Made by a program: the position numbers and the translations under genes
Shown: positions 1 through 64,000 of the stretch, piece after piece
Layout of the letters: every line of letters starts with the position of its first letter
Position numbering within the stretch: position 1 is the stretch's first letter
The notes under the pieces: model-generated
Database searches by the model: none
What the model saw: the letters and a program-made list of their open reading frames with translations, nothing else
Told to the model about the DNA's origin: nothing
Origin: Sphingobacteriaceae bacterium
GTDB lineage: Bacteria; Bacteroidota; Bacteroidia; UBA7662
Assembly: GCA_030682795.1 (NCBI GenBank)
Contig: JAUXNJ010000020.1
Coordinates: forward strand, 1 to 64,000
Direction of reading: 5' to 3'
DNA: 64,000 nucleotides

Positions 1-48
1 CTTAATCGCAAACGCAATTTGTGATTCTGTGAATTTTGACTTTTTCAT
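1..48 (-). CDS. IS3-family transposase OrfA, N-terminus only
   Basis: The ATG at 48-46 opens a frame that runs off the window start and encodes MKKSKFTESQIAFAIK. This closely matches the usual N-terminus of IS3-family OrfA proteins (KKxKFTExQI...), the start of the helix-turn-helix that binds the element ends. Only 16 residues are visible, so it cannot be said whether the transposase is intact. Confidence 0.6.
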   Translation of the reverse strand, partial: MKKSKFTESQIAFAIK

Positions 49-139
49 CGTAACAATTTTACATTTTTTCCTCTGTTTTTGAGAAAATTGTTACCCGAAA
101 CTCTATTTTAGAACAGTCCGATTTTTTGGGGGGAGGTCA
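1..139 (-). mobile_element. End of an IS3-family insertion sequence (partial, continues left of the window)
   Basis: On the minus strand the element would begin at about 139 with TGACCTCCCCCC followed by an A-rich stretch and CGGACTG. This is the style of terminal inverted repeat found in IS3-family elements of the IS51/IS407 type, and the transposase start codon lies about 90 bases further in. Only one end is visible, so the partner repeat and any target-site duplication cannot be checked. The family call rests on the terminal sequence together with the transposase N-terminus. It marks the left edge of the window as an accessory, AT-rich region. Confidence 0.6.
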
Positions 140-338
140 AACAATATTCTCAACAACAGAGGAAAAATCTAAAACTGTTGCGATGAAATACTAAAATCAG
201 CGAATGAAAAAGTAAAACTTAACGATTTTTGGATTTAGCGAAAAATAAGAGTTAATTTTCATATTAAAGTAGCAGGAAGCCTATATGTAAACTGCATAAT
301 AACATAATTGACCAAATTAAAACTAAAAGACATAACCG
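140..338. other. AT-rich intergenic stretch between the IS end and the protease gene
   Basis: No open frame of credible length and no RNA gene was seen. The stretch is strongly AT-rich. It must hold the promoter of the protease gene, but I found no exact TAnnTTTG element. Confidence 0.5.
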
Positions 339-1553
339 ATGAAAAAAATCAACGTGATAATTTTAGCTTGCTGGATAACTACAATGCCATCCTTTTTCGC
401 TCAAGAAGTTTTGGCCCAGAGAAATAATTCTACTAAACTAAGTAAATGGGAATATTATGATGGCACTGAACAAAGTATTCGAAAGTACTTTGATGACAAT
501 TTAAAAGAGCTTGATCCTATTGAAGGAGTTTTCACACTTAGCCATACAGTTTACGATTCTTACGGAAGCTTAATAGACCAAAAAGACAATATTCATACTA
601 TCGCTATAGTTAAAGACAAAATTTCACTAACCCGTGAATTCATAGAAATTAATTTACAGCAAGGAAATTTTCCTAAGTATGCAATTACTGCCGAATTTAC
701 AAAATCTTCTAACGGCAGAATTTACCTCTCTAAACAATTTTCACAAGACCGTACATCATCTAATGAGAATTTCGTTTGGGACAATGAACTCGGTATGCTT
801 GTAAGTGAAAAAACGGAATATTACAAGGGAAATAAATTTACGATTAAGAGATATTACTTGAAAATATACCCTAAAGCCAATCCCATTACAAAATCAAAAG
901 CAAATAGTAAATCACACGGCACTTGTTTTGCAATTTCCAAAGAAGGCTATTTTCTAACAAATTTTCACGTAATTGAAAATGGTGGCAACGTTTCCATCTT
1001 TCTTAAACACAATTTAGAAGTAAAGGAGTTTAAAGCTGACGTTGTTTTAAAAGATGAAATAAATGATATCGCCGTTTTGAAGATAGCTGATAAGGACTTT
1101 ACAAACTATGAGAATATTCCTTATCGCTTGATTGAAAACAGTAAAATTGGAGAAAACATTTTTACAATGGGCTATCCTATTTCTAACATAATGGGAGAAA
1201 ATTTAAAATATACAAATGGCTCTATCAGTGCTTTATCAGGTATCAAAGACGATATCAGATTTTACCAAATTTCAGCTCCAATTCAACCAGGAAACTCAGG
1301 AGGTCCTTTGTTCAATATAAATGGTGATATCATTGGGATTACTACTGCTAAGCTCAATAGCCAAGCTGTTGGGATTGAAATTCAAAATGTTAATTATGCT
1401 ATTAAAGCAATTTACATTAACAATGTACTTAAGATGCTGCCCTTCATACCTGAAATACTATTTCCGGAAAGAGAGAAAAATCAGAATTCCGAACAAAATT
1501 TAGTAGAATCACTTAGCAAATACATAGGTATAATAATCTGCGAGAATAAGTAG
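339..1553 (+). CDS. Secreted trypsin-like (S1C/HtrA-type) serine protease with an extra N-terminal region
   Basis: 404 residues. A signal peptide (about residues 1-26, ending ...VLAQ) is followed by about 165 residues I do not recognise, rich in aromatic and charged residues. A C-terminal trypsin-like domain of the HtrA type spans about 193-360. The triad is visible: His210 in TNFHVI, Asp243 in NDIAVLKI and Ser320 in GNSGGPL. No PDZ domain follows, unlike classical DegP/HtrA. The likely role is proteolysis in the periplasm or at the cell surface; the substrate is unknown. The gene is AT-rich compared with its downstream neighbours and sits directly beside an IS end, which suggests an accessory gene. 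The start is the first ATG that gives a complete signal peptide. Confidence 0.85.
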   Translation: MKKINVIILACWITTMPSFFAQEVLAQRNNSTKLSKWEYYDGTEQSIRKYFDDNLKELDPIEGVFTLSHTVYDSYGSLIDQKDNIHTIAIVKDKISLTREFIEINLQQGNFPKYAITAEFTKSSNGRIYLSKQFSQDRTSSNENFVWDNELGMLVSEKTEYYKGNKFTIKRYYLKIYPKANPITKSKANSKSHGTCFAISKEGYFLTNFHVIENGGNVSIFLKHNLEVKEFKADVVLKDEINDIAVLKIADKDFTNYENIPYRLIENSKIGENIFTMGYPISNIMGENLKYTNGSISALSGIKDDIRFYQISAPIQPGNSGGPLFNINGDIIGITTAKLNSQAVGIEIQNVNYAIKAIYINNVLKMLPFIPEILFPEREKNQNSEQNLVESLSKYIGIIICENK

Positions 1554-1682
1554 TAATTACAAAACTAACTACACCTAAAGCCGGAGCCCATTCATATTCG
1601 AGTTACTTAATCAGCTCTTTAAAGTTCCCCATGTTAGTGCCGTTTTTCAAAAGCTTCACTCTCCCTCCCCTACGGGCTACAA

Positions 1683-1710
1683 AAAAGGCTGACAGCGATG
1701 TCAGCCTTTT
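1683..1710. terminator. Bidirectional intrinsic terminator
   Basis: A perfect 12-bp inverted repeat (AAAAGGCTGACA / TGTCAGCCTTTT) has a 4-base loop, with A-rich sequence on one side and T-rich on the other. It lies between convergent genes (protease on plus, exonuclease on minus), where a two-way terminator is expected. Confidence 0.8.
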
Positions 1711-1742
1711 GTATTTTATATCCATTAAGCGCCAAATTTCCC

Positions 1743-2300
1743 TCAAACCTTCACCAACCGCTTCAAATCAACCCGGCCCAATAAGTTCGAAGCAATGTTG
1801 CCGCAAGCCCGCGCATCGCTCAGGGCCTCGTGGTGGTTAAGCGGCAAGCGAAAATAGTCAGCCACAGTGTTTAATTTGTAATTCGGCAACACCAGCGCTT
1901 GTTTGCTGGCCTGCACCGTGCACAGCCGGCCGATGGTGGGGAGCGTTAAATGACTCGCCGCCAAGCAAGCCTTCAACACCCCAAAATCAAAAGGCATATT
2001 GTGCGCCACCCAGGGCAAATGCCACAAATCGCCCGCCACATGCTCGTACACCTCCCTAAAACTGGGGGCATTGCGCACCTGCTCAGGACCGATCCCGTGA
2101 ATGCCTGTATGTATAAAACCCGGCACAATCGGCTTGATTAAACTCACAAAGTGCCGCACTTCACGCCCTGCTTCAAAAACCACCATGCCTAGCTGACAAG
2201 CACTCGCCCGGCTGTTGTTGGCCGTTTCAAAGTCGAAAGCCACAAAATGGCCTTGTGCTAATAGCTCAATGCTCTGCTCGGTGCGGGCGGCAGGACTCAT
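1743..2300 (-). CDS. DEDDh 3'-5' exonuclease (DNA polymerase III epsilon-like)
   Basis: 185 residues from the chosen start. The DnaQ-like exonuclease fold is recognisable: Exo I Asp23/Glu25 in AFDFETA, Exo II His100...Asp105 in AHNMPFDF, and Exo III His157/Asp162 in HEALSDARA. These are the acidic metal ligands and general-base His of DEDDh nucleases. It is a stand-alone exonuclease; it could proofread or act in repair or RNA turnover, and which one cannot be told from sequence. The frame is open upstream to 2339, but the ATG at 2300 overlaps the stop of the preceding gene as ATGA, matching the other joints in this operon, so I chose it. Confidence 0.85.
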   Translation of the reverse strand: MSPAARTEQSIELLAQGHFVAFDFETANNSRASACQLGMVVFEAGREVRHFVSLIKPIVPGFIHTGIHGIGPEQVRNAPSFREVYEHVAGDLWHLPWVAHNMPFDFGVLKACLAASHLTLPTIGRLCTVQASKQALVLPNYKLNTVADYFRLPLNHHEALSDARACGNIASNLLGRVDLKRLVKV

Positions 2301-3163
2301 AAGCGAAACAGCAGGCCCACCGCGAGTACCTGGCTCCACTGCACGGCCGCGTCTTGGTTGCGGTCGTACAGCATTACCGCCGTAAAATTGGTGTTGATGT
2401 ATTTGGTTACGCGGGCCGACAAGATGAAGTCGAGACGGTGGTTGGTATTCGAGAAGTCGGCATAATCGCCAAACGACAAATAACGCATTTTGAGATTCAC
2501 ATTTTTGGCAATGTCTTTGTCAAAATTGGCCAAAATCTGATAACCCACATTCACATTCACGGTTTGGCCGCTATCCACGCCGAAAGCACCCGCAGCGCTC
2601 AAGGCAGGATCAAGCACAAAAGTTTCCCGCAAGGCCAGCACACCTAAACGCACATCGAAATACTTCACGGGTTTGTACTGAAATCCTAGCGACTGTATAA
2701 AATAGGCTGGCGCCATCCAGCGGGAAATGATGGTGCTGGTTTCGTTGCCCAATGCATCTTTCCCATAATTCAAACCCGGCGCAAACTGCGATACAAAGTT
2801 GGCGGCCCCAAAGGCATTGATTTTTTCAGATAGCTGATAACCCGCTTTAGAATCTATAAATACCAAATCTTGCGTTTTGCGTTGGGTTTGACCTTCGTTT
2901 TTTTGGAAGCCGTATTGCAACTGCAAATCATTTACCCAAGAAAACTTCTCTCTTTTATAGGCCAAATTACCGCTCACAATGGTGCCCAATGCAAAGTTAT
3001 TGGTACCACCCCCTTTCCAGTTGTTGGTAAAACTAGCTTGGTTAAGGTTGAAGCCTACTTCGAGCTTGCGCGTCCAAGGCGACTGAGGTGCGGCGGTTGT
3101 GTCTTCTTGCGCTTGAGCAGCTGTTGCCATGAACAGCAAACCCAAAATCAAATGCTTTTTCAT
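2297..3163 (-). CDS. DUF3078 family secreted/outer-membrane protein
   Basis: 288 residues with a signal peptide (MKKHLILGLLFMATAAQAQ). The mature protein starts with a W/N-rich strand (FNLNQASFTNNWKGGG) typical of DUF3078 proteins, a Bacteroidota family predicted to form a small outer-membrane beta structure. Alternating hydrophobic strands and a terminal aromatic/Arg residue fit a beta-barrel. The function of the family is not established. It is coupled by ATGA overlaps to the esterase upstream and the exonuclease downstream, so the three are probably translated from one message. Confidence 0.8.
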   Translation of the reverse strand: MKKHLILGLLFMATAAQAQEDTTAAPQSPWTRKLEVGFNLNQASFTNNWKGGGTNNFALGTIVSGNLAYKREKFSWVNDLQLQYGFQKNEGQTQRKTQDLVFIDSKAGYQLSEKINAFGAANFVSQFAPGLNYGKDALGNETSTIISRWMAPAYFIQSLGFQYKPVKYFDVRLGVLALRETFVLDPALSAAGAFGVDSGQTVNVNVGYQILANFDKDIAKNVNLKMRYLSFGDYADFSNTNHRLDFILSARVTKYINTNFTAVMLYDRNQDAAVQWSQVLAVGLLFRL

Positions 3164-4095
3164 ACGGTTTGAGCTGGTTTCGAATGGTTTGAAAAGGCCC
3201 AGGCAATAAAATCGGGCATTACCTTGGCCCAGGTTTGTAAGTCGTGTTTGCCACCTTTCACCTCTACATAGGAGATGTCGCGTTCGAGTGCATAGCCCTT
3301 TAAAATTAACTCTGTAATTAAATCGAGGGTGTCGTCGATCGAATCAATCACGCCGTTGTTGTTGCGGTCGCATTTTTCGTCTTCGGTGCCTACTTCCAGC
3401 CAAAATTTCAGGTCTTTTCCGCCATTGCCAATGCGCACCATGTGGTGGGCAATGCGGTCGGCATCCGAGTAACCGTCGTCGAGTGCGCGTTTCCGCCACC
3501 AAAAGGCTGCCGAAAACACCCCAACCTTACCAAATACTTGCGGATGGTTCCAAGCAAGGTCAAAAGCTGAAAGTCCACCTAGCGAACAACCAGCCATTAC
3601 GCGGTCGTTGGCTGCATTGCTGAGCGGGAATTGTGCATTCAACCAAGGCAGCAGCTCCTTGAGCACAAAATGGCTGTAAGCCGCTGCTTTCGCTCCCCGA
3701 CCTTTGTAATCGGGCATGCCAGCTACGCCGTATTCCTGAAGCCGGTCGCCTGCATGCACCGCCACCCATAAAAAAGGCTTGGTGGCAAGGCTTTCGAGAC
3801 TCTTTTGAAAAGTCTTTTCCAGCTTCATGGCCGCATAATCCTGTCCGTCGTTGAGCAGCAAAAGGGATAGCGGTTGTTCAATCCTGTTGGGAATAAGCAT
3901 GGTAATGCTTACCAAGCGATCGAGCACCGAAGAATGTAAACTCGTGCTTACTGTTTTGAATAATTGGTCTGCTTTGCGCTTGAGAATGGGAGTCAAGATG
4001 GCTGCTTTTGATGAAGTCCAAAACAAACATAAGCATACTACGGCATTCCCGAACAGGAAGATTTCCACAGGAGATATAGTTTTCAAGACTTCCAC
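3160..4095 (-). CDS. Putative esterase (alpha/beta hydrolase, enterochelin-esterase-like) with a calcium-loop-like motif
   Basis: 311 residues in the open frame. The fold is that of the putative-esterase family: nucleophile elbow GCSLGG, an acidic residue in VGTEDEKCD and a catalytic His in GGKHDLQTW. Just after the acidic residue is DRNNNGVIDSIDD, which has the DxNxNGxID spacing of EF-hand or dockerin calcium loops. The N-terminal 50 or so residues include a hydrophobic stretch but no clean signal peptide, so the true start is uncertain. An internal start near LVSITMLIP would remove this region. It is the first gene of a three-gene operon. Confidence 0.75.
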   Translation of the reverse strand: MEVLKTISPVEIFLFGNAVVCLCLFWTSSKAAILTPILKRKADQLFKTVSTSLHSSVLDRLVSITMLIPNRIEQPLSLLLLNDGQDYAAMKLEKTFQKSLESLATKPFLWVAVHAGDRLQEYGVAGMPDYKGRGAKAAAYSHFVLKELLPWLNAQFPLSNAANDRVMAGCSLGGLSAFDLAWNHPQVFGKVGVFSAAFWWRKRALDDGYSDADRIAHHMVRIGNGGKDLKFWLEVGTEDEKCDRNNNGVIDSIDDTLDLITELILKGYALERDISYVEVKGGKHDLQTWAKVMPDFIAWAFSNHSKPAQTV

Positions 4096-4345
4096 CAGTC
4101 ATGGCACCTGCCAATAAAAACAATAAACAATGCAAAAATGCAGGATAAAAGCAAAAAAGCTGCCGCTAATAATTAAATAACATAAACAAAAAAAATTGAA
4201 AAATAAATCATCGAAATTCACGCTCCGCCCTTCTTTCATGGTAAAAAAAAATTCTTTTTGTTTTAAAAATTTTATTTTCAATCTATATCTTATATTTTTG
4301 TCTAAAACACCAAAAGCACTGCTCATTTAACAACCCAAACATTAT
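4096..4345. promoter_or_regulatory. Divergent, very AT-rich intergenic region with a possible plus-strand -7 element
   Basis: This 250-base region separates the minus-strand esterase operon from the plus-strand ligase cluster, so promoters for both should lie here. TATTTTTG at 4293-4300 fits the Bacteroidota -7 consensus TAnnTTTG and would give a leader of about 40 bases before the ATG at 4346. I found no clear TTTG at the -33 position. No gene was seen. Confidence 0.4.
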
Positions 4346-5716
4346 ATGAAAAAAATAGGCATTTTACACGGACAAGAAACTTCTTTCCCAGAAGCTATTG
4401 TAGCCAGAATCAATGCAAAAGGCGTCCCTGGAGTTTTTGCAGAACCAGTTCAAATCGATAAAGTAATACAAGGCGAAATTTCAGATTATGCGGTAATCAT
4501 TGACCGTATTTCGCAAGACGTTCCTTTTTATCGTGCTTATTTAAAAAATGCGGCCTTAAATGGCACGGCGGTTATTAATAATCCTTTTTGGTGGAGCGCC
4601 GACGAAAAGTTCTTTAACAATTGTTTGGCAATTCAAGTGGGGGTACCCGTACCTCGAACGGTTTTATTGCCCTCCAATCAAATGCCACCCGACACTTCGG
4701 CCGCCTCTTTCCGCAACCTAAAATACCCGATGGATTGGCAGGGTATTGTGGATTACATTGGTTTCCCTGCCTATATGAAGCCTCATTCGGGTGGTGGCTG
4801 GAAGAGCGTGTATCGCGTAGATAGTTTAGAAGATCTGTTCGCCAAACATGCCGAAACCGACATCTTGGTCATGATGTTGCAAGAGGAAATTGTATTTGAA
4901 GAGTACTACCGTTGCTATTGCATCGGCGGCAAATATGTAAAAATTATGCCGTATGAGCCGCGCAACGAGCCGCATTTACGCTATGTAACCGAGCACAAGC
5001 CGAGTGAGCGCATGCTCAAAACGCTTACCGACTATGTACTCCGCCTTAATCATGCCTTGGGATACGATTTTAACACGGTAGAGTTTGCAGTGCGCGACGG
5101 CATCCCTTATGCCATCGACTTCTGTAATCCTGCTCCCGATGCCGACAAAAACTCGGTAGGCATCGAAAACTTTGAGTGGGTGGTTGAAACCGCTGCTACT
5201 TATGCCATTGAGCGTGCGTTGGCACAGAAGCCCGGACAAGACAATCTTACCTGGGGCACCTATATTAAAGAAGCCGCGGGTTTTGTAGCACCGGCTGCAC
5301 CTAAAAAACGCGGCCGCAAGCCCAAGCCTAAGGCAGAAGCAGATGCCAATGCCGTAGCCAAGCGCCGGGGCAGACCCGCCAAACCGAAAGCCGAAGTAGT
5401 AGCTGGGGAAGCCAAACGGAGAGGAAGACCTGCCAAGCCGAAACCCGAAGTGGACCCCACAGCTGAGAAAAAGCGCCGCGGCCGGCCTGCCAAACCCAAA
5501 ACCGAATTAGTAGCCAAGGAGCCCCAAAAACGCGGTCGCAAGCCCAAAGCCGCCATCACCGGCAAGGTAAAAGCCGAGCCCAAAAAGCGGGGTCGCAAGC
5601 CGAAAGCCGATAAGCCTGTACGCCAAAAGCGCGTTAAAATTGAAAAGCCTTTTGGTGATTTGATTGGACTTGAAGCCGTTTTAGCCGCTGAAAAAATGAT
5701 GGGTAAAGACCTTTAA
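4346..5716 (+). CDS. ATP-grasp ligase-like protein with a C-terminal AT-hook-like tail
   Basis: 456 residues. Residues 1-300 have an ATP-grasp fold: the N-terminal lobe MKKIGILHG, a nucleotide-binding loop at PAYMKPHSGGGWKSV (141-155), and metal-binding residues Glu246 in NTVEFAVRDG, Asp258 and Asn261 in YAIDFCNP. ATP-grasp enzymes activate a carboxylate as acyl phosphate and join it to an amine or thiol. Residues about 318-430 are a basic Lys/Arg/Pro/Ala tail with six AT-hook-like cores: KRGRKPK at about 321, 395 and 414, and RRGRPAKPK at 340, 358 and 377. This would bind DNA or another polyanion. A short conserved-looking end (FGDLIGLEAVLAAEKMM) follows. The neighbours are another amide ligase, an amidotransferase and a second ATP-grasp-like protein. 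The substrate is unknown. Confidence 0.8.
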   Translation: MKKIGILHGQETSFPEAIVARINAKGVPGVFAEPVQIDKVIQGEISDYAVIIDRISQDVPFYRAYLKNAALNGTAVINNPFWWSADEKFFNNCLAIQVGVPVPRTVLLPSNQMPPDTSAASFRNLKYPMDWQGIVDYIGFPAYMKPHSGGGWKSVYRVDSLEDLFAKHAETDILVMMLQEEIVFEEYYRCYCIGGKYVKIMPYEPRNEPHLRYVTEHKPSERMLKTLTDYVLRLNHALGYDFNTVEFAVRDGIPYAIDFCNPAPDADKNSVGIENFEWVVETAATYAIERALAQKPGQDNLTWGTYIKEAAGFVAPAAPKKRGRKPKPKAEADANAVAKRRGRPAKPKAEVVAGEAKRRGRPAKPKPEVDPTAEKKRRGRPAKPKTELVAKEPQKRGRKPKAAITGKVKAEPKKRGRKPKADKPVRQKRVKIEKPFGDLIGLEAVLAAEKMMGKDL

Positions 5717-5752
5717 ACAGGCACTGAGCCAGCTCTCAAAAAAAATTCAAGA

Positions 5753-5785
5753 AAAAAGCCTCGTACTTCACGGGGCTTTTTTATT
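5753..5785 (+). terminator. Terminator-like hairpin between the first and second genes of the ligase cluster
   Basis: AAAAAAGCC...GGGCTTTTTT with a short loop and a trailing T run has the form of an intrinsic terminator. It ends only about 30 bases before the next ATG (5814), too close for a full separate promoter. It may therefore act as a partial terminator that lowers expression of the downstream genes. Confidence 0.65.
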
Positions 5786-5813
5786 TTGCCAAAAGAATCC
5801 TAAAGCCGTCCCT

Positions 5814-6914
5814 ATGAAATTCACCCTCGGTGTAGAAGAAGAATACCAGGTAGTAGACCTCCTTACCCGCGAACTCACCTCGCATGAGCAAAAAATCGTG
5901 GAGGCCGCCAACCGCTTGCTTGAAGACCAGGTGAAGGCCGAAATGCACCAGGCCGTGGTAGAAGTAGGCACGAACATCTGCCAAAACATTGACGAGGCTA
6001 GAGAGCAGGTAACCCATTTACGACGCACCGTATCGAAAGTGGCGCGTGAACTCGGTTATGCCATTGGCGCCGCCGGCACCCATCCCTTTTCGATGTGGCA
6101 AACCCAGCTCATTACAGAGCACCCGCGTTACAACGAAATCGTAAACGAGTTGCAGGATGCCGCCCGCTCCAACCTCATTTTCGGTTTGCACGTGCATGTG
6201 GGCATGCCTGATAAAGAAATGGCCATCCACATTGCCAACTCGGTGCGCTATTTTTTGCCACACATTTACGCCTTGAGCACCAATTCACCTTTTTGGGAAG
6301 GTCGTAACACCGGTTTCAAGTCGTTCCGTAGCAAGGTATTCGACAAATTTCCACGCACCGGCATCCCCGATTTTTTCGAGAGTTTTGCCGAGTACGAAAA
6401 TTATGTGAAGCTTTTGGTGAAGACCAATTGCATCGACAACGCCAAAAAGATTTGGTGGGACGTGCGGGTGCATCCCTTTTTCGACACCATCGAATTTAGG
6501 ATTTGCGACGTGCCCATGACCGTTGATGAAACCATTGCCATCACCGCCCTAATACAAGCTTTGGTGGCCAAATTGTACAAGCTGCGTTCGCAAAACCTCA
6601 ATTTTATGATTTACAAGCGGGCTTTGGTAAACGAAAACAAATGGCGCGCCGGTCGTTATGGCATCGATGGCAAGATGATCGACTTCGGCAAAGAAATGGA
6701 AATCAACACCCGCTCACTGCTGCTCGAATTGCTCGAGTTTGTAGACGATGTGGTGGACGATTTGGGCAGCAGGCACGAAATCATGCGCGTGCACGACATC
6801 CTTAAAAACGGCACTGGGGCCGACCGACAGCTGGCTATCTACGAGCAAACCAACGACTTACGGGCCGTTGTGGATTACTATCTCGAACAAACCTTGCTTG
6901 GTGTTGACGCATAA
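5814..6914 (+). CDS. Carboxylate-amine ligase, GCS2 (glutamate-cysteine ligase 2/YbdK) family
   Basis: 366 residues, the usual length for the family. The N-terminus LGVEEEYQVVD is the family signature; HVHVGMPD in the middle and the Arg-containing strand TIEFRICDVPMT are further conserved blocks of the glutamine-synthetase-like fold. YbdK homologues have weak glutamate-cysteine ligase activity, but their physiological substrates are mostly unknown. Here the enzyme sits between two ATP-grasp-like proteins and an amidotransferase, so it probably makes an amide bond in a small-molecule or peptide pathway rather than glutathione. The start is the first ATG after the hairpin and gives a complete N-terminus. 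Confidence 0.9.
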   Translation: MKFTLGVEEEYQVVDLLTRELTSHEQKIVEAANRLLEDQVKAEMHQAVVEVGTNICQNIDEAREQVTHLRRTVSKVARELGYAIGAAGTHPFSMWQTQLITEHPRYNEIVNELQDAARSNLIFGLHVHVGMPDKEMAIHIANSVRYFLPHIYALSTNSPFWEGRNTGFKSFRSKVFDKFPRTGIPDFFESFAEYENYVKLLVKTNCIDNAKKIWWDVRVHPFFDTIEFRICDVPMTVDETIAITALIQALVAKLYKLRSQNLNFMIYKRALVNENKWRAGRYGIDGKMIDFGKEMEINTRSLLLELLEFVDDVVDDLGSRHEIMRVHDILKNGTGADRQLAIYEQTNDLRAVVDYYLEQTLLGVDA

Positions 6915-6925
6915 TCGTATTTTTG
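6898..6925 (+). promoter_or_regulatory. Possible internal promoter of the amidotransferase gene
   Basis: TATTTTTG (6918-6925) fits TAnnTTTG, with TTGG at 6898-6901 in the -33 position (16-base spacer). It lies at the end of the carboxylate-amine ligase gene and about 26 bases before the next start codon. Confidence 0.4.
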
Positions 6926-6951
6926 TAGCTTGATTTGTAGCGAACGTTAGG

Positions 6952-7773
6952 ATGGAGAAGCAAAAGAAGACGTACAAAGTAGCCGTACTCGATATGTACA
7001 ATGGGGCGGCGAACCAGGGAATGCGCAACATTCTCGATATATTAGAAGACTACCGGGTGGGCCTGAAATATCAGGTATTTGACATCCGTGGTAAAAACGA
7101 AGTGCCCGGTTTGGAGTTCGACATTTACATTTCGACTGGCGGTCCGGGCTCCCCGCTTTTGAGCGGCGAAGCCTGGGAGAAAAACTACCTCAAGCTCATC
7201 GACACCCTTTGGCGGCATAACCAGCGGCAGGAGCAGAAAAAGCATGTGTTTTTCATCTGCCACAGCTTCCAAATGGCCGTGCAGCACTTTGGCTTGGGCG
7301 AAGTTACCCGCCGCCGCAGCACCAGCTTTGGAATCTTCCCCGTGCACAAAACCCAAGATGGGGTGCATGATCCTTTACTCGAAACCCTGCGCGACCCATT
7401 TTGGGCGGTAGATTCGCGCGATTGGCAGGTGATTCAGCCCGATTTACGGTCATTCGACCGCTTTGGTGCCCAGTTGTTGGCGCTGGAGAAAATCCGCGAC
7501 CATGTAGATTACGAGCGAGCCATCATGGCCATCCGCTTTAGCGACAACTTTTTTGGCACCCAGTTTCACCCTGAGGCCAATGCCCAGGGCATGATGACTT
7601 ATATGAAGCAGGCCGATAAAAAGGCGCAGATTGTTGCGAACCACGGTTTGGCCAAGTATGAAGACATGCTGTTGCACCTCAAAGACACCGAAAAAATCAC
7701 CCTCACCCACAATACCATCATCCCGCGCTTCCTCGAAACTGCCATTTACAGTCTGCAGGAGGAATATTCATGA
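6952..7773 (+). CDS. Class I glutamine amidotransferase domain protein
   Basis: 273 residues. The class I (GMP-synthase-like) GATase fold is supported by the oxyanion strand STGGPGSP (61-68), the nucleophile Cys103 in FICHSFQM and the His206/Glu208 pair in TQFHPEA. It should release ammonia from glutamine for a partner enzyme. The nucleophile elbow is CHSFQ rather than the common CxGxQ, so the acceptor side may be unusual. No synthetase domain is fused, so the ammonia user must be one of the neighbouring ligases. The stop overlaps the start of the next gene as ATGA, indicating translational coupling. A possible promoter lies just upstream. Confidence 0.85.
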   Translation: MEKQKKTYKVAVLDMYNGAANQGMRNILDILEDYRVGLKYQVFDIRGKNEVPGLEFDIYISTGGPGSPLLSGEAWEKNYLKLIDTLWRHNQRQEQKKHVFFICHSFQMAVQHFGLGEVTRRRSTSFGIFPVHKTQDGVHDPLLETLRDPFWAVDSRDWQVIQPDLRSFDRFGAQLLALEKIRDHVDYERAIMAIRFSDNFFGTQFHPEANAQGMMTYMKQADKKAQIVANHGLAKYEDMLLHLKDTEKITLTHNTIIPRFLETAIYSLQEEYS

Positions 7774-8960
7774 ATGGCGGGCTCAGGGCAAAGGTAAACG
7801 CAGCTTTTTCACAAGAGCTGTACGATGCTTTACTAACGCACTTGGGCCAACAACTCGGGGAGGCTGTCGATTTTCGGGTAGCTGAATCGCCGGTTTTTGT
7901 GGATGCCGACTTGCGCAACCAATTGGTGGCAGCCTGCAACGACATCTGCGCGCAGCTGCTCACACCCGAATATTTTGCGGCCAGCACAGCAGCCATTCCC
8001 CCGCACCAAAATGTGCCTGGCAACGACGCCAAACCCACGGTAATGATCGTCGATTTTGCCATTTGTAGGCAGCCCGATGGCCGTTTGTACCCGCAGGTGA
8101 TTGAGCTGCAGGGATTTCCTTCCCTCTTTTGCTACCAAACGGTTTTGGCGGAAGCCTACCAGCATTTTTACCAATTACCAGCCAATTACCAGCCTTACCT
8201 CAGCGGTTATTCGCAAGAAAGCTTTGTGGCCCTGATGCAAAGCTGGATCAAAGGAGTACATGCCGCCGAAAATGTGGTTTTGCTGGAATTAGAGCCCGAA
8301 AAGCAAAAAACCCGGGCCGATTTTCAGGCCACGGAATTGTTAACGGGTGTGCGTTCTGTGTGTTTAAGCAAAATCAAACGGCAAGGCAAAAAGCTCTTTT
8401 ACGAGCGCGATGGGGCATTGGTACCTATCCACCGCATTTACAACCGTGTGATTTTTGATGAACTCGAGCAACGGCCGGAGTTGGTTGGCGAATTTGACCT
8501 TACCCAAGAGGTGGAGGTAGAATGGGTGAGCCACCCGAATTGGTACTTCCGCATGAGCAAGTACAGTCTGCCCTTTTTACATAGCCCCTACGTTCCCGAG
8601 TCCTATTTTGTACACCAACTAAAGGAGGTGCCGAGCGACCTCGAAAACTGGGTGCTCAAGCCGCTGTACTCCTTTGCAGGAGCTGGCGTGCTGGTAGATG
8701 TGACCGCAGCCGATATTGCCGCACTCGAACATCCTGAGCATTATTTGCTACAGCGCAAGGTCGAATATGCTGGTGTTTTAGAATCGCCCGAGGCCCCGGT
8801 GAAAGTCGAAATACGCATGATGGTGTTTTTACCCGAAGGCAGCGCGCAACCCCAAGTCATCACCAACCTCGCCCGCATGTCTCGCGGCAAGCTCATCGGC
8901 GTGCGCTACAACAAAGACTTCAACTGGGTTGGCGGCAGCAGCGCCTTCTTCGAGCAGTAG
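7770..8960 (+). CDS. ATP-grasp-like protein, possibly circularly permuted
   Basis: 396 residues; no named family recognised with certainty. Residues 107-117 (LYPQVIELQGF) look like the metal-binding strand that normally ends an ATP-grasp domain. The glycine-rich loop VLKPLYSFAGAGV (295-307), a following strand LLQRKVEYAG (326-335), KVEIRMMVF (345-353) and ITNLARMSRG (364-373) look like the nucleotide-binding half. That order suggests a circular permutation, as in the CP-ATP-grasp and glutathionylspermidine-synthetase group, but this is inference from motifs. It is translationally coupled (ATGA) to the amidotransferase, so the two probably work together, for example ammonia transfer onto an activated carboxylate. 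Confidence 0.6.
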   Translation: MNGGLRAKVNAAFSQELYDALLTHLGQQLGEAVDFRVAESPVFVDADLRNQLVAACNDICAQLLTPEYFAASTAAIPPHQNVPGNDAKPTVMIVDFAICRQPDGRLYPQVIELQGFPSLFCYQTVLAEAYQHFYQLPANYQPYLSGYSQESFVALMQSWIKGVHAAENVVLLELEPEKQKTRADFQATELLTGVRSVCLSKIKRQGKKLFYERDGALVPIHRIYNRVIFDELEQRPELVGEFDLTQEVEVEWVSHPNWYFRMSKYSLPFLHSPYVPESYFVHQLKEVPSDLENWVLKPLYSFAGAGVLVDVTAADIAALEHPEHYLLQRKVEYAGVLESPEAPVKVEIRMMVFLPEGSAQPQVITNLARMSRGKLIGVRYNKDFNWVGGSSAFFEQ

Positions 8961-8969
8961 CCCCCTCCC

Positions 8970-9155
8970 GACCCCAGCGGCGTCGCACATCATTCTACTT
9001 CATTGCCGCAGGCTCCGCTGGCTGACCCCGACGGGGTCGCACATCCTTTAGACCTCATCGCCGCAGGCACCATTGACCGACCCCAGCGGGGTCGCATGTC
9101 CTTCATCCCTCATCGCCGAAGGCACCATTGGCTGACCCCGAAGGGGTCACAGATC
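8970..9155. repeat. Tandem palindromic (REP-like) array, four units, period about 55 bp
   Basis: The core GACCCC-N4-GGGGTC occurs at 8970 (one arm imperfect), 9024, 9079 and 9134, so the spacing is 54-55 bases. Between the cores a second conserved segment reads roughly CATCGCCGCAGGCACCATTG. The array fills the gap between the convergent ligase cluster and acyltransferase genes. The same GACCCC..GGGGTC core appears beside the transposase remnant at 51.8-52.0 kb. Confidence 0.75.
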
Positions 9156-9156
9156 C

Positions 9157-9699
9157 TTACAAGATGCCTTTTTCCGGATACCGCCCCTTCACCGTCCTGA
9201 AATAGCCTAAAATGTGCTCAAAATCCGCCTCCCGATCGCCGCTAGCGTAGAAAGGCTGATTCATTTGCACCTCTTTTTTGGCGTAATCAAAACCCACCAG
9301 CACCATCGGCACCTGCGCCCCTCGGGCAATGGCGTAAAAGCCGGTTTTTAGCTGTGGCGTATATTCCCGCGTGCCTTCAGGCGAAAGCGCAAAGAAGAAA
9401 TCATCATGGGCATTAAATAAATCCACAACAAACTGCACCGTATTTTGGCGCTGCACCCGGTTTACTGGATGCCCACCCAACCAGCGAAACAACCAGCCAA
9501 ACGGCGGTTTAAACAACGATTCTTTACCGATATACTGGATTTTAATGCCCAAAATGGCCCTCGAAAACACCCCCACCAGAAAATCCCAACCGCTGGTGTG
9601 TGGTGCCACCACCAAAATGGCCTTGCGAACCTTTGGCACCTCGCCTACCACTTTCCAACCCCAAAGGCGGAAGATAAAAGTTGCAATCGCCCTACGCAT
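9157..9699 (-). CDS. 1-acyl-glycerol-3-phosphate acyltransferase-like (PlsC family) protein
   Basis: 180 residues, short for PlsC. The HX4D catalytic motif is APHTSGWDF and the phosphate-binding block is SPEGTRE, followed by GFYAIARGAQVPMVLVG, as in glycerolipid acyltransferases. A hydrophobic N-terminus suggests membrane association. It probably acylates a lysophospholipid or another lipid; short Bacteroidota relatives have unknown acceptors. Its ATG overlaps the stop of the DUF502 gene by one base (TGATG), so the two are co-translated. Confidence 0.8.
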   Translation of the reverse strand: MRRAIATFIFRLWGWKVVGEVPKVRKAILVVAPHTSGWDFLVGVFSRAILGIKIQYIGKESLFKPPFGWLFRWLGGHPVNRVQRQNTVQFVVDLFNAHDDFFFALSPEGTREYTPQLKTGFYAIARGAQVPMVLVGFDYAKKEVQMNQPFYASGDREADFEHILGYFRTVKGRYPEKGIL

Positions 9700-10265
9700 C
9701 AGCTGATGTGGGTTACGCCTCCCGACACAATGAACTTCATGTATTCCGTGGCATTTACATCCACTTTTTTGACAGATTCTGACGAAACCACAAAAAGGTT
9801 GCCCGAAAAATTGTAAGAATGCGGCAAATACACGGCCACATGGCCCGGGTAACCCAGCTGCGTCAAATCTTCTTGCGTTAAAAAACCTGGTTTGAAGGTG
9901 CCATCGCTTAGCTCTACCATCACGGGCTGGTTAAACTTGCGCTTGTCACCCACAAAGGCTTCCATCAAATCTTTAATAGAAGTATAAATGAGCTTGATGA
10001 AAGGCGCGCGGGTGAGCAAATTTTCGATAAAACCGAGTAAAGGTCCTACCAACAAACTGCCGCCCACAAAACCTACCAGGGTAATGCCGGCCAGGGTGAT
10101 CAATAGGCCCAAGCCGGGAATGCCTAAATCGAGCCAGCCATCCAGGGTGGTGATGATCCAATAAACCGCGTAAACGGTGATGGCAACGGGACTCATCAAC
10201 AGGAGTCCGTTCATGAAATATTTCAACAGCCTTAAGCTGATGCTTTTAAAAGTAGGTTGCTCCAT
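9699..10265 (-). CDS. DUF502 family integral membrane protein
   Basis: 188 residues. Two long hydrophobic segments near the N-terminus (about 14-36 and 50-75, the second GLLITLAGITLVGFVGGSLL) are followed by a soluble C-terminal domain with FKPGFLTQED and the block HVAVYLPHSYNFSG. This is the layout of the DUF502 family, whose function is not established. It is the first gene of a pair with the acyltransferase, hinting at an envelope-lipid role. A -7 element lies four bases before the ATG. Confidence 0.8.
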   Translation of the reverse strand: MEQPTFKSISLRLLKYFMNGLLLMSPVAITVYAVYWIITTLDGWLDLGIPGLGLLITLAGITLVGFVGGSLLVGPLLGFIENLLTRAPFIKLIYTSIKDLMEAFVGDKRKFNQPVMVELSDGTFKPGFLTQEDLTQLGYPGHVAVYLPHSYNFSGNLFVVSSESVKKVDVNATEYMKFIVSGGVTHIS

Positions 10266-10269
10266 TTCG

Positions 10270-10277
10270 CAAAACTA
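10270..10277 (-). promoter_or_regulatory. -7 promoter element of the DUF502 gene
   Basis: On the minus strand this reads TAGTTTTG, matching TAnnTTTG. It ends four bases before the start codon, so the message would have almost no leader. Confidence 0.45.
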
Positions 10278-10356
10278 CAAAAGCCAAGGAGAAAAGCGGC
10301 ATGTAGCAGGTTGGAAGCTGGGGCAATTTTGGGCCATTCAAGCCACTAGCTCGGTC

Positions 10357-10385
10357 TTGGCATGCCCAAAAAATCTTTATCTTTG
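10357..10385 (+). promoter_or_regulatory. Promoter of the class V aminotransferase gene
   Basis: TATCTTTG (10378-10385) is an exact TAnnTTTG match with TTGG at 10357-10360 as the -33 element (17-base spacer). Transcription would start near 10391, which places the upstream ATG at 10362 outside the message and favours the ATG at 10464. Confidence 0.6.
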
Positions 10386-10463
10386 TATTTCATCCTCCTA
10401 AACCTGCTTCACGTGCGCTTTACCGACAGTCTATTCGAAATTTTCAGCAAAAAACCAGCCCGC

Positions 10464-11837
10464 ATGGCGGCCCCTGGCAGTTTCAGCACCACCGAACCCG
10501 ATGCTGCCTTTTTTGCCGAACTCCGCCGTACCGATTACGCCAATTTAGACGCCAGCAAACAGGTTTACCTCGATTATACTGGGGGCAATTTGGTGCCCAA
10601 AAGGCTCCTCGACCAGCACCACCAGCTGTTGAGCGAGCATGTGCTCGGCAATCCCCATTCCACCAATCCCAGCTCCCAAACCGCCACTCAGTTGGTTGAG
10701 GCCAGCCGCCAGGCGGTGCTCGATTTTTTCAATGCTGGCAACGATTACTTCTGCATTTTCACGGCCAATGCCTCAGGAGCGCTCAAAATTGTGGGAGAGA
10801 GTTATCCTTTTAATTCCAGCAGCACCTTCATCCTCACCAGCGACAACCATAACTCGGTAAACGGCATCCGCGAGTTTTGCAAAGGCAAAGGTGGCACCAC
10901 GCAGTACGCCACGGTGCATTACGACGATTTGTGCATGGATGAAGACAACCTGCAGCAGCTGCTCGAAAATGCACCCCCAAGCGACACCCGGCTGTTTGCC
11001 TTCCCCGCACAATCGAATGTATCGGGCATTAAGCACGATTTAAAATGGATTGCCCGCGCCCAAGCCTTGGGTTTTGACGTGCTGCTGGATGCGGCTGCCT
11101 TTGTGCCTACCAGCAAATTGGATTTGCAGAAGCACCAGCCCGACTTCGTTTCCGCCTCTTTTTACAAGATTTTTGGCTACCCAACGGGACTGGGCTGTTT
11201 GATGGTCAAAAAAACCAGCTTCGATAAATTGGTGAAACCTTGGTTTGCCGGCGGCACCGTGACCGTGGTATCGGTGGTGGAGCAGCAGCGCTTTTTGGCC
11301 GAAGGGCACGAGCGTTTTGAAGATGGCACCTTGAGCTACAACACCTTGCCGGTGGTCAAATACGGCATCGATTACATCAACGAAATTGGGCACGAGCGCA
11401 TTGGGCGCCGCATCCGCTTCCTCATAGAACACCTGTACCAGTCCTTATTGGAGGTGAAGCACGACAATGGTTTGCCGGTGGTGAAAATCTTCGGCACCAA
11501 CGATTTTAGCATCCGCGGTGGCAATTTGCTCATGAACTTTTACCGGGCAGATGGCAGTTTGATGCTGTTCACCGATTTTGAAAAAGAAGCCAATGCCATT
11601 GGCATTTCGATTCGTTATGGCTGTTTTTGCAATCCCGGCATCGACGAAATTAGCAATTGCGTGACCCATGAAGAGATGGCCAAATATTTCTCAGGGCGCG
11701 AAAAAGGCGACTTTTACGATGTAGTGGCCTTTATGGGCATGCGGGGTGCCATTCGCGTATCGGTTGGTTTGGCCACCAATTTGGCCGATCTCCAGGCTTT
11801 CGTTAATTTGGTAAGCACCCTCAAAAACCGCGTTTAA
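10464..11837 (+). CDS. Class V aminotransferase-fold PLP enzyme (cysteine desulfurase / MoCo-sulfurase N-terminal-domain-like)
   Basis: 457 residues from the chosen ATG. The class V fold is shown by YLDYTGGNLVP near the N-terminus, HNSVNGIRE, FAFPAQSNVSG, the PLP-pocket aspartate in DVLLDAAAFVPT and the Schiff-base Lys in SASFYKIFGYPTG. FAFPAQSNVSG and the overall pattern resemble the desulfurase domain of molybdenum cofactor sulfurases more than IscS/SufS. A Cys pair in RYGCFCNPG is a possible sulfur acceptor. No MOSC domain is attached and no Mo-enzyme gene is nearby, so the role is uncertain. The frame is open to 10362, but a promoter at 10357-10385 argues for the later start. Confidence 0.8.
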   Translation: MAAPGSFSTTEPDAAFFAELRRTDYANLDASKQVYLDYTGGNLVPKRLLDQHHQLLSEHVLGNPHSTNPSSQTATQLVEASRQAVLDFFNAGNDYFCIFTANASGALKIVGESYPFNSSSTFILTSDNHNSVNGIREFCKGKGGTTQYATVHYDDLCMDEDNLQQLLENAPPSDTRLFAFPAQSNVSGIKHDLKWIARAQALGFDVLLDAAAFVPTSKLDLQKHQPDFVSASFYKIFGYPTGLGCLMVKKTSFDKLVKPWFAGGTVTVVSVVEQQRFLAEGHERFEDGTLSYNTLPVVKYGIDYINEIGHERIGRRIRFLIEHLYQSLLEVKHDNGLPVVKIFGTNDFSIRGGNLLMNFYRADGSLMLFTDFEKEANAIGISIRYGCFCNPGIDEISNCVTHEEMAKYFSGREKGDFYDVVAFMGMRGAIRVSVGLATNLADLQAFVNLVSTLKNRV

Positions 11838-11949
11838 ATCTACATTAATTCGCAAAAAGCCATTCCAAATGCGCTGAAATTGCGTTTAATTTGTTCTAAA
11901 TCCCAGCTGCAGCCTGCAAAAGGTTTGCTGCCTATCAAAATACATCCCC

Positions 11950-13683
11950 ATGCAAGCACTCGATCCAGCCATATTACAACGCGCCAACACTTGGCTCCAA
12001 GGAAATTACGATAGCGAAACCAAAGCAGGCGTGCAGGCGCTGCTCGACAGCGGCGACACCGAAGCCATTACCGATGCCTTTTACCGCGACCTCGAATTTG
12101 GTACCGGCGGTTTGCGCGGCATCATGGGCGTGGGCACCAATCGGGTGAATAAATATACCCTTGGGGCAGCCACGCAGGGACTCAGCAACTACCTGCGCAA
12201 GCAGTTCCCGGGCGAAAAAATACAGGTAGCCATTGCCCACGATTGTCGCAACAACGCCATTCCCTTTGCGCAAATCGTAGCCGATGTATTTTCCGCCAAC
12301 GGCATTTACGTGCACTTTTTCGATGGCTTGCGGCCTACGCCTGAACTCAGCTTTGCCATCCGCCAGTTGGGATGCCAGAGCGGGGTAATGCTCACCGCCT
12401 CCCACAATCCGCGCGAATACAGCGGTTATAAGGCGTATTGGAACGATGGCGGACAGATCATCGCGCCGCACGACAAAAACATCATCACCGAAGTGCTCGC
12501 CATCCAGTCGGTCGACCAAATCAACTTCACCGCCAATCCCGCCCTCATTCAAAAAATTGGACCGGAGATGGACCAGCTGTTTATTGACACCGTTTGTGCC
12601 GTGAGCTTGCAGCCCGAGGCCATCCGCCAGCAGCACGACCTTAAAATTGTGTATTCGCCCATCCACGGCACCGGCGTCGACATCGTTCCCCGCACCCTGC
12701 GCCAGCTCGGCTTCAGCAATGTGAGCCTGGTCGAAGCCCAGTGTGTGGTCGACGGCAACTTCCCCACCGTTATTTACCCCAATCCCGAAGAGCACGAAGC
12801 CATGACCTTGGCCCTCGCCCAAGCCCAGGCCATTGATGCCGACTTGGTGATGGCCACCGACCCCGATGCCGACCGCGTGGGCATTGCCATCAAGGACGAC
12901 CGCGGCGAATTCATCCTCCTCAACGGCAACCAAACCGGCACCCTGCTGTTTCATTATGTGCTGAACCAGTGGGAGGCGCTTGGCAAGATCAAGGGCAACG
13001 AATACATTGTGAAAACGGTGGTAACCACTTACCTCATCGACAAAATTGCCGAGCACAAAGGCGTGGCTTGCTACAACACCCTCACCGGCTTTAAATTCAT
13101 CGGCGCGCTGATGACCGAGCTGCAGGGCAAACAAACCTACATTGCGGGCTGCGAAGAGAGTTACGGTTATTTGGTGGGCGACCATGTGCGCGACAAAGAC
13201 GCCGTGGTAGGCTGCAGCATGATTGCCGAGATGTGCGCCTTCTACAAAAACCAGAACAAGTCGCTGTACGAGGTGCTGCTGGAGGTGTACCAGCAATATG
13301 GCTTATACAGAGAAGTACTGCTGTCGTTTACCAAGGCCGGCAAGCGTGGCGCCGAAGAAATTCAGGAGCTCATGAGCGGCTACCGGGCCAATCCCCCACA
13401 GCAGCTCGCTGGTATGCCGATTGTGCGAGTGAAGGACTACCAATTGCAGCAAGAAAAAGACCTGCGAACCGGCGCCATTTACCCCATCGACCTGCCTAAA
13501 TCGAATGTGATGCAGTTCATCACGGCCGACGGCGGCATCATCTCCGCCCGTCCTTCCGGCACCGAGCCCAAAATCAAATATTACATCAGCCTAAACACCC
13601 CGCTCCCATCCGCAGCTGCTTATCCACAGAAAGTGGCGGAGCTAGAGGCGCTGTTTGCGCAGATTAAGCAGGAGTTGATTTAG
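11950..13683 (+). CDS. Phosphohexomutase (phosphoglucomutase/phosphomannomutase family)
   Basis: 577 residues, the length of the long PgcA-type alpha-D-phosphohexomutases. All four signatures are present: phosphoserine loop MLTASHNPREYSG, metal-binding loop MATDPDADRVGIA, sugar-binding loop GCEESYGYLVG and phosphate-binding loop ARPSGTEPKIKYY. It interconverts hexose 1- and 6-phosphates, feeding glycogen, nucleotide-sugar or central metabolism. The reaction follows from the family; glucose versus mannose specificity is not decidable here. A monocistronic gene with about 110 bases on each side. Confidence 0.92.
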   Translation: MQALDPAILQRANTWLQGNYDSETKAGVQALLDSGDTEAITDAFYRDLEFGTGGLRGIMGVGTNRVNKYTLGAATQGLSNYLRKQFPGEKIQVAIAHDCRNNAIPFAQIVADVFSANGIYVHFFDGLRPTPELSFAIRQLGCQSGVMLTASHNPREYSGYKAYWNDGGQIIAPHDKNIITEVLAIQSVDQINFTANPALIQKIGPEMDQLFIDTVCAVSLQPEAIRQQHDLKIVYSPIHGTGVDIVPRTLRQLGFSNVSLVEAQCVVDGNFPTVIYPNPEEHEAMTLALAQAQAIDADLVMATDPDADRVGIAIKDDRGEFILLNGNQTGTLLFHYVLNQWEALGKIKGNEYIVKTVVTTYLIDKIAEHKGVACYNTLTGFKFIGALMTELQGKQTYIAGCEESYGYLVGDHVRDKDAVVGCSMIAEMCAFYKNQNKSLYEVLLEVYQQYGLYREVLLSFTKAGKRGAEEIQELMSGYRANPPQQLAGMPIVRVKDYQLQQEKDLRTGAIYPIDLPKSNVMQFITADGGIISARPSGTEPKIKYYISLNTPLPSAAAYPQKVAELEALFAQIKQELI

Positions 13684-13740
13684 GGGATAACCACTACCGA
13701 AAGCGTCTTTACTTTTTCAAAAGAAAGAACGGCTAAGATG

Positions 13741-13771
13741 TTTCTATATTTAGAAACATTATCTATCTTTG
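13741..13771 (+). promoter_or_regulatory. Promoter of the toxin-antitoxin operon
   Basis: TATCTTTG at 13764-13771 with a TTTC about 19 bases upstream. Transcription would start about 12 bases before the ATG at 13789, so the longer open frame beginning at 13738 is not the true reading frame start. An ATATTTAGAAACAT-type imperfect palindrome overlaps it and could be the antitoxin operator. Confidence 0.5.
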
Positions 13772-13788
13772 AGTTTATTCGTCAAAAA

Positions 13789-14121
13789 ATGAGGTATTTT
13801 GAAACCAGGTTTTTGGAAGAAGCAGATGCCTTTATGGCTACACTCGATTTCAAATCGGTCAAAAAAATACTCTATAATATCGATTCAGCAGAGCAAACGA
13901 ATGACCCAAAGCTGTTGAAAAAACTTCAAAATGACATTTGGGAGTTCAGAACCCAATACGCTGGATTGCAATTTAGACTACTTGCCTTTTGAGACAAAAC
14001 AGATACAACAACAACCTTAGTAATAGCAACACATGGGTTTGTTAAAAAAAGAGATAAGGTCCCTAAAAGCGAAATCGAGAAAGCCGTTCGAATAAAAAAC
14101 CAGTACTTCAATAACAAATAA
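13789..14121 (+). pseudogene. Type II toxin (RelE/HigB, Gp49-like) gene with an in-frame nonsense codon
   Basis: Reading from the ATG at 13789 the protein starts MRYFETRFLEEADAF and continues through FRTQYAGLQFRLLAF, then meets TGA at 13990-13992. The same frame then continues without another stop for 42 codons (DKTDTTTTLVIATHGFVKKRDKVPKSEI...), ending at TAA 14119-14121. HigB/Gp49-like toxins read ...YRLLAFW-D-K..., so the TGA replaces a Trp TGG by one base change. The truncated product would lack the C-terminal strand carrying the GFVKK block that forms part of the active site in this family. Full length would be 110 residues, normal for the family. The antitoxin follows 10 bases downstream. 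Confidence 0.8.
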
Positions 14122-14131
14122 GCATACAATC

Positions 14132-14458
14132 ATGAATCCCAAAAAACCAATTACTTACTCACTTTCAGAAATGAAAGACAAATACATCGGCAAAGTTGGA
14201 ACCGAAGTAAGAGATAGTTACGAATATGAATTGCGAATGGATGTGCTGGGCAAGATGATCAAAACTGCGCGTCAGGAACGAAATCTAACCCAAGAAGAAC
14301 TCGGGAAGCTCGTAGGCGTTCAGAAAGCACAAATTAGCAAGTTAGAAAGCAGTGCCAATAGCGCAACCATCGATACCATCCTAAAAGTCTTTAAGGCACT
14401 CAAAGCCGACATTAGCTTCAATGTTAAAATTGAAGACAACTTCCTAAAACTGGCTTGA
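14132..14458 (+). CDS. HTH (Xre/HigA-type) antitoxin
   Basis: 108 residues. A helix-turn-helix of the HTH_3 type lies at about 40-95 (IKTARQERNLTQEELGKLVG, then QKAQISKLES and TILKVFKALKADISF). In toxin-first HigBA-like modules the antitoxin binds the toxin with its N-terminal part and represses the shared promoter with the HTH. The gene looks intact although its toxin partner carries a stop codon, the expected direction of decay because losing the antitoxin first would be harmful. The S9 peptidase gene starts 18 bases after its stop and may be read through from the same promoter. Confidence 0.85.
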   Translation: MNPKKPITYSLSEMKDKYIGKVGTEVRDSYEYELRMDVLGKMIKTARQERNLTQEELGKLVGVQKAQISKLESSANSATIDTILKVFKALKADISFNVKIEDNFLKLA

Positions 14459-14475
14459 GCTTCTTGATAAACCTG

Positions 14476-16845
14476 ATGCGCAACTTCTATTTTTGCCTGA
14501 GCATGGCCATTGGCTTAAATGTTCTGCCCCTTTTTAGCCACAGTCAGCAGCCAAGCCAACCCCTGCAACTTGAAACCATCATGCAAGGGCCCGATTTTGT
14601 GGGCCACCTGCCCGAAAATCCCCGCTGGTCGGCCGATGGCAAATGGTTGTATTTCGACTGGCAGCGCGATAGCATGCGCAGCGCCCAGCCGCATGGCTAT
14701 GAGCTGAGCAGCGGCCAAACGAGGGCCTTGACTGAAGCGGAAAGACAACTTTTGCCAGGTAGTGAACGCATCTACACCCGCGACCGCAGCAAAAGTGTGT
14801 ACAGCAAAGGGGGAGATCTGTTTTTAACCAACCACCGCAATGGCGCTACCCAGCAAATTACCAATACTTTGGCAGGCGAACGCTTGCAAGGCTTCAGTGC
14901 CGACGAGCAATATGTACTCTTTGAAATCGACAACAATCTCTTCAGCTGGAGTGTGGCCAATGGCAGTATCCGCCAGCACAGTGATTTCAAAAGTGGCAAC
15001 GAAAGCAGCAGCCCTAAACCCAGCACCCAAGCCGCTTGGCTCGAGCGCGACCAGCTCGAAATGTTTGAAGTACTGCGCGAGCGCAAAAGCAAAGCCGACA
15101 GCAGCAAAGCCTTGGCTGAGCGCCTGGCTGCCAAGCGCCCCAAAGCCATCTACACCGGCAAAAACCGCTTGAGCAGTCAAAGGTTGAGTCCCGATTTGCG
15201 CTTTGTGCACTACCAGTTGTACCCCGCCAGCGACGAAACCGCCACCGTGGTGCCCGATTATGTGACCGAAAGTGGCTATACCGACCCGCGCCGTGCCCGC
15301 AGCAAGGTAGGCGGCGAGCCCAAAGGTGGCACTTATTGGCTCTACGACGCCCATCGCGATACTGCTTACCGCCTCGATTTTAAGCAGCTGCCCGGCATTT
15401 ACCAAAAACCCGCCTACTTGCGCGACTACCTCAAAGCCGGCGAAACTTGGGTGGATACTTTCGCCATGCCCCGCGAACTGCGCTTTTTACCGCCTGTTTT
15501 TAGTGAAGATGGGCAAGCTTGTCTGCTCGACATCCGCTCGGTTGACAACAAAGACCGTTGGTTGGTGCTGCTAGATGCCGCCACCGGCCAACTAAAAACC
15601 GTATCCCACGAGCGCAACGAGGCTTGGATTGGGGGACCAGCGGCAGCCTTTAACAGCAAAGGCTTCATCGACAAGCAGCGGCTCTGGTTTTTAAGCGAAA
15701 AAACAGGATTTAGCCATTTGTATCTTTACGACATCGGCCCCCAAAAAACCACCGTCCTCAGCAGTGGCGATTTTGAAGTATTGAAGGCGGAGCTCAGCAA
15801 CAACCGCCAGCATTTTTATCTCCACGCCAATAAAAAGGGTCCGCACGAGCAACATTTCTACCGCCTGCGCATCGCCGACAGCAGCTGGACGGTCCTCACC
15901 AGCCAAAGGGGCAAGCACGAAGTAGTATTGTCACCCGACGAAAGCCAAATGGCCATCCTCTATTCGGCCAGCAACCAGCCCACCGAGCTGTTTTTAGCAC
16001 CCAACAAGGCTGGCGCAACGGCCAAACAGCTTACCCACAGCACCACAAAGGCCTTCCGTGCTTACTCATGGCGGCAACCCGAGATCATTCACTTCCCTGC
16101 AACCGATGGTGCGCAGGTGCCAGCCCGCCTTTACACCCCAGCCAACGGCAAAAGCAATGGCGCGGCAGTTGTTTTTGTGCACGGCGCCGGCTACCTCCAA
16201 AACGTACACCACTGGTGGAGTCAGTACTACCGCGAATACATGTTCCACCACCTGCTCAGCGAACTGGGCTACACCGTGCTCGACATCGACTACCGCGGTT
16301 CGGCGGGCTACGGGGCCGACTGGCGCACCGCCATTTACCGGCACATGGGCGGCAAAGACCTCAGCGATCAGGTAGATGGCGCCCGCTACCTGGTGCAGCA
16401 ACACGGCATTGATTCGCAGCGGCTGGGTATTTATGGCGGCTCGTACGGCGGCTTCATCACCCTCATGGCGCTCACCACCCAGCCGGGCGTTTTTGCCAGC
16501 GGGGCAGCCTTGCGCAGCGTGGCCGACTGGGCGCACTACAACCAGGGCTACACCAGCAACATCCTCAATTTGCCGCATACCGACTACCTCGCTTACCGCC
16601 GCAGCTCGCCCATTTACCACGCCGAAGGCCTCCAAGGCGAACTTTTGATGCTCCACGGCATGGTCGACATGAATGTGCATTTTCAAGATGTGGTGCGTTT
16701 TAGCCAACGCCTCATTGAACTGCGTAAAGACCAGTGGGAGCTGGCCGTTTTTCCGATGGAAGACCATGGCTTTGTGGAAAGCAGCAGCTGGATCGACGAG
16801 TACAAACGCATCCTGAAGCTCTTTGAGCGCACGCTGAATCCATAA
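14476..16845 (+). CDS. Secreted S9 family peptidase (dipeptidyl-peptidase IV / prolyl-oligopeptidase type)
   Basis: 789 residues from the ATG at 14476; an open frame upstream starts with TTG at 14455 but would put extra residues before the signal peptide (MRNFYFCLSMAIGL...). An N-terminal beta-propeller region (WSADGKWLYFD, LSPDLRFVHYQ, LSPDESQMAILY repeats) precedes an alpha/beta hydrolase domain from about residue 545. The triad is visible: Ser656 in GGSYGGF, Asp in HGMVDMNVHF and His in MEDHGF. It cleaves peptides, typically after proline, in the periplasm or outside the cell. It lacks a T9SS sorting domain, so it probably stays periplasmic. Confidence 0.9.
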   Translation: MRNFYFCLSMAIGLNVLPLFSHSQQPSQPLQLETIMQGPDFVGHLPENPRWSADGKWLYFDWQRDSMRSAQPHGYELSSGQTRALTEAERQLLPGSERIYTRDRSKSVYSKGGDLFLTNHRNGATQQITNTLAGERLQGFSADEQYVLFEIDNNLFSWSVANGSIRQHSDFKSGNESSSPKPSTQAAWLERDQLEMFEVLRERKSKADSSKALAERLAAKRPKAIYTGKNRLSSQRLSPDLRFVHYQLYPASDETATVVPDYVTESGYTDPRRARSKVGGEPKGGTYWLYDAHRDTAYRLDFKQLPGIYQKPAYLRDYLKAGETWVDTFAMPRELRFLPPVFSEDGQACLLDIRSVDNKDRWLVLLDAATGQLKTVSHERNEAWIGGPAAAFNSKGFIDKQRLWFLSEKTGFSHLYLYDIGPQKTTVLSSGDFEVLKAELSNNRQHFYLHANKKGPHEQHFYRLRIADSSWTVLTSQRGKHEVVLSPDESQMAILYSASNQPTELFLAPNKAGATAKQLTHSTTKAFRAYSWRQPEIIHFPATDGAQVPARLYTPANGKSNGAAVVFVHGAGYLQNVHHWWSQYYREYMFHHLLSELGYTVLDIDYRGSAGYGADWRTAIYRHMGGKDLSDQVDGARYLVQQHGIDSQRLGIYGGSYGGFITLMALTTQPGVFASGAALRSVADWAHYNQGYTSNILNLPHTDYLAYRRSSPIYHAEGLQGELLMLHGMVDMNVHFQDVVRFSQRLIELRKDQWELAVFPMEDHGFVESSSWIDEYKRILKLFERTLNP

Positions 16846-16944
16846 AAGATGCAAAATCTGCGGGAAATATGCCAAATTCCGGCAACCGCAGCATCCCCCA
16901 AGGCCATCTTTTATTACCTTAGGAAATTGTATCAACACCAAAAT

Positions 16945-19434
16945 ATGAAAAAAATTATACTCAGTGCACTTGCGCTGGGCCTGTGCCTCTTCTCTGTAGA
17001 AGATGCCGCCGCCCAGTTTGGCAAGAAGAAGAAAAAAACACCACCACCGCCGCCTGCAGCTCCAGCAGCCCCGGCAGCTAAAAAAGACGGTCCACAACCT
17101 TACGCCAAGGTCATCACCGACAAAGCCGAAACCGATGCTGGCCTCTTCAAAGTCCATAAAGTAGAACAGAAATACTTCTACGAAATCCCCGATTCATTGC
17201 TCGGCAGAGAGATGTTGCTCGTATCGCGCATCGCCAAAACCGCCACCGGCATTGGCTTTGGTGGCGAAACCGCCAACATCGACGTGGTACGTTGGGTGCG
17301 GGTAAACAACACCATCCACCTCAAACTGGTGTCGCATAGCATTACCGCTGCCGACTCTTTACCCATTTACCAAGCCGTGGTGAGCTCCAATTTTGAGCCC
17401 ATTTTGCATTCTTTTCCAGTGAAAGCCTTTGGCAAAGACTCGAACATGGTGATCGAAGTAAGCGACTTTTTCGAAAAAGACGTCAAAGCCATTGGCTTCC
17501 CCACCGGCATGCGCCAGTCATACAAAATCCAGCGCCTCGACGAGAGCCGCTCGTACATCGACCGCATCAGCAGCTATCCCATCAACATTGAAACGCGTTC
17601 GGTAAAAACCTACGTAGCTTCTGAGCCGCCCACCAACAAAGCTTCCGAAACCATCACGGTGGAAATGAGCAATTCGATGGTGTTGCTTCCCAAAGAACCC
17701 ATGCGCCGCCGTTATGACGACCCACGCGTGGGTTGGTTTTCACGTTCGCAGGTCGATTACGGCTTGGAAGAGCAAAAAACAGCCTCGCGCACCTACCTCG
17801 ACCGCTGGCGTTTGGAGGTGAAAGATGAAGATGTAGAGAAATTCAAAGCTGGTGAGCTCGTGGAGCCGAAGAAGCAGATTGTGTACTACATCGACCCAGC
17901 CACGCCTGCGAAATGGCGCCCGTACCTTAAGCAAGGGGTAGAAGATTGGCAGAAAGCCTTTGAAGCGGCCGGTTTCAAAAACGCCATTGTGTGCTTAGAG
18001 CCGCCAACGCCTGAGGAAGATCCAGAGTGGAGTCCCGAAGATGCCCGCATCTCGGTGATTCGCTACCTTGCCTCGCCCATTCCCAACGCCAATGGTCCGC
18101 ACATCAGCGATCCGCGCTCCGGCGAAATCATCGAATCAGACATCAATTGGTACCACAATGTGATGACCTTGCTGCACAACTGGTTCTTCATTCAAACCGC
18201 AGCTATTAATCCAGATGCCCGCGGGGTGCAATTCAAAGACGAAGTAATGGGGCGCCTCATCCGTTTTGTGAGCGCGCACGAGGTGGGTCATACCCTCGGC
18301 TTGCCGCACAACATGGGCTCGAGCGTAGCTTATCCGGTCGATTCGTTGCGGTCGGCCAGCTTTACCCAGCAGTTCGGCACGGCGCCCTCGATCATGGACT
18401 ATGCCCGCTTTAACTACGTGGCCCAGCCCGGCGATGAAGGCGTGAGCCTGATGCCCGACATTGGTCCGTACGACAAATACAGCATTATGTGGGGCTACAA
18501 GCCGATCCTTGAGGCCACTACACCGGAGGACGAAAAACCCATCCTCGACCAGTGGATCCTCGAGCGGGCCGGTGACCCTGTGTACCGCTTTGGCGCGCAA
18601 CAGTCGGGTGTAATCGACCCCAGCTCGCAAACCGAAGACCTCGGCGACGATGCCGTGAAAGCCAGTCTGTACGGCATTGCCAATATGAAGCGCGTGATGC
18701 CGAACCTCATTGCCTGGACTTCCGAAACCGGCAAAGACTACGAAGAATTGGAAAGGATGTACGGCGAGCTGATTGGTCAGTTTAACCGCTACGCCGGCCA
18801 TGTAACCGCCAACATTGGTGGTATCTATAAATACACCAAAACCAGCGACCAAGCAGGGGCTGTGTTTAGTCATGTGCCTAAAAAACACCAAGAAAAGTGC
18901 ATGAAATACGTCAATGAGCAAATTTTTGCCACACCAACTTGGTTGCTCGATACGGCCATTTACAACCGCATCGACTTTACCGGTGCCGTGGAGAAGGTGC
19001 GCAGCATGCAGGTACGTACGTTGGGCGATTTATACGACTTTGGTCGCCTCGCGCGAATGATTGAAAACGAAGCCATCAACGGTGAGCAAGCCTACAAACT
19101 TACGAGCATGTTCGACGACAGCCGCAAAGGCATTTGGACTGAGCTCAGCACGGCCGGTAAAACCGACACTTACCGACGCAATTTGCAGAAGGCCCACATC
19201 GAACGTTTGGAGTACTTGCTCAAAAACGAGCCGCCAAGCATTCCCGCCGAGTACCGCCGCTGGATCAAGCGCACCGACGTCAAAGCCAGCCAAAGCGACA
19301 TCCGTTCGGCGGCCAAAGCACAGCTGCGCATCTTGCAGCGCGACCTCAAAGCTGCACGCAGCACCGACCCCATGACCAAGGCGCATTACGAAGATTGTCT
19401 TGATCGGGTGACCCAAATCCTCGATCCTAAATAA
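16945..19434 (+). CDS. Large secreted zinc-dependent metalloprotease (DUF5117/DUF4953 type)
   Basis: 829 residues from the ATG at 16945, which begins a signal peptide (MKKIILSALALGLCLFSVEDAAAQ); the longer open frame from 16849 would bury it. After cleavage comes a Lys/Pro/Ala linker (KKKKKTPPPPPAAP...). The zinc site is HEVGHTLGLPH, an HExxHxxGxxH metzincin motif starting at His445, with the Met-turn SIMDYARFNY about 40 residues later. This architecture is common in Bacteroidota, and the substrates are not known. It follows the S9 peptidase by about 100 bases, making a pair of exported peptidases. Confidence 0.88.
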   Translation: MKKIILSALALGLCLFSVEDAAAQFGKKKKKTPPPPPAAPAAPAAKKDGPQPYAKVITDKAETDAGLFKVHKVEQKYFYEIPDSLLGREMLLVSRIAKTATGIGFGGETANIDVVRWVRVNNTIHLKLVSHSITAADSLPIYQAVVSSNFEPILHSFPVKAFGKDSNMVIEVSDFFEKDVKAIGFPTGMRQSYKIQRLDESRSYIDRISSYPINIETRSVKTYVASEPPTNKASETITVEMSNSMVLLPKEPMRRRYDDPRVGWFSRSQVDYGLEEQKTASRTYLDRWRLEVKDEDVEKFKAGELVEPKKQIVYYIDPATPAKWRPYLKQGVEDWQKAFEAAGFKNAIVCLEPPTPEEDPEWSPEDARISVIRYLASPIPNANGPHISDPRSGEIIESDINWYHNVMTLLHNWFFIQTAAINPDARGVQFKDEVMGRLIRFVSAHEVGHTLGLPHNMGSSVAYPVDSLRSASFTQQFGTAPSIMDYARFNYVAQPGDEGVSLMPDIGPYDKYSIMWGYKPILEATTPEDEKPILDQWILERAGDPVYRFGAQQSGVIDPSSQTEDLGDDAVKASLYGIANMKRVMPNLIAWTSETGKDYEELERMYGELIGQFNRYAGHVTANIGGIYKYTKTSDQAGAVFSHVPKKHQEKCMKYVNEQIFATPTWLLDTAIYNRIDFTGAVEKVRSMQVRTLGDLYDFGRLARMIENEAINGEQAYKLTSMFDDSRKGIWTELSTAGKTDTYRRNLQKAHIERLEYLLKNEPPSIPAEYRRWIKRTDVKASQSDIRSAAKAQLRILQRDLKAARSTDPMTKAHYEDCLDRVTQILDPK

Positions 19435-19456
19435 AACCTAAGGTTTTTTAAAAGCG

Positions 19457-19485
19457 AAAGCCCCGGCCAATGGTCGGGGCTTTTT
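19457..19485. terminator. Bidirectional intrinsic terminator
   Basis: AAAGCCCCGGCC / GGTCGGGGCTTTTT with a 3-base loop and one mismatch, between the convergent metalloprotease and dehydrogenase genes. Confidence 0.8.
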
Positions 19486-19496
19486 GCAAGAAAGTT

Positions 19497-20549
19497 TTAC
19501 AGCCAGCGACAACCCGGCACTTCAGTAATCAAATCAGCACCATATTGCATGGCAGGAGTTCTAAAACCGGTGGTTGCGTTTCCTGCCAACACCTTCCCAG
19601 CTATTAAAACAGCAGTTTGGGCAGTTAAAAGATAGGTTTCGTTTACCCGCAGGCGTTGCTCCAGAACTTCGCCCTTGGAGTTGCTAACCCGACCATACAC
19701 CAGCGCATAGCCTTTCTGGTTTTGCTCAGCGTTTGGTCCCGTTACTTTTTTGTCGACCTGCTGCTGCAGCAAATTCCGCATCCAGCGGGTACGCAACAGC
19801 GGATTAATCAACGGCATCAGCTTGAGCCAGGGAAAAAGCTTGGGACTTCCCCCCGTATAAGTAGTAATGTTGGGGATGCTCGTGCTCAGCCAAGCCGTGC
19901 ACAAATCGCCCCAAGGAATAGAAATCACAAAGCGCTTTTTCTCGCCAAAATCAATCCATTTGCCGTGTTTGGCCATAGGCGCATCCACTAATTTGCCTGC
20001 ACGTCGCTCGTGCCCGCCGGTGCCGAGTCGCTCTACAGCCGAAGTGAGTGTGCCATGCGAAATGCCGCCTCCAATGGTTACAAAAGCCAGTTCCAATGTA
20101 TCTGCATCGGGCATTTGGGCTTTGAGGCGGTTGGCCACACAATCGGTGGGCACCACGTCGAAACCTACTCCCGGCATCACCATAATACCTGCTTTTTCAG
20201 CTATTGCATGCCTACCGTGCAGCATTTCGATGACGGCCAATTCTCCGGTGATGTCTAAATAATGCGTGCCCGCTGCCTCACAGGCCGCAATCATTTGTTT
20301 GGCCGTTCGTGAAAAGGGTCCCGCGCAATGAATCACCACGGTTGCTTGCGCCAAGGTCGAGGTCAAAGCAGCGGCATCTTCCAAGCCCACTTGTACAAAG
20401 GGCAGCTGCAAATCGGTCGCCAGTGCTTCTAAAGGCGCTTTAGATCGGCCAGCAAGCAGCACTTTGTAGCCTGCTGCTTTGGCTTGTTCGCTCACTAGCT
20501 TTCCAGTATAACCGTAGGCGCCGTAAATCAGGATGTCGTACTTACGCAT
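19497..20549 (-). CDS. Saccharopine dehydrogenase-like NAD(P)-binding protein
   Basis: 350 residues. The N-terminus (YDILIYGAYGYTGKLVSEQA) is a Rossmann nucleotide-binding motif, followed by VIHCAGPFSRT and GTHYLDITGE, hallmarks of the saccharopine dehydrogenase/trans-acting enoyl reductase group. Members include enoyl reductases and lysine-pathway enzymes, so the reaction here is not assigned. It is the last gene of a minus-strand run with only one base between it and the flavin reductase, suggesting a shared catabolic role with the FAH-family hydrolase. Confidence 0.8.
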   Translation of the reverse strand: MRKYDILIYGAYGYTGKLVSEQAKAAGYKVLLAGRSKAPLEALATDLQLPFVQVGLEDAAALTSTLAQATVVIHCAGPFSRTAKQMIAACEAAGTHYLDITGELAVIEMLHGRHAIAEKAGIMVMPGVGFDVVPTDCVANRLKAQMPDADTLELAFVTIGGGISHGTLTSAVERLGTGGHERRAGKLVDAPMAKHGKWIDFGEKKRFVISIPWGDLCTAWLSTSIPNITTYTGGSPKLFPWLKLMPLINPLLRTRWMRNLLQQQVDKKVTGPNAEQNQKGYALVYGRVSNSKGEVLEQRLRVNETYLLTAQTAVLIAGKVLAGNATTGFRTPAMQYGADLITEVPGCRWL

Positions 20550-20550
20550 C

Positions 20551-21441
20551 TTAAAAGCTCATTACCAAGGCCAATGCATCCTCTACCCTGCCGGCTTCAA
20601 TCCAACGATGCGCCAGTTGGTGCAGGTGGAATTCGAGCGACTCGGCATGCAGCGAAAAACGGCGGTAAGCCTCCTGCACATCTGCATCTTGCATGATGGC
20701 TTCGCGCTGTTCGGCCGTTGGCAGCTTCTCTACATTGCCCAGCTGACCGAGGTCATTGCCGCTGAGTTCGCGACTAAAACGCACCGATTCAGGCAAGGCA
20801 TCTACCCCAATGCCTTTGGTGGTGAGGGGCTTGGCTACGGTAAACAGGCCCGCATTGCTGCGACTGTACCAATCGCCACCGAGCCGCGATACCTGATCGA
20901 TTTTATAAGGATCGATGCGGCCGTTTTCGTCCAACACCGCTTCTTTTATATGTACTTTGATGACCTCGCAGATTACCAAATTGCCCGCACCGCCTTGGGT
21001 GCCGAGCGGTTTTACCTCCAACACCTTGCACTCGAGCTGCACCGGCGATTCGGCCACGCGCGGCGGCTTCACCAAATCAGAAGCTTCCATGCTAAAACCA
21101 GCCTTCACAAACTCATTCACCCCTTTCTCATACTCGGTACTGGCGAGGGAGGTTTGCTGCACCATGTCGTAGCTCACAATGTTGATGGTGCATTCGGGCA
21201 CCTCCAGCACATTTTCGAGCGTATGTTTGGTGGTATTGTCGCGCACCCTGCGTGCTGGCGAAAAAATCACCACCGGGGGATTACTGCTGAAGATGTTGAA
21301 GAAGCTGAACGGACTCAAGTTCACCTTGCCCGCAGCATCCACAGTGGCCGCGAAGGCAATCGGACGAGGCGCTACGGCCCCTTGCAACAAAGCTTGGAGG
21401 GCAGGACCGGCCAGGTCTGCAGGCAAAATGCTTTTGTACAT
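20551..21441 (-). CDS. Flavin reductase / FMN-binding split-barrel protein
   Basis: 296 residues. The N-terminal half (about 15-190) is a flavin-reductase-like split barrel: GAVAPRPIAFAATVDAAGKVNLSPFSFFN, a typical FMN-binding entry, and VVIFSPARR with TLENVLEVPECTINIVS. The C-terminal 90 residues are helical and unassigned. Such proteins supply reduced flavin to two-component monooxygenases or reduce quinoid compounds directly. One base separates it from each neighbour, placing it firmly in one transcript with the hydrolase and dehydrogenase. Confidence 0.82.
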   Translation of the reverse strand: MYKSILPADLAGPALQALLQGAVAPRPIAFAATVDAAGKVNLSPFSFFNIFSSNPPVVIFSPARRVRDNTTKHTLENVLEVPECTINIVSYDMVQQTSLASTEYEKGVNEFVKAGFSMEASDLVKPPRVAESPVQLECKVLEVKPLGTQGGAGNLVICEVIKVHIKEAVLDENGRIDPYKIDQVSRLGGDWYSRSNAGLFTVAKPLTTKGIGVDALPESVRFSRELSGNDLGQLGNVEKLPTAEQREAIMQDADVQEAYRRFSLHAESLEFHLHQLAHRWIEAGRVEDALALVMSF

Positions 21442-21442
21442 C

Positions 21443-22450
21443 TTATTTCTTTTTTAGCGCCATGAGCGAAAAATTCGAGTCTTCTTTCACAATGGTATTC
21501 ACCAAAGTACCCAAACCCGTGATCTCCATCTTCACCTCATCGCCTTCTTGGAGCCATTGCGGCTTAAAATTATCGGGATTGAGACGCTTGCCCGTGCCAT
21601 TCAATTCGAGGAAACAGCCGGTACCCACGGTACCAGAGCCAATCACGTCGCCCGGCAGCATGTCTACACCATACGAACAGCGCTCAATGATTTCTGCAAA
21701 GGTCCAGTCCATATCGGCCACATTGCCCTCCGACACCAGTTTGCCATTCACCCAGCACTTCATGCCGAGGTTGTAGGCCGCTCCGGTATGACCCGGTTTC
21801 GCAGCTACTTTATAAGGCGCCAATTCATCGGGCGTTACGAGCCATGGCCCAATAACGGTGCTAAAATCCTTGCCTTTGGCTGGTCCGAGATTCAGCAACA
21901 TCTCTTCCATTTGCAAAGTGCGGGCACTCATATCGTTCATGATCATAAAACCGGCAATGTAGCTGTCGGCTTCGGCGGCAGGAATGTTGCGGCCGTGCTT
22001 GCCAATCACAATGGCGGCTTCGAGTTCAAAGTCGAGGTTCAAAAAATGATCGGGCATGCACTCAATTTCACCCGGTCCTTGCACCGCATTGTGGTTGGTG
22101 AAGTAAAAAATCGGGTATTCGTCAAATTCTTGAATCATGTCTACTCCCCGGTTGCGGCGGGCTGCTTCCACATGCTGGCGGAAGGCGTAGCCGTCTCTGC
22201 AAGAAGTGGGAAAAGGCACTGGCGCCAATAAAAAGCCTTCGGGCACTTCCTGTGGCTCGGCGCTGATGCTGCCAGCCTTCAATCCTGCCTCAACCGCATG
22301 GGCCGCCTGCATGGCTTCTTCCCCAGCAAACAAAAACTCGCCCATGGTGTGGGGAATGTTGCTGTCGATAGAATGCAAATCGTAAATCTGGCCATCGTGG
22401 TAAAGTCCCAGGCGGGCGTCGGTATTGTAGAGATAAGAAACGAGTTTCAT
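21443..22450 (-). CDS. Fumarylacetoacetate hydrolase (FAH) family protein
   Basis: 335 residues. The FAH fold is shown by an acidic metal-binding series typical of the family: the Glu residues in LDFELEAAIVIG, then YIAGFMIMNDMSAR, KGKDFSTVIGPWLVT and GTVGTGCFLELN. The family hydrolyses C-C bonds in acyl-pyruvates or diketo acids, usually at the end of aromatic (tyrosine, homogentisate) catabolism. Together with the flavin reductase it suggests an aromatic or diketone degradation operon, but no ring-cleaving dioxygenase is in view, so the pathway is inferred. Confidence 0.85.
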   Translation of the reverse strand: MKLVSYLYNTDARLGLYHDGQIYDLHSIDSNIPHTMGEFLFAGEEAMQAAHAVEAGLKAGSISAEPQEVPEGFLLAPVPFPTSCRDGYAFRQHVEAARRNRGVDMIQEFDEYPIFYFTNHNAVQGPGEIECMPDHFLNLDFELEAAIVIGKHGRNIPAAEADSYIAGFMIMNDMSARTLQMEEMLLNLGPAKGKDFSTVIGPWLVTPDELAPYKVAAKPGHTGAAYNLGMKCWVNGKLVSEGNVADMDWTFAEIIERCSYGVDMLPGDVIGSGTVGTGCFLELNGTGKRLNPDNFKPQWLQEGDEVKMEITGLGTLVNTIVKEDSNFSLMALKKK

Positions 22451-22510
22451 GCTTTAATTTTTGCGCAATTTACGCTTTTTAAGGCAAAAAAGGGAATCGG
22501 AAGCGCGGAC

Positions 22511-22981
22511 TCAGGCGGCGTAGCGACTCAAACGCATCACAAAAAAGAACAGCAGCACCAGGTCTACCAGCAAGGCGGTTACGGCCACTACGAGCAACAA
22601 AATGCTGGGCGCCGCACTGATGTACAAATACAGCAATACCGCCAGTACTGCTTGCATCCAGCCGTTCACCAACCTCAACAACAAGCGCACTTGGCGCTGC
22701 ACTTTTTCGAAATGGATGGGTTGGATGCGGAAGGGCAAACTGATGGGCCAGTCGGAGCGCTGGATCCAAAAAACGAGGTACATCACCAAAGAGGCCAAAG
22801 CTGGCAGTACCAAAAGCGGCCATTTGCCCAAGAGGGTGGCATTTTCTATTAAAAAATGATTGGTGAAGCCACGGTAGGCCAGCAAAAGTGCAATGCCGAG
22901 TCCCAGGGCAGCGGTAAAATCGAGCACGCGCTCGGTCATGCTGGTAGGAAGGGGGGTAAAGCGGGGACTGTCTTGGCTCAT
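22511..22981 (-). CDS. Small integral membrane protein of unknown function
   Basis: 156 residues. I do not recognise the family. Four hydrophobic segments are visible at about 20-40, 50-72, 105-125 and 128-150, the last two nearly continuous (AVLAVLLYLYISAAPSILLL and LLVDLVLLFFFVM). Between the second and third pairs lies an RSDWPISLPF loop. Its ATG overlaps the stop of the upstream aminotransferase gene as ATGA, so the two are co-translated. A competing longer frame at 22479-23015 lacks a sensible composition and is a shadow. Confidence 0.6.
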   Translation of the reverse strand: MSQDSPRFTPLPTSMTERVLDFTAALGLGIALLLAYRGFTNHFLIENATLLGKWPLLVLPALASLVMYLVFWIQRSDWPISLPFRIQPIHFEKVQRQVRLLLRLVNGWMQAVLAVLLYLYISAAPSILLLVVAVTALLVDLVLLFFFVMRLSRYAA

Positions 22982-24186
22982 TTCGACTGCTTTTGTGCTT
23001 GATAAACCGCTTCAATGCTTTCGAGCACTACTTGTAGGGCGCTGCGCAACTCTTCTGAGGTGATGGTTAAGGGCGGGGCGAGGCGTAGACTGCGGTCGTT
23101 AAACAAAAACCAATCGGTAATTACACCATGCTCCAGGCAACGGTCAATCACCGCTTTGTTGAAGGCGAAACTCCCCAAATCTACCGCCAGCATGAGGCCT
23201 TTGCCGGTTACCCGCACAATGGCAGGATGTTGCAAAAGCTGCAGCATCAAGGCATTTTTAGCGGCTACTTGTTCCGTGAGCTTTTCCTTCAGCAGCACCT
23301 CTATCACAGCACATGCAGCAGCCGCACAAACGGGATTGCCGCCAAAGGTGGTGATGTGGCCTAAAATGGGATCGGTTTTGAAAGCACCCATAATTGTTGC
23401 AGATGCAACAAAAGCACCAATGGGCAAACCGCCACCCAAGCCTTTGGCCAAGGTAACAATGTCGGGTTGGATACCATAATGCTCAAAACCGAACATTTTC
23501 CCCGTGCGGCCCATACCGGTTTGAATTTCATCTACAATCAACAAAGCACCCACTTCAGTGCAACGGGCGCGCAAAGCTTGCATCCAAGGCGTGCAGGGCG
23601 TTTGATAACCAGCCTCGCCTTGTACACTCTCTACAATGACCGCGGCTGTGCGCTCGCTGATTCGTGCCAATTCGGCCGTTACATTGTAATTCAAAATCTG
23701 TACATCGGGCAACAAAGGCCTGAAAGCATTTTTGAAATGCTCATTGCCCATCACGCTCAAAGCCCCGTGCGTGCTGCCGTGGTAGGTGTCTTTAAAAGTG
23801 ATGAGCTCGGTGCGACCGGTATGCCGTTTGGCGAGCTTCAAAGCCCCTTCCACCGCCTCAGTACCGCTGTTGGTGAGGTACACATTATTCAGCGCAGCGG
23901 GCATGAGGCCAGCTAAAAGACTCGCCAAGCGCACTTGCGGCGATTGTATGTATTCGCCATACACCATCAGGTGCATGTATTTGTCAACTTGTTCGTGTAT
24001 AGCGGCCACCACCCGCGGGTGCCGGTGCCCTACATTGCTTACGCCTATGCCCGAAATGAGGTCGGCATAGCGCTTGCCTTGCACATCGTACATATAAACG
24101 CCCTCGGCCCTTTCAATCTCTAGTCCCAACGGGAAATCGCTGGTTTGGGCCAAGTGTTTAAGAAATAACTGTCGCTGCGTAGGCAT
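22978..24186 (-). CDS. Class III aminotransferase (acetylornithine/ornithine-aminotransferase-like)
   Basis: 402 residues, a standard class III (fold type I) PLP enzyme. Visible blocks: YADLISGIGVSNVGHRHP, the cofactor phosphate site TNSGTEAVEGALKLAKR, DTYHGSTHGALS, the aspartate in LIVDEIQTGMGRTG and the Schiff-base Lys in TLAKGLGGGLPIGAF. These enzymes transfer an amino group from an omega- or alpha-amine to 2-oxoglutarate. The neighbours give no arginine pathway, so specificity is open. A perfect TATCTTTG lies four bases before the ATG. Confidence 0.88.
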   Translation of the reverse strand: MPTQRQLFLKHLAQTSDFPLGLEIERAEGVYMYDVQGKRYADLISGIGVSNVGHRHPRVVAAIHEQVDKYMHLMVYGEYIQSPQVRLASLLAGLMPAALNNVYLTNSGTEAVEGALKLAKRHTGRTELITFKDTYHGSTHGALSVMGNEHFKNAFRPLLPDVQILNYNVTAELARISERTAAVIVESVQGEAGYQTPCTPWMQALRARCTEVGALLIVDEIQTGMGRTGKMFGFEHYGIQPDIVTLAKGLGGGLPIGAFVASATIMGAFKTDPILGHITTFGGNPVCAAAACAVIEVLLKEKLTEQVAAKNALMLQLLQHPAIVRVTGKGLMLAVDLGSFAFNKAVIDRCLEHGVITDWFLFNDRSLRLAPPLTITSEELRSALQVVLESIEAVYQAQKQSK

Positions 24187-24190
24187 GTGG

Positions 24191-24198
24191 CAAAGATA
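24191..24198 (-). promoter_or_regulatory. -7 promoter element of the class III aminotransferase gene
   Basis: TATCTTTG on the minus strand, an exact match to TAnnTTTG, four bases from the start codon. The transcript would be leaderless or nearly so. Confidence 0.5.
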
Positions 24199-24224
24199 AG
24201 ATTAATGCGGTAGCTAGTCTTGGC

Positions 24225-25115
24225 CTAGGTCCAAGCCTGTGGCTGGTAAAAACGTAAGGCAGCAGCTTCAGCGCTACCTTCCGCCGGCTGGTGGTTGTAC
24301 TCCCACACCGCTTCGGGCGGCAGCGACATCAAAATGCTTTCTACCCTTCCGTTGGTTTTGAGGCCAAAGGTGGTGCCGCGATCGTACACCAAATTAAACT
24401 CGGCATAACGGCCGCGGCGGATTTTCTGCCAGGTTTTTTCGGCTTCGGTCCAGCTTTTATCGCGGTTTTGCTCGGCCATATAGGTGTAGATATCGTTAAA
24501 AACATCACCAACCGCCTGCATAAAGGCAAAAAGCGTGGCCCGGTCGGCAGCCACGCCAGGCCGTAAATGATCATAAAAAATACCACCCACGCCGCGCATT
24601 TCATTGCGGTGGGTGATGGTGAAATAATCGTCGCACCACGACTTATACTTCGGATGCCAGTCGGTATTAAAACGGTCGCACACCTCCTTGAGCTTGGCAT
24701 GAAACCAACGTACTTGTGCCTCCACAGGGTAAGCGGGCGTCAAATCAATGCCACCGCCGAACCAACAATCGCCCCCATCGGTTTCAAAATACCGCACATT
24801 CATGTGAATAAGTGGTACATGGGGATTGTGGGGATGAATCACTAGGGAAACACCAGTAGCGTCGAAGCGGGTGGCGTTAGGACTTTCTTTCTTCAAAAAC
24901 TCTGGCACTGGTCCGTGCACATGCGAAAAATTCACCCCGCCCTTTTCCACCAAACCACCATTACGCAGCAATCGGGAGCGGCCGCCCCCGCCTTCTTCTC
25001 GTTCCCATACATCCTCCTCAAACAATTGGCCATCGAGGCGCTCAATGTTGGCGGTTATGCGGTCTTGCAGGCCTTTGAGCCAAGCAATTATTTCATTCAA
25101 ATCGGGCTGGTTCAT
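24225..25115 (-). CDS. hemF: Oxygen-dependent coproporphyrinogen III oxidase
   Basis: 296 residues. HemF converts coproporphyrinogen III to protoporphyrinogen IX in haem biosynthesis using O2. Family blocks are plain: the Gly-rich GGGGRSRLLRNGGLVEKGGVN segment (cited in parts), HPHNPHVPLIHMNVRYFE, WFGGGIDLTP, HRNEMRGVGGIFYD and RRGRYAEFNLVYDRGT. The start at 25115 overlaps the stop of the preceding gene as ATGA; the alternative at 25121 adds two residues. It is in the same run as miaE and the Met-sulfoxide reductase, all linked to oxygen use. Its presence says the organism grows aerobically. Confidence 0.95.
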   Translation of the reverse strand: MNQPDLNEIIAWLKGLQDRITANIERLDGQLFEEDVWEREEGGGGRSRLLRNGGLVEKGGVNFSHVHGPVPEFLKKESPNATRFDATGVSLVIHPHNPHVPLIHMNVRYFETDGGDCWFGGGIDLTPAYPVEAQVRWFHAKLKEVCDRFNTDWHPKYKSWCDDYFTITHRNEMRGVGGIFYDHLRPGVAADRATLFAFMQAVGDVFNDIYTYMAEQNRDKSWTEAEKTWQKIRRGRYAEFNLVYDRGTTFGLKTNGRVESILMSLPPEAVWEYNHQPAEGSAEAAALRFYQPQAWT

Positions 25116-25597
25116 AAACAAAGACGGGTTATGAGCTGCGCCAATTCCTCCAAATACCGCTGGTCGTCGGCATCAAAATCGTTGAGCTGATCGCTGTCTA
25201 CATCCAGCACCAAGCGCACTTCTCTATTTTTTTCAAATATTGGCACTACTATTTCGCTCCGAGAAGCGCTGCTGCATGCAATGTGGCCGGGAAAAGCATC
25301 TACATCGGGCACCAATTGCGTACGCTTTTCAGCCCAGGCCGTGCCACAAACGCCTTTTCCGAGGGGGATGCGGGTGCATGCCAAAGGACCTTGAAAAGGC
25401 CCCAGCACCAACACCCCAGCTTTTACTTCATAAAAACCCACCCAAAAAAAGCCGAAGGCCTCTTTCAAAACCGCAGCTACATTGGCCAAATTGGCTACTA
25501 AATCGGTTTCAGCCTGCAAAAGGGCTTCAATTTGGGGCAAAAGCTCGGCATATCGCCCAGCTTTATCGGTTGCACTTAAGTAAAAAGATTCTGCCAT
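25112..25597 (-). CDS. GAF-domain free methionine-R-sulfoxide reductase-like protein
   Basis: 161 residues, a single GAF domain. FGFFWVGFYEVKAGVLVLGPFQG, the Cys in GKGVCGTAW and the Cys in HIACSSASRSEIVVPIF match the fRMsr (MsrC) family, which reduces free Met-R-sulfoxide with conserved cysteines (usually three; at least two are visible, plus C in LACTRIPLG). Cytosolic, part of oxidative damage repair. Six bases separate it from miaE, and it overlaps hemF as ATGA. Confidence 0.88.
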   Translation of the reverse strand: MAESFYLSATDKAGRYAELLPQIEALLQAETDLVANLANVAAVLKEAFGFFWVGFYEVKAGVLVLGPFQGPLACTRIPLGKGVCGTAWAEKRTQLVPDVDAFPGHIACSSASRSEIVVPIFEKNREVRLVLDVDSDQLNDFDADDQRYLEELAQLITRLCL

Positions 25598-25603
25598 GGG
25601 TTT

Positions 25604-26185
25604 TTAATGCACGCGGTCGCCGCGCAGTTCCAAAGTGGGTAACATTTCTGCCTCAAAATCGAGGTATTCTTGCCAGCGCTTGCGCACCACTTCCTTCGGT
25701 AAAAAGTGCTCGGCCAAATCCATAAACAGGCGGTAATGTCCGGCCTCACTTACCATAAATTCATGGTAAAACTGACGTAAATCCGGCTCTACGCACTCCA
25801 GCGACAACAATCTAAACCGCTCGCAAGAGCGCGCTTCAATGAGGGCGCAGGTGAGCAGCTTTTCTAGCAACACCAAATCTTCGGTCAGCCCCTTGCGCTG
25901 GAAGGCCAGCAGCTTGTTTACATATTCATCTTTGCGCTTTTTATCGAGCTTCACGCCACGCGCCTTCATCTCCTTGAGCACCCTGCGGAAATGCCCCCAT
26001 TCTTCTGCCACAATGGGCGAAAGTTTATCTACCAGCAGCTCCCTGTCTGCATACTGCACGATAATGGAAATACAGGTAGTCGCCGCTTTTTGTTCGCAAA
26101 AGGCATGGTCAATTAAAATATCGCCAATACTCTTTTCGGCGATGTTCACCCAACGTGGGTCGGTAGGTAGTTTGAGTCCTAACAT
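25604..26185 (-). CDS. miaE: tRNA-(ms2io6A)-hydroxylase (MiaE)
   Basis: 193 residues from the chosen ATG. MiaE is a ferritin-like di-iron enzyme that hydroxylates 2-methylthio-N6-isopentenyladenosine at tRNA position 37. Di-iron ligands are visible in helices: HAFCEQKAA, EEWGHFRRVLKE, EARSCERFRLL and EAGHYRLFMDLAEH. The open frame extends to 26212, but an exact -7 element (26191-26198) lies between that codon and the ATG at 26185. It is the first gene of the miaE - Met-sulfoxide reductase - hemF operon; two of these enzymes use O2. Confidence 0.88.
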   Translation of the reverse strand: MLGLKLPTDPRWVNIAEKSIGDILIDHAFCEQKAATTCISIIVQYADRELLVDKLSPIVAEEWGHFRRVLKEMKARGVKLDKKRKDEYVNKLLAFQRKGLTEDLVLLEKLLTCALIEARSCERFRLLSLECVEPDLRQFYHEFMVSEAGHYRLFMDLAEHFLPKEVVRKRWQEYLDFEAEMLPTLELRGDRVH

Positions 26186-26190
26186 GCTCG

Positions 26191-26198
26191 CAAAGATA
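26191..26198 (-). promoter_or_regulatory. -7 promoter element of the miaE operon
   Basis: TATCTTTG on the minus strand, exact TAnnTTTG, five bases from the miaE ATG. It decides the start of miaE. Confidence 0.5.
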
Positions 26199-26227
26199 CG
26201 CAGCACAGCCACATAGCCGGAAACAAA

Positions 26228-26249
26228 AAAACCGGCCAGAGCCGGTTTT
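26228..26249 (-). terminator. Intrinsic terminator after trxA
   Basis: AAAACCGGC / GCCGGTTTT, 9-bp perfect stem with a 4-base loop and flanking A tract (U tract on the minus strand), just past the trxA stop. Confidence 0.8.
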
Positions 26250-26265
26250 ATATCAGTTTAAGCGA

Positions 26266-26586
26266 TTAGCTAAGTTGAGCATCGAGCTTGCCCTTAAGCA
26301 CATGCTTGGGCACAGCCCCTACTTGCTTGTCTACAATTTCGCCATTCATAAATACCAACAAAGTTGGGATGTTGCGAATGCCGAATTTGGTTGAAATCCC
26401 TGGGTTACTGTCTACATCGACTTTGCCTACAACGGCTTTGCCTTCATATTCCCCGGCGAGTTCTTCTACAATGGGACCCACCATGCGGCATGGTCCACAC
26501 CATTCTGCCCAAAAGTCTACCAATACGGGCTTGTCGCTCTTGAGGACTAGCTCGTCGAAATTGCTGTCTGTTAATTCTAATGCCAT
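26266..26586 (-). CDS. trxA: Thioredoxin
   Basis: 106 residues, the normal length of thioredoxin 1. The active site WCGPC is in FWAEWCGPCRMVGP, followed by the cis-proline NIPTLLVF. It is the general cytosolic dithiol donor. It is monocistronic, with its own terminator. A longer overlapping frame at 26444-26626 is only a shadow. Confidence 0.96.
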   Translation of the reverse strand: MALELTDSNFDELVLKSDKPVLVDFWAEWCGPCRMVGPIVEELAGEYEGKAVVGKVDVDSNPGISTKFGIRNIPTLLVFMNGEIVDKQVGAVPKHVLKGKLDAQLS

Positions 26587-26655
26587 TTTTTCTTATTTTA
26601 TGAGGATATAAGTTTTCTGGCAGCAAGATAGTTCAATTTTCAATTTACTGAAATG

Positions 26656-27552
26656 CTATTTCACGCCATGCAGCTGTTGAAGCAGACTCTCAGTAAAGGA
26701 ATCCATGCGGGAAAAGGCAAACCATTTCTTACCCAAATCTTTGAGCGACGCACCAAAGTGATACAATTGTTGCCCATCAACAATTAAAAATCGGTCGTGC
26801 GACAAGCTCCATTTTTTACAAGTCAGGCCTCCATATTGGGCATTAAACACGACTGCATCGGCCAAAAAGGCAGACTGGAACTGTTGGCTGTAAATGGTCA
26901 GCGACACCCCTTTTCCCTTTTTGGAAAACAACTGGAGGGTGTTTTCATCCACATAATTATCGATGAGCAGCAGCGAGACTTGGGCTGAACGTACCAATTG
27001 CGACACAAATACCCGTGCGTCAAATACTTGACCCTCGTAAAAAATGCCCTGTTGATGCGTAGGATAGCCCGCTTCAAGTGCCTTGAAGAGCTGTTCAAAA
27101 TGCTGGTCGGCCTCCAGCTGTTTCTTTTCTACTAGCTGCAAACGCTGGAAAATGGCGGCATGACTAATCAAATACTTCCGCATTTCTACAAATGCCTCCA
27201 TGATCTGAATACTCACCTGCACAGCAATGTCGCTTTTTAAGACTGCCGCCAACATCGCCACACCTTGTTCTGTGAAAACGTATGGCTGATGTCTACGGCC
27301 ACCATGAGGACCTAAACTTGACATCACAATTTGTGATGTCAAGTTTTGAAGGGTCTCAAAACTAACTTCAAATCTAAAATGGTTCGGGAAACGTTCTATG
27401 TTTCGTTTTACAGCTTGATTTAAAACCCGCGTTTCCACACCATACAACATAGCCAAATCGCTATCCAACATCACCTGCTGTTGGTTCACAGTGAAAATAC
27501 AATTCTGAATTTCCTGAATACTCAATACCGCTTGCATAAGCTTGGAGTGCAA
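26656..27552 (-). CDS. ORF6N-domain protein with a C-terminal phospholipase-D-like region
   Basis: 298 residues. Residues about 10-135 form an ORF6N domain (VMLDSDLAMLYGVETRVLNQAVKRN, then RRHQPYVFTEQGVAMLAAVL), a DNA-binding module of phage and accessory proteins. A coiled helical linker (LQLVEKKQLEADQHFEQLFKALE) leads to a C-terminal region with RVFVSQLVRSAQVSLLLIDNYVD and HDRFLIVDGQQLYHFGASLKDLG. This resembles one HKD-like half of the PLD superfamily, with Arg in place of the Lys. Such genes are widespread in Bacteroidota and the function is unknown. An alternative start is the Met at 27537. Confidence 0.8.
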   Translation of the reverse strand: MHSKLMQAVLSIQEIQNCIFTVNQQQVMLDSDLAMLYGVETRVLNQAVKRNIERFPNHFRFEVSFETLQNLTSQIVMSSLGPHGGRRHQPYVFTEQGVAMLAAVLKSDIAVQVSIQIMEAFVEMRKYLISHAAIFQRLQLVEKKQLEADQHFEQLFKALEAGYPTHQQGIFYEGQVFDARVFVSQLVRSAQVSLLLIDNYVDENTLQLFSKKGKGVSLTIYSQQFQSAFLADAVVFNAQYGGLTCKKWSLSHDRFLIVDGQQLYHFGASLKDLGKKWFAFSRMDSFTESLLQQLHGVK

Positions 27553-27654
27553 GCAAAGGGCCTACACCTTACCAAAATACAACCGCCAGCTTTCTTGAAA
27601 AAATCAAAAACACAAAATGCGCCAAAAACGAAACAAAAGGCTTAAAACACAAAA

Positions 27655-30600
27655 CTACTCACTCAATTCAGCCACCAATGGCATCTTTTCGAGTGCTTCT
27701 AGCAAGGCGTTTTCGGGATTCACTTTTACATTACGCGATCGCAAGTCTACCTGCAGTTTTTCCTGTTCATCGAACAACTTGATGAACAACTTAACGCTGC
27801 CTTGGTGCGCCGCAAACACAGCCCCTAAATCATCCATCAGCTTAGGGGTCACGTCTTGCATCCGCATTTTCAGAATCAGTTGCTTAAACCGTTTCTCACG
27901 CAAGTCGGCCAAAAGCTCCAGACTGTTTACCCGCAAGAAATTCACCACCTTGCCTTCTTTGTTGGTGAAGGTATCGTATTTGGTTTTGATCAAAAGCGAC
28001 TTACCTACTTCCATCAAATGCTTGTGCTTGAGGGCAAACTCCCCTTTTAGGCGCAGTTTACGCACCGTATCGTAATCCTCCACCGTAAAGGTGATGTTTT
28101 CGTTGTTGGTGCGTGGATCCTGAAAATATTGTACGTCGGTAATCAATCCGGCCACCGTGAGCTCCCGCCCAACCTCATCTTCGATGTTCCGCAACCCAGC
28201 ATTGCAAAACTTCTGGATGTCGTATTTAAAGGCATCCAAGGGATGGGCGGTGATAAAAATGCCCACTACTTCTTTTTCTTTTTGCAACTTTTCGAGCAAC
28301 GGCCAAGGTTCGCAAGGCATAATTTCGGGCTCAGGAATGTCGGTTACCCCCGCATCACCAAACAAGGAAGCTTGTGCTTGATGCTTTAAGGTTTGGTACT
28401 GGTTGCCAAAACGAATGGCTTTTTCGATCAAAGTACTGCCGTCTTCGTTGTTGAAAAACAAACGACGATTGCCATTTACGCCCTCCAATAAGTCAAAAGC
28501 ACCCGCCTGGGCCAGTCCTTCTAAAGCCTTTTTATTGGCCTGCCGCAAATCTACCCGCTTGCAAAGGTCGAAAATGGTTCGGAACGGCCCGTTGGCTTGC
28601 CTTTCGTTGACGATGGCTTCCACCGCTCCCTCACCCACGCCTTTGATACCCCCTAAGCCAAAACGAATTTGGTTGTTTTCGTTTACAGTGAAGCGGTACG
28701 ACGATTCATTGATGTCGGGCCCCAATACGTCGGAACCTATCCGGCGGCACTCTTCCATGAAGAAGGTTACCTTGGAGATGTCGTTGAGGTTGTTGCTCAA
28801 TACCGCCGCCATGTATTCGGCTGTATAATTGGCTTTGAGATAGGCCGTTTGGAAGGCCACCACCGCATAACAGGTAGAGTGCGATTTGTTGAAGGCATAG
28901 GCAGCAAAGTCTTCCCAGTCGCTCCATACCTTTTCGGCAATTTTGGTATCATGCCCATTGGCGGCACAACCTTCTAAAAACTGCGGCTTCATTTTATCGA
29001 GCTTCTCACGCAGCTTTTTACCCATGGCTTTGCGGAGCTCGTCGGCCTGACCCTTGGTAAAGCCCGCCAACTTCTGACTCAGCAACATCACCTGCTCCTG
29101 ATATACCGTAATGCCATAAGTATCCTTGAGGTACTCTTCCATGGCGGGGAGGTCGTAGGTAATTTCTTCGCGACCGTGCTTGCGGTCAATGAAGTTTGGA
29201 ATGTATTTCAACGGACCCGGTCGATACAAGGCATTCATGGCAATCAGGTCATCAAACTTATCGGGTTTGAGCTCCTTCATGTACTTCTGCATGCCCACAC
29301 TTTCGTATTGGAAAATGCCTACCGTATCGCCTTTTTGAAATAATTCGTAAGTTTTAGGGTCGTCAAGGGGGATGGCATCCGGATCAATGGTTACACCGTG
29401 CTTTTCTTTGATGATCTCAATGGCGTCGTTGATGATGGTAAGCGTACTCAAGCCCAGGAAGTCCATTTTCAACAGCCCAGCAGACTCCGCCACATCATTG
29501 TCAAACTGCGTTACGAGCTTAATTTCGGCATCTTGCGCCAGCTTCACTGGTACAAAATTGGTGATGTCTTCGGGGGTAATGATTACGCCACAAGCATGGG
29601 TGCCGGTGGTGCGAATGGCGCCTTCCAAATTACCTGCCTGACGCAGCACCCGTCCGGTGAGGTTATCGCCCTGCACCAAAGCCAAAAACTCCTTGGCGCG
29701 GTTGTACTCATCGGCCGCCAAATCCTTTTTGTTTTCTTCCAACAACTGCGGCTGGTTCACCAAAGTACGCATGGGCGATTTGGAGAAGGCCTTGATTTGT
29801 ACAATTTCTTCAGGGAAGGTTTTGGCCAATACATCGGCTTCTTGCAGCGATAACTCCAGCGCCCTCGCCGAGTTCCGAATGGCCGATTTGGCGGCTAAAG
29901 TACCGTAGGTGATGATTTGGGCCACCTGCTTTTCGCCGTACTTTTCGATTACATAGCGCATCACCTTGCCCCTACCGCGGTCGTCAAAGTCGATGTCGAT
30001 ATCGGGCATGCTTACCCGATCGGGATTCAAAAATCTCTCAAAGAGTAAATCGTAATGTATGGGATCCACATTGGTAATACCCGTACAATAAGCTACCACT
30101 GAACCAGCGGCTGAACCCCGTCCCGGCCCCACCGACACCCCCATTTCGCGGGCCTTGGTGGTAAAGTCTTGTACAATGAGGAAGTAACCAGGATAACCCG
30201 TTTTACGAATGGTCTCTAACTCAAAATCGATGCGCTCGCGAATCACATCGGTAATTTCTGGATAACGTCTGCGCGCCCCCTCGTAGGTGAGGTGCCGCAA
30301 ATAGTCGTCTTCCCCTTCAAATCCCTCAGGAATATCAAACTTCGGAAGCAATACATCACGTTTGAGCTCATAAGACTCAATCTGATTGGCAATTTCAACG
30401 GTTTGACTCACCGCCTCAGGCAAATCGGCGAAGAGCGCTGCCATTTCTTCAGGACTCCGTAAATAGTATTGATGATTAGCAAAGCCAAATCGAAAATCGC
30501 GGCCCTTGCCAATGGGAGTGCTTTTTACCGCCTGATCGATGATGCACAACAGCGTATCGTGCGTATCGGCATCCGACTGCTGGTTGTAGTAGGAGTTGTT

Positions 30601-31953
30601 GCTCGCGAAATACTTGACGCCATATTTGCGCGCCCAGCTCAGCAGAATTTCATTCACGTGGGCCTCTTCGTCGAGCCCGTGCCGCTGAAGCTCCACGTAA
30701 AAATTTTCTCCAAAATTGTCTTTCCACCACAGAAAAGCCTCTTCGGCCTGGGTTTCACCCACATTCAAAATGAGTGAAGGCACTTCTCCGGTTAAACCAC
30801 CCGTAGTGGCAATTAAGTCATCCTTATACTTCAGCAGCAGCGCCTTATCGATGCGCGGAACATAATAATACCCATCTAAAAAGGCCTGTGAAGCCAATTT
30901 TACGATGTTTTGGTAGCCATTTTTATTTTTGGCGAGCAACACCTGCCCATAGCCATTGTCTTTGTTTGCTTTGTCGTTGAAATCGCGACACAAATTAAAC
31001 TCCACACCAATAATCGGCTTGATACCAGCTTTGTGGGCAGCGGTTACAAAGGCAAAGGCCCCGTATAAATTGCCGTGGTCGGTCATGGCAATGGCCGGTG
31101 CGCCCACGGCCTTGGCATGGTTCACCAAATCATCTACCCGCGATGTGCCAGGCAACAATGAAAACTGTGTATGGCAATGCAAATGCACAAAACCCTTCGC
31201 CTGCACTTCTTGTGCGGCAGTATGACTACTCGCTCCCTCAGTGCTTGCTATTTCTACATGTTCAGGGGCAGCTGCCAATGGCTTGTAAGGCTGTATGTTT
31301 AAACCCAACAAGGCAATGGGCTTTGGATTGACTTGTTTAAAGGCTTGTAAGCCCGCGGCATCCAAACCTGCCTTGGCTGCGGGTATGACTTCCAATCGAA
31401 GCAACTCCAAAAAACAGCGGGTAGTAGCCTCTACGTCGGCCGAAGCATTGTGCGCCTCCGCAAAAGCCTCCCCAAACAACTTTTGGTGCAATTCGGTGAG
31501 GGTTGGCCATTTGTATTTGCCTTTGCCCCCTGGCAAGGCACAAAACTCAGTCGACTCATCTTTGGTATCCAAGGCTGGCGTTTCGGCTAAAGGACTCGCC
31601 ATACCGATCCGTACCAATTCACAACCCACAACATTAATATCAAAGCTGATGTTGTGACCAGCCACAAACTGGCATTTAGCTAGCGCCTCGTTAAAACGCG
31701 CTAACACAAAATTAAGCGGCATGCCTTCGGCCTGGGCCCGCTCAGTGGTGATTTTATGAACCTTTACCGCATTAAAGGGAATGGTATAGCCATCGGGCTG
31801 TACAATAAAGTTTTGCACCTCCACCAATTGACCCGCAGCATCGTGCAACTGCCATGCCAATTGCACCATCCGGGGCCAATTATCGGTATCGGTAATGGGG
31901 GCATTGTAGTCGCGCGGCAAGCCGGTGGTTTCGGTATCAAAAATGAGGTACAT
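27655..31953 (-). CDS. dnaE: DNA polymerase III alpha subunit with a fused N-terminal DEDDh exonuclease
   Basis: 1432 residues from the ATG at 31953. Residues 1-190 are a DnaQ-type exonuclease: FDTETTG (Asp6/Glu8), GHNISFDINV and the HNASADVEA block. The PHP domain follows (FVHLHCHTQFSLLPG, MTDHGNLYGAF), then the C-family polymerase palm with PDIDIDFDDRGRG, the fingers, and a C-terminal OB-fold/tau-binding part. It is the replicative polymerase; the fused exonuclease would give proofreading in cis. E. coli DnaE is 1160 residues and lacks the exonuclease, while long DnaE proteins are usual in Bacteroidota. A TAAATTTG element at 31971-31978 fixes the start below the longer frame that reaches 32001. 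Confidence 0.95.
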   Translation of the reverse strand: MYLIFDTETTGLPRDYNAPITDTDNWPRMVQLAWQLHDAAGQLVEVQNFIVQPDGYTIPFNAVKVHKITTERAQAEGMPLNFVLARFNEALAKCQFVAGHNISFDINVVGCELVRIGMASPLAETPALDTKDESTEFCALPGGKGKYKWPTLTELHQKLFGEAFAEAHNASADVEATTRCFLELLRLEVIPAAKAGLDAAGLQAFKQVNPKPIALLGLNIQPYKPLAAAPEHVEIASTEGASSHTAAQEVQAKGFVHLHCHTQFSLLPGTSRVDDLVNHAKAVGAPAIAMTDHGNLYGAFAFVTAAHKAGIKPIIGVEFNLCRDFNDKANKDNGYGQVLLAKNKNGYQNIVKLASQAFLDGYYYVPRIDKALLLKYKDDLIATTGGLTGEVPSLILNVGETQAEEAFLWWKDNFGENFYVELQRHGLDEEAHVNEILLSWARKYGVKYFASNNSYYNQQSDADTHDTLLCIIDQAVKSTPIGKGRDFRFGFANHQYYLRSPEEMAALFADLPEAVSQTVEIANQIESYELKRDVLLPKFDIPEGFEGEDDYLRHLTYEGARRRYPEITDVIRERIDFELETIRKTGYPGYFLIVQDFTTKAREMGVSVGPGRGSAAGSVVAYCTGITNVDPIHYDLLFERFLNPDRVSMPDIDIDFDDRGRGKVMRYVIEKYGEKQVAQIITYGTLAAKSAIRNSARALELSLQEADVLAKTFPEEIVQIKAFSKSPMRTLVNQPQLLEENKKDLAADEYNRAKEFLALVQGDNLTGRVLRQAGNLEGAIRTTGTHACGVIITPEDITNFVPVKLAQDAEIKLVTQFDNDVAESAGLLKMDFLGLSTLTIINDAIEIIKEKHGVTIDPDAIPLDDPKTYELFQKGDTVGIFQYESVGMQKYMKELKPDKFDDLIAMNALYRPGPLKYIPNFIDRKHGREEITYDLPAMEEYLKDTYGITVYQEQVMLLSQKLAGFTKGQADELRKAMGKKLREKLDKMKPQFLEGCAANGHDTKIAEKVWSDWEDFAAYAFNKSHSTCYAVVAFQTAYLKANYTAEYMAAVLSNNLNDISKVTFFMEECRRIGSDVLGPDINESSYRFTVNENNQIRFGLGGIKGVGEGAVEAIVNERQANGPFRTIFDLCKRVDLRQANKKALEGLAQAGAFDLLEGVNGNRRLFFNNEDGSTLIEKAIRFGNQYQTLKHQAQASLFGDAGVTDIPEPEIMPCEPWPLLEKLQKEKEVVGIFITAHPLDAFKYDIQKFCNAGLRNIEDEVGRELTVAGLITDVQYFQDPRTNNENITFTVEDYDTVRKLRLKGEFALKHKHLMEVGKSLLIKTKYDTFTNKEGKVVNFLRVNSLELLADLREKRFKQLILKMRMQDVTPKLMDDLGAVFAAHQGSVKLFIKLFDEQEKLQVDLRSRNVKVNPENALLEALEKMPLVAELSE

Positions 31954-31970
31954 GGGCAAAAGCTGAATTC

Positions 31971-31978
31971 CAAATTTA
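31971..31978 (-). promoter_or_regulatory. -7 promoter element of dnaE
   Basis: TAAATTTG on the minus strand fits TAnnTTTG, 17 bases from the chosen ATG. It lies downstream of the longer frame's start, which excludes it. Confidence 0.45.
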
Positions 31979-32052
31979 CAACCAAAGGCTGGCTTGATCA
32001 CTCCATTTTTATCAACAGCTAAAAGCTAAACTTGAACACACATAAAATAAAA

Positions 32053-32072
32053 ATCCCGGCCAAAGCCGGGAT
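32053..32072 (-). terminator. Intrinsic terminator of the small secreted-protein gene
   Basis: ATCCCGGC / GCCGGGAT with a CAAA loop and an A-rich run on its left (U tract in the minus-strand transcript), downstream of the gene ending at 32128. Confidence 0.75.
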
Positions 32073-32127
32073 CATCAATGCAGAAATCGAAGCGGATCGG
32101 AATTTCATTCGCCTCTATAATAGTTTG

Positions 32128-32559
32128 TTAGAACAACAGCGACAAGCCAATACCGCCACCGCCAATGCCATTCAAGGCACCATCAATGGCCAAACGTTCG
32201 TTGAAGAAATACATCACCCCAGGATACAGCACAACACCTACGCCACCACCCCCAGCAACACCAAAATTCACACCGGCATGGCCATAGAGATAAGTATTGT
32301 CGAGAATGCTCCAATACTTGCGTCCCGCAATACCCAAATCGGTGAAGAAACCTCCACCATTGTCACCAATTCTTAAATCGGCACCCAAAGAAATGTCATC
32401 GGTAAGGAAGTAAGCACCCTTTGGATTCAACTGCCAGGTATTTCCACCCGATTGAAAAGTAGCGCTACCGCCGATCATGTACTTACCAGAAGCAATTTGT
32501 GCTTCAGAAATAGTTGCAGTGGCAAAAACCACGACGAGGAGAAGGAGAATTTTTTTCAT
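32128..32559 (-). CDS. Small secreted, glycine-rich outer-membrane-like protein
   Basis: 143 residues with a clear signal peptide (MKKILLLLVVVFATATISEAQ). The mature part alternates hydrophobic and polar residues and is rich in glycine (FGVAGGGGVGVVLYPGV, GIGGGGIGLSLLF) and ends in Phe, features of small outer-membrane beta-barrels. Function unknown. It stands alone with its own terminator. Confidence 0.75.
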   Translation of the reverse strand: MKKILLLLVVVFATATISEAQIASGKYMIGGSATFQSGGNTWQLNPKGAYFLTDDISLGADLRIGDNGGGFFTDLGIAGRKYWSILDNTYLYGHAGVNFGVAGGGGVGVVLYPGVMYFFNERLAIDGALNGIGGGGIGLSLLF

Positions 32560-32720
32560 AACTGATTTTGTTGGTTAGTAATTCGAAATAAACAAAATCC
32601 CTTCAAAAAACAAGTTCATTACCCTAAAAATACCCTGCAAATGGTATCTAAATACGTAATAATTGGTAGTCTAGTCGCGCAAATGGACTAGCTATTAACC
32701 CCACAAAATCTCAACATTAC

Positions 32721-33596
32721 CTACAAAAAGGCCCTGCCAAATACACCAAGCGGTAATTTCACACCCGAGCGTGCTTGTAAGTACAATTCCCCGCTCTCAC
32801 GCTGCCCCAAGCCATAATGCTGGGCCAAAAAGTTGTCGACAATCAAAGACGATAAGCCTAAAGAATAAGCATTCAACACCAAAAAGTGCCCTTCGGGATC
32901 TAACAAACGAAACACGTCTTCCATCATTGGCCCCAGCTGCTCTTCAAGTTTCCAGCGCTCGCCATTGGGCCCCAAGCCGTAGGCCGGCGGATCGAGCATG
33001 ATGCCCTGATACGTACGGCCACGCTTCACCTCCCGCTGCACAAACTTCCGGGCATCTTCCACCAGCCAGCGAATGTCGCTCAAGCCGCTCAGCTCCATAT
33101 TGGAACGCGACCAGCTCACCACCTGCTTCACCGAATCGAGGTGAATGACATCGGCACCGGCCTGCTTGGCCGCCAACGAAGCGCCACCCGTATAGGCAAA
33201 CAGGTTCAACACCCGCGCCCCCTGGCCCAAACGCTTCACTTGCTGGGCAATGTATTCCCAATTATCGGCCTGCTCGGGAAAAATCCCCACATGCTTAAAG
33301 CCAGTTAAGGCCAAGCGGAATTTCAGTTTGAGCTGCTCACTATTGTATTTTAAATACCAATGCTCAGGCAAACCCTTGCGCAAAGCCACCCAAGCGCCCG
33401 AATTGCTGCCTTGCTGCTCAAAACGACCGTGCGCCATTTTTTGCCACTCCTCGGCCGACCATACTGGCTGCCAAAGGGCTTGGGGCTCGGGACGAATCAA
33501 CACAATCTCGCCAAAACGCTCAAGCTTCTCAAAATTGCCGCAATCGAGCAGTTCGTAGTCCTGCCAATGCTGTGGATGGTGGGCCGCTATCTGCAA
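32721..33596 (-). CDS. Class I SAM-dependent (rRNA) methyltransferase, RlmI-like
   Basis: 291 residues. The SAM-binding strand is VLNLFAYTGGASLAAKQAG, the acidic residue HLDSVKQVV, then WLVEDARKFVQ and the catalytic-loop motif MLDPPAYGLGPNGERW. This is the pattern of SAM-dependent methyltransferases acting on 23S rRNA cytosines, but no PUA domain precedes it, so the target base is not certain. Two bases separate it from lysS, consistent with a translation-linked operon. Confidence 0.85.
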   Translation of the reverse strand: MQIAAHHPQHWQDYELLDCGNFEKLERFGEIVLIRPEPQALWQPVWSAEEWQKMAHGRFEQQGSNSGAWVALRKGLPEHWYLKYNSEQLKLKFRLALTGFKHVGIFPEQADNWEYIAQQVKRLGQGARVLNLFAYTGGASLAAKQAGADVIHLDSVKQVVSWSRSNMELSGLSDIRWLVEDARKFVQREVKRGRTYQGIMLDPPAYGLGPNGERWKLEEQLGPMMEDVFRLLDPEGHFLVLNAYSLGLSSLIVDNFLAQHYGLGQRESGELYLQARSGVKLPLGVFGRAFL

Positions 33597-33598
33597 AA

Positions 33599-35137
33599 TT
33601 ATTCCCCTTCTGTTTTAGCTTCCGCCTTCTTTTCAGGCCGCATTTGCGGGAAAAAGAGGACTTCCTGGATGCTGTGACTGTTGGTCATGATCATGCTCAA
33701 GCGGTCGATGCCGATGCCGATACCGGCGGTTGGCGGCATGCCGTATTCTAAGGCACGTAGAAAATCTTCGTCCAACACCATCGCCTCTTCATCGCCACGC
33801 TTGCCGAGCTCTAATTGCTCTTCAAAACGCGCCCGCTGATCAATGGGGTCATTGAGCTCCGAGAAGCTATTGGCGATTTCCTTGCCGTTGCAAATCACCT
33901 CAAATCGCTCTACCATGCCGGGTTTGCTGCGGTGCTTTTTGGCCAACGGCGACATCTCCACCGGATAATCGGTGATAAAAGTGGGCTGAATCAGCTTGCC
34001 TTCCACACATTCGCCAAAAATCTCGTCGATGAGCTTGGCGCGCCCCATGGTGCTGTCAACACCCACCCCCAGCTTTTTGGCGGTGGCGCCCATGGTGGCC
34101 TCGTCCATCTCACTGATGTCGATGCCAGTATATTCCTGAATCGCCTCGTACATGCTAAAACGCTTCCAAGGACGAGCAAAATTGATCTTGTTTTCACCTA
34201 CCTGCACCTCGGTACTGCCGTGCAACTCCAGCGCAATCTTCTCCACCAAAGCCTCGGTCATGTCCATCATCCACAAATAATCCTTGTAAGCCACGTACAG
34301 CTCTACTTGGGTGAACTCTGGATTGTGAAAACGACTCATGCCCTCGTTGCGGAAGTCCTTCGAAAACTCATACACCCCATCAAAACCACCCACAATGAGG
34401 CGTTTGAGGTAGAGCTCGTTGGCGATGCGCAAATACAGCGGCATGTCGAGGGTATTGTGGTGCGTTTTAAAAGGCCGCGCCGCCGCTCCCCCGTAAATGG
34501 GCTGGAGGATGGGGGTTTCCACTTCTAAAAAGCCTTCTTTATTAAAAAACTGCCGCATGGTGTTTACCAACTGCGAACGTTTGATGAAGATGTCTTTGAC
34601 CTCAGGGTTCACCACCAAATCAACGTAACGCATGCGGTAACGCTGCTCCGGATCGGTAAAACCATCGTAAATGTGGCCTTCCTCGTCGCGCTTCACCACC
34701 GGCAGCGGCCGCAAACTCTTACTCAAAAAGGTAAATTCCTGCACATGCACGCTGATTTCGCCTACTTGGGTGCGAAACACAAAGCCTTTGATGCCGATGA
34801 AGTCGCCAATATCGCTGAGCTTTTTGAATACCTCGTTGTAGAGACTTTTATCCTCCCCGGGGCACAATTCATCGCGGTTTAAATACAACTGAATGCGGCC
34901 CTTCGCGTCTTGCAATTCGGCAAAAGAAGCCTTGCCCATGATGCGGCGACTCATCAAACGACCTGCCAAACGCACCTCCTGCCACTCGGCAGCATTTTCG
35001 TCGGTAAAGGCCTGTTTTATGTCGGTACTGTGGTGGGTTACAGCAAAAGCTTCGCTGGGATATGGATTTACACCGCTCTCGGTGAGCGCTTGCAGCGACT
35101 GGCGGCGAATGATTTCCTGTTCAGATAATATCGACAT
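33599..35137 (-). CDS. lysS: Lysyl-tRNA synthetase, class II
   Basis: 512 residues, typical length. An N-terminal OB-fold anticodon-binding domain ([23 protein letters not shown]) precedes the class II catalytic core: motif 2 in [19 protein letters not shown] and motif 3 in [13 protein letters not shown]. It charges tRNA-Lys. The downstream methyltransferase gene starts two bases after its stop. A -7 element lies about 19 bases upstream of the ATG. Confidence 0.96.
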
Positions 35138-35156
35138 CTACTAATTTTTCGGAGCG

Positions 35157-35164
35157 CAAAAATA
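35157..35164 (-). promoter_or_regulatory. -7 promoter element of the lysS operon
   Basis: TATTTTTG on the minus strand, fits TAnnTTTG, 19 bases before the lysS ATG. No clear -33 was found. Confidence 0.4.
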
Positions 35165-35198
35165 CAATCAAATTCTGAGAATCAGGGGCTATGCAACG

Positions 35199-35228
35199 AA
35201 AAAGGACCGCCGTAGCGATCCTCTTTTT
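35199..35228 (-). terminator. Intrinsic terminator of the thioredoxin-like gene
   Basis: AAAAAGGACCGC / GCGATCCTCTTTT around a CGTA loop, one mismatch in each arm, flanked by A and T runs. It lies past the stop of the TlpA-like gene and before lysS. Confidence 0.7.
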
Positions 35229-35247
35229 TTGTTTTTTGGAAGGAAGC

Positions 35248-35796
35248 TTACTTCACAAACTCAGCTAACTTGGCCTCTAAAGCTGGGCCACGCAGGTTTT
35301 TACCTACAATCATGCCCTCTCCATCAATCAAAAAGCTCATTGGAATGCCATATACACCATATTCTTGGATGATGGGCGTTTTCCAGCCTTGCAAATCGCT
35401 TACATGATATTCCCAGCTTAACTGATCTTTTTCGATGCCCTGCAGCCAACGGTCTTTGTTGGTATCGAGCGAAACGCTGTACACGGTAAAACCTTTGGCA
35501 TTTTTGAATTTGGTGTTTTTGTAAGCATTATAAGCTTTCACCACATTGGGATTTTCCATGCGGCAGGGACCGCACCAGCTGGCCCAGAAGTCAATCAAAA
35601 CCATTTTACCCTTCAGAGAGCTTAGCTTAATCACTTTGCCATCTGGCGATTCCAGGGCAATATCAGGCGCCATCATGCCGATTTTGGGACTGGCGTTGCC
35701 TTGCTGGGCGTTGGCATCCTGCTGACGATCGATTACGAGGAAAGCAGTCATGGACAAAAGCACTACTGCTGATAAAATTACTTTACGCATGTTCAA
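35248..35796 (-). CDS. TlpA/ResA-like exported thioredoxin-fold protein
   Basis: 182 residues. A signal peptide or N-terminal anchor (MRKVILSAVVLLSMTAFLVI) is followed by an AhpC/TSA-like domain with the redox motif WCGPC in FWASWCGPCRMENPNVV and the cis-Pro region YGIPMSFLIDGEG. TlpA-type proteins reduce periplasmic disulfides, for example in cytochrome c maturation or as an accessory oxidative-stress enzyme. The start may be the Met at 35790, two residues in. It is monocistronic. Confidence 0.88.
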   Translation of the reverse strand: MNMRKVILSAVVLLSMTAFLVIDRQQDANAQQGNASPKIGMMAPDIALESPDGKVIKLSSLKGKMVLIDFWASWCGPCRMENPNVVKAYNAYKNTKFKNAKGFTVYSVSLDTNKDRWLQGIEKDQLSWEYHVSDLQGWKTPIIQEYGVYGIPMSFLIDGEGMIVGKNLRGPALEAKLAEFVK

Positions 35797-35872
35797 TATT
35801 TAAAAGAGAACGTCGAAACTGCACGAAGCGTACAATCGACGGTTAAATATACGAAAAGGGAGTTGAAATGGT

Positions 35873-37129
35873 TCATCGCTTTTGGACAAGCAAGGGTAAA
35901 TGCTTGCTACGACCTTCATACTGCACTTCTACATAATACATACCTGAGGCAATTGCCGTTAAGGGAATTTGAATGCCTGACACACCAGCCGGAATCTGTT
36001 CCCGTAAATGCACCCTTCCCGCCGCATCTATCACCCGATAGCTGCCTGCTTGATTGAGTGGGAGTTCAAAATCCAATTTCATCCAATCGGTAGCTGGGTT
36101 GGGATAGGCTTTTATACCTATACCCAACTGCAAATTGGGAGTTGAAGTAAAAATCCCCCTAGAACCCAGCCAGTGCACAATGGTATCGGCTATTTGCTGC
36201 ACAAAGGCAGGACTGCTGTTGGTTGTTAATAGGTGATTGATGTTGGGCAACAGCCAAAAATCATTGGTCACCGTTACTGCCCCTTGAAAGCGGGTGAGCT
36301 CGCTGGGAGGCACATTTACATCGGCACCCAAACCAATGAACAAACTAGGCTTAGCGGCGGCGTTGTAAAAACCTGCCACTGTATCGGTGGCCAGCACATA
36401 ATTACGCCATTCGGGGGCAGTGACACCAAAAAGCGGCGGGGTGTTGAGCGGCGGGGTGCCGGCTCGAATCACACCAAAATAATTCAAAATCTGAGTGGCT
36501 TCTGTTTGTGCTTGCACCACATTGCCATTGCACATTTGCGCAAAGCCCACCAGTTGATTGGCCAATATGCTATCAAAGGGCGTCATCGCGCCTGCCAACG
36601 AAATAAGCGCATGTACATCGCTCCGGCCATTAGCAACAAAAGGAATGAGGCTTGAGCCTTCACTGTGACCTAGCAAGATGATTTGGTTGGTGTCGACCTC
36701 TGGCCGGGTTTTAAGGAAATTGATAGCCGAGCGCACGGGCAACCACAGCTTATCAAAAGTCACCACGCCTAAATTATTGGCATAAGTAAATTCGAGCTTA
36801 TCGTAGCGCAAAACTGCATAACCAGCAGCCACTAAGGCGTCACCCAGGCCTTTATAGGGCTTGAGGGTTTGTCCTACTAACTGCGGATACAAACAAGGCG
36901 CATAGCCGCCAACCAGCAAAGCAGTACCATCGCGGTCGTTGGCTCCGCTGCCAGGCACAATTACTACGGTAGCATAAGGACCCGGCTGAGCGGGCAAACT
37001 CAATACGCCACGTACATTTCTATCAACGTGCATAAACTGCACGGGAATATTCATTTGGGCTTCGGCAAAGGGCGCCAACGTCACGCACAAAACAGCTAAA
37101 ACAATCGTCTTTAAGACACTAATTCGCAT
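35873..37129 (-). CDS. Secreted alpha/beta hydrolase with a T9SS type A sorting domain
   Basis: 418 residues with a signal peptide (MRISVLKTIVLAVLCVTLAPFAEAQ). The hydrolase core includes VVIVPGSGANDRDGT (oxyanion region), the nucleophile elbow LLGHSEGSS and a C-terminal His in LLPNINHLL. Residues from about 335 form a type IX secretion sorting domain: KAYPNPATDWMKLDFEL, RVIDAAGRV, IPLTAIASGMYYVEVQYEGR, ending VQKR. The C-terminal domain directs export across the outer membrane and is then removed. The substrate is unknown; the fold fits a carboxylesterase or dienelactone-hydrolase-like enzyme. Confidence 0.88.
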   Translation of the reverse strand: MRISVLKTIVLAVLCVTLAPFAEAQMNIPVQFMHVDRNVRGVLSLPAQPGPYATVVIVPGSGANDRDGTALLVGGYAPCLYPQLVGQTLKPYKGLGDALVAAGYAVLRYDKLEFTYANNLGVVTFDKLWLPVRSAINFLKTRPEVDTNQIILLGHSEGSSLIPFVANGRSDVHALISLAGAMTPFDSILANQLVGFAQMCNGNVVQAQTEATQILNYFGVIRAGTPPLNTPPLFGVTAPEWRNYVLATDTVAGFYNAAAKPSLFIGLGADVNVPPSELTRFQGAVTVTNDFWLLPNINHLLTTNSSPAFVQQIADTIVHWLGSRGIFTSTPNLQLGIGIKAYPNPATDWMKLDFELPLNQAGSYRVIDAAGRVHLREQIPAGVSGIQIPLTAIASGMYYVEVQYEGRSKHLPLLVQKR

Positions 37130-37216
37130 GGCACGGATTTTTTTTGCGAAAATAACAAATAAAAATCAAATCGACTGGTATTAAAGATGCATGCTATTGA
37201 ACGAAAATCGATACCA

Positions 37217-37972
37217 TCAACGCAAACGATCTAGTTTTTCCTCAATTCGATTTAAACGTTCGTTAAGATCTTTATTGTTGTCTTCCATCATTGCATCAAC
37301 AAATATTGAATTCACCAATGATAATCCAAAAATCCCCCCCATAATAAGGATGAAAATAAAATATGACTTAATCCAAAAGGATTTAAAAGGACTAAGTCCA
37401 CTGCTAAGATTTTCTGGAATATCATACCATCCCTCTATCGTGAATACCTTAAAGATGGAATAAAAAGACCTTATTGGATCTCCAAAATCGACGGGTGATA
37501 ATTCCTTGAATAAAAAAGAAGATACCACTGCTACAACTGAAGTAAACAGAAAAAATGTCAGCAGAATCAGTACAGAAGAACGCATCGCAGCACGTATACC
37601 TCTAATTAAATGCTCAATATTGGGTACGAGTTTAAAAAACCTGAAAAACTTGAAAATCCTAAGAACCCGGAATATCAAAAGAAAATCCATTTGAAAGCCT
37701 GCATCTCCAATAATATGGACTAAAAGCGAAGGTAATGCGAGCAAAACTAAAGTAAAATCAAACAGATTCCATCCGTCTTTGAAGTATCCATTAGGGCCCA
37801 ATATCTTAATCTTGACAATCAATTCAACAACAAAATAGATTGTAAATAAATTATCAAAGAACTCTAAAAAAACAGAGCCCGTTACTCCGGAATCAAATGC
37901 CTCTAGAAGGATTATTAAGGAGTTTAAAACAATGATGATAGCAATATTACGGTCCTTGAATAACCCTTTCAT
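37217..37972 (-). CDS. Voltage-gated cation channel (BacNav/CavMr-like six-helix ion transporter)
   Basis: 251 residues, the size of single-domain bacterial voltage-gated channels. S1-S3 lie at about 9-28, 41-58 and 67-90. S4 has basic residues at every third position (Arg102, Arg105, Lys108, Arg111, Lys114 in FRVLRIFKFFRFFK), S5 is at about 132-155 and S6 at about 203-228. The pore loop carries the filter T178-I-E180-G181-W182-Y-D184. BacNav channels have TLESW; the reported native prokaryotic calcium channel CavMr has Gly after the Glu, so this filter may favour Ca2+ (inference). A C-terminal coiled coil (DLNERLNRIEEKLDRL) fits tetramer assembly. The gene is AT-rich and starts 6 bases after the nuclease gene. 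Confidence 0.88.
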   Translation of the reverse strand: MKGLFKDRNIAIIIVLNSLIILLEAFDSGVTGSVFLEFFDNLFTIYFVVELIVKIKILGPNGYFKDGWNLFDFTLVLLALPSLLVHIIGDAGFQMDFLLIFRVLRIFKFFRFFKLVPNIEHLIRGIRAAMRSSVLILLTFFLFTSVVAVVSSFLFKELSPVDFGDPIRSFYSIFKVFTIEGWYDIPENLSSGLSPFKSFWIKSYFIFILIMGGIFGLSLVNSIFVDAMMEDNNKDLNERLNRIEEKLDRLR

Positions 37973-37978
37973 ATGATT

Positions 37979-39832
37979 TTATTTTGAAATCGCCTTGATA
38001 ACCCTATCTTCTTGAATTAACACATCTCTCATGAGTAAATTATACGGAAATATCTTAAGCTTAGAAGATTTAAATGCGACTAAAATATTATAAAGAGTTG
38101 AGGCCTTAATAAGAGATAAGTTCAACTCATATTCTAGGCCACATTCTTTTATAAAGTCATCTGAAAAATCAGGCGCAACTAGTAGCGACTTTGCAACCGT
38201 AAAGCCATTCTTTTTTGCCAAAGAATCATACGCCTTCAATTGCCTAGAAACGGCCGAAAATTTATTGTACCCGCTATCCTTAGCCGTTTTACATTCAATT
38301 AAAATAAGTTCATTTTCGGAAAGTGAAACCACTATATCAACTTGATCCTTATTAGTATTCATTCGCTTTCTAACTTCCTCATTCACTTTTAAACCTAATT
38401 TTTCAAAAATTAGCTTCGTTATTTCTTCAAATTTCGCTCCAATTTCTGCCTCTTTAATAACAATACCATTCTCTTTTAGTCCATTAAAATCCCGATTGCC
38501 GAGTAATTCAAAGGATTCCAAAAATAAATTTTCAGTGTCCTTATACTTGTCAATAATAAAATCAATGGTATCACTTTTACCTTTTAATCCCAACGACTTC
38601 GCAAACGATAATAGCTCCGTATTATCGATTAATTCCAGCACATCACGCGGCTTTATATTGAAGTCAAGTAAAAAAACGGAAGTTAAAACTTTCTCGTCTT
38701 GGAGTTGAAATGTAGTTCTAACTCTATCATTTAGATTTGGCATTGTAGAATCCAAGTCCAACAACATCCTCTCATACCCTTCATGAGAAATGCCAATTCT
38801 TTCATCCTTTTCTAAATCATTAAAATGATCAGTAAAACTTTGAAACTTTTCTTCAACAGTTGATCCTCTCAAGTTTCCTGAAATTTTTAAATGCAAATCT
38901 GCAAATTCTGAAATCCACTTCTTTTTGTCATTTAACTTTAAAGGCTCTTTGTGAATGTCATTGAATAAAATATCAAACAACGAAATACCACTGTTGATAA
39001 TCACTTCAATTTTATCCTCAAAAGACATCCTCCAATCAACACCGTGTTTCCTGCAAATCAGATTTATTTGTGGCTCTTTAATTGCTCTCAACACCCTTCT
39101 AAAATATTTATCAGCTATAACTTTGCCTCGAATTCCACGAAGCACTTTTACAATTTCATCAGGCACATAGACTGTGTTTGTTTTCCTTGAATAAAACGCA
39201 ATTCCAACCCCCTTTAACTCGTTTATTATTGAATCAATGTCTAGCTTCTTGATAGGAATGATGCTATAATTAACCAATTTTGCCTCTTCTTGCGAAAGCT
39301 CCAATACACTTCTAAGTTTTAAGAGTATTGCCAACTCGTCTGTCGTGATTTTCTTTTCTTGATTATTGAGTGCGTCATTTGAATACGCCGTATTTAGACA
39401 CTCATAATAAATCCTATAATCCCTTAACCTTAATTCGTCAAAATCATTTGCCTCGCCCTCTAAGGCTTTGGTAAATACACCTAAATTATTCTCAATCTTC
39501 TTTAGTTCTAGTTGATAAAGATGCAAGAGCCAATCTGCACGCATGATGCAGTTGCCATCTCTAATAATTATATCGATTAAGATATCTATCTGAGATGTGA
39601 TATTTAGAAACTCTTGCTTAATATATTCTGAATAATCAACTTCAATGACTGAGAATAACTTCTTGATATTTATACTATCGATACCCTTCAAATCCCGAAC
39701 AGAACCTTCGGAGAAAATTTTCTCTACCTCCTTTTTTGCCTTGGGATTATTAGAAAGCAGATTGTCTAAAATTTTCAAAAATGAATTCTTCTCAAGAGAG
39801 TTTAAATTATCTAATACTTTTTCAAGCTTCAT
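37979..39832 (-). CDS. Multidomain protein with a C-terminal PD-(D/E)XK nuclease domain, partner of the channel gene
   Basis: 617 residues. No family recognised for the whole. The first 440 residues are mainly helical and charged. A segment at about 399-430 (LIDNTELLSFAKSLGLKGKSDTIDFIIDKY) resembles a SAP-like DNA-binding hairpin, and the region around 255-282 is a weaker match. Residues about 463-580 form a restriction-endonuclease-like fold: helix EIGAKFEEITKLIFEKLG, Asp499 in QVDIVV, then Glu513-x-Lys515 in LILIECKTAK, and the helix SRQLKAYDSLAKK. This D-x13-ExK arrangement is the PD-(D/E)XK signature. AT-rich and atypical for the window. It is the first gene of a two-gene unit with a voltage-gated channel. 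A role in defence is inferred, not shown. Confidence 0.7.
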   Translation of the reverse strand: MKLEKVLDNLNSLEKNSFLKILDNLLSNNPKAKKEVEKIFSEGSVRDLKGIDSINIKKLFSVIEVDYSEYIKQEFLNITSQIDILIDIIIRDGNCIMRADWLLHLYQLELKKIENNLGVFTKALEGEANDFDELRLRDYRIYYECLNTAYSNDALNNQEKKITTDELAILLKLRSVLELSQEEAKLVNYSIIPIKKLDIDSIINELKGVGIAFYSRKTNTVYVPDEIVKVLRGIRGKVIADKYFRRVLRAIKEPQINLICRKHGVDWRMSFEDKIEVIINSGISLFDILFNDIHKEPLKLNDKKKWISEFADLHLKISGNLRGSTVEEKFQSFTDHFNDLEKDERIGISHEGYERMLLDLDSTMPNLNDRVRTTFQLQDEKVLTSVFLLDFNIKPRDVLELIDNTELLSFAKSLGLKGKSDTIDFIIDKYKDTENLFLESFELLGNRDFNGLKENGIVIKEAEIGAKFEEITKLIFEKLGLKVNEEVRKRMNTNKDQVDIVVSLSENELILIECKTAKDSGYNKFSAVSRQLKAYDSLAKKNGFTVAKSLLVAPDFSDDFIKECGLEYELNLSLIKASTLYNILVAFKSSKLKIFPYNLLMRDVLIQEDRVIKAISK

Positions 39833-39923
39833 GACGACACCATTTGATGCCCCAAATTAACAAATACAAGACAATAACAAGTGTATATCGAATAAAAACT
39901 GATATTATTTCCTTTATTACGCT

Positions 39924-40400
39924 TTACTTCCGCATATTCAAAGCTGCCATCAACAAAGAGGTAACGATACCTGCCACCGGTGCGAAGGCGGTTGAAATCA
40001 TTAAGTAGTTTGAAAGATTAAATTCAGCTTCGGCAGCAGCTTGTGTCATTTGGCCCGTTTCAACGGTGTAGGCAATCACGTTTGCAAAATAATGAGGAGT
40101 AATTACCAAGGAGGTAATTAATTGAGAGATCGGCGTGAGCACCGTAACGGTAGCCGTGATGACCAAGCCAGCAGTAAAGCCTTGTTTGAAGGTCATTTTA
40201 CCCCCAAAATCTGTCAAACGCTTCTGCCGCAAGGCGAGAAAATACAGTAAAAACGAAGGAATCATCACCAGCATGCTGATGGTGGCGTGCTGATCGATTT
40301 TAGCATCGTGGTAGCCCAATAGTTTTTCGAGCAACATCCAACTGAGCTGCATGAGAATGAAATAAATTCCCCAGCGGATTTCGAGGCGACGGTTTTTCAT
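39924..40400 (-). CDS. DUF4199 family integral membrane protein
   Basis: 158 residues from the Met at 40400 (an ATG two codons upstream is possible). Four hydrophobic segments at about 8-28, 38-55, 70-100 and 125-150; the block MTFKQGFTAGLVITATVTV and the last segment are typical of DUF4199, a Bacteroidota family without known function. It follows the AT-rich nuclease-channel unit but has ordinary composition, so it is probably the resident flanking gene. Confidence 0.75.
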   Translation of the reverse strand: MKNRRLEIRWGIYFILMQLSWMLLEKLLGYHDAKIDQHATISMLVMIPSFLLYFLALRQKRLTDFGGKMTFKQGFTAGLVITATVTVLTPISQLITSLVITPHYFANVIAYTVETGQMTQAAAEAEFNLSNYLMISTAFAPVAGIVTSLLMAALNMRK

Positions 40401-40427
40401 AAGCATGGGTTTAAGGTGAAATTGGGT

Positions 40428-40883
40428 TTATCTTTTGATTTGACTTTCGTAGATACTGATCCAGTCCTGCACGCTCATTTTGCCACATAATTCTGCCAGT
40501 AAATCAACCGGCACCTGCTCCGCCTTGCGAAAACGAATACAGCTTTTACCCATATCGAGCTTGCCTTTGACCCGAGTGGCGTACTCCTGCTGAAACCAAG
40601 CTAACAACGCTGGATCGGCATAAATGCCCATGTGGTAAAAGCTGATGTGGTTTTTCTGGGAGGCCATCCCTGCAAAGGGCAGCGGATCTTTGGGATTGCA
40701 GTGGTAACCCGCGGGATATACGCTGTGCGGCACCACATAACCCATCATGCCATAACCGATGGCGGGCTCAAAGCCTTTTGGCAGCACCTTTAAAATGGCT
40801 TCGTGCAAGGCTTGCATTACGGCGTGGCGCTCCTCCGGAACCTCCGCTAAATATTGCTCAATGGTGGTGGCTTTTGATTGCAT
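40428..40883 (-). CDS. DUF1801 (YdhG-like) domain protein
   Basis: 151 residues. The N-terminus TTIEQYLAEVPEERHAVMQALHEAILKVLP and the central FEPAIGYGMMGYVVP, MASQKNHISFYHMG and GKSCIRFRK blocks identify the DUF1801 family. Its biochemical role is unknown. Cytosolic, no signal peptide. It is 21 bases upstream of the DUF4199 gene on the same strand, so the two may form an operon. Confidence 0.82.
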   Translation of the reverse strand: MQSKATTIEQYLAEVPEERHAVMQALHEAILKVLPKGFEPAIGYGMMGYVVPHSVYPAGYHCNPKDPLPFAGMASQKNHISFYHMGIYADPALLAWFQQEYATRVKGKLDMGKSCIRFRKAEQVPVDLLAELCGKMSVQDWISIYESQIKR

Positions 40884-40956
40884 GCCCTAAAGATAAAAAC
40901 ACAAATAGGTGCCCGGGGCTTTGTACCAAAGTTTGAAACCTTCTGAACCTATTTTG

Positions 40957-43044
40957 TCAATAAACAACCTGCCTGCGTTGCAAACGGTGTCCTTTGTACT
41001 GAATTTCCCAGGTATACATGCCTGGTGCGAGCTCAGGCAAATCAATTTGCGCTGTACCTCCTGAGGTTTCAAAGGATGCGAGCAGGCGCCCCTGCAAATC
41101 GCGCAGCTGTAGCACCAAGGCTTCATCAAACCGGACGATGACATTGGTTTTGGCAGGATTAGGATAGAGCTGCAGCCCTTCCCAAACAGCCGACCCTACT
41201 GCATTGCTCAGTATGGCGTAACAGGCCGAGGTATCGGTACAACCTCCTTGGGTGATGGCTACCGCAAATACACCAGGGCCGCCCGAATAAAAGGTGCGAG
41301 CGGTGGCCCCTTGAATGGGTTGCATACCATTGCTACAAGCTAACCACTGATAGGCCGAAGCGGCTGTATTGAGGGCTTCAAAATCAAAATAATTGTGATT
41401 TACGCGCACATCTACGGTGTCGATTTGCACTTGCTGCGATTGACTGCTGCTGTTGCCAAAGGCATCGGTATAGGTCCATTGCACTTGATAACTGCCCGTT
41501 GTCGAATAAGTTGTTGGGTCGTTGGTGCTGGCTACAATCAGCTGTCCGCAACTGCTTAAGGCCGTTGGAGGGGTGAGACTGAGGCTACAATAAGCCTGTA
41601 CCATCGGCAAGTTGGCTTGCGTGGGCACAGGTGGCAAAGTAGCCCCAACAACAATGGTAATGCTATTACATACACCCGCAGCACTGCAGGCCCCTTCAGC
41701 CCGCACAAAATAGGTAGTGGTTTGTGTAGGAAGCAGCGCCAAACTATCGCCCGTACCAACCACCTGCTGGCCGCAAGCTCCGGCATACCAAACCCACTGG
41801 TGAGCTGAGGGAAGCGTGCCTATTGCAAACATTTGGATGGTTGTGCCCGGACAAACCAAGGTTTGGGAAGCGCTTACAACCGGCGGCCCTGGAGCTATGC
41901 CACTCACATTTATCAGGCGCCCAACGCGTGGACGGCTGCTGCCACCTGCCGTTGTAAAACCTCCTCCGACCACCAAACTCGAATCACTCAACTCCGCCGC
42001 AGCTTGCACCGTGCTATTCATTTCTATACAAGGACCTGCTTGGGTAAGCATGATGCCGTTAGGACTAAACTCTGCAATGGCATGCGGCAATTGGCCAATA
42101 ATTTGGCTGTAGTTCCCAAACGCAACAATATTGCCGTTTTTCCTAACCACAATCGACACTATGGTGGAATTGAAAGGGGTGGTGATTAGGAAAGTGGTGT
42201 CGAGTTGGCCATTGGGGTGCAAGCGAATCACCCGCTGTACGGGTGTGCCGTTGAAACTACTGAAACTCCCTGCTACCAAAATTTTGCCATCTTGCTGCAG
42301 CTCCATCGCCCGAATAAGCCCGCTGGCTAAACCCGTGCCGGTGTTAAAAGTTGTGTCGCGTTGACCATTAGGCAGCAAACGAATCACACCTCTGCCCACT
42401 GCTTGACCATTGTATTGGGTAATGGTACCCGCAATCAATATTTTGCCATCGGCTTGTTCCCGAATTACCTCAATCAAACCCAACGACCCTGTGCCCCCTG
42501 GGTTAAAGGTTGTGTCGCGTTGACCATTAGGCAGAATTTTAAGCGGCTGTGTTACCGGCAGTCCTCTGAATTGTGAAAAAAAGCCCCCAACCAACACACT
42601 TCCGTCGCTCAGCGCTTCCATTCCTAACACTTCGTTGTTCAAGCCAGCACCTACACTGAAACTAGTGTCTCTTTGACCATTCGCCAGCAAGCGCACAATG
42701 TTCTTAGAAGCGTTTCCATTATAAGTTTCAAAAAGGCCAGCCAAAAACAAGCCCCCAGTTGGTAATAGCCGCATGCTATTCACCCTTCCAGCAGCTCCTG
42801 TCCCCATTTGAAAAGTTGTATCGCGCTGTCCGTTAGGCAGAATCCTCACCACACTCCTGGCAGGTTGACCAGCATAAGTCGTAAAATCACCTGCAAAAAT
42901 CACCCGATCATCGGGCTGTGCCCCCGCACAAAACACAGTACCCGAGGCGCCCGTATTACCCGGAAAACTGGCATCAAATTGTAATTGTTGAGCTATGGCG
43001 GTGCTAAACAGCATACACAAGGGGAGGGTTGCCAAAAAATGCAT
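40957..43044 (-). CDS. Delta-60-repeat secreted protein with a T9SS type A sorting domain
   Basis: About 695 residues from the ATG at 43044, which begins the signal peptide MHFLATLPLCMLFSTAIAQ; the frame is open to 43101 but the extra residues would hide it. At least five delta-60 (beta-propeller-like) repeats are visible, each with the core LPNGQRDTTF followed by 40-50 residues such as VLVGGFFSQF. An Ig-like region (APGPPVVSASQTLVCPGTTI) and a second one follow, then the sorting domain: YPNPAKTNVIVRF, RDLQGRLLASF, LAPGMYTWEIQYKG. It is probably displayed on or released from the cell surface. Ligand unknown. Confidence 0.85.
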   Translation of the reverse strand: MHFLATLPLCMLFSTAIAQQLQFDASFPGNTGASGTVFCAGAQPDDRVIFAGDFTTYAGQPARSVVRILPNGQRDTTFQMGTGAAGRVNSMRLLPTGGLFLAGLFETYNGNASKNIVRLLANGQRDTSFSVGAGLNNEVLGMEALSDGSVLVGGFFSQFRGLPVTQPLKILPNGQRDTTFNPGGTGSLGLIEVIREQADGKILIAGTITQYNGQAVGRGVIRLLPNGQRDTTFNTGTGLASGLIRAMELQQDGKILVAGSFSSFNGTPVQRVIRLHPNGQLDTTFLITTPFNSTIVSIVVRKNGNIVAFGNYSQIIGQLPHAIAEFSPNGIMLTQAGPCIEMNSTVQAAAELSDSSLVVGGGFTTAGGSSRPRVGRLINVSGIAPGPPVVSASQTLVCPGTTIQMFAIGTLPSAHQWVWYAGACGQQVVGTGDSLALLPTQTTTYFVRAEGACSAAGVCNSITIVVGATLPPVPTQANLPMVQAYCSLSLTPPTALSSCGQLIVASTNDPTTYSTTGSYQVQWTYTDAFGNSSSQSQQVQIDTVDVRVNHNYFDFEALNTAASAYQWLACSNGMQPIQGATARTFYSGGPGVFAVAITQGGCTDTSACYAILSNAVGSAVWEGLQLYPNPAKTNVIVRFDEALVLQLRDLQGRLLASFETSGGTAQIDLPELAPGMYTWEIQYKGHRLQRRQVVY

Positions 43045-43198
43045 GACGCTATTAGATTGATTATCAGTATGCAATATGTGAAAATTTACTGAATGAAACA
43101 ATCCAAGCTGCTAAAAAAAAGAGGGCACCAGTCCCTTCTTAACAAAAGTCATTTAGATTTTTTCCTTGATGACCAAGCAACCACCACAGCACAGCTGG

Positions 43199-43894
43199 TT
43201 AGGCATCCTTTTGCTTCGCTCGTCGGAAGCCCCCTTGATCGGTACCCAGTGACACCAATTTGGCAATCACCACCGCCGGATACAATATACCCACTGCTGC
43301 CAGGCCTACACTCAGCATTCGAGCGGCATAATTAACAGGAATGATGTCGCCAAAGCCTACGGTGGTGAGACTGGCCATGCTGAAATAGATGTAGTGTATA
43401 AAATCGTGCCCTGTGCCTGTTAAACTAAGCTCACCAGTGATTGAACTGCCTAAAACCAACTGAATCAAATCAAACAAAAAAGCCCCCAACAAGGCAATAA
43501 ACAAATACACATTTACAGCGCCCAAGACCCTTTCGAGATTAAAATTACCGTTTCGAAAAAGGAGTCTAAAATTGATTAAAATATTCACAGCCATACACAT
43601 ACACGCCACCACAAGCTCGAAAATGCTGTGCTCCACCGGATAAACAAACTTAGCCATGAGAAACAGCACAAATAGCACTCCGCTACTCACAATCAACTTT
43701 TTATTATCTGCCGACCAAATGCCAACAAAAAAAATTACACTCAGCATCACATCAAACGATTGAATGCCCACCATTTCCACTTCCAACAGGGTTGGCATGA
43801 TGAAAATGGTAAAAATCAACATCAGCAACAGGGTTACAAAACTCACATCTTGCACCCAATAGGCCCTAAAACTGCGTAAAGCTCCTTTAATCAT
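43199..43894 (-). CDS. Potassium channel family protein
   Basis: 231 residues from the ATG at 43894; the frame is open to 43978, but that start is only 28 bases from the divergent SLC13 gene and adds residues before the first helix. Several hydrophobic helices occupy the N-terminal 150 residues. The pore is near the C-terminus: SMASLTTVGFGDIIPVNYAARML, with the K+-selective TVGFGD filter, and a final helix follows. The N-terminal part has no S4-like basic array, so it is probably not voltage-gated. No ligand-binding RCK domain is present. Confidence 0.8.
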   Translation of the reverse strand: MIKGALRSFRAYWVQDVSFVTLLLMLIFTIFIMPTLLEVEMVGIQSFDVMLSVIFFVGIWSADNKKLIVSSGVLFVLFLMAKFVYPVEHSIFELVVACMCMAVNILINFRLLFRNGNFNLERVLGAVNVYLFIALLGAFLFDLIQLVLGSSITGELSLTGTGHDFIHYIYFSMASLTTVGFGDIIPVNYAARMLSVGLAAVGILYPAVVIAKLVSLGTDQGGFRRAKQKDA

Positions 43895-44006
43895 AGTATC
43901 GCAAACGAAGGTACTGACAATGTACAAAATCATCCTAGAATTTAACGGCAAAGCAACTTTGTGGCGCATAATTTTCACGAACTTGCAGCATCTTTAGTTT
44001 CCTTCT

Positions 44007-45431
44007 ATGGCCTCCAACGATTCCCGTACCGCTGCCATTCGGCTTTACCGCAAATTACATTTAGGCTGGATTTTTAATACCTCTACTTTCACAGGCAATT
44101 TGCTATTGTCAGCGCTGCTCACTTTTGGTTTTGCACGTCTGGGATACGAAGCAGATATGAATTTTGTGTTTTTTGTAAGCAGCTTGGCCATTGGCCTTTG
44201 GATCACAGAAGCCATACCGCCCTTTGCCGTGGGTATCTTAATCATCGCCATTTTATTGCTGGGCTTTGGTACGGATTACTTTTTGCCCGACTATCAAGTA
44301 TCTACACAGGTGTACTTAGGCACCTGGACCTCCAATGTGATTTGGCTGCTGCTGGGTGGCTTTTTCTTGGCTGAGGGCATGCATGTGGTAGGACTCGACC
44401 TTTCCCTTTTCCGTTTTACTGTGCGCCGATTTGGCAAGCAACCCGAACAGCTGCTCCTGGGCCTGATGCTTACCACCGCGGTGGGCAGCATGATCATGTC
44501 GAATACCGCCACCACCGCCATGATGGTGGGTTCGGTAATGCCCTTGATGTTCTTACTGGGTAAGAGCTCGTCCTTCACCAAAGCCACCTTGGTGGGCATT
44601 CCGGCGGCAGCTACCTTGGGCGGCATGGGCACCATCATTGGCTCCACCCCCAACGCCATTGCAGTGGCTGCTTTGGCCGACAAAGGCATTCAAATTAATT
44701 TTGTGGAGTGGATGGTTTTTGGGATGCCCATTGCCATAGGCATGGTGTATTTATTTTGGCGGTTTTTAATTAAAACTTACGCTTTGAAGGGCATTGGTCT
44801 CGACCTCAGCAGTCTGCTTAAACCCCAAGAAAAAGGCCCCACCTTTCCCCGCCGCGCCGTTATTTTTACCCTGGTAGTTACCGTTGGCATGTGGATGACG
44901 GAGCCCCTGCATGGGGTGCCGCTGGCAGCTACTTCAGCCATTCCCATCGTGCTCCTTACGCTTTTTCAGGTAATTAAAGCCGATGACGTACGGCGCTTGC
45001 CTTGGGAAACACTGATGCTGGTGGCGGGCGGATTGGCGCTTGGACTGGCCATGGTGCAGGTAGGCCTTACCGATATTGTGATGGATCGCATCAATGCCAT
45101 GCCCATCCCCGCTTTGGGGGTTGCCCTGGTGTTTAGTTTTGTGGGGGTAATGCTCTCCAACATCATGAGTAATACCGCTGCAGCCTCCATTCTGGTGCCC
45201 TTGGGCTTGTCGCTGCCGGGCATTTACGGCCTCGCTGTACCGCTTATTGTATCGCTGAGCTGCTCTTCTGCCTTGTTGCTGCCCGTTTCTACCCCATCTA
45301 ATGCCATTTCTTTCGCCACGGGCATGCTCGATCAAAAAGACTTTACCAAAGGCGGTGTTTTTGCTTTGATTATTGGGCCCTTGCTCACTTTTTTAATTGT
45401 AATGCTCTGGGCATGGCTGTTAGGCAGTTAA
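44007..45431 (+). CDS. SLC13/DASS family sodium-coupled anion (dicarboxylate/sulfate) transporter
   Basis: 474 residues with about eleven hydrophobic helices. Both Ser-Asn-Thr motifs of DASS transporters are present: IMSNTATTAMM and IMSNTAAASIL, which in known structures coordinate Na+ and the carboxylate. GVPAAATLGGMGTIIGSTPNAIA and a final LPVSTPSNAISFATG loop complete the pattern. Sodium-driven uptake of dicarboxylates, citrate or sulfate is expected; the substrate cannot be told from sequence. It is divergent from the K+ channel. Confidence 0.9.
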   Translation: MASNDSRTAAIRLYRKLHLGWIFNTSTFTGNLLLSALLTFGFARLGYEADMNFVFFVSSLAIGLWITEAIPPFAVGILIIAILLLGFGTDYFLPDYQVSTQVYLGTWTSNVIWLLLGGFFLAEGMHVVGLDLSLFRFTVRRFGKQPEQLLLGLMLTTAVGSMIMSNTATTAMMVGSVMPLMFLLGKSSSFTKATLVGIPAAATLGGMGTIIGSTPNAIAVAALADKGIQINFVEWMVFGMPIAIGMVYLFWRFLIKTYALKGIGLDLSSLLKPQEKGPTFPRRAVIFTLVVTVGMWMTEPLHGVPLAATSAIPIVLLTLFQVIKADDVRRLPWETLMLVAGGLALGLAMVQVGLTDIVMDRINAMPIPALGVALVFSFVGVMLSNIMSNTAAASILVPLGLSLPGIYGLAVPLIVSLSCSSALLLPVSTPSNAISFATGMLDQKDFTKGGVFALIIGPLLTFLIVMLWAWLLGS

Positions 45432-45443
45432 TAGCCAAAGCTC

Positions 45444-46199
45444 TTAAGGTTGACGGTAAAGCAAATCGGGCTGCGCCTGCTTCCTGAAATCAAAATTCCA
45501 AGTGAGCCAGAGCAATAAAGTATGGTTGCGCTGGTATTGCATGGGTCCCGCCATTTGCACATAGCGCAGCATATAGCCAGACTGTAGCGTAAGGTTACCC
45601 AGCTGCCATCCCAAAGTGGCCCACAAACGGTTTTGGTCGAAATGATTGGTAAGGATTTGTTCCCCGAAATTCACCAAAATTTCATTGCTGAGATTGAAAA
45701 AGGGCGTTCCTCCCCTGATTTCATAGCCCTTCAAAGGCCAGCGCATGCTTACCAAAAAGCGGAGTCGGTGGTTAAAATCGAAGCCTGCTGCTGGACTCCC
45801 TTGCTCGAGCGACTGCCGGTAGCGCATGTCGTAGCGGATGCGGTTAGCCATAAAAAGTCGTGGGCTTACCTTGTGATTCACAACAAGCTGTCCCCAAGGC
45901 CGGCGTTCAGCGCGGGGAAGGCCAGCTTCGGCTGGGGCCGACAACCACAATTGCGCATAACCGCCCGTGAGCGTCATTTCAGGCAATATGCGGTATGAAA
46001 GTCCGGTGCGCACCACCCCAAAAGCCCCAGGCACATAATGGTAATCGTTCCAGAGGCTCCATTTCTCTGAAAAGCGGCCATTGGTCATGATGCCTACCCA
46101 GCCTTGCTGCTGGTCGATGATGGTTTTAGCGGCCGGCGATTGCGCCGCAACGCTGCCATACAGCAACAAAGTCCATAACCAGCTAAAAACGCCTTTCAT
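45444..46199 (-). CDS. DUF2490 family outer-membrane-like protein
   Basis: 251 residues with a signal peptide (MKGVFSWLWTLLLYGSVAAQ). WVGIMTNGRFSEKWSLWNDYHYVPGAFG is the start of DUF2490 domains; repeated strands ending in aromatic residues (RLWATLGWQLGNLTLQSGYMLRY) suggest a beta-barrel. Function unknown. It lies 24 bases after the KAS III gene, and a TACATTTG element sits four bases before its ATG, so it may be read both from its own promoter and from the upstream one. Confidence 0.8.
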   Translation of the reverse strand: MKGVFSWLWTLLLYGSVAAQSPAAKTIIDQQQGWVGIMTNGRFSEKWSLWNDYHYVPGAFGVVRTGLSYRILPEMTLTGGYAQLWLSAPAEAGLPRAERRPWGQLVVNHKVSPRLFMANRIRYDMRYRQSLEQGSPAAGFDFNHRLRFLVSMRWPLKGYEIRGGTPFFNLSNEILVNFGEQILTNHFDQNRLWATLGWQLGNLTLQSGYMLRYVQMAGPMQYQRNHTLLLWLTWNFDFRKQAQPDLLYRQP

Positions 46200-46203
46200 C
46201 TTG

Positions 46204-46211
46204 CAAATGTA
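46204..46211 (-). promoter_or_regulatory. Possible -7 element of the DUF2490 gene
   Basis: TACATTTG on the minus strand fits TAnnTTTG and ends four bases before the ATG, the same geometry as for miaE and the class III aminotransferase. It lies in the short gap after the KAS III gene. Confidence 0.35.
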
Positions 46212-46223
46212 GGCTTTTCTGCC

Positions 46224-47282
46224 TCAATGGCGATATACGAAGGCGTTGATGTTCATGCCTGCACCTACCGATGCAAACAGCAATACGTCGCCTGAAGCAA
46301 TGCTTTGTCCTTCAATTTGGCGATGGATCAGCATGTGAAACAGCGTAGGTACGGTGGCCACACTGGAGTTACCCAATTTGTGGATGCTCATGGGCATAAT
46401 CCCAGCCGGTGCTACACGTCCATAGCGCTTGAAAAAGCGATGGATGATGGCTTCATCCATTTTTTCATTGGCTTGGTGGATGATGACTTTTTTGACCTCA
46501 TCGATGGGAATGCCGCTTTGGTCTAGGCAAATTTGCATGGCCTCAGGCACCCTGCTCACCGCAAATTCGTAAATCTTGCGCCCGTGCATTTTGATAAAAC
46601 GGGTGTTGGGGTCGAGTTTTTTGTTGAAAGATCCGCCAAAAAACAAGAAATAAGCCTCATCGGCGGTGTAGCTGAGGGTAGCGTGACTCAGAATGCCGCC
46701 TTCGCCTTGAGCCCATTCCACCACCGCTGCCCCAGCACCGTCGCTGTAAATCATGCTGTCGCGGTCGTGCGGGTCGAGCACCCTGGACAAGGTTTCGGCT
46801 CCAATCACCAAACATTTGCGAGCCATGCCAGCGCGAATGAAGGCCTGGGCTTGAATCACACCTTCTATCCAACCGGGACAGCCAAAAAGAATGTCGTAGG
46901 CCACGCAACGTGGGTTTTTGATGGCTAAGGCGTGTTTTACTCTGCTGGCCAAACTGGGCAGGATATCGGTTTGGATGGCGTCGGCGCGTACATTGCCAAA
47001 ATTATGCGCCACAATCACATAATCGAGGGTTTCGGGATCGATGCCAGCCTCGGCTATGGCCTGTTGAGCGGCCAGGGTAGCGATGTCGGACGTAAGCAAG
47101 TGATCGCTGGCATAACGTCGTTCCTCAATGCCCGTAATTTCTTGGAATTTTTGCGCAACTACCTCATTGGGGTAGGGAAAAGGACTGCCGTCTTCGTTTA
47201 AAAACTCATGCTTGGCGAAGTCAGCATTGGTGATGCGTTCGGTGGGAATATAGGCGCCGGTACCTGTGATGCGTATGGCCAT
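46224..47282 (-). CDS. 3-oxoacyl-ACP synthase III (KAS III, FabH-like)
   Basis: 352 residues, the family length. The catalytic triad of KAS III is recognisable: Cys in YDILFGCPGWIEGV, His in VIIHQANEKMD and Asn in HKLGNSSVATVP. KAS III condenses acetyl-CoA or another acyl-CoA with malonyl-ACP to start fatty-acid synthesis; related enzymes start polyketides, aryl polyenes or other lipids. No other fatty-acid gene is adjacent, so it may be a second, specialised copy. Confidence 0.85.
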   Translation of the reverse strand: MAIRITGTGAYIPTERITNADFAKHEFLNEDGSPFPYPNEVVAQKFQEITGIEERRYASDHLLTSDIATLAAQQAIAEAGIDPETLDYVIVAHNFGNVRADAIQTDILPSLASRVKHALAIKNPRCVAYDILFGCPGWIEGVIQAQAFIRAGMARKCLVIGAETLSRVLDPHDRDSMIYSDGAGAAVVEWAQGEGGILSHATLSYTADEAYFLFFGGSFNKKLDPNTRFIKMHGRKIYEFAVSRVPEAMQICLDQSGIPIDEVKKVIIHQANEKMDEAIIHRFFKRYGRVAPAGIMPMSIHKLGNSSVATVPTLFHMLIHRQIEGQSIASGDVLLFASVGAGMNINAFVYRH

Positions 47283-47585
47283 AATTCAAAGTTCGGTAAA
47301 AGTTCGCCATCCACCACAATTGCTCGAAATATTCAGAATTCTGCAAAAAGCACCCGCTCTGGCTGGTATTTTTTCAAACAACCCCCATAAAAAACCAAAA
47401 AACAGCCTCCAAACAACCTTCACCCATTAAAATGAGGCCATACCCAAGCCCATTGCATACCACCCGCTGCCCTCTCAGCGATACTAACCCGTTCTCATTA
47501 CCCTCCATAACTTCCGTGTTTTTTAACTTTTGAACTTTGAACTTTGAAAAGCGTTATCTTTAAATCGAAGTTTAAACATCGAATT
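47283..47585. promoter_or_regulatory. Intergenic region with ACTTTGA heptamer repeats and the pirin promoter
   Basis: No gene was seen in these 303 bases. At 47526-47547 the motif ACTTT(T)GA occurs three times in tandem. Its TTTG at 47536-47539 can serve as -33 element for TATCTTTA (47555-47562), one mismatch from TAnnTTTG, upstream of the pirin ATG at 47586. The repeat supplies several alternative -33 elements with different spacing. Confidence 0.45.
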
Positions 47586-48725
47586 ATGAGCAATGACAGA
47601 AGAGGCTTTCTCGGCAAACTCGGACTAGGAGTTTCAGCGGTACTGGCTTGGCCTTTTGCCGGATTGGCCAAAAACGATTCAAGTATGGAACCAACTACAA
47701 ATAACAATCAGAAAATGGTGCGCGAGGTGAAACCCCTCGGCTTTCAGTGGGAAACCGCAGATCCCTTTTTGTTTTGCGTGCACCACGAGGACAAATTCCC
47801 GAAAGGCAACGAGCACATGGGGCCTGCCAGCTCGCTCGCTGGGCGCCACATTGGCAACGACTTCATTGTAAAAGATGGCTTTCGGATGTACCACGGCAAA
47901 AAAGTGCCTGGTTTCCCGGGGCACCCGCACCGCGGCTTCGAAACCATTACGGTGGTGCGTGAGGGCTTGGTAGACCATGCCGATTCGGTAGGTGCTGCAG
48001 GCCGCTACGGCAATGGCGATGTGCAATGGATGACTGCCGGCAAAGGCGTACAGCATTCCGAAATGTTTCCTTGCCTGAGCACCGAAAAGGAAAATCCACT
48101 CGAGCTCTTCCAAATTTGGCTCAACCTCCCTCGCAAAAGCAAAATGGTAGAGCCGCATTTTAAAATGTTCTGGAAAGAAAAACTGGGCAAATACAAAGCA
48201 TCCGACAAAGAAGGCCGTAAAGTAGAGGTAGAAGTGATTGCTGGCAAACTTGGCACCGTGGCCGCACCCGCCCCTCCGCCAAATTCATGGGCAGCAGATC
48301 CCAAAAACGAAGTGGGCGTGTGGAACATCCACCTCGATCCTCAGGTAGAATGGCGCATGCCAGCCGCTTCTACTGGCGTAAACCGTACTTTATATTTCTA
48401 CCAAGGCGAAAGCATTGATGTGGCCGGAACCCGAATTCCGCGCTACCACAGTGTAGAAGTTTTGGCCAACGAATCGATCCTCATCCGCAACGGCAATCAT
48501 CCGTCCAAAATACTGGTGCTGCAAGGTCGTCCTATTGGCGAACCAGTGATTCAATACGGCCCTTTCGTAATGAACAGCAAGCAAGAAATTCAAGATGCTT
48601 TCGAAGAATTTCACCGCACCCAATTTGGCGGTTGGCCTTGGCCGCGCTACGACCAAGTGCATGCCCGTAACGAAGGCCGTTTTGCCTTGCATGCCGATGG
48701 CAAAAAGGAACTACCAAGCGGTTAA
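47586..48725 (+). CDS. Pirin family protein with a twin-arginine signal
   Basis: 379 residues from the ATG at 47586; an open frame to 47544 adds residues before the signal. The N-terminus (SNDRRGFLGKLGLGVSAVLAW) is a Tat signal, so the protein should be exported folded with its metal. The pirin bicupin follows: iron-ligand motif GFPGHPHRGFET, the distal His/Glu in GKGVQHSEMF and a C-terminal cupin. Known pirins are iron-dependent quercetinase-like dioxygenases or transcription cofactors in the cytosol. A Tat-exported version points to a periplasmic oxidative or metal-binding role, which is inference. Confidence 0.85.
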   Translation: MSNDRRGFLGKLGLGVSAVLAWPFAGLAKNDSSMEPTTNNNQKMVREVKPLGFQWETADPFLFCVHHEDKFPKGNEHMGPASSLAGRHIGNDFIVKDGFRMYHGKKVPGFPGHPHRGFETITVVREGLVDHADSVGAAGRYGNGDVQWMTAGKGVQHSEMFPCLSTEKENPLELFQIWLNLPRKSKMVEPHFKMFWKEKLGKYKASDKEGRKVEVEVIAGKLGTVAAPAPPPNSWAADPKNEVGVWNIHLDPQVEWRMPAASTGVNRTLYFYQGESIDVAGTRIPRYHSVEVLANESILIRNGNHPSKILVLQGRPIGEPVIQYGPFVMNSKQEIQDAFEEFHRTQFGGWPWPRYDQVHARNEGRFALHADGKKELPSG

Positions 48726-48740
48726 GGTGTATCAAACTGC

Positions 48741-48775
48741 AAAAAAGCGCGATTCGTTGAGAGTCGCGCTTTTTT
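48741..48775. terminator. Bidirectional intrinsic terminator
   Basis: AAAAAAGCGCGA / TCGCGCTTTTTT, 12 bp per arm with an 11-base loop, flanked by A and T runs, between the convergent pirin and glycosyltransferase genes. Confidence 0.85.
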
Positions 48776-48785
48776 TATTGCCACT

Positions 48786-50376
48786 TTAAAGCTGGGGTCG
48801 TAATCGAAACAAGTGTAGATGTTCAAATTTGCCAAGAGGCTCTTGCAGATAGGGTTGCATAAAGTCCTTTTCCAGCCAACTTTCATCGGCAATAACCAGA
48901 AAAGCAGCCCCATTTGCAAGCACCTTATTCATCTTTTCCTCCCCGTCAATCCAAATAAAATTGGTCCAGCCCTTGCGGTCCATTAAAAACAAACTGATGT
49001 TAAAGGAATCGTCAGGGATGCTTACCACCTTGGTGTCCTTAGTCACTCCCAAGCGTTCAAATTCACCTTTTAATCGCACATAGGCGTCCCAATGCGTACG
49101 TTTGTTCCAATTAAACCAGCGCATGGTATGCACGAAGGACATAGGTGCAGTAAGTGGCTTAGAATCGTAACCGGGTTCACTTTTAAGATGCAACATTTGA
49201 ATGCCGTAAATAAAGGAGAATGCGGCAAGGCCCACAATCAATCTCTTGGCCAATTTCGGTCGCCTTTGGAACCAGCCCAACTCCCCCATCTGCCAAGCAA
49301 AAGGCACAGCAATGGCAGGGAAAAGAATGAGCAAGGCAATGTAATAGTAGTCGTGGCCGTTGAAGAGCGGTGCCCATAACACGAAGTACCCCCCCCCCCC
49401 CCGAAATTACCAGCACGTTGGCTAACCAAGCTATTAACGGCAATCTACGATAGCTAAAAAGGTTTACTAACCACATCATTAACATCATTAATAGGATAGG
49501 ATATGGGAAATAGGCCAAAATATTATCAGTAATGATGCCATAAAACCATGACCAAATTTTATCTGATTCGATCAACCAGAAAGGAAAAATGTCATTGTAG
49601 GTGTATTTAAACCCATGCGTTACATTATAGGATTTAGCATATGAATACCATATGTAAATACCACCTAAAACTGCAATAAAGCCAGGCAATTCGCCCAAAT
49701 GCTTGCGAAATAATTTTCGATCACCCAAAGTTCTTGCTCCAAGAATTTCAAGCACCCATACCCCACCTAAGAAGATAAAAGCAATCAAACTCGAAATTTT
49801 TATGAGTCCTGCAATCAAAAACAACAGCATAGCTAAATAAAAGAGCAACAATCTTTGATTTCGAGCGTAAGCCAAAATAGCTGCCAAACCCATCAACACC
49901 AAGGAAAACGCTGGCGCATCGGTTAAAAAACTGATTCCGTAAAATAAATAAATAGGTGAAGCTATGAGCATAAAGGCCAAGCTTAAAACCAGCCATTGTT
50001 CCTTAAAAAGCTTGGTGAGTGACCAATAAAAGGAGAACGCACCCGCGGCAAAAATGAAATACATAAACAGGCGATAGCTCCAATAATTCATGCCGGTCAC
50101 TTTCCAAATCTGCGCCATCACATAATACATGCCCGGAAATTCACCTGTGGTTTTGCCTGAGCTAAAGCCATCACCCATTTGCATGTGCATTTCGGGTTCC
50201 AAGAATTTCGCGCCTTCGTAATAATGCTGTGTAAGCGACAAACAATCGGCCTGTCTCCAAATGTGTGCATTCATGGGGCCGTGCTGAAAGAGGGAAAAGT
50301 AGCTCAGCGACGTAAGTGCCAAAAAAAGCACAAGAAACCGGGCGTGCCGCTTCAAAAAATCAACCATTGCATTCAT
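48786..50376 (-). CDS. Polytopic membrane glycosyltransferase (GT39/ArnT-like), reading frame broken in a poly-C tract
   Basis: Read as one gene of about 529 residues interrupted by a one-base frame change. The 5' part (50376 to about 49400) encodes NAHIWRQADCLSLTQHYYEG, EFPGMYYVMAQIWKVTG and about nine membrane helices, typical of Dol-P-mannose/ArnT-like glycosyltransferases. The 3' part continues in another frame from the tract as YFVLWAPLFNGHDYYYIALLI and ends at 48786 with a soluble domain. The tract of 14 C (49389-49402) leaves the frames one base out; 13 or 16 would restore a single protein. As printed, the 5' frame instead runs on to 49183. This is either slipped-strand phase variation or a sequencing error. 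The donor is probably a polyprenyl-phosphate sugar. Confidence 0.75.
49389..49402. repeat. Mononucleotide tract of 14 C within the glycosyltransferase gene
   Basis: Fourteen consecutive C on the plus strand (G in the coding strand). Coding-strand reading: TCG then G12 then GTA in the 5' frame, whereas the downstream frame needs TCG-GGG(n)-TAC. The present length is therefore out of frame by one. Confidence 0.95.
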
Positions 50377-50400
50377 TTGTGGGCTGAATTTAAAGAAAAA

Positions 50401-50426
50401 ATGCCGGAAGCTATTTGCACCGGCAT
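50401..50426 (-). terminator. Hairpin after the cold-shock gene
   Basis: ATGCCGG / CCGGCAT with a 12-base loop just past the stop of the minus-strand cold-shock gene. Stem of 7 bp; the flanking T tract is weak. Confidence 0.5.
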
Positions 50427-50448
50427 TACAATATTATAAGTTGTTTTC

Positions 50449-50898
50449 TTATTTACGCACGTTCACCGCCTGCAAGCCCTTAACCCCTTTAACGGTTTCA
50501 AAGCTCACGCGATCATTCTCGGCGATGTCGATTTGCAGGCCGTTGGCATGTACAAATACGCTTTCCTGAGACTCGTGATCACGAATGAAACCATAGCCTT
50601 TGGCGGCATTGTAAAAGGTAACGGTACCACGGCGCACCAATTCTTCAGCCGTAAGTGGACGCTGGCGCGCTACCCCTACTTCGATGTCATCAGCATTCAC
50701 TTTGGTCTTTTTCAACGGATCTGGCGGGGTATCTACGATGTTTCCAAAGTGATCCACATATACCATCATGTCTTCGAGGCTCTTGCCTTTATCGCTGTTG
50801 GATTTGCGCTCCTCTTTCTTCTGATCCTTTTCCTTTTTCTTCTGTGCGCGTTTTTTCTCGTTTTCTCTTTTACTAAAAGTTTCTTGTGATCTGCCCAT
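50449..50898 (-). CDS. Cold-shock-domain protein with a charged N-terminal extension
   Basis: 149 residues. The N-terminal 45 residues are almost all Lys, Glu, Arg and Gln (KRENEKKRAQKKKEKDQKKEE), probably an extended RNA-binding or coiled tail. The C-terminal 65 residues are a cold-shock domain: RGTVTFYNAAKGYGFIRD (RNP-1 region, KGYGFI) and ESVFVHANGL (RNP-2, VFVH). Such proteins bind single-stranded RNA/DNA and act as RNA chaperones. A perfect TATCTTTG at 50990-50997 implies a leader of roughly 85 bases, long for this genome and consistent with leader-based cold control. Confidence 0.88.
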   Translation of the reverse strand: MGRSQETFSKRENEKKRAQKKKEKDQKKEERKSNSDKGKSLEDMMVYVDHFGNIVDTPPDPLKKTKVNADDIEVGVARQRPLTAEELVRRGTVTFYNAAKGYGFIRDHESQESVFVHANGLQIDIAENDRVSFETVKGVKGLQAVNVRK

Positions 50899-50989
50899 AA
50901 ATGTGTTAAAATGAAATGAAGCCCGTAGAAGGGTCAGGCATTAATGGGCTACGAAAAGTCCGGGAACGCGATCACCTGCAAAAGGTTTG

Positions 50990-50997
50990 CAAAGATA
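50990..50997 (-). promoter_or_regulatory. -7 promoter element of the cold-shock gene, long leader
   Basis: TATCTTTG on the minus strand, exact TAnnTTTG. The leader to the ATG at 50898 is about 85 bases and includes an inverted repeat around 50920-50953 (GTAGCCC ... GGGCTTC) that could fold in the mRNA. Confidence 0.45.
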
Positions 50998-50998
50998 C

Positions 50999-51179
50999 TA
51001 AAAAAAACGGACTGATGGAAATGACTGCAAATCAAGAGGAAAGAGGCCCTGCGAATGAATTGTGATAAAATCGAACCATTAAAATCGCTACCCTAACTAT
51101 TTGAAGGATGAAATCACGTCAAGCCAGCTAATCCAAAAGATTAATCCTTTAGCCAAAGCTTAGCACTATGAAATGGCAT
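50999..51179. other. Intergenic region between the cold-shock promoter and the transposase remnant
   Basis: About 180 bases without a credible open frame or RNA gene. I see nothing specific in it. Confidence 0.5.
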
Positions 51180-51643
51180 TCAATCCAACAACCATTCAAA
51201 AAGATACTCATCTTGATGATCAACTTGAAACTCCTCTAAAAACGCTTTGTATTCTTCTCGAAAGCTTTTCTTTTTATGGTGTTCTTTCTGATTTAAAACA
51301 TAGTTAATTACGCGGTGAAGGTCGTTTTCACTATACGAAAATGCGCCAAAACCCTCCTGCCATCGAAATTTATTCTTGGTATAGCCTTGACTATTGACAA
51401 AATCGTTGGATGCCTTTTTTATTTCTCGAACCAGGTCGGATAAACAGCAACTTGGCCTCATGCCAATCAAAATATGGATGTGATCGGGCATGCCGTTGAT
51501 GGCTAGCATTTTTTGACCTTTGTTGGTTACAATGCCGGTGATGTATTTGTATAACTCGGCCTCCCAGCTGGGGTGAATAAGGCATTGGCGAAATTTAACC
51601 GCAAATACAATTTGGATATTGATTTTGAATAGGTTCCAGGCAT
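51180..51643 (-). pseudogene. REP-associated tyrosine transposase (Y1/IS200-like, RAYT), frameshifted near its start
   Basis: The readable part contains the Y1-transposase HUH motif (MPDHIHILI) and continues to FEWLLD. Upstream the same frame is open without an ATG (INIQIVFAVKFRQCLIH..., a typical RAYT start) to a stop near 51645. A different frame has the missing start: ATG at 51643 encoding MPGTYSK. Adding one A in the A4 run at 51623-51626 joins them as MPGTYSK-INIQIVFAV, the expected RAYT N-terminus. So a one-base deletion separates start and body. The catalytic tyrosine is likely in HRVINYVLNQKEHHKK. The gene lies next to palindromic arrays, its expected substrate class. Confidence 0.8.
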
Positions 51644-51775
51644 ATTAGGTGGGTTTAATAAATCTGAAATGATTCATGAATCTACTTATATTTTCTTACA
51701 TGAACAAAATTTGGATTCCGTTTTGAATGCGGTTTTGAAATTGGGGCATGTGGCACGATTGGAACTGCGGGACAT

Positions 51776-51850
51776 GCGACCCCGTCGGGGTCGATTGAAT
51801 ATTCGCAACCATTTCGGGGCTATGGATGTGGGACCCCTTCAGGGTCACCA
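51776..51850. repeat. REP-like palindromes of the GACCC type
   Basis: GCGACCCCGTCGGGGTCG at 51777-51794 is a near-perfect palindrome, followed by GGACCCCTTCAGGGTC at about 51831-51846. They match the cores of the 9.0-kb array. They stand within about 200 bases of the transposase remnant. Confidence 0.7.
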
Positions 51851-51852
51851 CC

Positions 51853-51975
51853 GCATCCCTTCGGTCTGCCACATGCTTACCAAGCATCCTGAAGGGATGC
51901 CACATGCTTACCAAGCATCCTGAAGGGATGCCATATCCTTACCAAGCATCCTCAAGGGATGCCACAATCTTTGAT
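51853..51975. repeat. Tandem 31-bp repeat array, four units
   Basis: GCATCC starts at 51853, 51884, 51915 and 51946, exactly 31 bases apart. Each unit contains the palindrome GCATCCTGAAGGGATGC (small variations in each copy) followed by CACATGCTTACCAA or close variants. The units are joined without unique spacers. Confidence 0.8.
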
Positions 51976-51998
51976 TTGAAATTGCGACCACCTATCCC

Positions 51999-52080
51999 GA
52001 CCCTGAAGGGGTCGCACCATCCATCTATCACCGCCCGAAGGGCACCATTGCATCCCGAAAGGATGCTATATTCACAGGTG
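51999..52080. repeat. Further palindromic elements (GACCC and GCATCC types)
   Basis: GACCCTGAAGGGGTCG at about 51999-52014, CGCCCGAAGGGC at about 52031-52041 and GCATCCCGAAAGGATGC at about 52050-52066. They combine the two core types of the neighbouring arrays. Confidence 0.6.
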
Positions 52081-52093
52081 CCATATTCATAAC

Positions 52094-52122
52094 AAAGCCG
52101 CTTCCCATAAGAAAGCGGCTTT
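52094..52122 (-). terminator. Intrinsic terminator of pruA
   Basis: AAAGCCGCTT / AAGCGGCTTT, 10-bp stem with a 9-base loop, A and T flanks, just past the pruA stop. Confidence 0.8.
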
Positions 52123-52137
52123 TTGTAATCCAATGAT

Positions 52138-53760
52138 TTAACCCTGAAAAGGATAACGGTAGCTCTTCGGCGGATTCAGATTCTCTTTCACCGTACGGGC
52201 CGATACCCAGCGGATGAGGTTGAGCATCGAACCGGCCTTGTCGTTGGTGCCAGAGCCGCGGGCGCCGCCAAAGGGCTGCTGACCTACCACCGCACCAGTC
52301 GGTTTGTCGTTGATGTAGAAGTTGCCTGCCGCGTGGCGCAAACGCTCGGTAGCCAAATCAATGGCGTAGCGGTCTTGCGCAATCACTGCACCAGTCAAGG
52401 CGTAAATCGAGGTGCGGTCGCAGATATCGAGGATCTCTTCGTATTTGTCGTCTTCGTACACATACACCGTCAACACCGGCCCAAACAGCTCCTCACACAT
52501 GGTGATGTATTGCGGGTCGTTGGCGCGGATGATGGTGGGCTCGATGAAGTAGCCCTTTGACTTATCGTACTTACCACCGGCTACAATTTCTTGTCCGTCG
52601 GCCTTAGCGCGCTCAATAAAGCTGGCGAGCTTGTCGAACGATTTCTCATCAATTACTGCGTTGATAAAATTGGTAAAGTCTTCCACCCCACCCATCTTCA
52701 TATCGGCCAAATCGGCTTTTACGCGTTTGATGGTGGCTTCCCACAAACTGGCAGGAATGTAAGCGCGCGAGGCTGCCGAGCACTTCTGGCCCTGGAACTC
52801 AAACGCACCCCGTGAAATGGCAGTGGCTAAAATGTCTACATCGGCCGACTTATGTGCCACAATGAAGTCCTTACCACCGGTTTCACCCACAATGCGGGGA
52901 TAGCTTTTATACTTATGGATGTTGTTGCCAATGGTCTTCCAAATATCCTGGAAAACGCCGGTTGATCCGGTGAAGTGAATGCCTGCAAAATCGGGATGCG
53001 CAAAAATCACATCACCAGCCACAGGACCACTCACATACACCAGGTTGATTACCCCATCGGGCAAACCAGCATCCTGGAACAAGCGCATCAGCCAATAGGC
53101 CGAGTAAATTTGGGTATTCGACGGCTTCCAAACCACCGTATTGCCCATCATGGCAGGTGATGTGGGCAGGTTGCCGGCAATCGATGTAAAATTGAAAGGC
53201 GTGAGGGCAAACACAAAGCCTTCGAGGGGACGGTATTCGAGACGGTTCCAGGTCAATGGTAAGCTCTCAGGCTGGTTGCCGTACAAATCTACCATGTACT
53301 GCACATTGAATTTGAAAAAGTCGATGAGCTCGCAAGCGGCATCGATTTCGGCTTGGAAAGGATTTTTACTCTGTCCCAACATGGTGGAGGCGTTGATAAT
53401 GTCGCGGTACGGACCCTGCAACAAATCGGCCATGCGCAAAAAGATGGCGGCACGCTGTTCCCAAGGCAAAGCCTCCCACTCGGCACGGGCTTTTAACGAG
53501 GCTTCAATGGCGGCTTGCACGTGTGAAGCATCGCCTTGGTGGAAATGAGCAATCACATGCTGGTGGTCGTGCGGGGGCGCAATGGCTTGAGTTTTGCCAG
53601 TACGCACTTCTTTACCACCAATAAACATGGGGATATCGATCACTTGATTGCGGAAGGCCGCGATTTGTTTTTGAAGCGAAACAGCCTCGGCCGATCCGGG
53701 CGCATATGCGCGTACAACTTCGTTTTTTGCTACAGGAGGGGTAAAAATGCCAAATGCCAT
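52138..53760 (-). CDS. pruA: L-glutamate gamma-semialdehyde (1-pyrroline-5-carboxylate) dehydrogenase
   Basis: 540 residues, the length of stand-alone P5C dehydrogenases. The aldehyde dehydrogenase fold has the catalytic Cys in FEFQGQKCSAASRAY and the general-base Glu in IVGETGGKDF; IHFTGSTGVFQDIW and the closing GGARGSGTNDKAGSMLN segment are typical of the PruA subgroup. It oxidises glutamate semialdehyde from proline or ornithine to glutamate with NAD+. No proline dehydrogenase gene is adjacent. A TAACTTTG element lies about 50 bases upstream. Confidence 0.93.
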   Translation of the reverse strand: MAFGIFTPPVAKNEVVRAYAPGSAEAVSLQKQIAAFRNQVIDIPMFIGGKEVRTGKTQAIAPPHDHQHVIAHFHQGDASHVQAAIEASLKARAEWEALPWEQRAAIFLRMADLLQGPYRDIINASTMLGQSKNPFQAEIDAACELIDFFKFNVQYMVDLYGNQPESLPLTWNRLEYRPLEGFVFALTPFNFTSIAGNLPTSPAMMGNTVVWKPSNTQIYSAYWLMRLFQDAGLPDGVINLVYVSGPVAGDVIFAHPDFAGIHFTGSTGVFQDIWKTIGNNIHKYKSYPRIVGETGGKDFIVAHKSADVDILATAISRGAFEFQGQKCSAASRAYIPASLWEATIKRVKADLADMKMGGVEDFTNFINAVIDEKSFDKLASFIERAKADGQEIVAGGKYDKSKGYFIEPTIIRANDPQYITMCEELFGPVLTVYVYEDDKYEEILDICDRTSIYALTGAVIAQDRYAIDLATERLRHAAGNFYINDKPTGAVVGQQPFGGARGSGTNDKAGSMLNLIRWVSARTVKENLNPPKSYRYPFQG

Positions 53761-53810
53761 AAACGGGATTTATTTAAATGAGGGCGTAGAAAAGCTTCTT
53801 ACGACCAAGG

Positions 53811-53818
53811 CAAAGTTA
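53811..53818 (-). promoter_or_regulatory. -7 promoter element of pruA
   Basis: TAACTTTG on the minus strand fits TAnnTTTG, 50 bases before the pruA ATG. No exact -33 was found. Confidence 0.4.
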
Positions 53819-53929
53819 AGCATTCGTGCCTGAAAAAGGGAATCATCGAATTGAAAAGCCATAAAGGTCGAACACCCTTCCTATGAAGCTTACATTTTTC
53901 ACTATTTTCACCGCCACAACCACCCACTC

Positions 53930-55495
53930 ATGCTCCATCGCGCCCAACTGCTGCATCAATGGTTGCTTCAACACGAAGCTAAGTCTTTTTTGGCTTGGGC
54001 CCTGTTGCACACCCTCCCAGTACTACTGCCTGCTTTTTTTATGTCATACGATGGGCCTGCTCATTTGTACAATAGCCGACTGCTGGCCGAATGGCTGGGC
54101 TCAAATCGCGACTGGCTCGAGCAATTTGTTTTCCTGCAGCAAGAACCACTTCCCAATTGGCTCACCTATCCCCTCTTGGCTGGTTTAGGGGAGCTGTTCA
54201 ACTATTTTTGGGCCGACAAATTGCTGCAAATACTCTATGTGTTGGGGATGTTGTATGCTTTCCGCTACCTGGTGCGATCGTTCAACACAGAAACCACCCT
54301 GCTCAGCTGGCTTGGCGGTGTCTTGGTATTCCACCATATCACTGGTATGTATAACTTCAGCATGAGCCTGCCATTGCTGATGTTTATCTTAGGGTATTAT
54401 CAACGAATCCAAGGAAAGTTCACCATTGGCAATACCACCCTGCTACTACTTGCTTCCCTGCTGCTATACTTCTCGCACCTTACAGGCTACCTGGCAGCGG
54501 GCTTGTTATGCGGGCTCCTTTGGATGGCACAAAATGCCCAAGCCCTTAGCGAAAACCGCTTCCAAAGCTCCAAAGCCTGGCGTTCACTGGGCGCAACTTT
54601 CCTGTTTTTTTTACCCAGCTTGGTGATGGCCGTAAGTTTCATCCTCAAACGCAGCGGTAACGCAAGTAGTGGATTCACCTTAGCCCAGCTCTTGCATAAA
54701 TTAGGGCGCATGGATGCACTGATTTTATTCAATACCGACAAAGAATTTGACCTGCTCAGATGGCTGTATGTAGTAGCAGCTTTGGTAATAATAGCCCGCT
54801 GGCGAAGCTTCTTCAAAGGTGGAAACTCCCTGCATCCACTGGCACTAGGCATGTTGGCTATGCTCATACTTTATTTAATAGTACCTGATGCCTCGATGGG
54901 TGCCAGCTTTACCTCCATGCGCCTTCAACTTTTCTTCCTCAGCTTGGCCTTGGCCTGGCTAGCCACTCAAGCCTTGCCCTGGAGAACCGAACTTATGTCT
55001 TGGAGCATCACAGTCGTTATTTCGCTCGCCCTGCTGTGGCACTACGGCCGGGCTTGGGAAGGCCTCTCCAAAGACGTTGCCCAATGGGCCGCCGCTGGTG
55101 CAGAGGTCCCCAACCGCAGCCGGGTGCTCACCTTGAATTATTCAACCCATTGGTACCACGAGCACATCTCCAATTTTCTTGGTCTCGACACTCCTTTGAT
55201 CCTTCTGTACGAAAACTACGAGGCTACAAACGATTATTTCCCTTTCCGTTTTCAACCTGAAACGCTTGAAAACTACCGCCAACTGCGCCCGTTGTTGGCT
55301 TGGCCACCACAACCTGAAGCACAAAGTCTAGCCTTAGCCCCTCAACTCGTAGATGTGGTGGTGCGCTGGAGATATGATGCCCAAAACCCAGCACAAAAAC
55401 ACCCAGGACTTGACAGTCTTTTAACCCAATATTACCAGGCCTACTATCGCTCTGAGCAAGGACATCTCGAACTTTTCAAACGCAAATTGCCATGA
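53930..55495 (+). CDS. Polytopic membrane protein, possibly a glycosyltransferase-like protein
   Basis: 521 residues. I do not recognise the family with certainty. About eleven hydrophobic helices cover residues 20-360, with an early luminal-type loop carrying SYDGPAHLYNSRLL, where the Asp-Gly and His may correspond to the catalytic loop of GT-C glycosyltransferases. A soluble C-terminal part from about 370 follows. The start is the first ATG in frame (53930). The stop overlaps the start of the next gene as ATGA. Confidence 0.65.
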   Translation: MLHRAQLLHQWLLQHEAKSFLAWALLHTLPVLLPAFFMSYDGPAHLYNSRLLAEWLGSNRDWLEQFVFLQQEPLPNWLTYPLLAGLGELFNYFWADKLLQILYVLGMLYAFRYLVRSFNTETTLLSWLGGVLVFHHITGMYNFSMSLPLLMFILGYYQRIQGKFTIGNTTLLLLASLLLYFSHLTGYLAAGLLCGLLWMAQNAQALSENRFQSSKAWRSLGATFLFFLPSLVMAVSFILKRSGNASSGFTLAQLLHKLGRMDALILFNTDKEFDLLRWLYVVAALVIIARWRSFFKGGNSLHPLALGMLAMLILYLIVPDASMGASFTSMRLQLFFLSLALAWLATQALPWRTELMSWSITVVISLALLWHYGRAWEGLSKDVAQWAAAGAEVPNRSRVLTLNYSTHWYHEHISNFLGLDTPLILLYENYEATNDYFPFRFQPETLENYRQLRPLLAWPPQPEAQSLALAPQLVDVVVRWRYDAQNPAQKHPGLDSLLTQYYQAYYRSEQGHLELFKRKLP

Positions 55496-55860
55496 ACATC
55501 GAAACCCTCCGTGACTTCTGCCTTAGTTTGCCTGGATGTACCGAAGATTTCCCCTTCGACGAAAGCACCCTAGCGTTTCGAGTGAGCAACAAGATTTTTC
55601 TCCTAACCGACGTAGATGAAGGCCATTCGTTCAATGCCAAATGTGACCCTGAACGGGTCCTTGAGCTTCGCGAATTGCATCCTGATGCCATTTTGCCAGG
55701 CTACCACATGAACAAAAAGCATTGGAATACGGTATTGCTTCATGCCGATTTGGATGAGCACCTGCTTCGCGAAATGATTCGTCATTCATACGAGCTCATC
55801 CGCAACAGTTTGCCCAAGGTCCAACGATTGGCCTTGGATGAAGCTTACGGCCCACTTTAG
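55492..55860 (+). CDS. MmcQ/YjbR family protein
   Basis: 122 residues. The family is recognised from IETLRDFCLSLPGCTEDFPFDESTLAFRV, FLLTDVDEG, KCDPERVLELRELHPDAILPGYHMNKKHWNTV and HSYELIRNSLPK. These small proteins have a YjbR fold related to DNA-binding or mitomycin-resistance-linked proteins; biochemical function is not established. It is translationally coupled to the membrane protein upstream (ATGA) though no functional link is evident. Confidence 0.88.
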   Translation: MNIETLRDFCLSLPGCTEDFPFDESTLAFRVSNKIFLLTDVDEGHSFNAKCDPERVLELRELHPDAILPGYHMNKKHWNTVLLHADLDEHLLREMIRHSYELIRNSLPKVQRLALDEAYGPL

Positions 55861-55882
55861 GCAGCCTTGTGCGTGCTACAGC

Positions 55883-58720
55883 TTAAAATATGCTTAGCTG
55901 CTGCGGCCCATCGCCGCCCTTTTGCTCACGCTCTTTTTTTACATCAAACTCAATGGTGGTGCCGAGTTCTATGGCAGGAGCTGGGTCAACGGCTTCAGTT
56001 GGTGGAACAGGTGCCGGCGGTGCAACAGACTTTTTTTCGGGTGCTGCAGGTGCTGTGGCTTCGGCGGGACTATCCTCCTCCTCTTCCAAGGCTGTAGCCT
56101 CTGAATCTGATGCTGCGATCGCCTCCAATTCGGTTGTTGTATCCATCTCAACATCCATGTCCATTTCGCCACCCTCCGGCTCATCGCCGGGTGCGGGACC
56201 CGGCTCGGGTTCGGTGGGCTCGTCGGCCGCTGAAATCAGCTTCACCTCGAGCACCGGCTCAGCGGTGAGCTTGTTGCCGAGCGCCTTCCAGCCTTTGATG
56301 TCGATGAAGTCGGTGAGGTTCACCTGCTGACTTTCTTTCTTCTTTTTGTTACCCGTGATTACCTCCACGAGCAAATTGTCGCGGTTGCTCACAAAGGCCA
56401 TCTTAGCGCCTTTGTCCTCTGCAATAAAAATGAAGCGTTTGTTGATGGTGCTGGTTTCGATGAGGAAGCGCTTCACATACCACGCCAAGTTGGCCGGCAC
56501 ATAATGCAGCACGGTAACCGGCTTTTTGGGGTTCCACTTCTCTACCAACAGCAATTGCTCGGGCTCGTAGCGGTTGGTGAGCTCAAAATTGGTGAGCTCG
56601 TAGCTGCCATCTTTAAAAATGCACAAAATGGCATCGTCGCCGTCGAAACTGCCGAGCAAACGGCCACGCTCGTCTACATTTAAGCGGCCCACCACCTCAT
56701 CGTACCAAATGCGGCGACCGCCAATGGTGGAGCGCCCTTTTTCTTTGAATAAGATGCGTTTGAGGGTGTATTTAGTCACCGTATTGCCCTGCGCCGAGCG
56801 CCCTTTGATGGCCAAATCGCCAAAATCGAAGTCGAAGATTTTTTTGCGAGCTGGGGCATTCTGACTCAGGTACACGGTTACCACCTCAGACTCTGAGTTG
56901 GGATTGGCGCTGAAATACAACACCTTGCTGTTTTTCTCGCCCTTGGTGAGGTCGTACTCTTTGTCGCGGGTAACGCCAGTTACGTTAAAACGCTTGGCGT
57001 AGCTCACGGCCGACTTCCCATCCACATAAATGAGGTGGTAGGTCATGCGCTCGTCGTTTTTCTTGAACACATCCACGTGGAGGATGTCCTTGCCCACAAA
57101 AGCCTTGTCGCTGACCTTGCTCACGAGGCATTTGCCATCGCGCCTGAACACAATGATGTCGTCGAGGGGCGAGCAATCGCACACATATTCGTCCTTTTTG
57201 ATGCCCGTGCCCACAAAGCCCTCTGCGCGGTTTACGTAGAGTTTTTCGCTGGCTACGGCCACATTGGCGGCCTGGATATTGTCGAAAACGCGGATTTCGG
57301 TCTTGCGCTCACGGCCCTTGCCGTATTTTTTGAGGAGATTTTCGTAATAAGCGATGGTATAGGTCACCAAATGCTCCAAATGGTGCTTGGTTTCTTCCAT
57401 CTCCGCTTCCAGCGCCCGCAGCTGCTCGTCGGCCTTAAAGCTGTCGTATTTACTGATGCGCTTGATTTTGATTTCGGTGAGGCGGATGAGGTCCTCCTGA
57501 ATTACCTCACGACGCAACAGCTTTTTGAAGGGTTCGAGGCCTTTGTCGATGGCCTCCAGCACAGCCTCCCAAGTTTCGCACTCCTCAATGTCGTGGTAGA
57601 TGCGGTTTTCGATGAAGATCTTTTCTAAGCTGCTGTAGTGCCATTTGTCGTACAACTCGCCCAATTTAATTTCGAGCTCCCACTTGAGCAAATCCATGGT
57701 TTGCTGGGTGTTGTACTTGAGCATTTCGCGCACGCCCAAAAATTTAGGGCGGTCGCCCACAATCACACAGGCATTGGGTGAAATGCTGGTTTCGCAATCA
57801 GTAAAGGCATACAGCGCATCGATGGTGATGTCGGGCGACACGCCGGGCGGCAACTGGATTTCGATTTCTACATCGCGGGCCGTATTGTCGATTACCTTTT
57901 TGATTTTGATTTTATTGGCTTCGCTGGCCTTTACAATCGATTCGATGAGGCCCGTAGTGGTGGTACCAAAAGGAATCTCCTTGATCAATAAAGTCTTTTT
58001 GTCGGCCTCTTCAATCCGGGCCCGGCAGCGGATTTTACCGCCCCGCAAGCCGTCGTTGTAATTGCTTACGTCGATAAAGCCGCCGGTGAGGAAGTCTGGA
58101 TACAGCTCAAACGACTGCTTCTTCAGGATTTTGATGCTGCTATCGATGAGCTCCACAAAGTTGTGGGGCAAAATTTTGGTCGATAAACCCACCGCGATGC
58201 CTTCTACCCCTTGCGCCAACACAATGGGGAACTTCATGGGCAGGGTTACCGGCTCCTTTTTACGGCCGTCGTAACTTGTTTGCCAGCGGGTGGTTTGTCC
58301 GTTAAAGGCCACCTCCAACGCAAATTTGCTCAAACGCGCCTCAATGTAACGCGAGGCCGCCGCCGAATCCCCGGTACGCACATCTCCCCAGTTACCCTGG
58401 GTTTCAATCAGCAAATCTTTCTGCCCCAAACCCACCATCGCATCACCAATGGCCGCATCGCCGTGAGGGTGATACTGCATGGTTTGCCCAATGATGTTGG
58501 CCACTTTGTTAAAGCGCCCATCATCAATCACCTTCATGGCATGCAGAATGCGGCGCTGCACCGGCTTCAAACCATCTTCAATGGCCGGCACCGCCCGCTC
58601 TAAGATTACATAGGAGGCATATTCTAGGAACCAGTTTTCGTATAAACCCGACACCGGGGTGATGTCGTGAATCTGCTCTTCTTCGTTTGCGCTGGGGTCA
58701 AGGGGTATTTCTTCGCTCAT
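55883..58720 (-). CDS. parC: DNA gyrase/topoisomerase IV subunit A, with a long acidic Pro-rich tail
   Basis: 945 residues from the ATG at 58720; the frame is open to 58798 but a -7 element (58738-58745) intervenes. The winged-helix breakage domain includes LKPVQRRILHAMK, YHPHGDAAIGDAMVG and the catalytic Tyr in SAAASRYIEARLSKF. A C-terminal beta-pinwheel region with gyrA-box-like strands follows. The last 120 residues are an acidic, Pro/Ala-rich tail (EPTEPEPGPAPGDEPEGGE, MDMDVEMDTT, DSEATALEEEED) ending in a short conserved QLSIF. It relaxes or decatenates DNA with a GyrB/ParE partner not in this window. The call as ParC rather than GyrA rests on the divergent Bacteroidota-type N-terminus and is moderate. 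Confidence 0.85.
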   Translation of the reverse strand: MSEEIPLDPSANEEEQIHDITPVSGLYENWFLEYASYVILERAVPAIEDGLKPVQRRILHAMKVIDDGRFNKVANIIGQTMQYHPHGDAAIGDAMVGLGQKDLLIETQGNWGDVRTGDSAAASRYIEARLSKFALEVAFNGQTTRWQTSYDGRKKEPVTLPMKFPIVLAQGVEGIAVGLSTKILPHNFVELIDSSIKILKKQSFELYPDFLTGGFIDVSNYNDGLRGGKIRCRARIEEADKKTLLIKEIPFGTTTTGLIESIVKASEANKIKIKKVIDNTARDVEIEIQLPPGVSPDITIDALYAFTDCETSISPNACVIVGDRPKFLGVREMLKYNTQQTMDLLKWELEIKLGELYDKWHYSSLEKIFIENRIYHDIEECETWEAVLEAIDKGLEPFKKLLRREVIQEDLIRLTEIKIKRISKYDSFKADEQLRALEAEMEETKHHLEHLVTYTIAYYENLLKKYGKGRERKTEIRVFDNIQAANVAVASEKLYVNRAEGFVGTGIKKDEYVCDCSPLDDIIVFRRDGKCLVSKVSDKAFVGKDILHVDVFKKNDERMTYHLIYVDGKSAVSYAKRFNVTGVTRDKEYDLTKGEKNSKVLYFSANPNSESEVVTVYLSQNAPARKKIFDFDFGDLAIKGRSAQGNTVTKYTLKRILFKEKGRSTIGGRRIWYDEVVGRLNVDERGRLLGSFDGDDAILCIFKDGSYELTNFELTNRYEPEQLLLVEKWNPKKPVTVLHYVPANLAWYVKRFLIETSTINKRFIFIAEDKGAKMAFVSNRDNLLVEVITGNKKKKESQQVNLTDFIDIKGWKALGNKLTAEPVLEVKLISAADEPTEPEPGPAPGDEPEGGEMDMDVEMDTTTELEAIAASDSEATALEEEEDSPAEATAPAAPEKKSVAPPAPVPPTEAVDPAPAIELGTTIEFDVKKEREQKGGDGPQQLSIF

Positions 58721-58737
58721 CTTTCGTTCAATCCGTC

Positions 58738-58745
58738 CAAAAGTA
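58738..58745 (-). promoter_or_regulatory. -7 promoter element of the topoisomerase A gene
   Basis: TACTTTTG on the minus strand fits TAnnTTTG, 17 bases from the chosen ATG and downstream of the alternative upstream start, which it rules out. Confidence 0.45.
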
Positions 58746-59053
58746 AGAAAAAGCACAAGCACTTTTTCCACCAAATGTGCACGGCTTGCACACATCATTC
58801 AATAACTACCAGGATTATTGCAATCAGGGCAGTATGAATATGTGTTTTCTCATTTCGCTCTTGTACACTGCTAAATGAATACATAAATGCCTGTGAACCA
58901 TCAATACTCAACTTAATAGCAATGTGCGAGCATCGTGAAAAACCTGCTGACATTAAGTTTGTGTTAATTGTTTTTACATTTGGATTTCATTAGCCAAATT
59001 TGAAGGGCTAATGGTTTTTAGAATAATCAAGCGATTGCGGCAATCTTTGGCAA
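58746..59053. other. AT-rich intergenic region with one hairpin
   Basis: No gene was seen. CATTAGCC (58988-58995) and GGCTAATG (59006-59013) form an 8-bp hairpin followed by a T run, terminator-like on the plus strand although no plus-strand gene precedes it. AATCTTTG at 59042-59049 is one mismatch from TAnnTTTG and ends four bases before the ATG of the next gene. Confidence 0.5.
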
Positions 59054-59353
59054 ATGCGACGTAAAGGCTATCCTATTAATTCCAATTCCGAAGGCGCCAT
59101 GAAAATTGCTCAAAAAGATAATCTCGAAGTCTATCCGAACCCAGGTAATGTGGAGTTTAGTTTAAAAATTCTTGGTTTAAACAATGGCGATATTGCTGTG
59201 TTAGAAATTGCCGACAACCAAGGCCGCATATTGATGAAGCAAAACTATCAAACTGGTCAAAAAATTGTAACCTCAGATTTACCAGCAGGGGTATACCACA
59301 TAGCTGTTCTATGCTCTAACCATAAATACAACGCCTTATGGGTCAAATATTGA
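59054..59353 (+). CDS. Orphan T9SS type A sorting domain
   Basis: 99 residues consisting only of a type IX secretion C-terminal domain: LEVYPNPGNVEFSLKI, VLEIADNQGRILM, TSDLPAGVYHIAVL, ending in KY. There is no signal peptide or passenger, so it is probably the remnant of a longer secreted protein; the Met at 59099 is an alternative start. Its 3' end overlaps the ATG of the first lipoprotein by 16 bases and was copied with it in the downstream duplication. Confidence 0.65.
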   Translation: MRRKGYPINSNSEGAMKIAQKDNLEVYPNPGNVEFSLKILGLNNGDIAVLEIADNQGRILMKQNYQTGQKIVTSDLPAGVYHIAVLCSNHKYNALWVKY

Positions 59354-59534
59354 GTCAGTTAAAAAACACTAGCAGTAAAATCCTGCTGCTAGTGTTTATC
59401 GCTATGCTTTTTAGCGCTTGTAAAAAAGAAGAAAAAAACGTTAATCTTTTCGAAGCCGAAATTGATGGGGTGGTTTATAGCTTAAAAAGAGAGTACCTTA
59501 GTATGTTGGAAGGTGAATTTTTATACACTCAGGG
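59331..59534 (+). repeat. Direct repeat, first copy (lipoprotein duplication)
   Basis: The stretch 59331-59534 recurs at 59921-60124, offset exactly 590 bases, nearly identical through the signal and early mature sequence. The copies then diverge more, indicating an old tandem duplication with a conserved 5' part. The unit includes the last bases of the sorting-domain gene. Confidence 0.85.
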
Positions 59535-59907
59535 CCATTATGCTAATGACGAATTCAGCATAACAGTAGGATTAGATTTCTGTAATTTATTCGGATGGCC
59601 CCAACAAAATACATTTCCAATATTCCGTGATTCTTGCATGGATAAAAATGGAGCTATTTCACAAACACAAGTAAATATGCTGTATAAGCCAGGGGGCTTC
59701 GTTAGTTATACAACCTATAATTTAGCACCTGACGGTTTTTCTGAAGTGATCTTTGAAGCGTTTCGATTTACTGCAACAGATGACTACAATATCAAAGCTA
59801 CTTATCGCATGCGCTTGCCTTCGTTTAGAAATTACCCGCCCCCCATCCCAGATTCTTTGCTTGTAACTGGGCGTTTTCATTTTAAGAGAACCCCAAATCC
59901 TAATTAA
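59338..59907 (+). CDS. Putative lipoprotein, first copy of a tandem pair
   Basis: 189 residues. A hydrophobic signal sequence ends in the lipobox LFSACKK, so the mature protein should be lipid-anchored. The mature part starts KKEEKNVNLFEAEIDGVVYSLKRE, then FCNLFGWPQQNTFPIFRDSC and a C-terminal FHFKRTPNPN. Only three cysteines, in similar positions in the copy. Function unknown. The start ATG (59338) lies in the 3' end of the sorting-domain gene. Confidence 0.75.
   Translation: MGQILSQLKNTSSKILLLVFIAMLFSACKKEEKNVNLFEAEIDGVVYSLKREYLSMLEGEFLYTQGHYANDEFSITVGLDFCNLFGWPQQNTFPIFRDSCMDKNGAISQTQVNMLYKPGGFVSYTTYNLAPDGFSEVIFEAFRFTATDDYNIKATYRMRLPSFRNYPPPIPDSLLVTGRFHFKRTPNPN
59364..59397 (+). other. Conserved hairpin at the lipoprotein 5' coding end
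   Basis: AAACACTAGCAGTA (59364-59377) pairs with TGCTGCTAGTGTTT (59384-59397) around a 6-base loop, 14 bp with one G-T wobble. The second copy has a C where the first has the wobble T, keeping pairing. The stem overlaps the coding sequence of the signal peptide. Confidence 0.7.
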
Positions 59908-59909
59908 TT

Positions 59910-60497
59910 TTGGAAAGGAAACGCCTTATAGATCAAATATTAAGTCAGTTAAAAAACACTAGCAGCAAAATCCTGCTGCTAGTGTTTATCGTTATGCTTT
60001 TTAGCGCTTGTAAAAAAGAAGAAAAAAACGTTAATCTTTTCGAAGCCGAAATTGATGGGGTGGTTTATAGCTTAAAAAGAGAGTCCCTTAGAATGTTGGA
60101 AGGCGAATTTTTATACACCCAGGGCGCTTATGAAACCAAGGACACATTTGTGTTTGTTCGACTTGATTTTTGTAATTTATTTGCATGGCCCCAACAAAAT
60201 ACATTTCCAGTATTACGAGATTCATGTGCAGACATGAATGGGGCAATTTCAAAGACGCAAGTAACAACAAGCTTTAATGCAGGGGTTTTCGCAAGTTACG
60301 TAACAAGTAGCACAGTTTCCGATGGCTTTTCTACCGTAACATTTGAGAAATTTCGGGTTACCTCCAACGAGGATTACGACGTAAAGGCTGTTTATCGAAT
60401 GCGTTTGCTAAGATCTGAAAATACCCGACGAACATTTCCGGATTCAATGTTAATAACCGGGCGTTTCCACATCAAGAAAACTCCAAATCCCGAATAG
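59910..60497 (+). CDS. Putative lipoprotein, second copy of a tandem pair, start codon lost
   Basis: 195 residues in the open frame, with the same lipobox (MLFSACKK) and layout as the first copy, e.g. FCNLFAWPQQNTFPVLRDSC and FHIKKTPNPE. The codon that is ATG in copy 1 is ATA here (59928-59930) and no ATG precedes the signal core; the only nearby start-like codon is the TTG at 59910. It may be a dead copy, may start at TTG, or may be reinitiated after copy 1. Sequence divergence from copy 1 in the C-terminal half is substantial but the frame is intact. Confidence 0.65.
   Translation: MERKRLIDQILSQLKNTSSKILLLVFIVMLFSACKKEEKNVNLFEAEIDGVVYSLKRESLRMLEGEFLYTQGAYETKDTFVFVRLDFCNLFAWPQQNTFPVLRDSCADMNGAISKTQVTTSFNAGVFASYVTSSTVSDGFSTVTFEKFRVTSNEDYDVKAVYRMRLLRSENTRRTFPDSMLITGRFHIKKTPNPE
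59921..60124 (+). repeat. Direct repeat, second copy (lipoprotein duplication)
   Basis: Copy of 59331-59534 at +590. It retains the 14-bp hairpin (59954-59987, now fully paired) and the last bases of the sorting-domain gene, with ATG changed to ATA. Confidence 0.85.
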
Positions 60498-60769
60498 TCT
60501 AAAAAAGAAACGTCTTCTCTATTATAATTATGTGCGCTACTTGAAAAGTGGCTCGATTTTTTTTAATTACTATTGAGCTTTCACTAAAAAACCAGAAAAC
60601 TAAATAGAACTACGAAAATTGCGCCAAACTTTTTATAAAATCAATGCCAATGACCATTGGCAAAAAACCAGCGCCTCCCCCCCGGGTGACGCTGGCACAC
60701 ATGGAAATAAGGATGTCAAATTGTTATTCAGTCGAAACCAGCAAGACACCCAATTGCTGGTAGGATTTT
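60498..60769. other. Intergenic region with two hairpins downstream of the sigma gene
   Basis: No gene was seen. TGCCAAT / ATTGGCA (60645-60662, 4-base loop) and CCAGCG / CGCTGG (60668-60695, with a C7 run inside the loop) are two close hairpins. They lie downstream of the minus-strand sigma gene and may end its transcript, although no clear U run follows. Confidence 0.45.
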
Positions 60770-61354
60770 TCACAGATTCAACTGATACTGATCAATCATC
60801 TTGCGCATATTGCCCAAGGCATAGCGCATGCGGCCCAGCGAAGTGTTGATGCTCACCTGGGTCACATCCGAAATTTCTTTAAAGCTGAGGCCGCCGTAAA
60901 TGCGCATCACCAATACCTCGCGCTGCTCTTCGGGCAGGTGCTGGATGAGCTGCCGGAGCTTGGCATGCGACTGCTTTTTCATGATGCTGTCTTCGATGGT
61001 ACCCTCTTTTAAATCGAGATTGGCAAAAGGATCAAAGTCCTCATCTCCGCTGATGGTGGGCATTTTGGCCTGCTTGCGAAAATGATCGATGCTCAAATTG
61101 TGCGCAATGCGCAGCACCCAAGGCAAAAACTTACCTTCTTCGTTGTAGCGACCAGCACGCAAGGTGTCGATCACCTTCATAAAGGCGTCTTGAAAAATAT
61201 CCTCGGCTACATCGCGATCTTTAACCAAAAGGTAGATCGACGTGTATACACGACTCTTATGACGTTGGATTAGGAGACCTAAGGCGTTCTCTTTACCAGC
61301 TAAATAGCGCTTGATCAGCTCCTGATCACTAACGCTCACAACTTGCGTTTTCAT
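60770..61354 (-). CDS. ECF-type RNA polymerase sigma factor
   Basis: 194 residues. Sigma region 2 is DVAEDIFQDAFMKVIDTL and LPWVLRIAHNLSIDHFRKQ; region 4 is LPEEQREVLVMRIYGGLSFKEISDVTQVSINTSLGRMRYALGNMRK. The helix-turn-helix GLSFKEISDV...SINTSLGRMRYA reads the -35 region of target promoters. No anti-sigma gene is adjacent, so the control is not evident. It is divergent from uvrA, with about 210 bases between. Confidence 0.88.
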   Translation of the reverse strand: MKTQVVSVSDQELIKRYLAGKENALGLLIQRHKSRVYTSIYLLVKDRDVAEDIFQDAFMKVIDTLRAGRYNEEGKFLPWVLRIAHNLSIDHFRKQAKMPTISGDEDFDPFANLDLKEGTIEDSIMKKQSHAKLRQLIQHLPEEQREVLVMRIYGGLSFKEISDVTQVSINTSLGRMRYALGNMRKMIDQYQLNL

Positions 61355-61564
61355 AGTTGATGAGTAAAATAAGTTAGTGTAAAGCTGCGGCTATAGCGGT
61401 CCTCCTTGTTTAGATTTAAGGTGCAATATAAAGAGTTGAAACATCAGTGCAAGCTTTTTAAGAGAAATTTAATCAGTATGACAAAAGATTGACGCATTTG
61501 GTCATTCATTTTTGTCGCAACTTTTATCCCACCGAAATGTTTAAGACCTTTGCAGCTTAATACC
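61355..61564. promoter_or_regulatory. Divergent promoter region between the sigma gene and uvrA
   Basis: About 210 AT-rich bases without a gene. It must hold promoters for both genes. I saw no exact TAnnTTTG on the plus strand close to the uvrA ATG, and no SOS-box that I could defend. Confidence 0.5.
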
Positions 61565-64000
61565 ATGTCATTGACTTCAACCCCTGTCGACCAGCTCGAT
61601 CCCCGACACCACATCATCATTAAAAATGCGCGCTTGCACAACCTCAAGGGCGTAGATTTGGCCATTCCTCGTAATAAATTGGTGGTGGTAACGGGTTTGT
61701 CGGGCTCCGGCAAGTCCTCGCTGGTGTTCGACACCCTTTTTGCCGAAGGGCAGCGGCGGTATGTGGAAAGCCTTTCGAGCTACGCCCGGCAGTTTATGGT
61801 GCGGATGAAAAAGCCGGAAGTCGATTACATCAAAGGCATTTCGCCCGCCATGGCCATCGAACAAAAGGTGAGCAGCCGCAATCCGCGTTCTACGGTGGGC
61901 AGCTCTACCGAGATTTACGATTATTTGAAACTGCTTTTTGCCCGCGTGGGTCGCACCATTTCGCCCGAAACAGGCTTGGAAGTGCGCAAACACAACGTAA
62001 GCGATGTGGTGAACTACATCCATAGCCTCGAAAAAGGCAGCAGGGTGCAGATTTTATGTCCTTTGGTGCGGCACGAAAAACGGAGTCTCGCCCAAGAGCT
62101 ACAAGTGCTGCTGCAAAAAGGCTACATCCGCTTGCTCAGCGGCGAAGATACCTACCGGGTGGAGGAGTTGCTTGAAGACAAGGCGCTGCACACCAGCCTT
62201 GAATCTGCCCCCTTCTTCATTGTACTCGACCGCCTCAGCAGCGATGCGAGCGACGAAGCCCTTACTTTTAGGATGGCCGACTCGATACAGACCGCTTTTT
62301 ACGAGGGTCACGGCGACTGTTACATCCAAACCGACAACGGCCTGGAGCATTTTAGCGATCGCTTTGAGGCCGATGGACTCGCTTTTGAGGAGCCAAGCGT
62401 GAATTTATTCAGCTACAGCAATCCCTACGGCGCCTGCAAAACTTGCGAAGGCTTGGGCAGCGTGATTGGTATTGATATAGATTTGGTGGTGCCCGACAAA
62501 AGCATGAGCATTTACGAGGGAGCCATTGCCCCTTGGCGCGGCGAAAAAATGAGCGAATGGAACCAGGTGCTGGTGAAAAATGGCATCCGCTTCGATTTTC
62601 CGATTCACCGGCCATACAGCGACTTGAGCAAGGCCGAGCAAAAGCTGTTGTGGACTGGCAATAAATATTTTGAGGGACTCAATGCCTTCTTCAAATACCT
62701 CGAAGAGCAATCCTACAAAATTCAATACCGGGTAATGTTGAGTCGCTACCGCGGCCGCACGGTTTGTCCCGACTGCCACGGCACCCGGCTGCGCAAAGAC
62801 GCCGGCTATGTGAAGCTCATCGATCCCAAAACCGGCACCCAGCACAGTATCATCGATATCGTTTTGCAGCCGGTTGACAAGCTGCTGGCCCTTTTTCAAG
62901 GCTTAGAGCTGAGCGAAACCGACAGTTTGGTGGCCAAGCGCCTCCTCACCGAAATCACCAATCGCCTCGGCTTTTTGAGCGATGTGGGTCTGGGCTACCT
63001 CAGTCTCAACCGCCTGAGCAACAGTCTTTCGGGCGGCGAATCGCAGCGCATCAAACTCGCCACCTCACTTGGCAGCAATTTGGTGGGCAGCATGTACATC
63101 CTCGACGAGCCAAGCATTGGCTTGCACCCCCGCGACAGCGAGCGGCTCATTAAAGTACTCGAGCGGCTGCGCGACAACGGCAATACCGTAATTGTGGTGG
63201 AGCATGAAGAAGCCGTGATGAAGGCCGCCGACCAACTGGTCGACATTGGTCCGATGGCCGGTGCCCACGGCGGCGAGCTCATTTACCAGGGCGATTATGC
63301 GGGTTTGTTGGCGAGCGAGGCGAGCTTGACCGGCGGCTACCTCAGCGGTCGCGAGCAAATCGAAACCCCCGCTCGGCGTAGGGCTTGGCGCAAGAGCATC
63401 ACCATCAAAGGCGCTCGCGAAAACAACCTCAAAAACATCGATGTAGAGCTCCCCTTGAACTGCTTCACCGCCATTACTGGAGTGAGCGGCTCGGGCAAAA
63501 CCTCTCTCATCAAAAAGATTTTATACCCCGCCCTCAAAAAACAAACCAGCGGTTTCAGCGAAAAATCAGGCAATTTCGACCGTTTAGAAGGCGATTTCAC
63601 CAGCCTCAAAAATGTGGAACTGGTCGACCAAAACCCCATTGGCAAGTCGAGCCGCTCCAATCCCGTTACTTACACCAAAGCCTACGACCACATCCGCAAC
63701 CTCTTTTCGGAGCAGCAGGCGAGCAAAATCAACGGCTTCAAACCAGCGCATTTTTCCTTCAATGTAGAAGGCGGTCGTTGCGAGAATTGTCAGGGCGAAG
63801 GCACCGTCACCATCAGCATGCAGTTTTTGGCCGACATCACGCTCGAATGTGATGTTTGCAAAGGCCACCGTTTTAAGGACGAGCTGCTCGAAGTGCGCTA
63901 CAACGACCTCAACATTTACGAAGTGCTCGAGCTCACCGTGAGCGAGGCCATCGTGTTTTTTGAAGGACAAAAAGCCGTTCAAAGTCGCTTGCAGCCGCTC
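61565..64000 (+). CDS. uvrA: UvrA excinuclease ATPase subunit (partial, runs off the window)
   Basis: 812 codons visible of about 940. UvrA recognises damaged DNA in nucleotide excision repair. Walker A of the first ATPase is GLSGSGKSS; signature SLSGGESQRI and Walker B YILDEPSIGLHP follow; the second Walker A is GVSGSGKTSL. The C-terminal zinc finger is present (GRCENCQGEGT and LECDVCKGHRF). In the first zinc-finger position only the second pair (CKTC in NPYGACKTCEGLG) is seen; the first CxxC is replaced by HFSDRFEADG. The start is the ATG at 61565. Confidence 0.95.
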   Translation, partial: MSLTSTPVDQLDPRHHIIIKNARLHNLKGVDLAIPRNKLVVVTGLSGSGKSSLVFDTLFAEGQRRYVESLSSYARQFMVRMKKPEVDYIKGISPAMAIEQKVSSRNPRSTVGSSTEIYDYLKLLFARVGRTISPETGLEVRKHNVSDVVNYIHSLEKGSRVQILCPLVRHEKRSLAQELQVLLQKGYIRLLSGEDTYRVEELLEDKALHTSLESAPFFIVLDRLSSDASDEALTFRMADSIQTAFYEGHGDCYIQTDNGLEHFSDRFEADGLAFEEPSVNLFSYSNPYGACKTCEGLGSVIGIDIDLVVPDKSMSIYEGAIAPWRGEKMSEWNQVLVKNGIRFDFPIHRPYSDLSKAEQKLLWTGNKYFEGLNAFFKYLEEQSYKIQYRVMLSRYRGRTVCPDCHGTRLRKDAGYVKLIDPKTGTQHSIIDIVLQPVDKLLALFQGLELSETDSLVAKRLLTEITNRLGFLSDVGLGYLSLNRLSNSLSGGESQRIKLATSLGSNLVGSMYILDEPSIGLHPRDSERLIKVLERLRDNGNTVIVVEHEEAVMKAADQLVDIGPMAGAHGGELIYQGDYAGLLASEASLTGGYLSGREQIETPARRRAWRKSITIKGARENNLKNIDVELPLNCFTAITGVSGSGKTSLIKKILYPALKKQTSGFSEKSGNFDRLEGDFTSLKNVELVDQNPIGKSSRSNPVTYTKAYDHIRNLFSEQQASKINGFKPAHFSFNVEGGRCENCQGEGTVTISMQFLADITLECDVCKGHRFKDELLEVRYNDLNIYEVLELTVSEAIVFFEGQKAVQSRLQPL

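Follow-up and report, generated by a model that had tools for sequence, protein, structure and literature searches.

An inserted PD-(D/E)XK nuclease gene and voltage-gated channel gene in a Sphingobacteriaceae genome: a facultative pair with a possible anti-phage role

The closest described systems to the locus reported here are the lambda RexAB and Sbash gp30/gp31 pairs, in which infection is thought to open a membrane channel, collapsing the membrane potential (PMC6426596). Like these systems, the present locus is a two-gene pair of the kind carried by prophages and other mobile elements, in which a cytoplasmic, DNA-related protein is combined with a membrane channel. The channel itself is best compared with CavMr, a native prokaryotic Ca channel with the selectivity filter TLEGWVD, in which the glycine at position 4 sets Ca selectivity (PMC7041947). 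No description of a nuclease paired with a voltage-gated channel was found in the literature searched, in agreement with the first-pass annotation of this DNA, which knew of no system pairing a nuclease-domain protein with such a channel.

The window analyzed is a stretch of 64,000 nucleotides, and the following features define the locus within it.

37979..39832, minus strand: open reading frame, 617-aa nuclease gene
37973..37978, minus strand: intergenic gap of 6 nt from the nuclease stop to the channel start, both genes on the same strand
37217..37972, minus strand: open reading frame, 251-aa channel gene
37130..39923, no strand: inserted slot reaching from the hydrolase gene to the DUF4199 gene (comparison with the same-genus genomes G400 and G401, and GC content)

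As the two genes lie on the same strand and only 6 nt apart, a single transcript is probable. Full-length conservation at 49–58% identity and dN/dS values far below 1 in close relatives rule out chance reading frames. The pair forms the lowest-GC 2.6 kb in the window (GC 0.331 vs 0.486), bearing out the initial description of AT-rich genes among GC-richer neighbors. The suggestion that the pair is an inserted unit also holds, as the site is without it in the two genomes of the same genus. The gene order in G400 is DUF4199, a 140-aa membrane-protein gene, the hydrolase and a TlpA-like gene, with the 140-aa membrane-protein gene occupying the slot that contains the pair in the window. In G401, homology ends at window position 35853 and restarts at 39916, and the slot plus the hydrolase gene are replaced by only 263 bp of unrelated sequence. 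Each gene of the pair was found in just one of the 21 genomes of the order, that of the window, where the two are adjacent; consequently, the pair was most simply gained as one event. The edges of the insert showed no convincing direct repeats or tRNA, and no RNA families were found. The hydrolase gene (window 35873–37129, minus strand), which encodes a T9SS sorting tail, is variable as well (compare L024, 6143–7795). Since it is present in G400 and missing from G401, the locus has changed more than once. Upstream of the pair, at a distance of about 4 kb, lies a second channel gene (window 43199–43978, minus strand). This gene is of the K-channel type (Ion_trans_2) and is unrelated to the channel of the pair, and its proximity is probably a coincidence.

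The AlphaFold2 model of the nuclease (pLDDT 80.6) and the sequence comparisons divide the protein into two parts.

Residues 1–460: long helical N-terminal part in the AlphaFold2 model, matching no Pfam family
Residues about 461–590: C-terminal PD-(D/E)XK domain containing E469, D499, E513-x-K515 and Q531

The first-pass annotation had recognized the C-terminal PD-(D/E)XK domain of this 617-residue protein from Asp499 and Glu513-x-Lys515. Results from the family alignment confirm this assignment, as E469, D499, E513, K515 and Q531 are invariant across 25 homologues with identity down to 33%, suggesting that the active site is very probably functional. Among Pfam families, Card1_endonuc is matched over the nuclease domain only (2.6e-5; score 24.2 vs a cut-off of 26.4). 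The commonest Pfam hint is Mrr_cat, which is matched by 11 of 25 members and for which the window nuclease scores 19.5 against a cut-off of 21. The PHROG 34709 profile matches residues 1–615 (E 9.5e-102). In Foldseek searches, N.BspD6I and FokI are the sole near-significant full-length matches (E 1.7e-4 to 1e-3, TM about 0.2); the domain order is similar, and the low TM-scores are attributable to a different domain arrangement. The C-terminal domain of EndoMS/NucS was also matched in the fold search. PADLOC returned no full-length match to any system protein, the nuclease domain alone being weakly matched. Several further domain assignments were considered and rejected. The SAP-like segment proposed earlier has no Pfam SAP match in any of 25 members, and what is seen at about residues 404–432 is a two-helix pattern predicted in the AlphaFold2 model. 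A TerB-like metal-binding domain, suspected from the helix pattern at about residues 137–190, has no Pfam match at E 10. Cyclic-nucleotide sensing by a CARF domain was likewise discarded, as the matches are confined to the nuclease domain and the PADLOC CARF models cover residues 464–584 only. No Pfam match to DUF4747 was found in the nuclease or its 24 homologues.

The gene that follows 6 nt behind on the same strand encodes a single-domain voltage-gated cation channel, as had been proposed. The protein matches Ion_trans (PF00520) at 3.6e-30, and its closest solved relatives in the PDB are Cav subunits and BacNavs. The AlphaFold2 model (pLDDT 73) has a long helix for each of S1–S6, a pair of pore helices and a long, coiled-coil-like C-terminal helix. 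The S4 segment, RVLRIFKFFRFFK, has an arginine or lysine every three residues (R102, R105, K108, R111 and K114), of which R102, R105, K108 and R111 are invariant among relatives. The selectivity filter is TIEGWYD, corresponding to a family pattern of T/S-I/V/L-E-G-W, and both filter and S4 are kept in relatives. Even inside this family, sequences share just 39–53% identity. Based on the glycine at position 4 of the filter, as in CavMr, this channel is probably permeable to Ca. PADLOC returned no match for the channel.

Homologues of the nuclease were sought by a genome-contig scan, in plasmids, phages and IMG/VR, and in sampled genome sets, two of them each drawn from one order (398 and 391 genomes). 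Matches were obtained in 2 of 396 genomes of the phylum, 20 of 247 genomes of the Litoribacter family and 3 of 88 genomes of the family of L003. (L004, from genome G422, is titled 'Rickettsiales bacterium' and lies within the Litoribacter-family sample; the title is probably wrong.) A total of 32 full-length loci had readable downstream DNA, comprising 26 chromosomal loci of Bacteroidota, three Pseudoalteromonas plasmids and three prophage contigs. The channel gene is directly downstream at four of these loci, each in a different gene neighborhood.

The window: gap of 6 nt
Litoribacter populi (L005): gap of 7 nt
Cryomorphaceae MAG (L003): gap of -1 nt
Genome G688 (L101): gap of -4 nt

When all downstream open reading frames of the nuclease loci were compared, the channel was the sole same-strand one to recur at unrelated sites. 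Besides one vertically inherited site by dnaK, no other recurrent downstream partner of the solo nuclease was found, and some solo nuclease genes are followed by terminator-like stems. One solo nuclease gene (L061, genome G428) contains a stop codon near residue 78 and is an apparent pseudogene or an assembly error. The first-pass annotation had named a predominance of unpaired homologues, along with core synteny in close relatives, as evidence against a joint module. The region is not syntenic core in close relatives; the nuclease, though, lacks the channel at 28/32 loci, which rules out an obligate two-gene system, and the channel lacks an adjacent nuclease in 11 of the 12 genomes that carry it in the Litoribacter family (12/247). 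The Cryomorphaceae locus (genome G421) points the same way. Here an insertion sequence cuts the channel at a point shortly past residue 129 or so; a different contig carries its second half, preceded by a transposase end, and the inverted ends match (L104, 1–530; L103, 7830–8375). The nuclease is intact, indicating that the two genes need not be paired and that the channel can be dispensed with. Paired members do not form one clade in the nuclease tree (AU p 0.0125), and the three intact paired channels cluster with modest support (80/85; 75/91 in a second tree). Taken together, the nuclease and channel trees fit a single lineage of channels that became linked to the nuclease and then repeatedly moved or was lost, with gain and loss being indistinguishable.

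The channel family is also found beside a second type of nuclease. Seven contigs in IMG/VR carry the channel family. In L116, L117 and L119, the channel starts right after the stop codon of an HSDR_N-type nuclease (gap 0), and in the integrase-bearing contig L113 the channel comes first, 7 nt before the HSDR_N nuclease. This nuclease has about 360–363 aa, matches PF04313/PF13588 in the L113 homologue and belongs to PHROG 4225 ('endonuclease'). Between the two nuclease families, only the catalytic core is alignable (hhalign probability 5%). The channels of L116, L117 and L119 are under purifying selection, with dN/dS of about 0.06 and near-saturated dS, indicating that their adjacency to the HSDR_N nuclease has long been kept. 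As these three represent one lineage on short contigs, the HSDR_N pairing amounts to two independent cases at most, and the three contigs may be of chromosomal origin. The HSDR_N nuclease is mostly solo, with a channel at 4 of about 80 viral loci. In the phage-like contigs L112 (1825–3577), L115 (47 kb; 5776–6696) and L118 (154 kb; 5971–6783), the channel is found among phage-type genes with no adjacent nuclease, and in L112 it overlaps a radical-SAM gene. Searches of plasmids gave no close channel match (the L116 channel matches at only about 25–27%), and searches of annotated phages gave no channel match. The idea of a two-gene module is thus upheld in part: the pairing recurs in four genomes, and with a second nuclease on four mobile or viral contigs, but it is not obligate.

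The genomic surroundings of the nuclease are mixed. The nuclease of L003 lies beside a type IIG restriction-modification gene, AbiGi and a STAND-like NTPase. In Pseudoalteromonas, three plasmids carry this nuclease gene (90–94% identical) with different cargo behind it (L006, 9885–13742; L007, 2048–5810; L008, 10036–10962), consisting of a metallophosphoesterase with an ORC-CDC6-like gene, SIR2-HerA with SLATT, or no defense gene. A type IV restriction enzyme is encoded near the nuclease in Pseudoalteromonas, and the site is a small defense hot spot. Three members of the nuclease family are in prophages (L010, L120 and L121); in L120 (4091–7845) the nuclease gene immediately follows the genes for a 230-aa membrane protein and an LmuA-like MBL-fold protein (candidate PDC-M48B). 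A defense-island setting is seen in some members, but most Bacteroidota loci are single AT-rich genes amid housekeeping genes, outside defense islands. By guilt by association, the context speaks more for an anti-phage or inter-element nuclease that is mobile and encoded by a single gene than for a house gene.

The explanation proposed here, to which a probability of about 0.45 is assigned, is that the pair may be a mobile, facultative module in which a stand-alone PD-(D/E)XK nuclease and a voltage-gated channel on the same transcript would act against phage in a manner analogous to RexAB. This proposal draws on the co-location and co-acquisition of the two genes, on the conserved active site, voltage sensor and filter, and on the recurrence of the channel with two unrelated nucleases. 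The nuclease would attack invading DNA without a partner methylase, either as a type IV-like enzyme or as one of FokI architecture, and its target could be phage or other mobile elements. The channel would stay shut while the membrane potential is normal and would open upon infection-linked depolarization or a signal from its partner. Once open, it would admit Ca/Na, deepen the depolarization and stop the infection, a role also proposed for RexB alongside RexA. In most genomes the nuclease would act alone, the channel providing a second, dispensable line.

Other explanations must be weighed against this proposal. An unlikely one, and the one that survives best, is that two independent accessory genes share the variable slots of mobile elements and have no joint function. 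Both families are mostly solo, and close relatives of the HSDR_N nuclease (L123–L125, 88–93% identity) lack the channel. Moreover, nuclease and channel occur in the same genome about as often as expected by chance (3 observed vs about 1 expected, from 20 and 12 of 247 genomes). Such stacking does not readily account for the same-strand gaps of -4 to +7 nt in 7/7 same-order pairs, intact or broken, plus one reversed pair, or for a pairing that involves two unrelated nuclease families, occupies four chromosomal sites for the 617-aa nuclease where no other downstream gene recurs, and has been maintained across saturated synonymous distances. Somewhat less probable is that the nuclease alone is the defense gene, as a methylase-free enzyme that is Mrr-like or of FokI/BspD6I architecture, and that the channel rides along, keeping ions or pH in balance or supplying calcium. 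The preponderance of solo nuclease loci, some ending in terminator-like stems, the frequency of the Mrr_cat hint and the N.BspD6I and FokI folds are all as expected on this account, as is a more distant sister group of solo channels, which have a fixed chromosomal place of housekeeping type next to the gene for a DEAD-box helicase. This account leaves unexplained, however, why the channel recurs on phage-like contigs and beside nucleases of two families, and the FokI-type matches are of low TM-score with a different domain arrangement. It is very unlikely that the channel is a membrane toxin restrained by the nuclease protein, with the two forming an addiction or toxin-antitoxin module on a mobile element. 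A two-gene operon on mobile DNA, and a channel that is broken where the nuclease is intact (L003), would suit such a module, but solo channels in 11/12 carrier genomes of one family are unexpected for an antitoxin-dependent toxin, and solo nucleases show strict conservation of the active site. Finally, the flanking genes are ordinary, but the notion that both genes are ordinary core genes of the lineage is refuted by their absence from the 20 other genomes of the order and from the same-genus slot, and by their outlying GC content.

The association of nuclease and channel seems real enough, though 'two-gene system' is too strong a term for it. Points against the RexAB-like module are that nucleases and channels are mostly unpaired, that most Bacteroidota nuclease loci are outside defense islands, that the paired nucleases are not one clade and that the channel is dispensable. 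A bolder and doubtful extension is that these loci might belong to an undescribed class of mobile, modular systems of Bacteroidota directed against phages, where a Ca-type voltage-gated channel that senses infection-induced depolarization would serve as membrane sensor or effector for exchangeable, stand-alone PD-(D/E)XK nucleases. If the recurrent link is true, it would offer a testable anti-phage job for single-domain bacterial voltage-gated Na/Ca channels, the native roles of which are poorly known, and voltage sensing would join the known triggers of infection responses. It would also provide a function for two widespread families of phage-associated nucleases, PHROG 34709 and PHROG 4225.

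Comparison with known systems places the pair near several of them. Neither protein is related to RexAB or gp30/gp31, and the likeness to these systems is one of analogy only. RexA and gp30 have DUF4747, whereas the window protein has a PD-(D/E)XK nuclease instead, and RexB and gp31 have four TM segments and lack both voltage sensor and selectivity filter, whereas the window channel is a six-TM protein with both. The channel is closer to CavMr and the ancestor-like BacNavs (PMC7041947) in being a single-domain six-TM protein with a T-x-E-G-W-x-D/E filter; unlike the window channel, CavMr has no reported gene context with a nuclease. PHROG 34709, which the window nuclease matches over its full length, is a family without assigned function, and in the window a channel follows. 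The HSDR_N nucleases of PHROG 4225 are also stand-alone PD-(D/E)XK proteins borne by mobile elements and joined to the same channel family (L113, L116, L117 and L119), but their nuclease domain is N-terminal and that of the window protein is C-terminal. In having a long N-terminal part followed by a C-terminal PD-(D/E)XK domain, the window nuclease resembles FokI and N.BspD6I, with low TM-scores, and its weak Mrr_cat matches recall the Mrr-type restriction enzymes. Among the loci examined, members of the nuclease family have no methyltransferase beside them, save the type IIG gene near L003.
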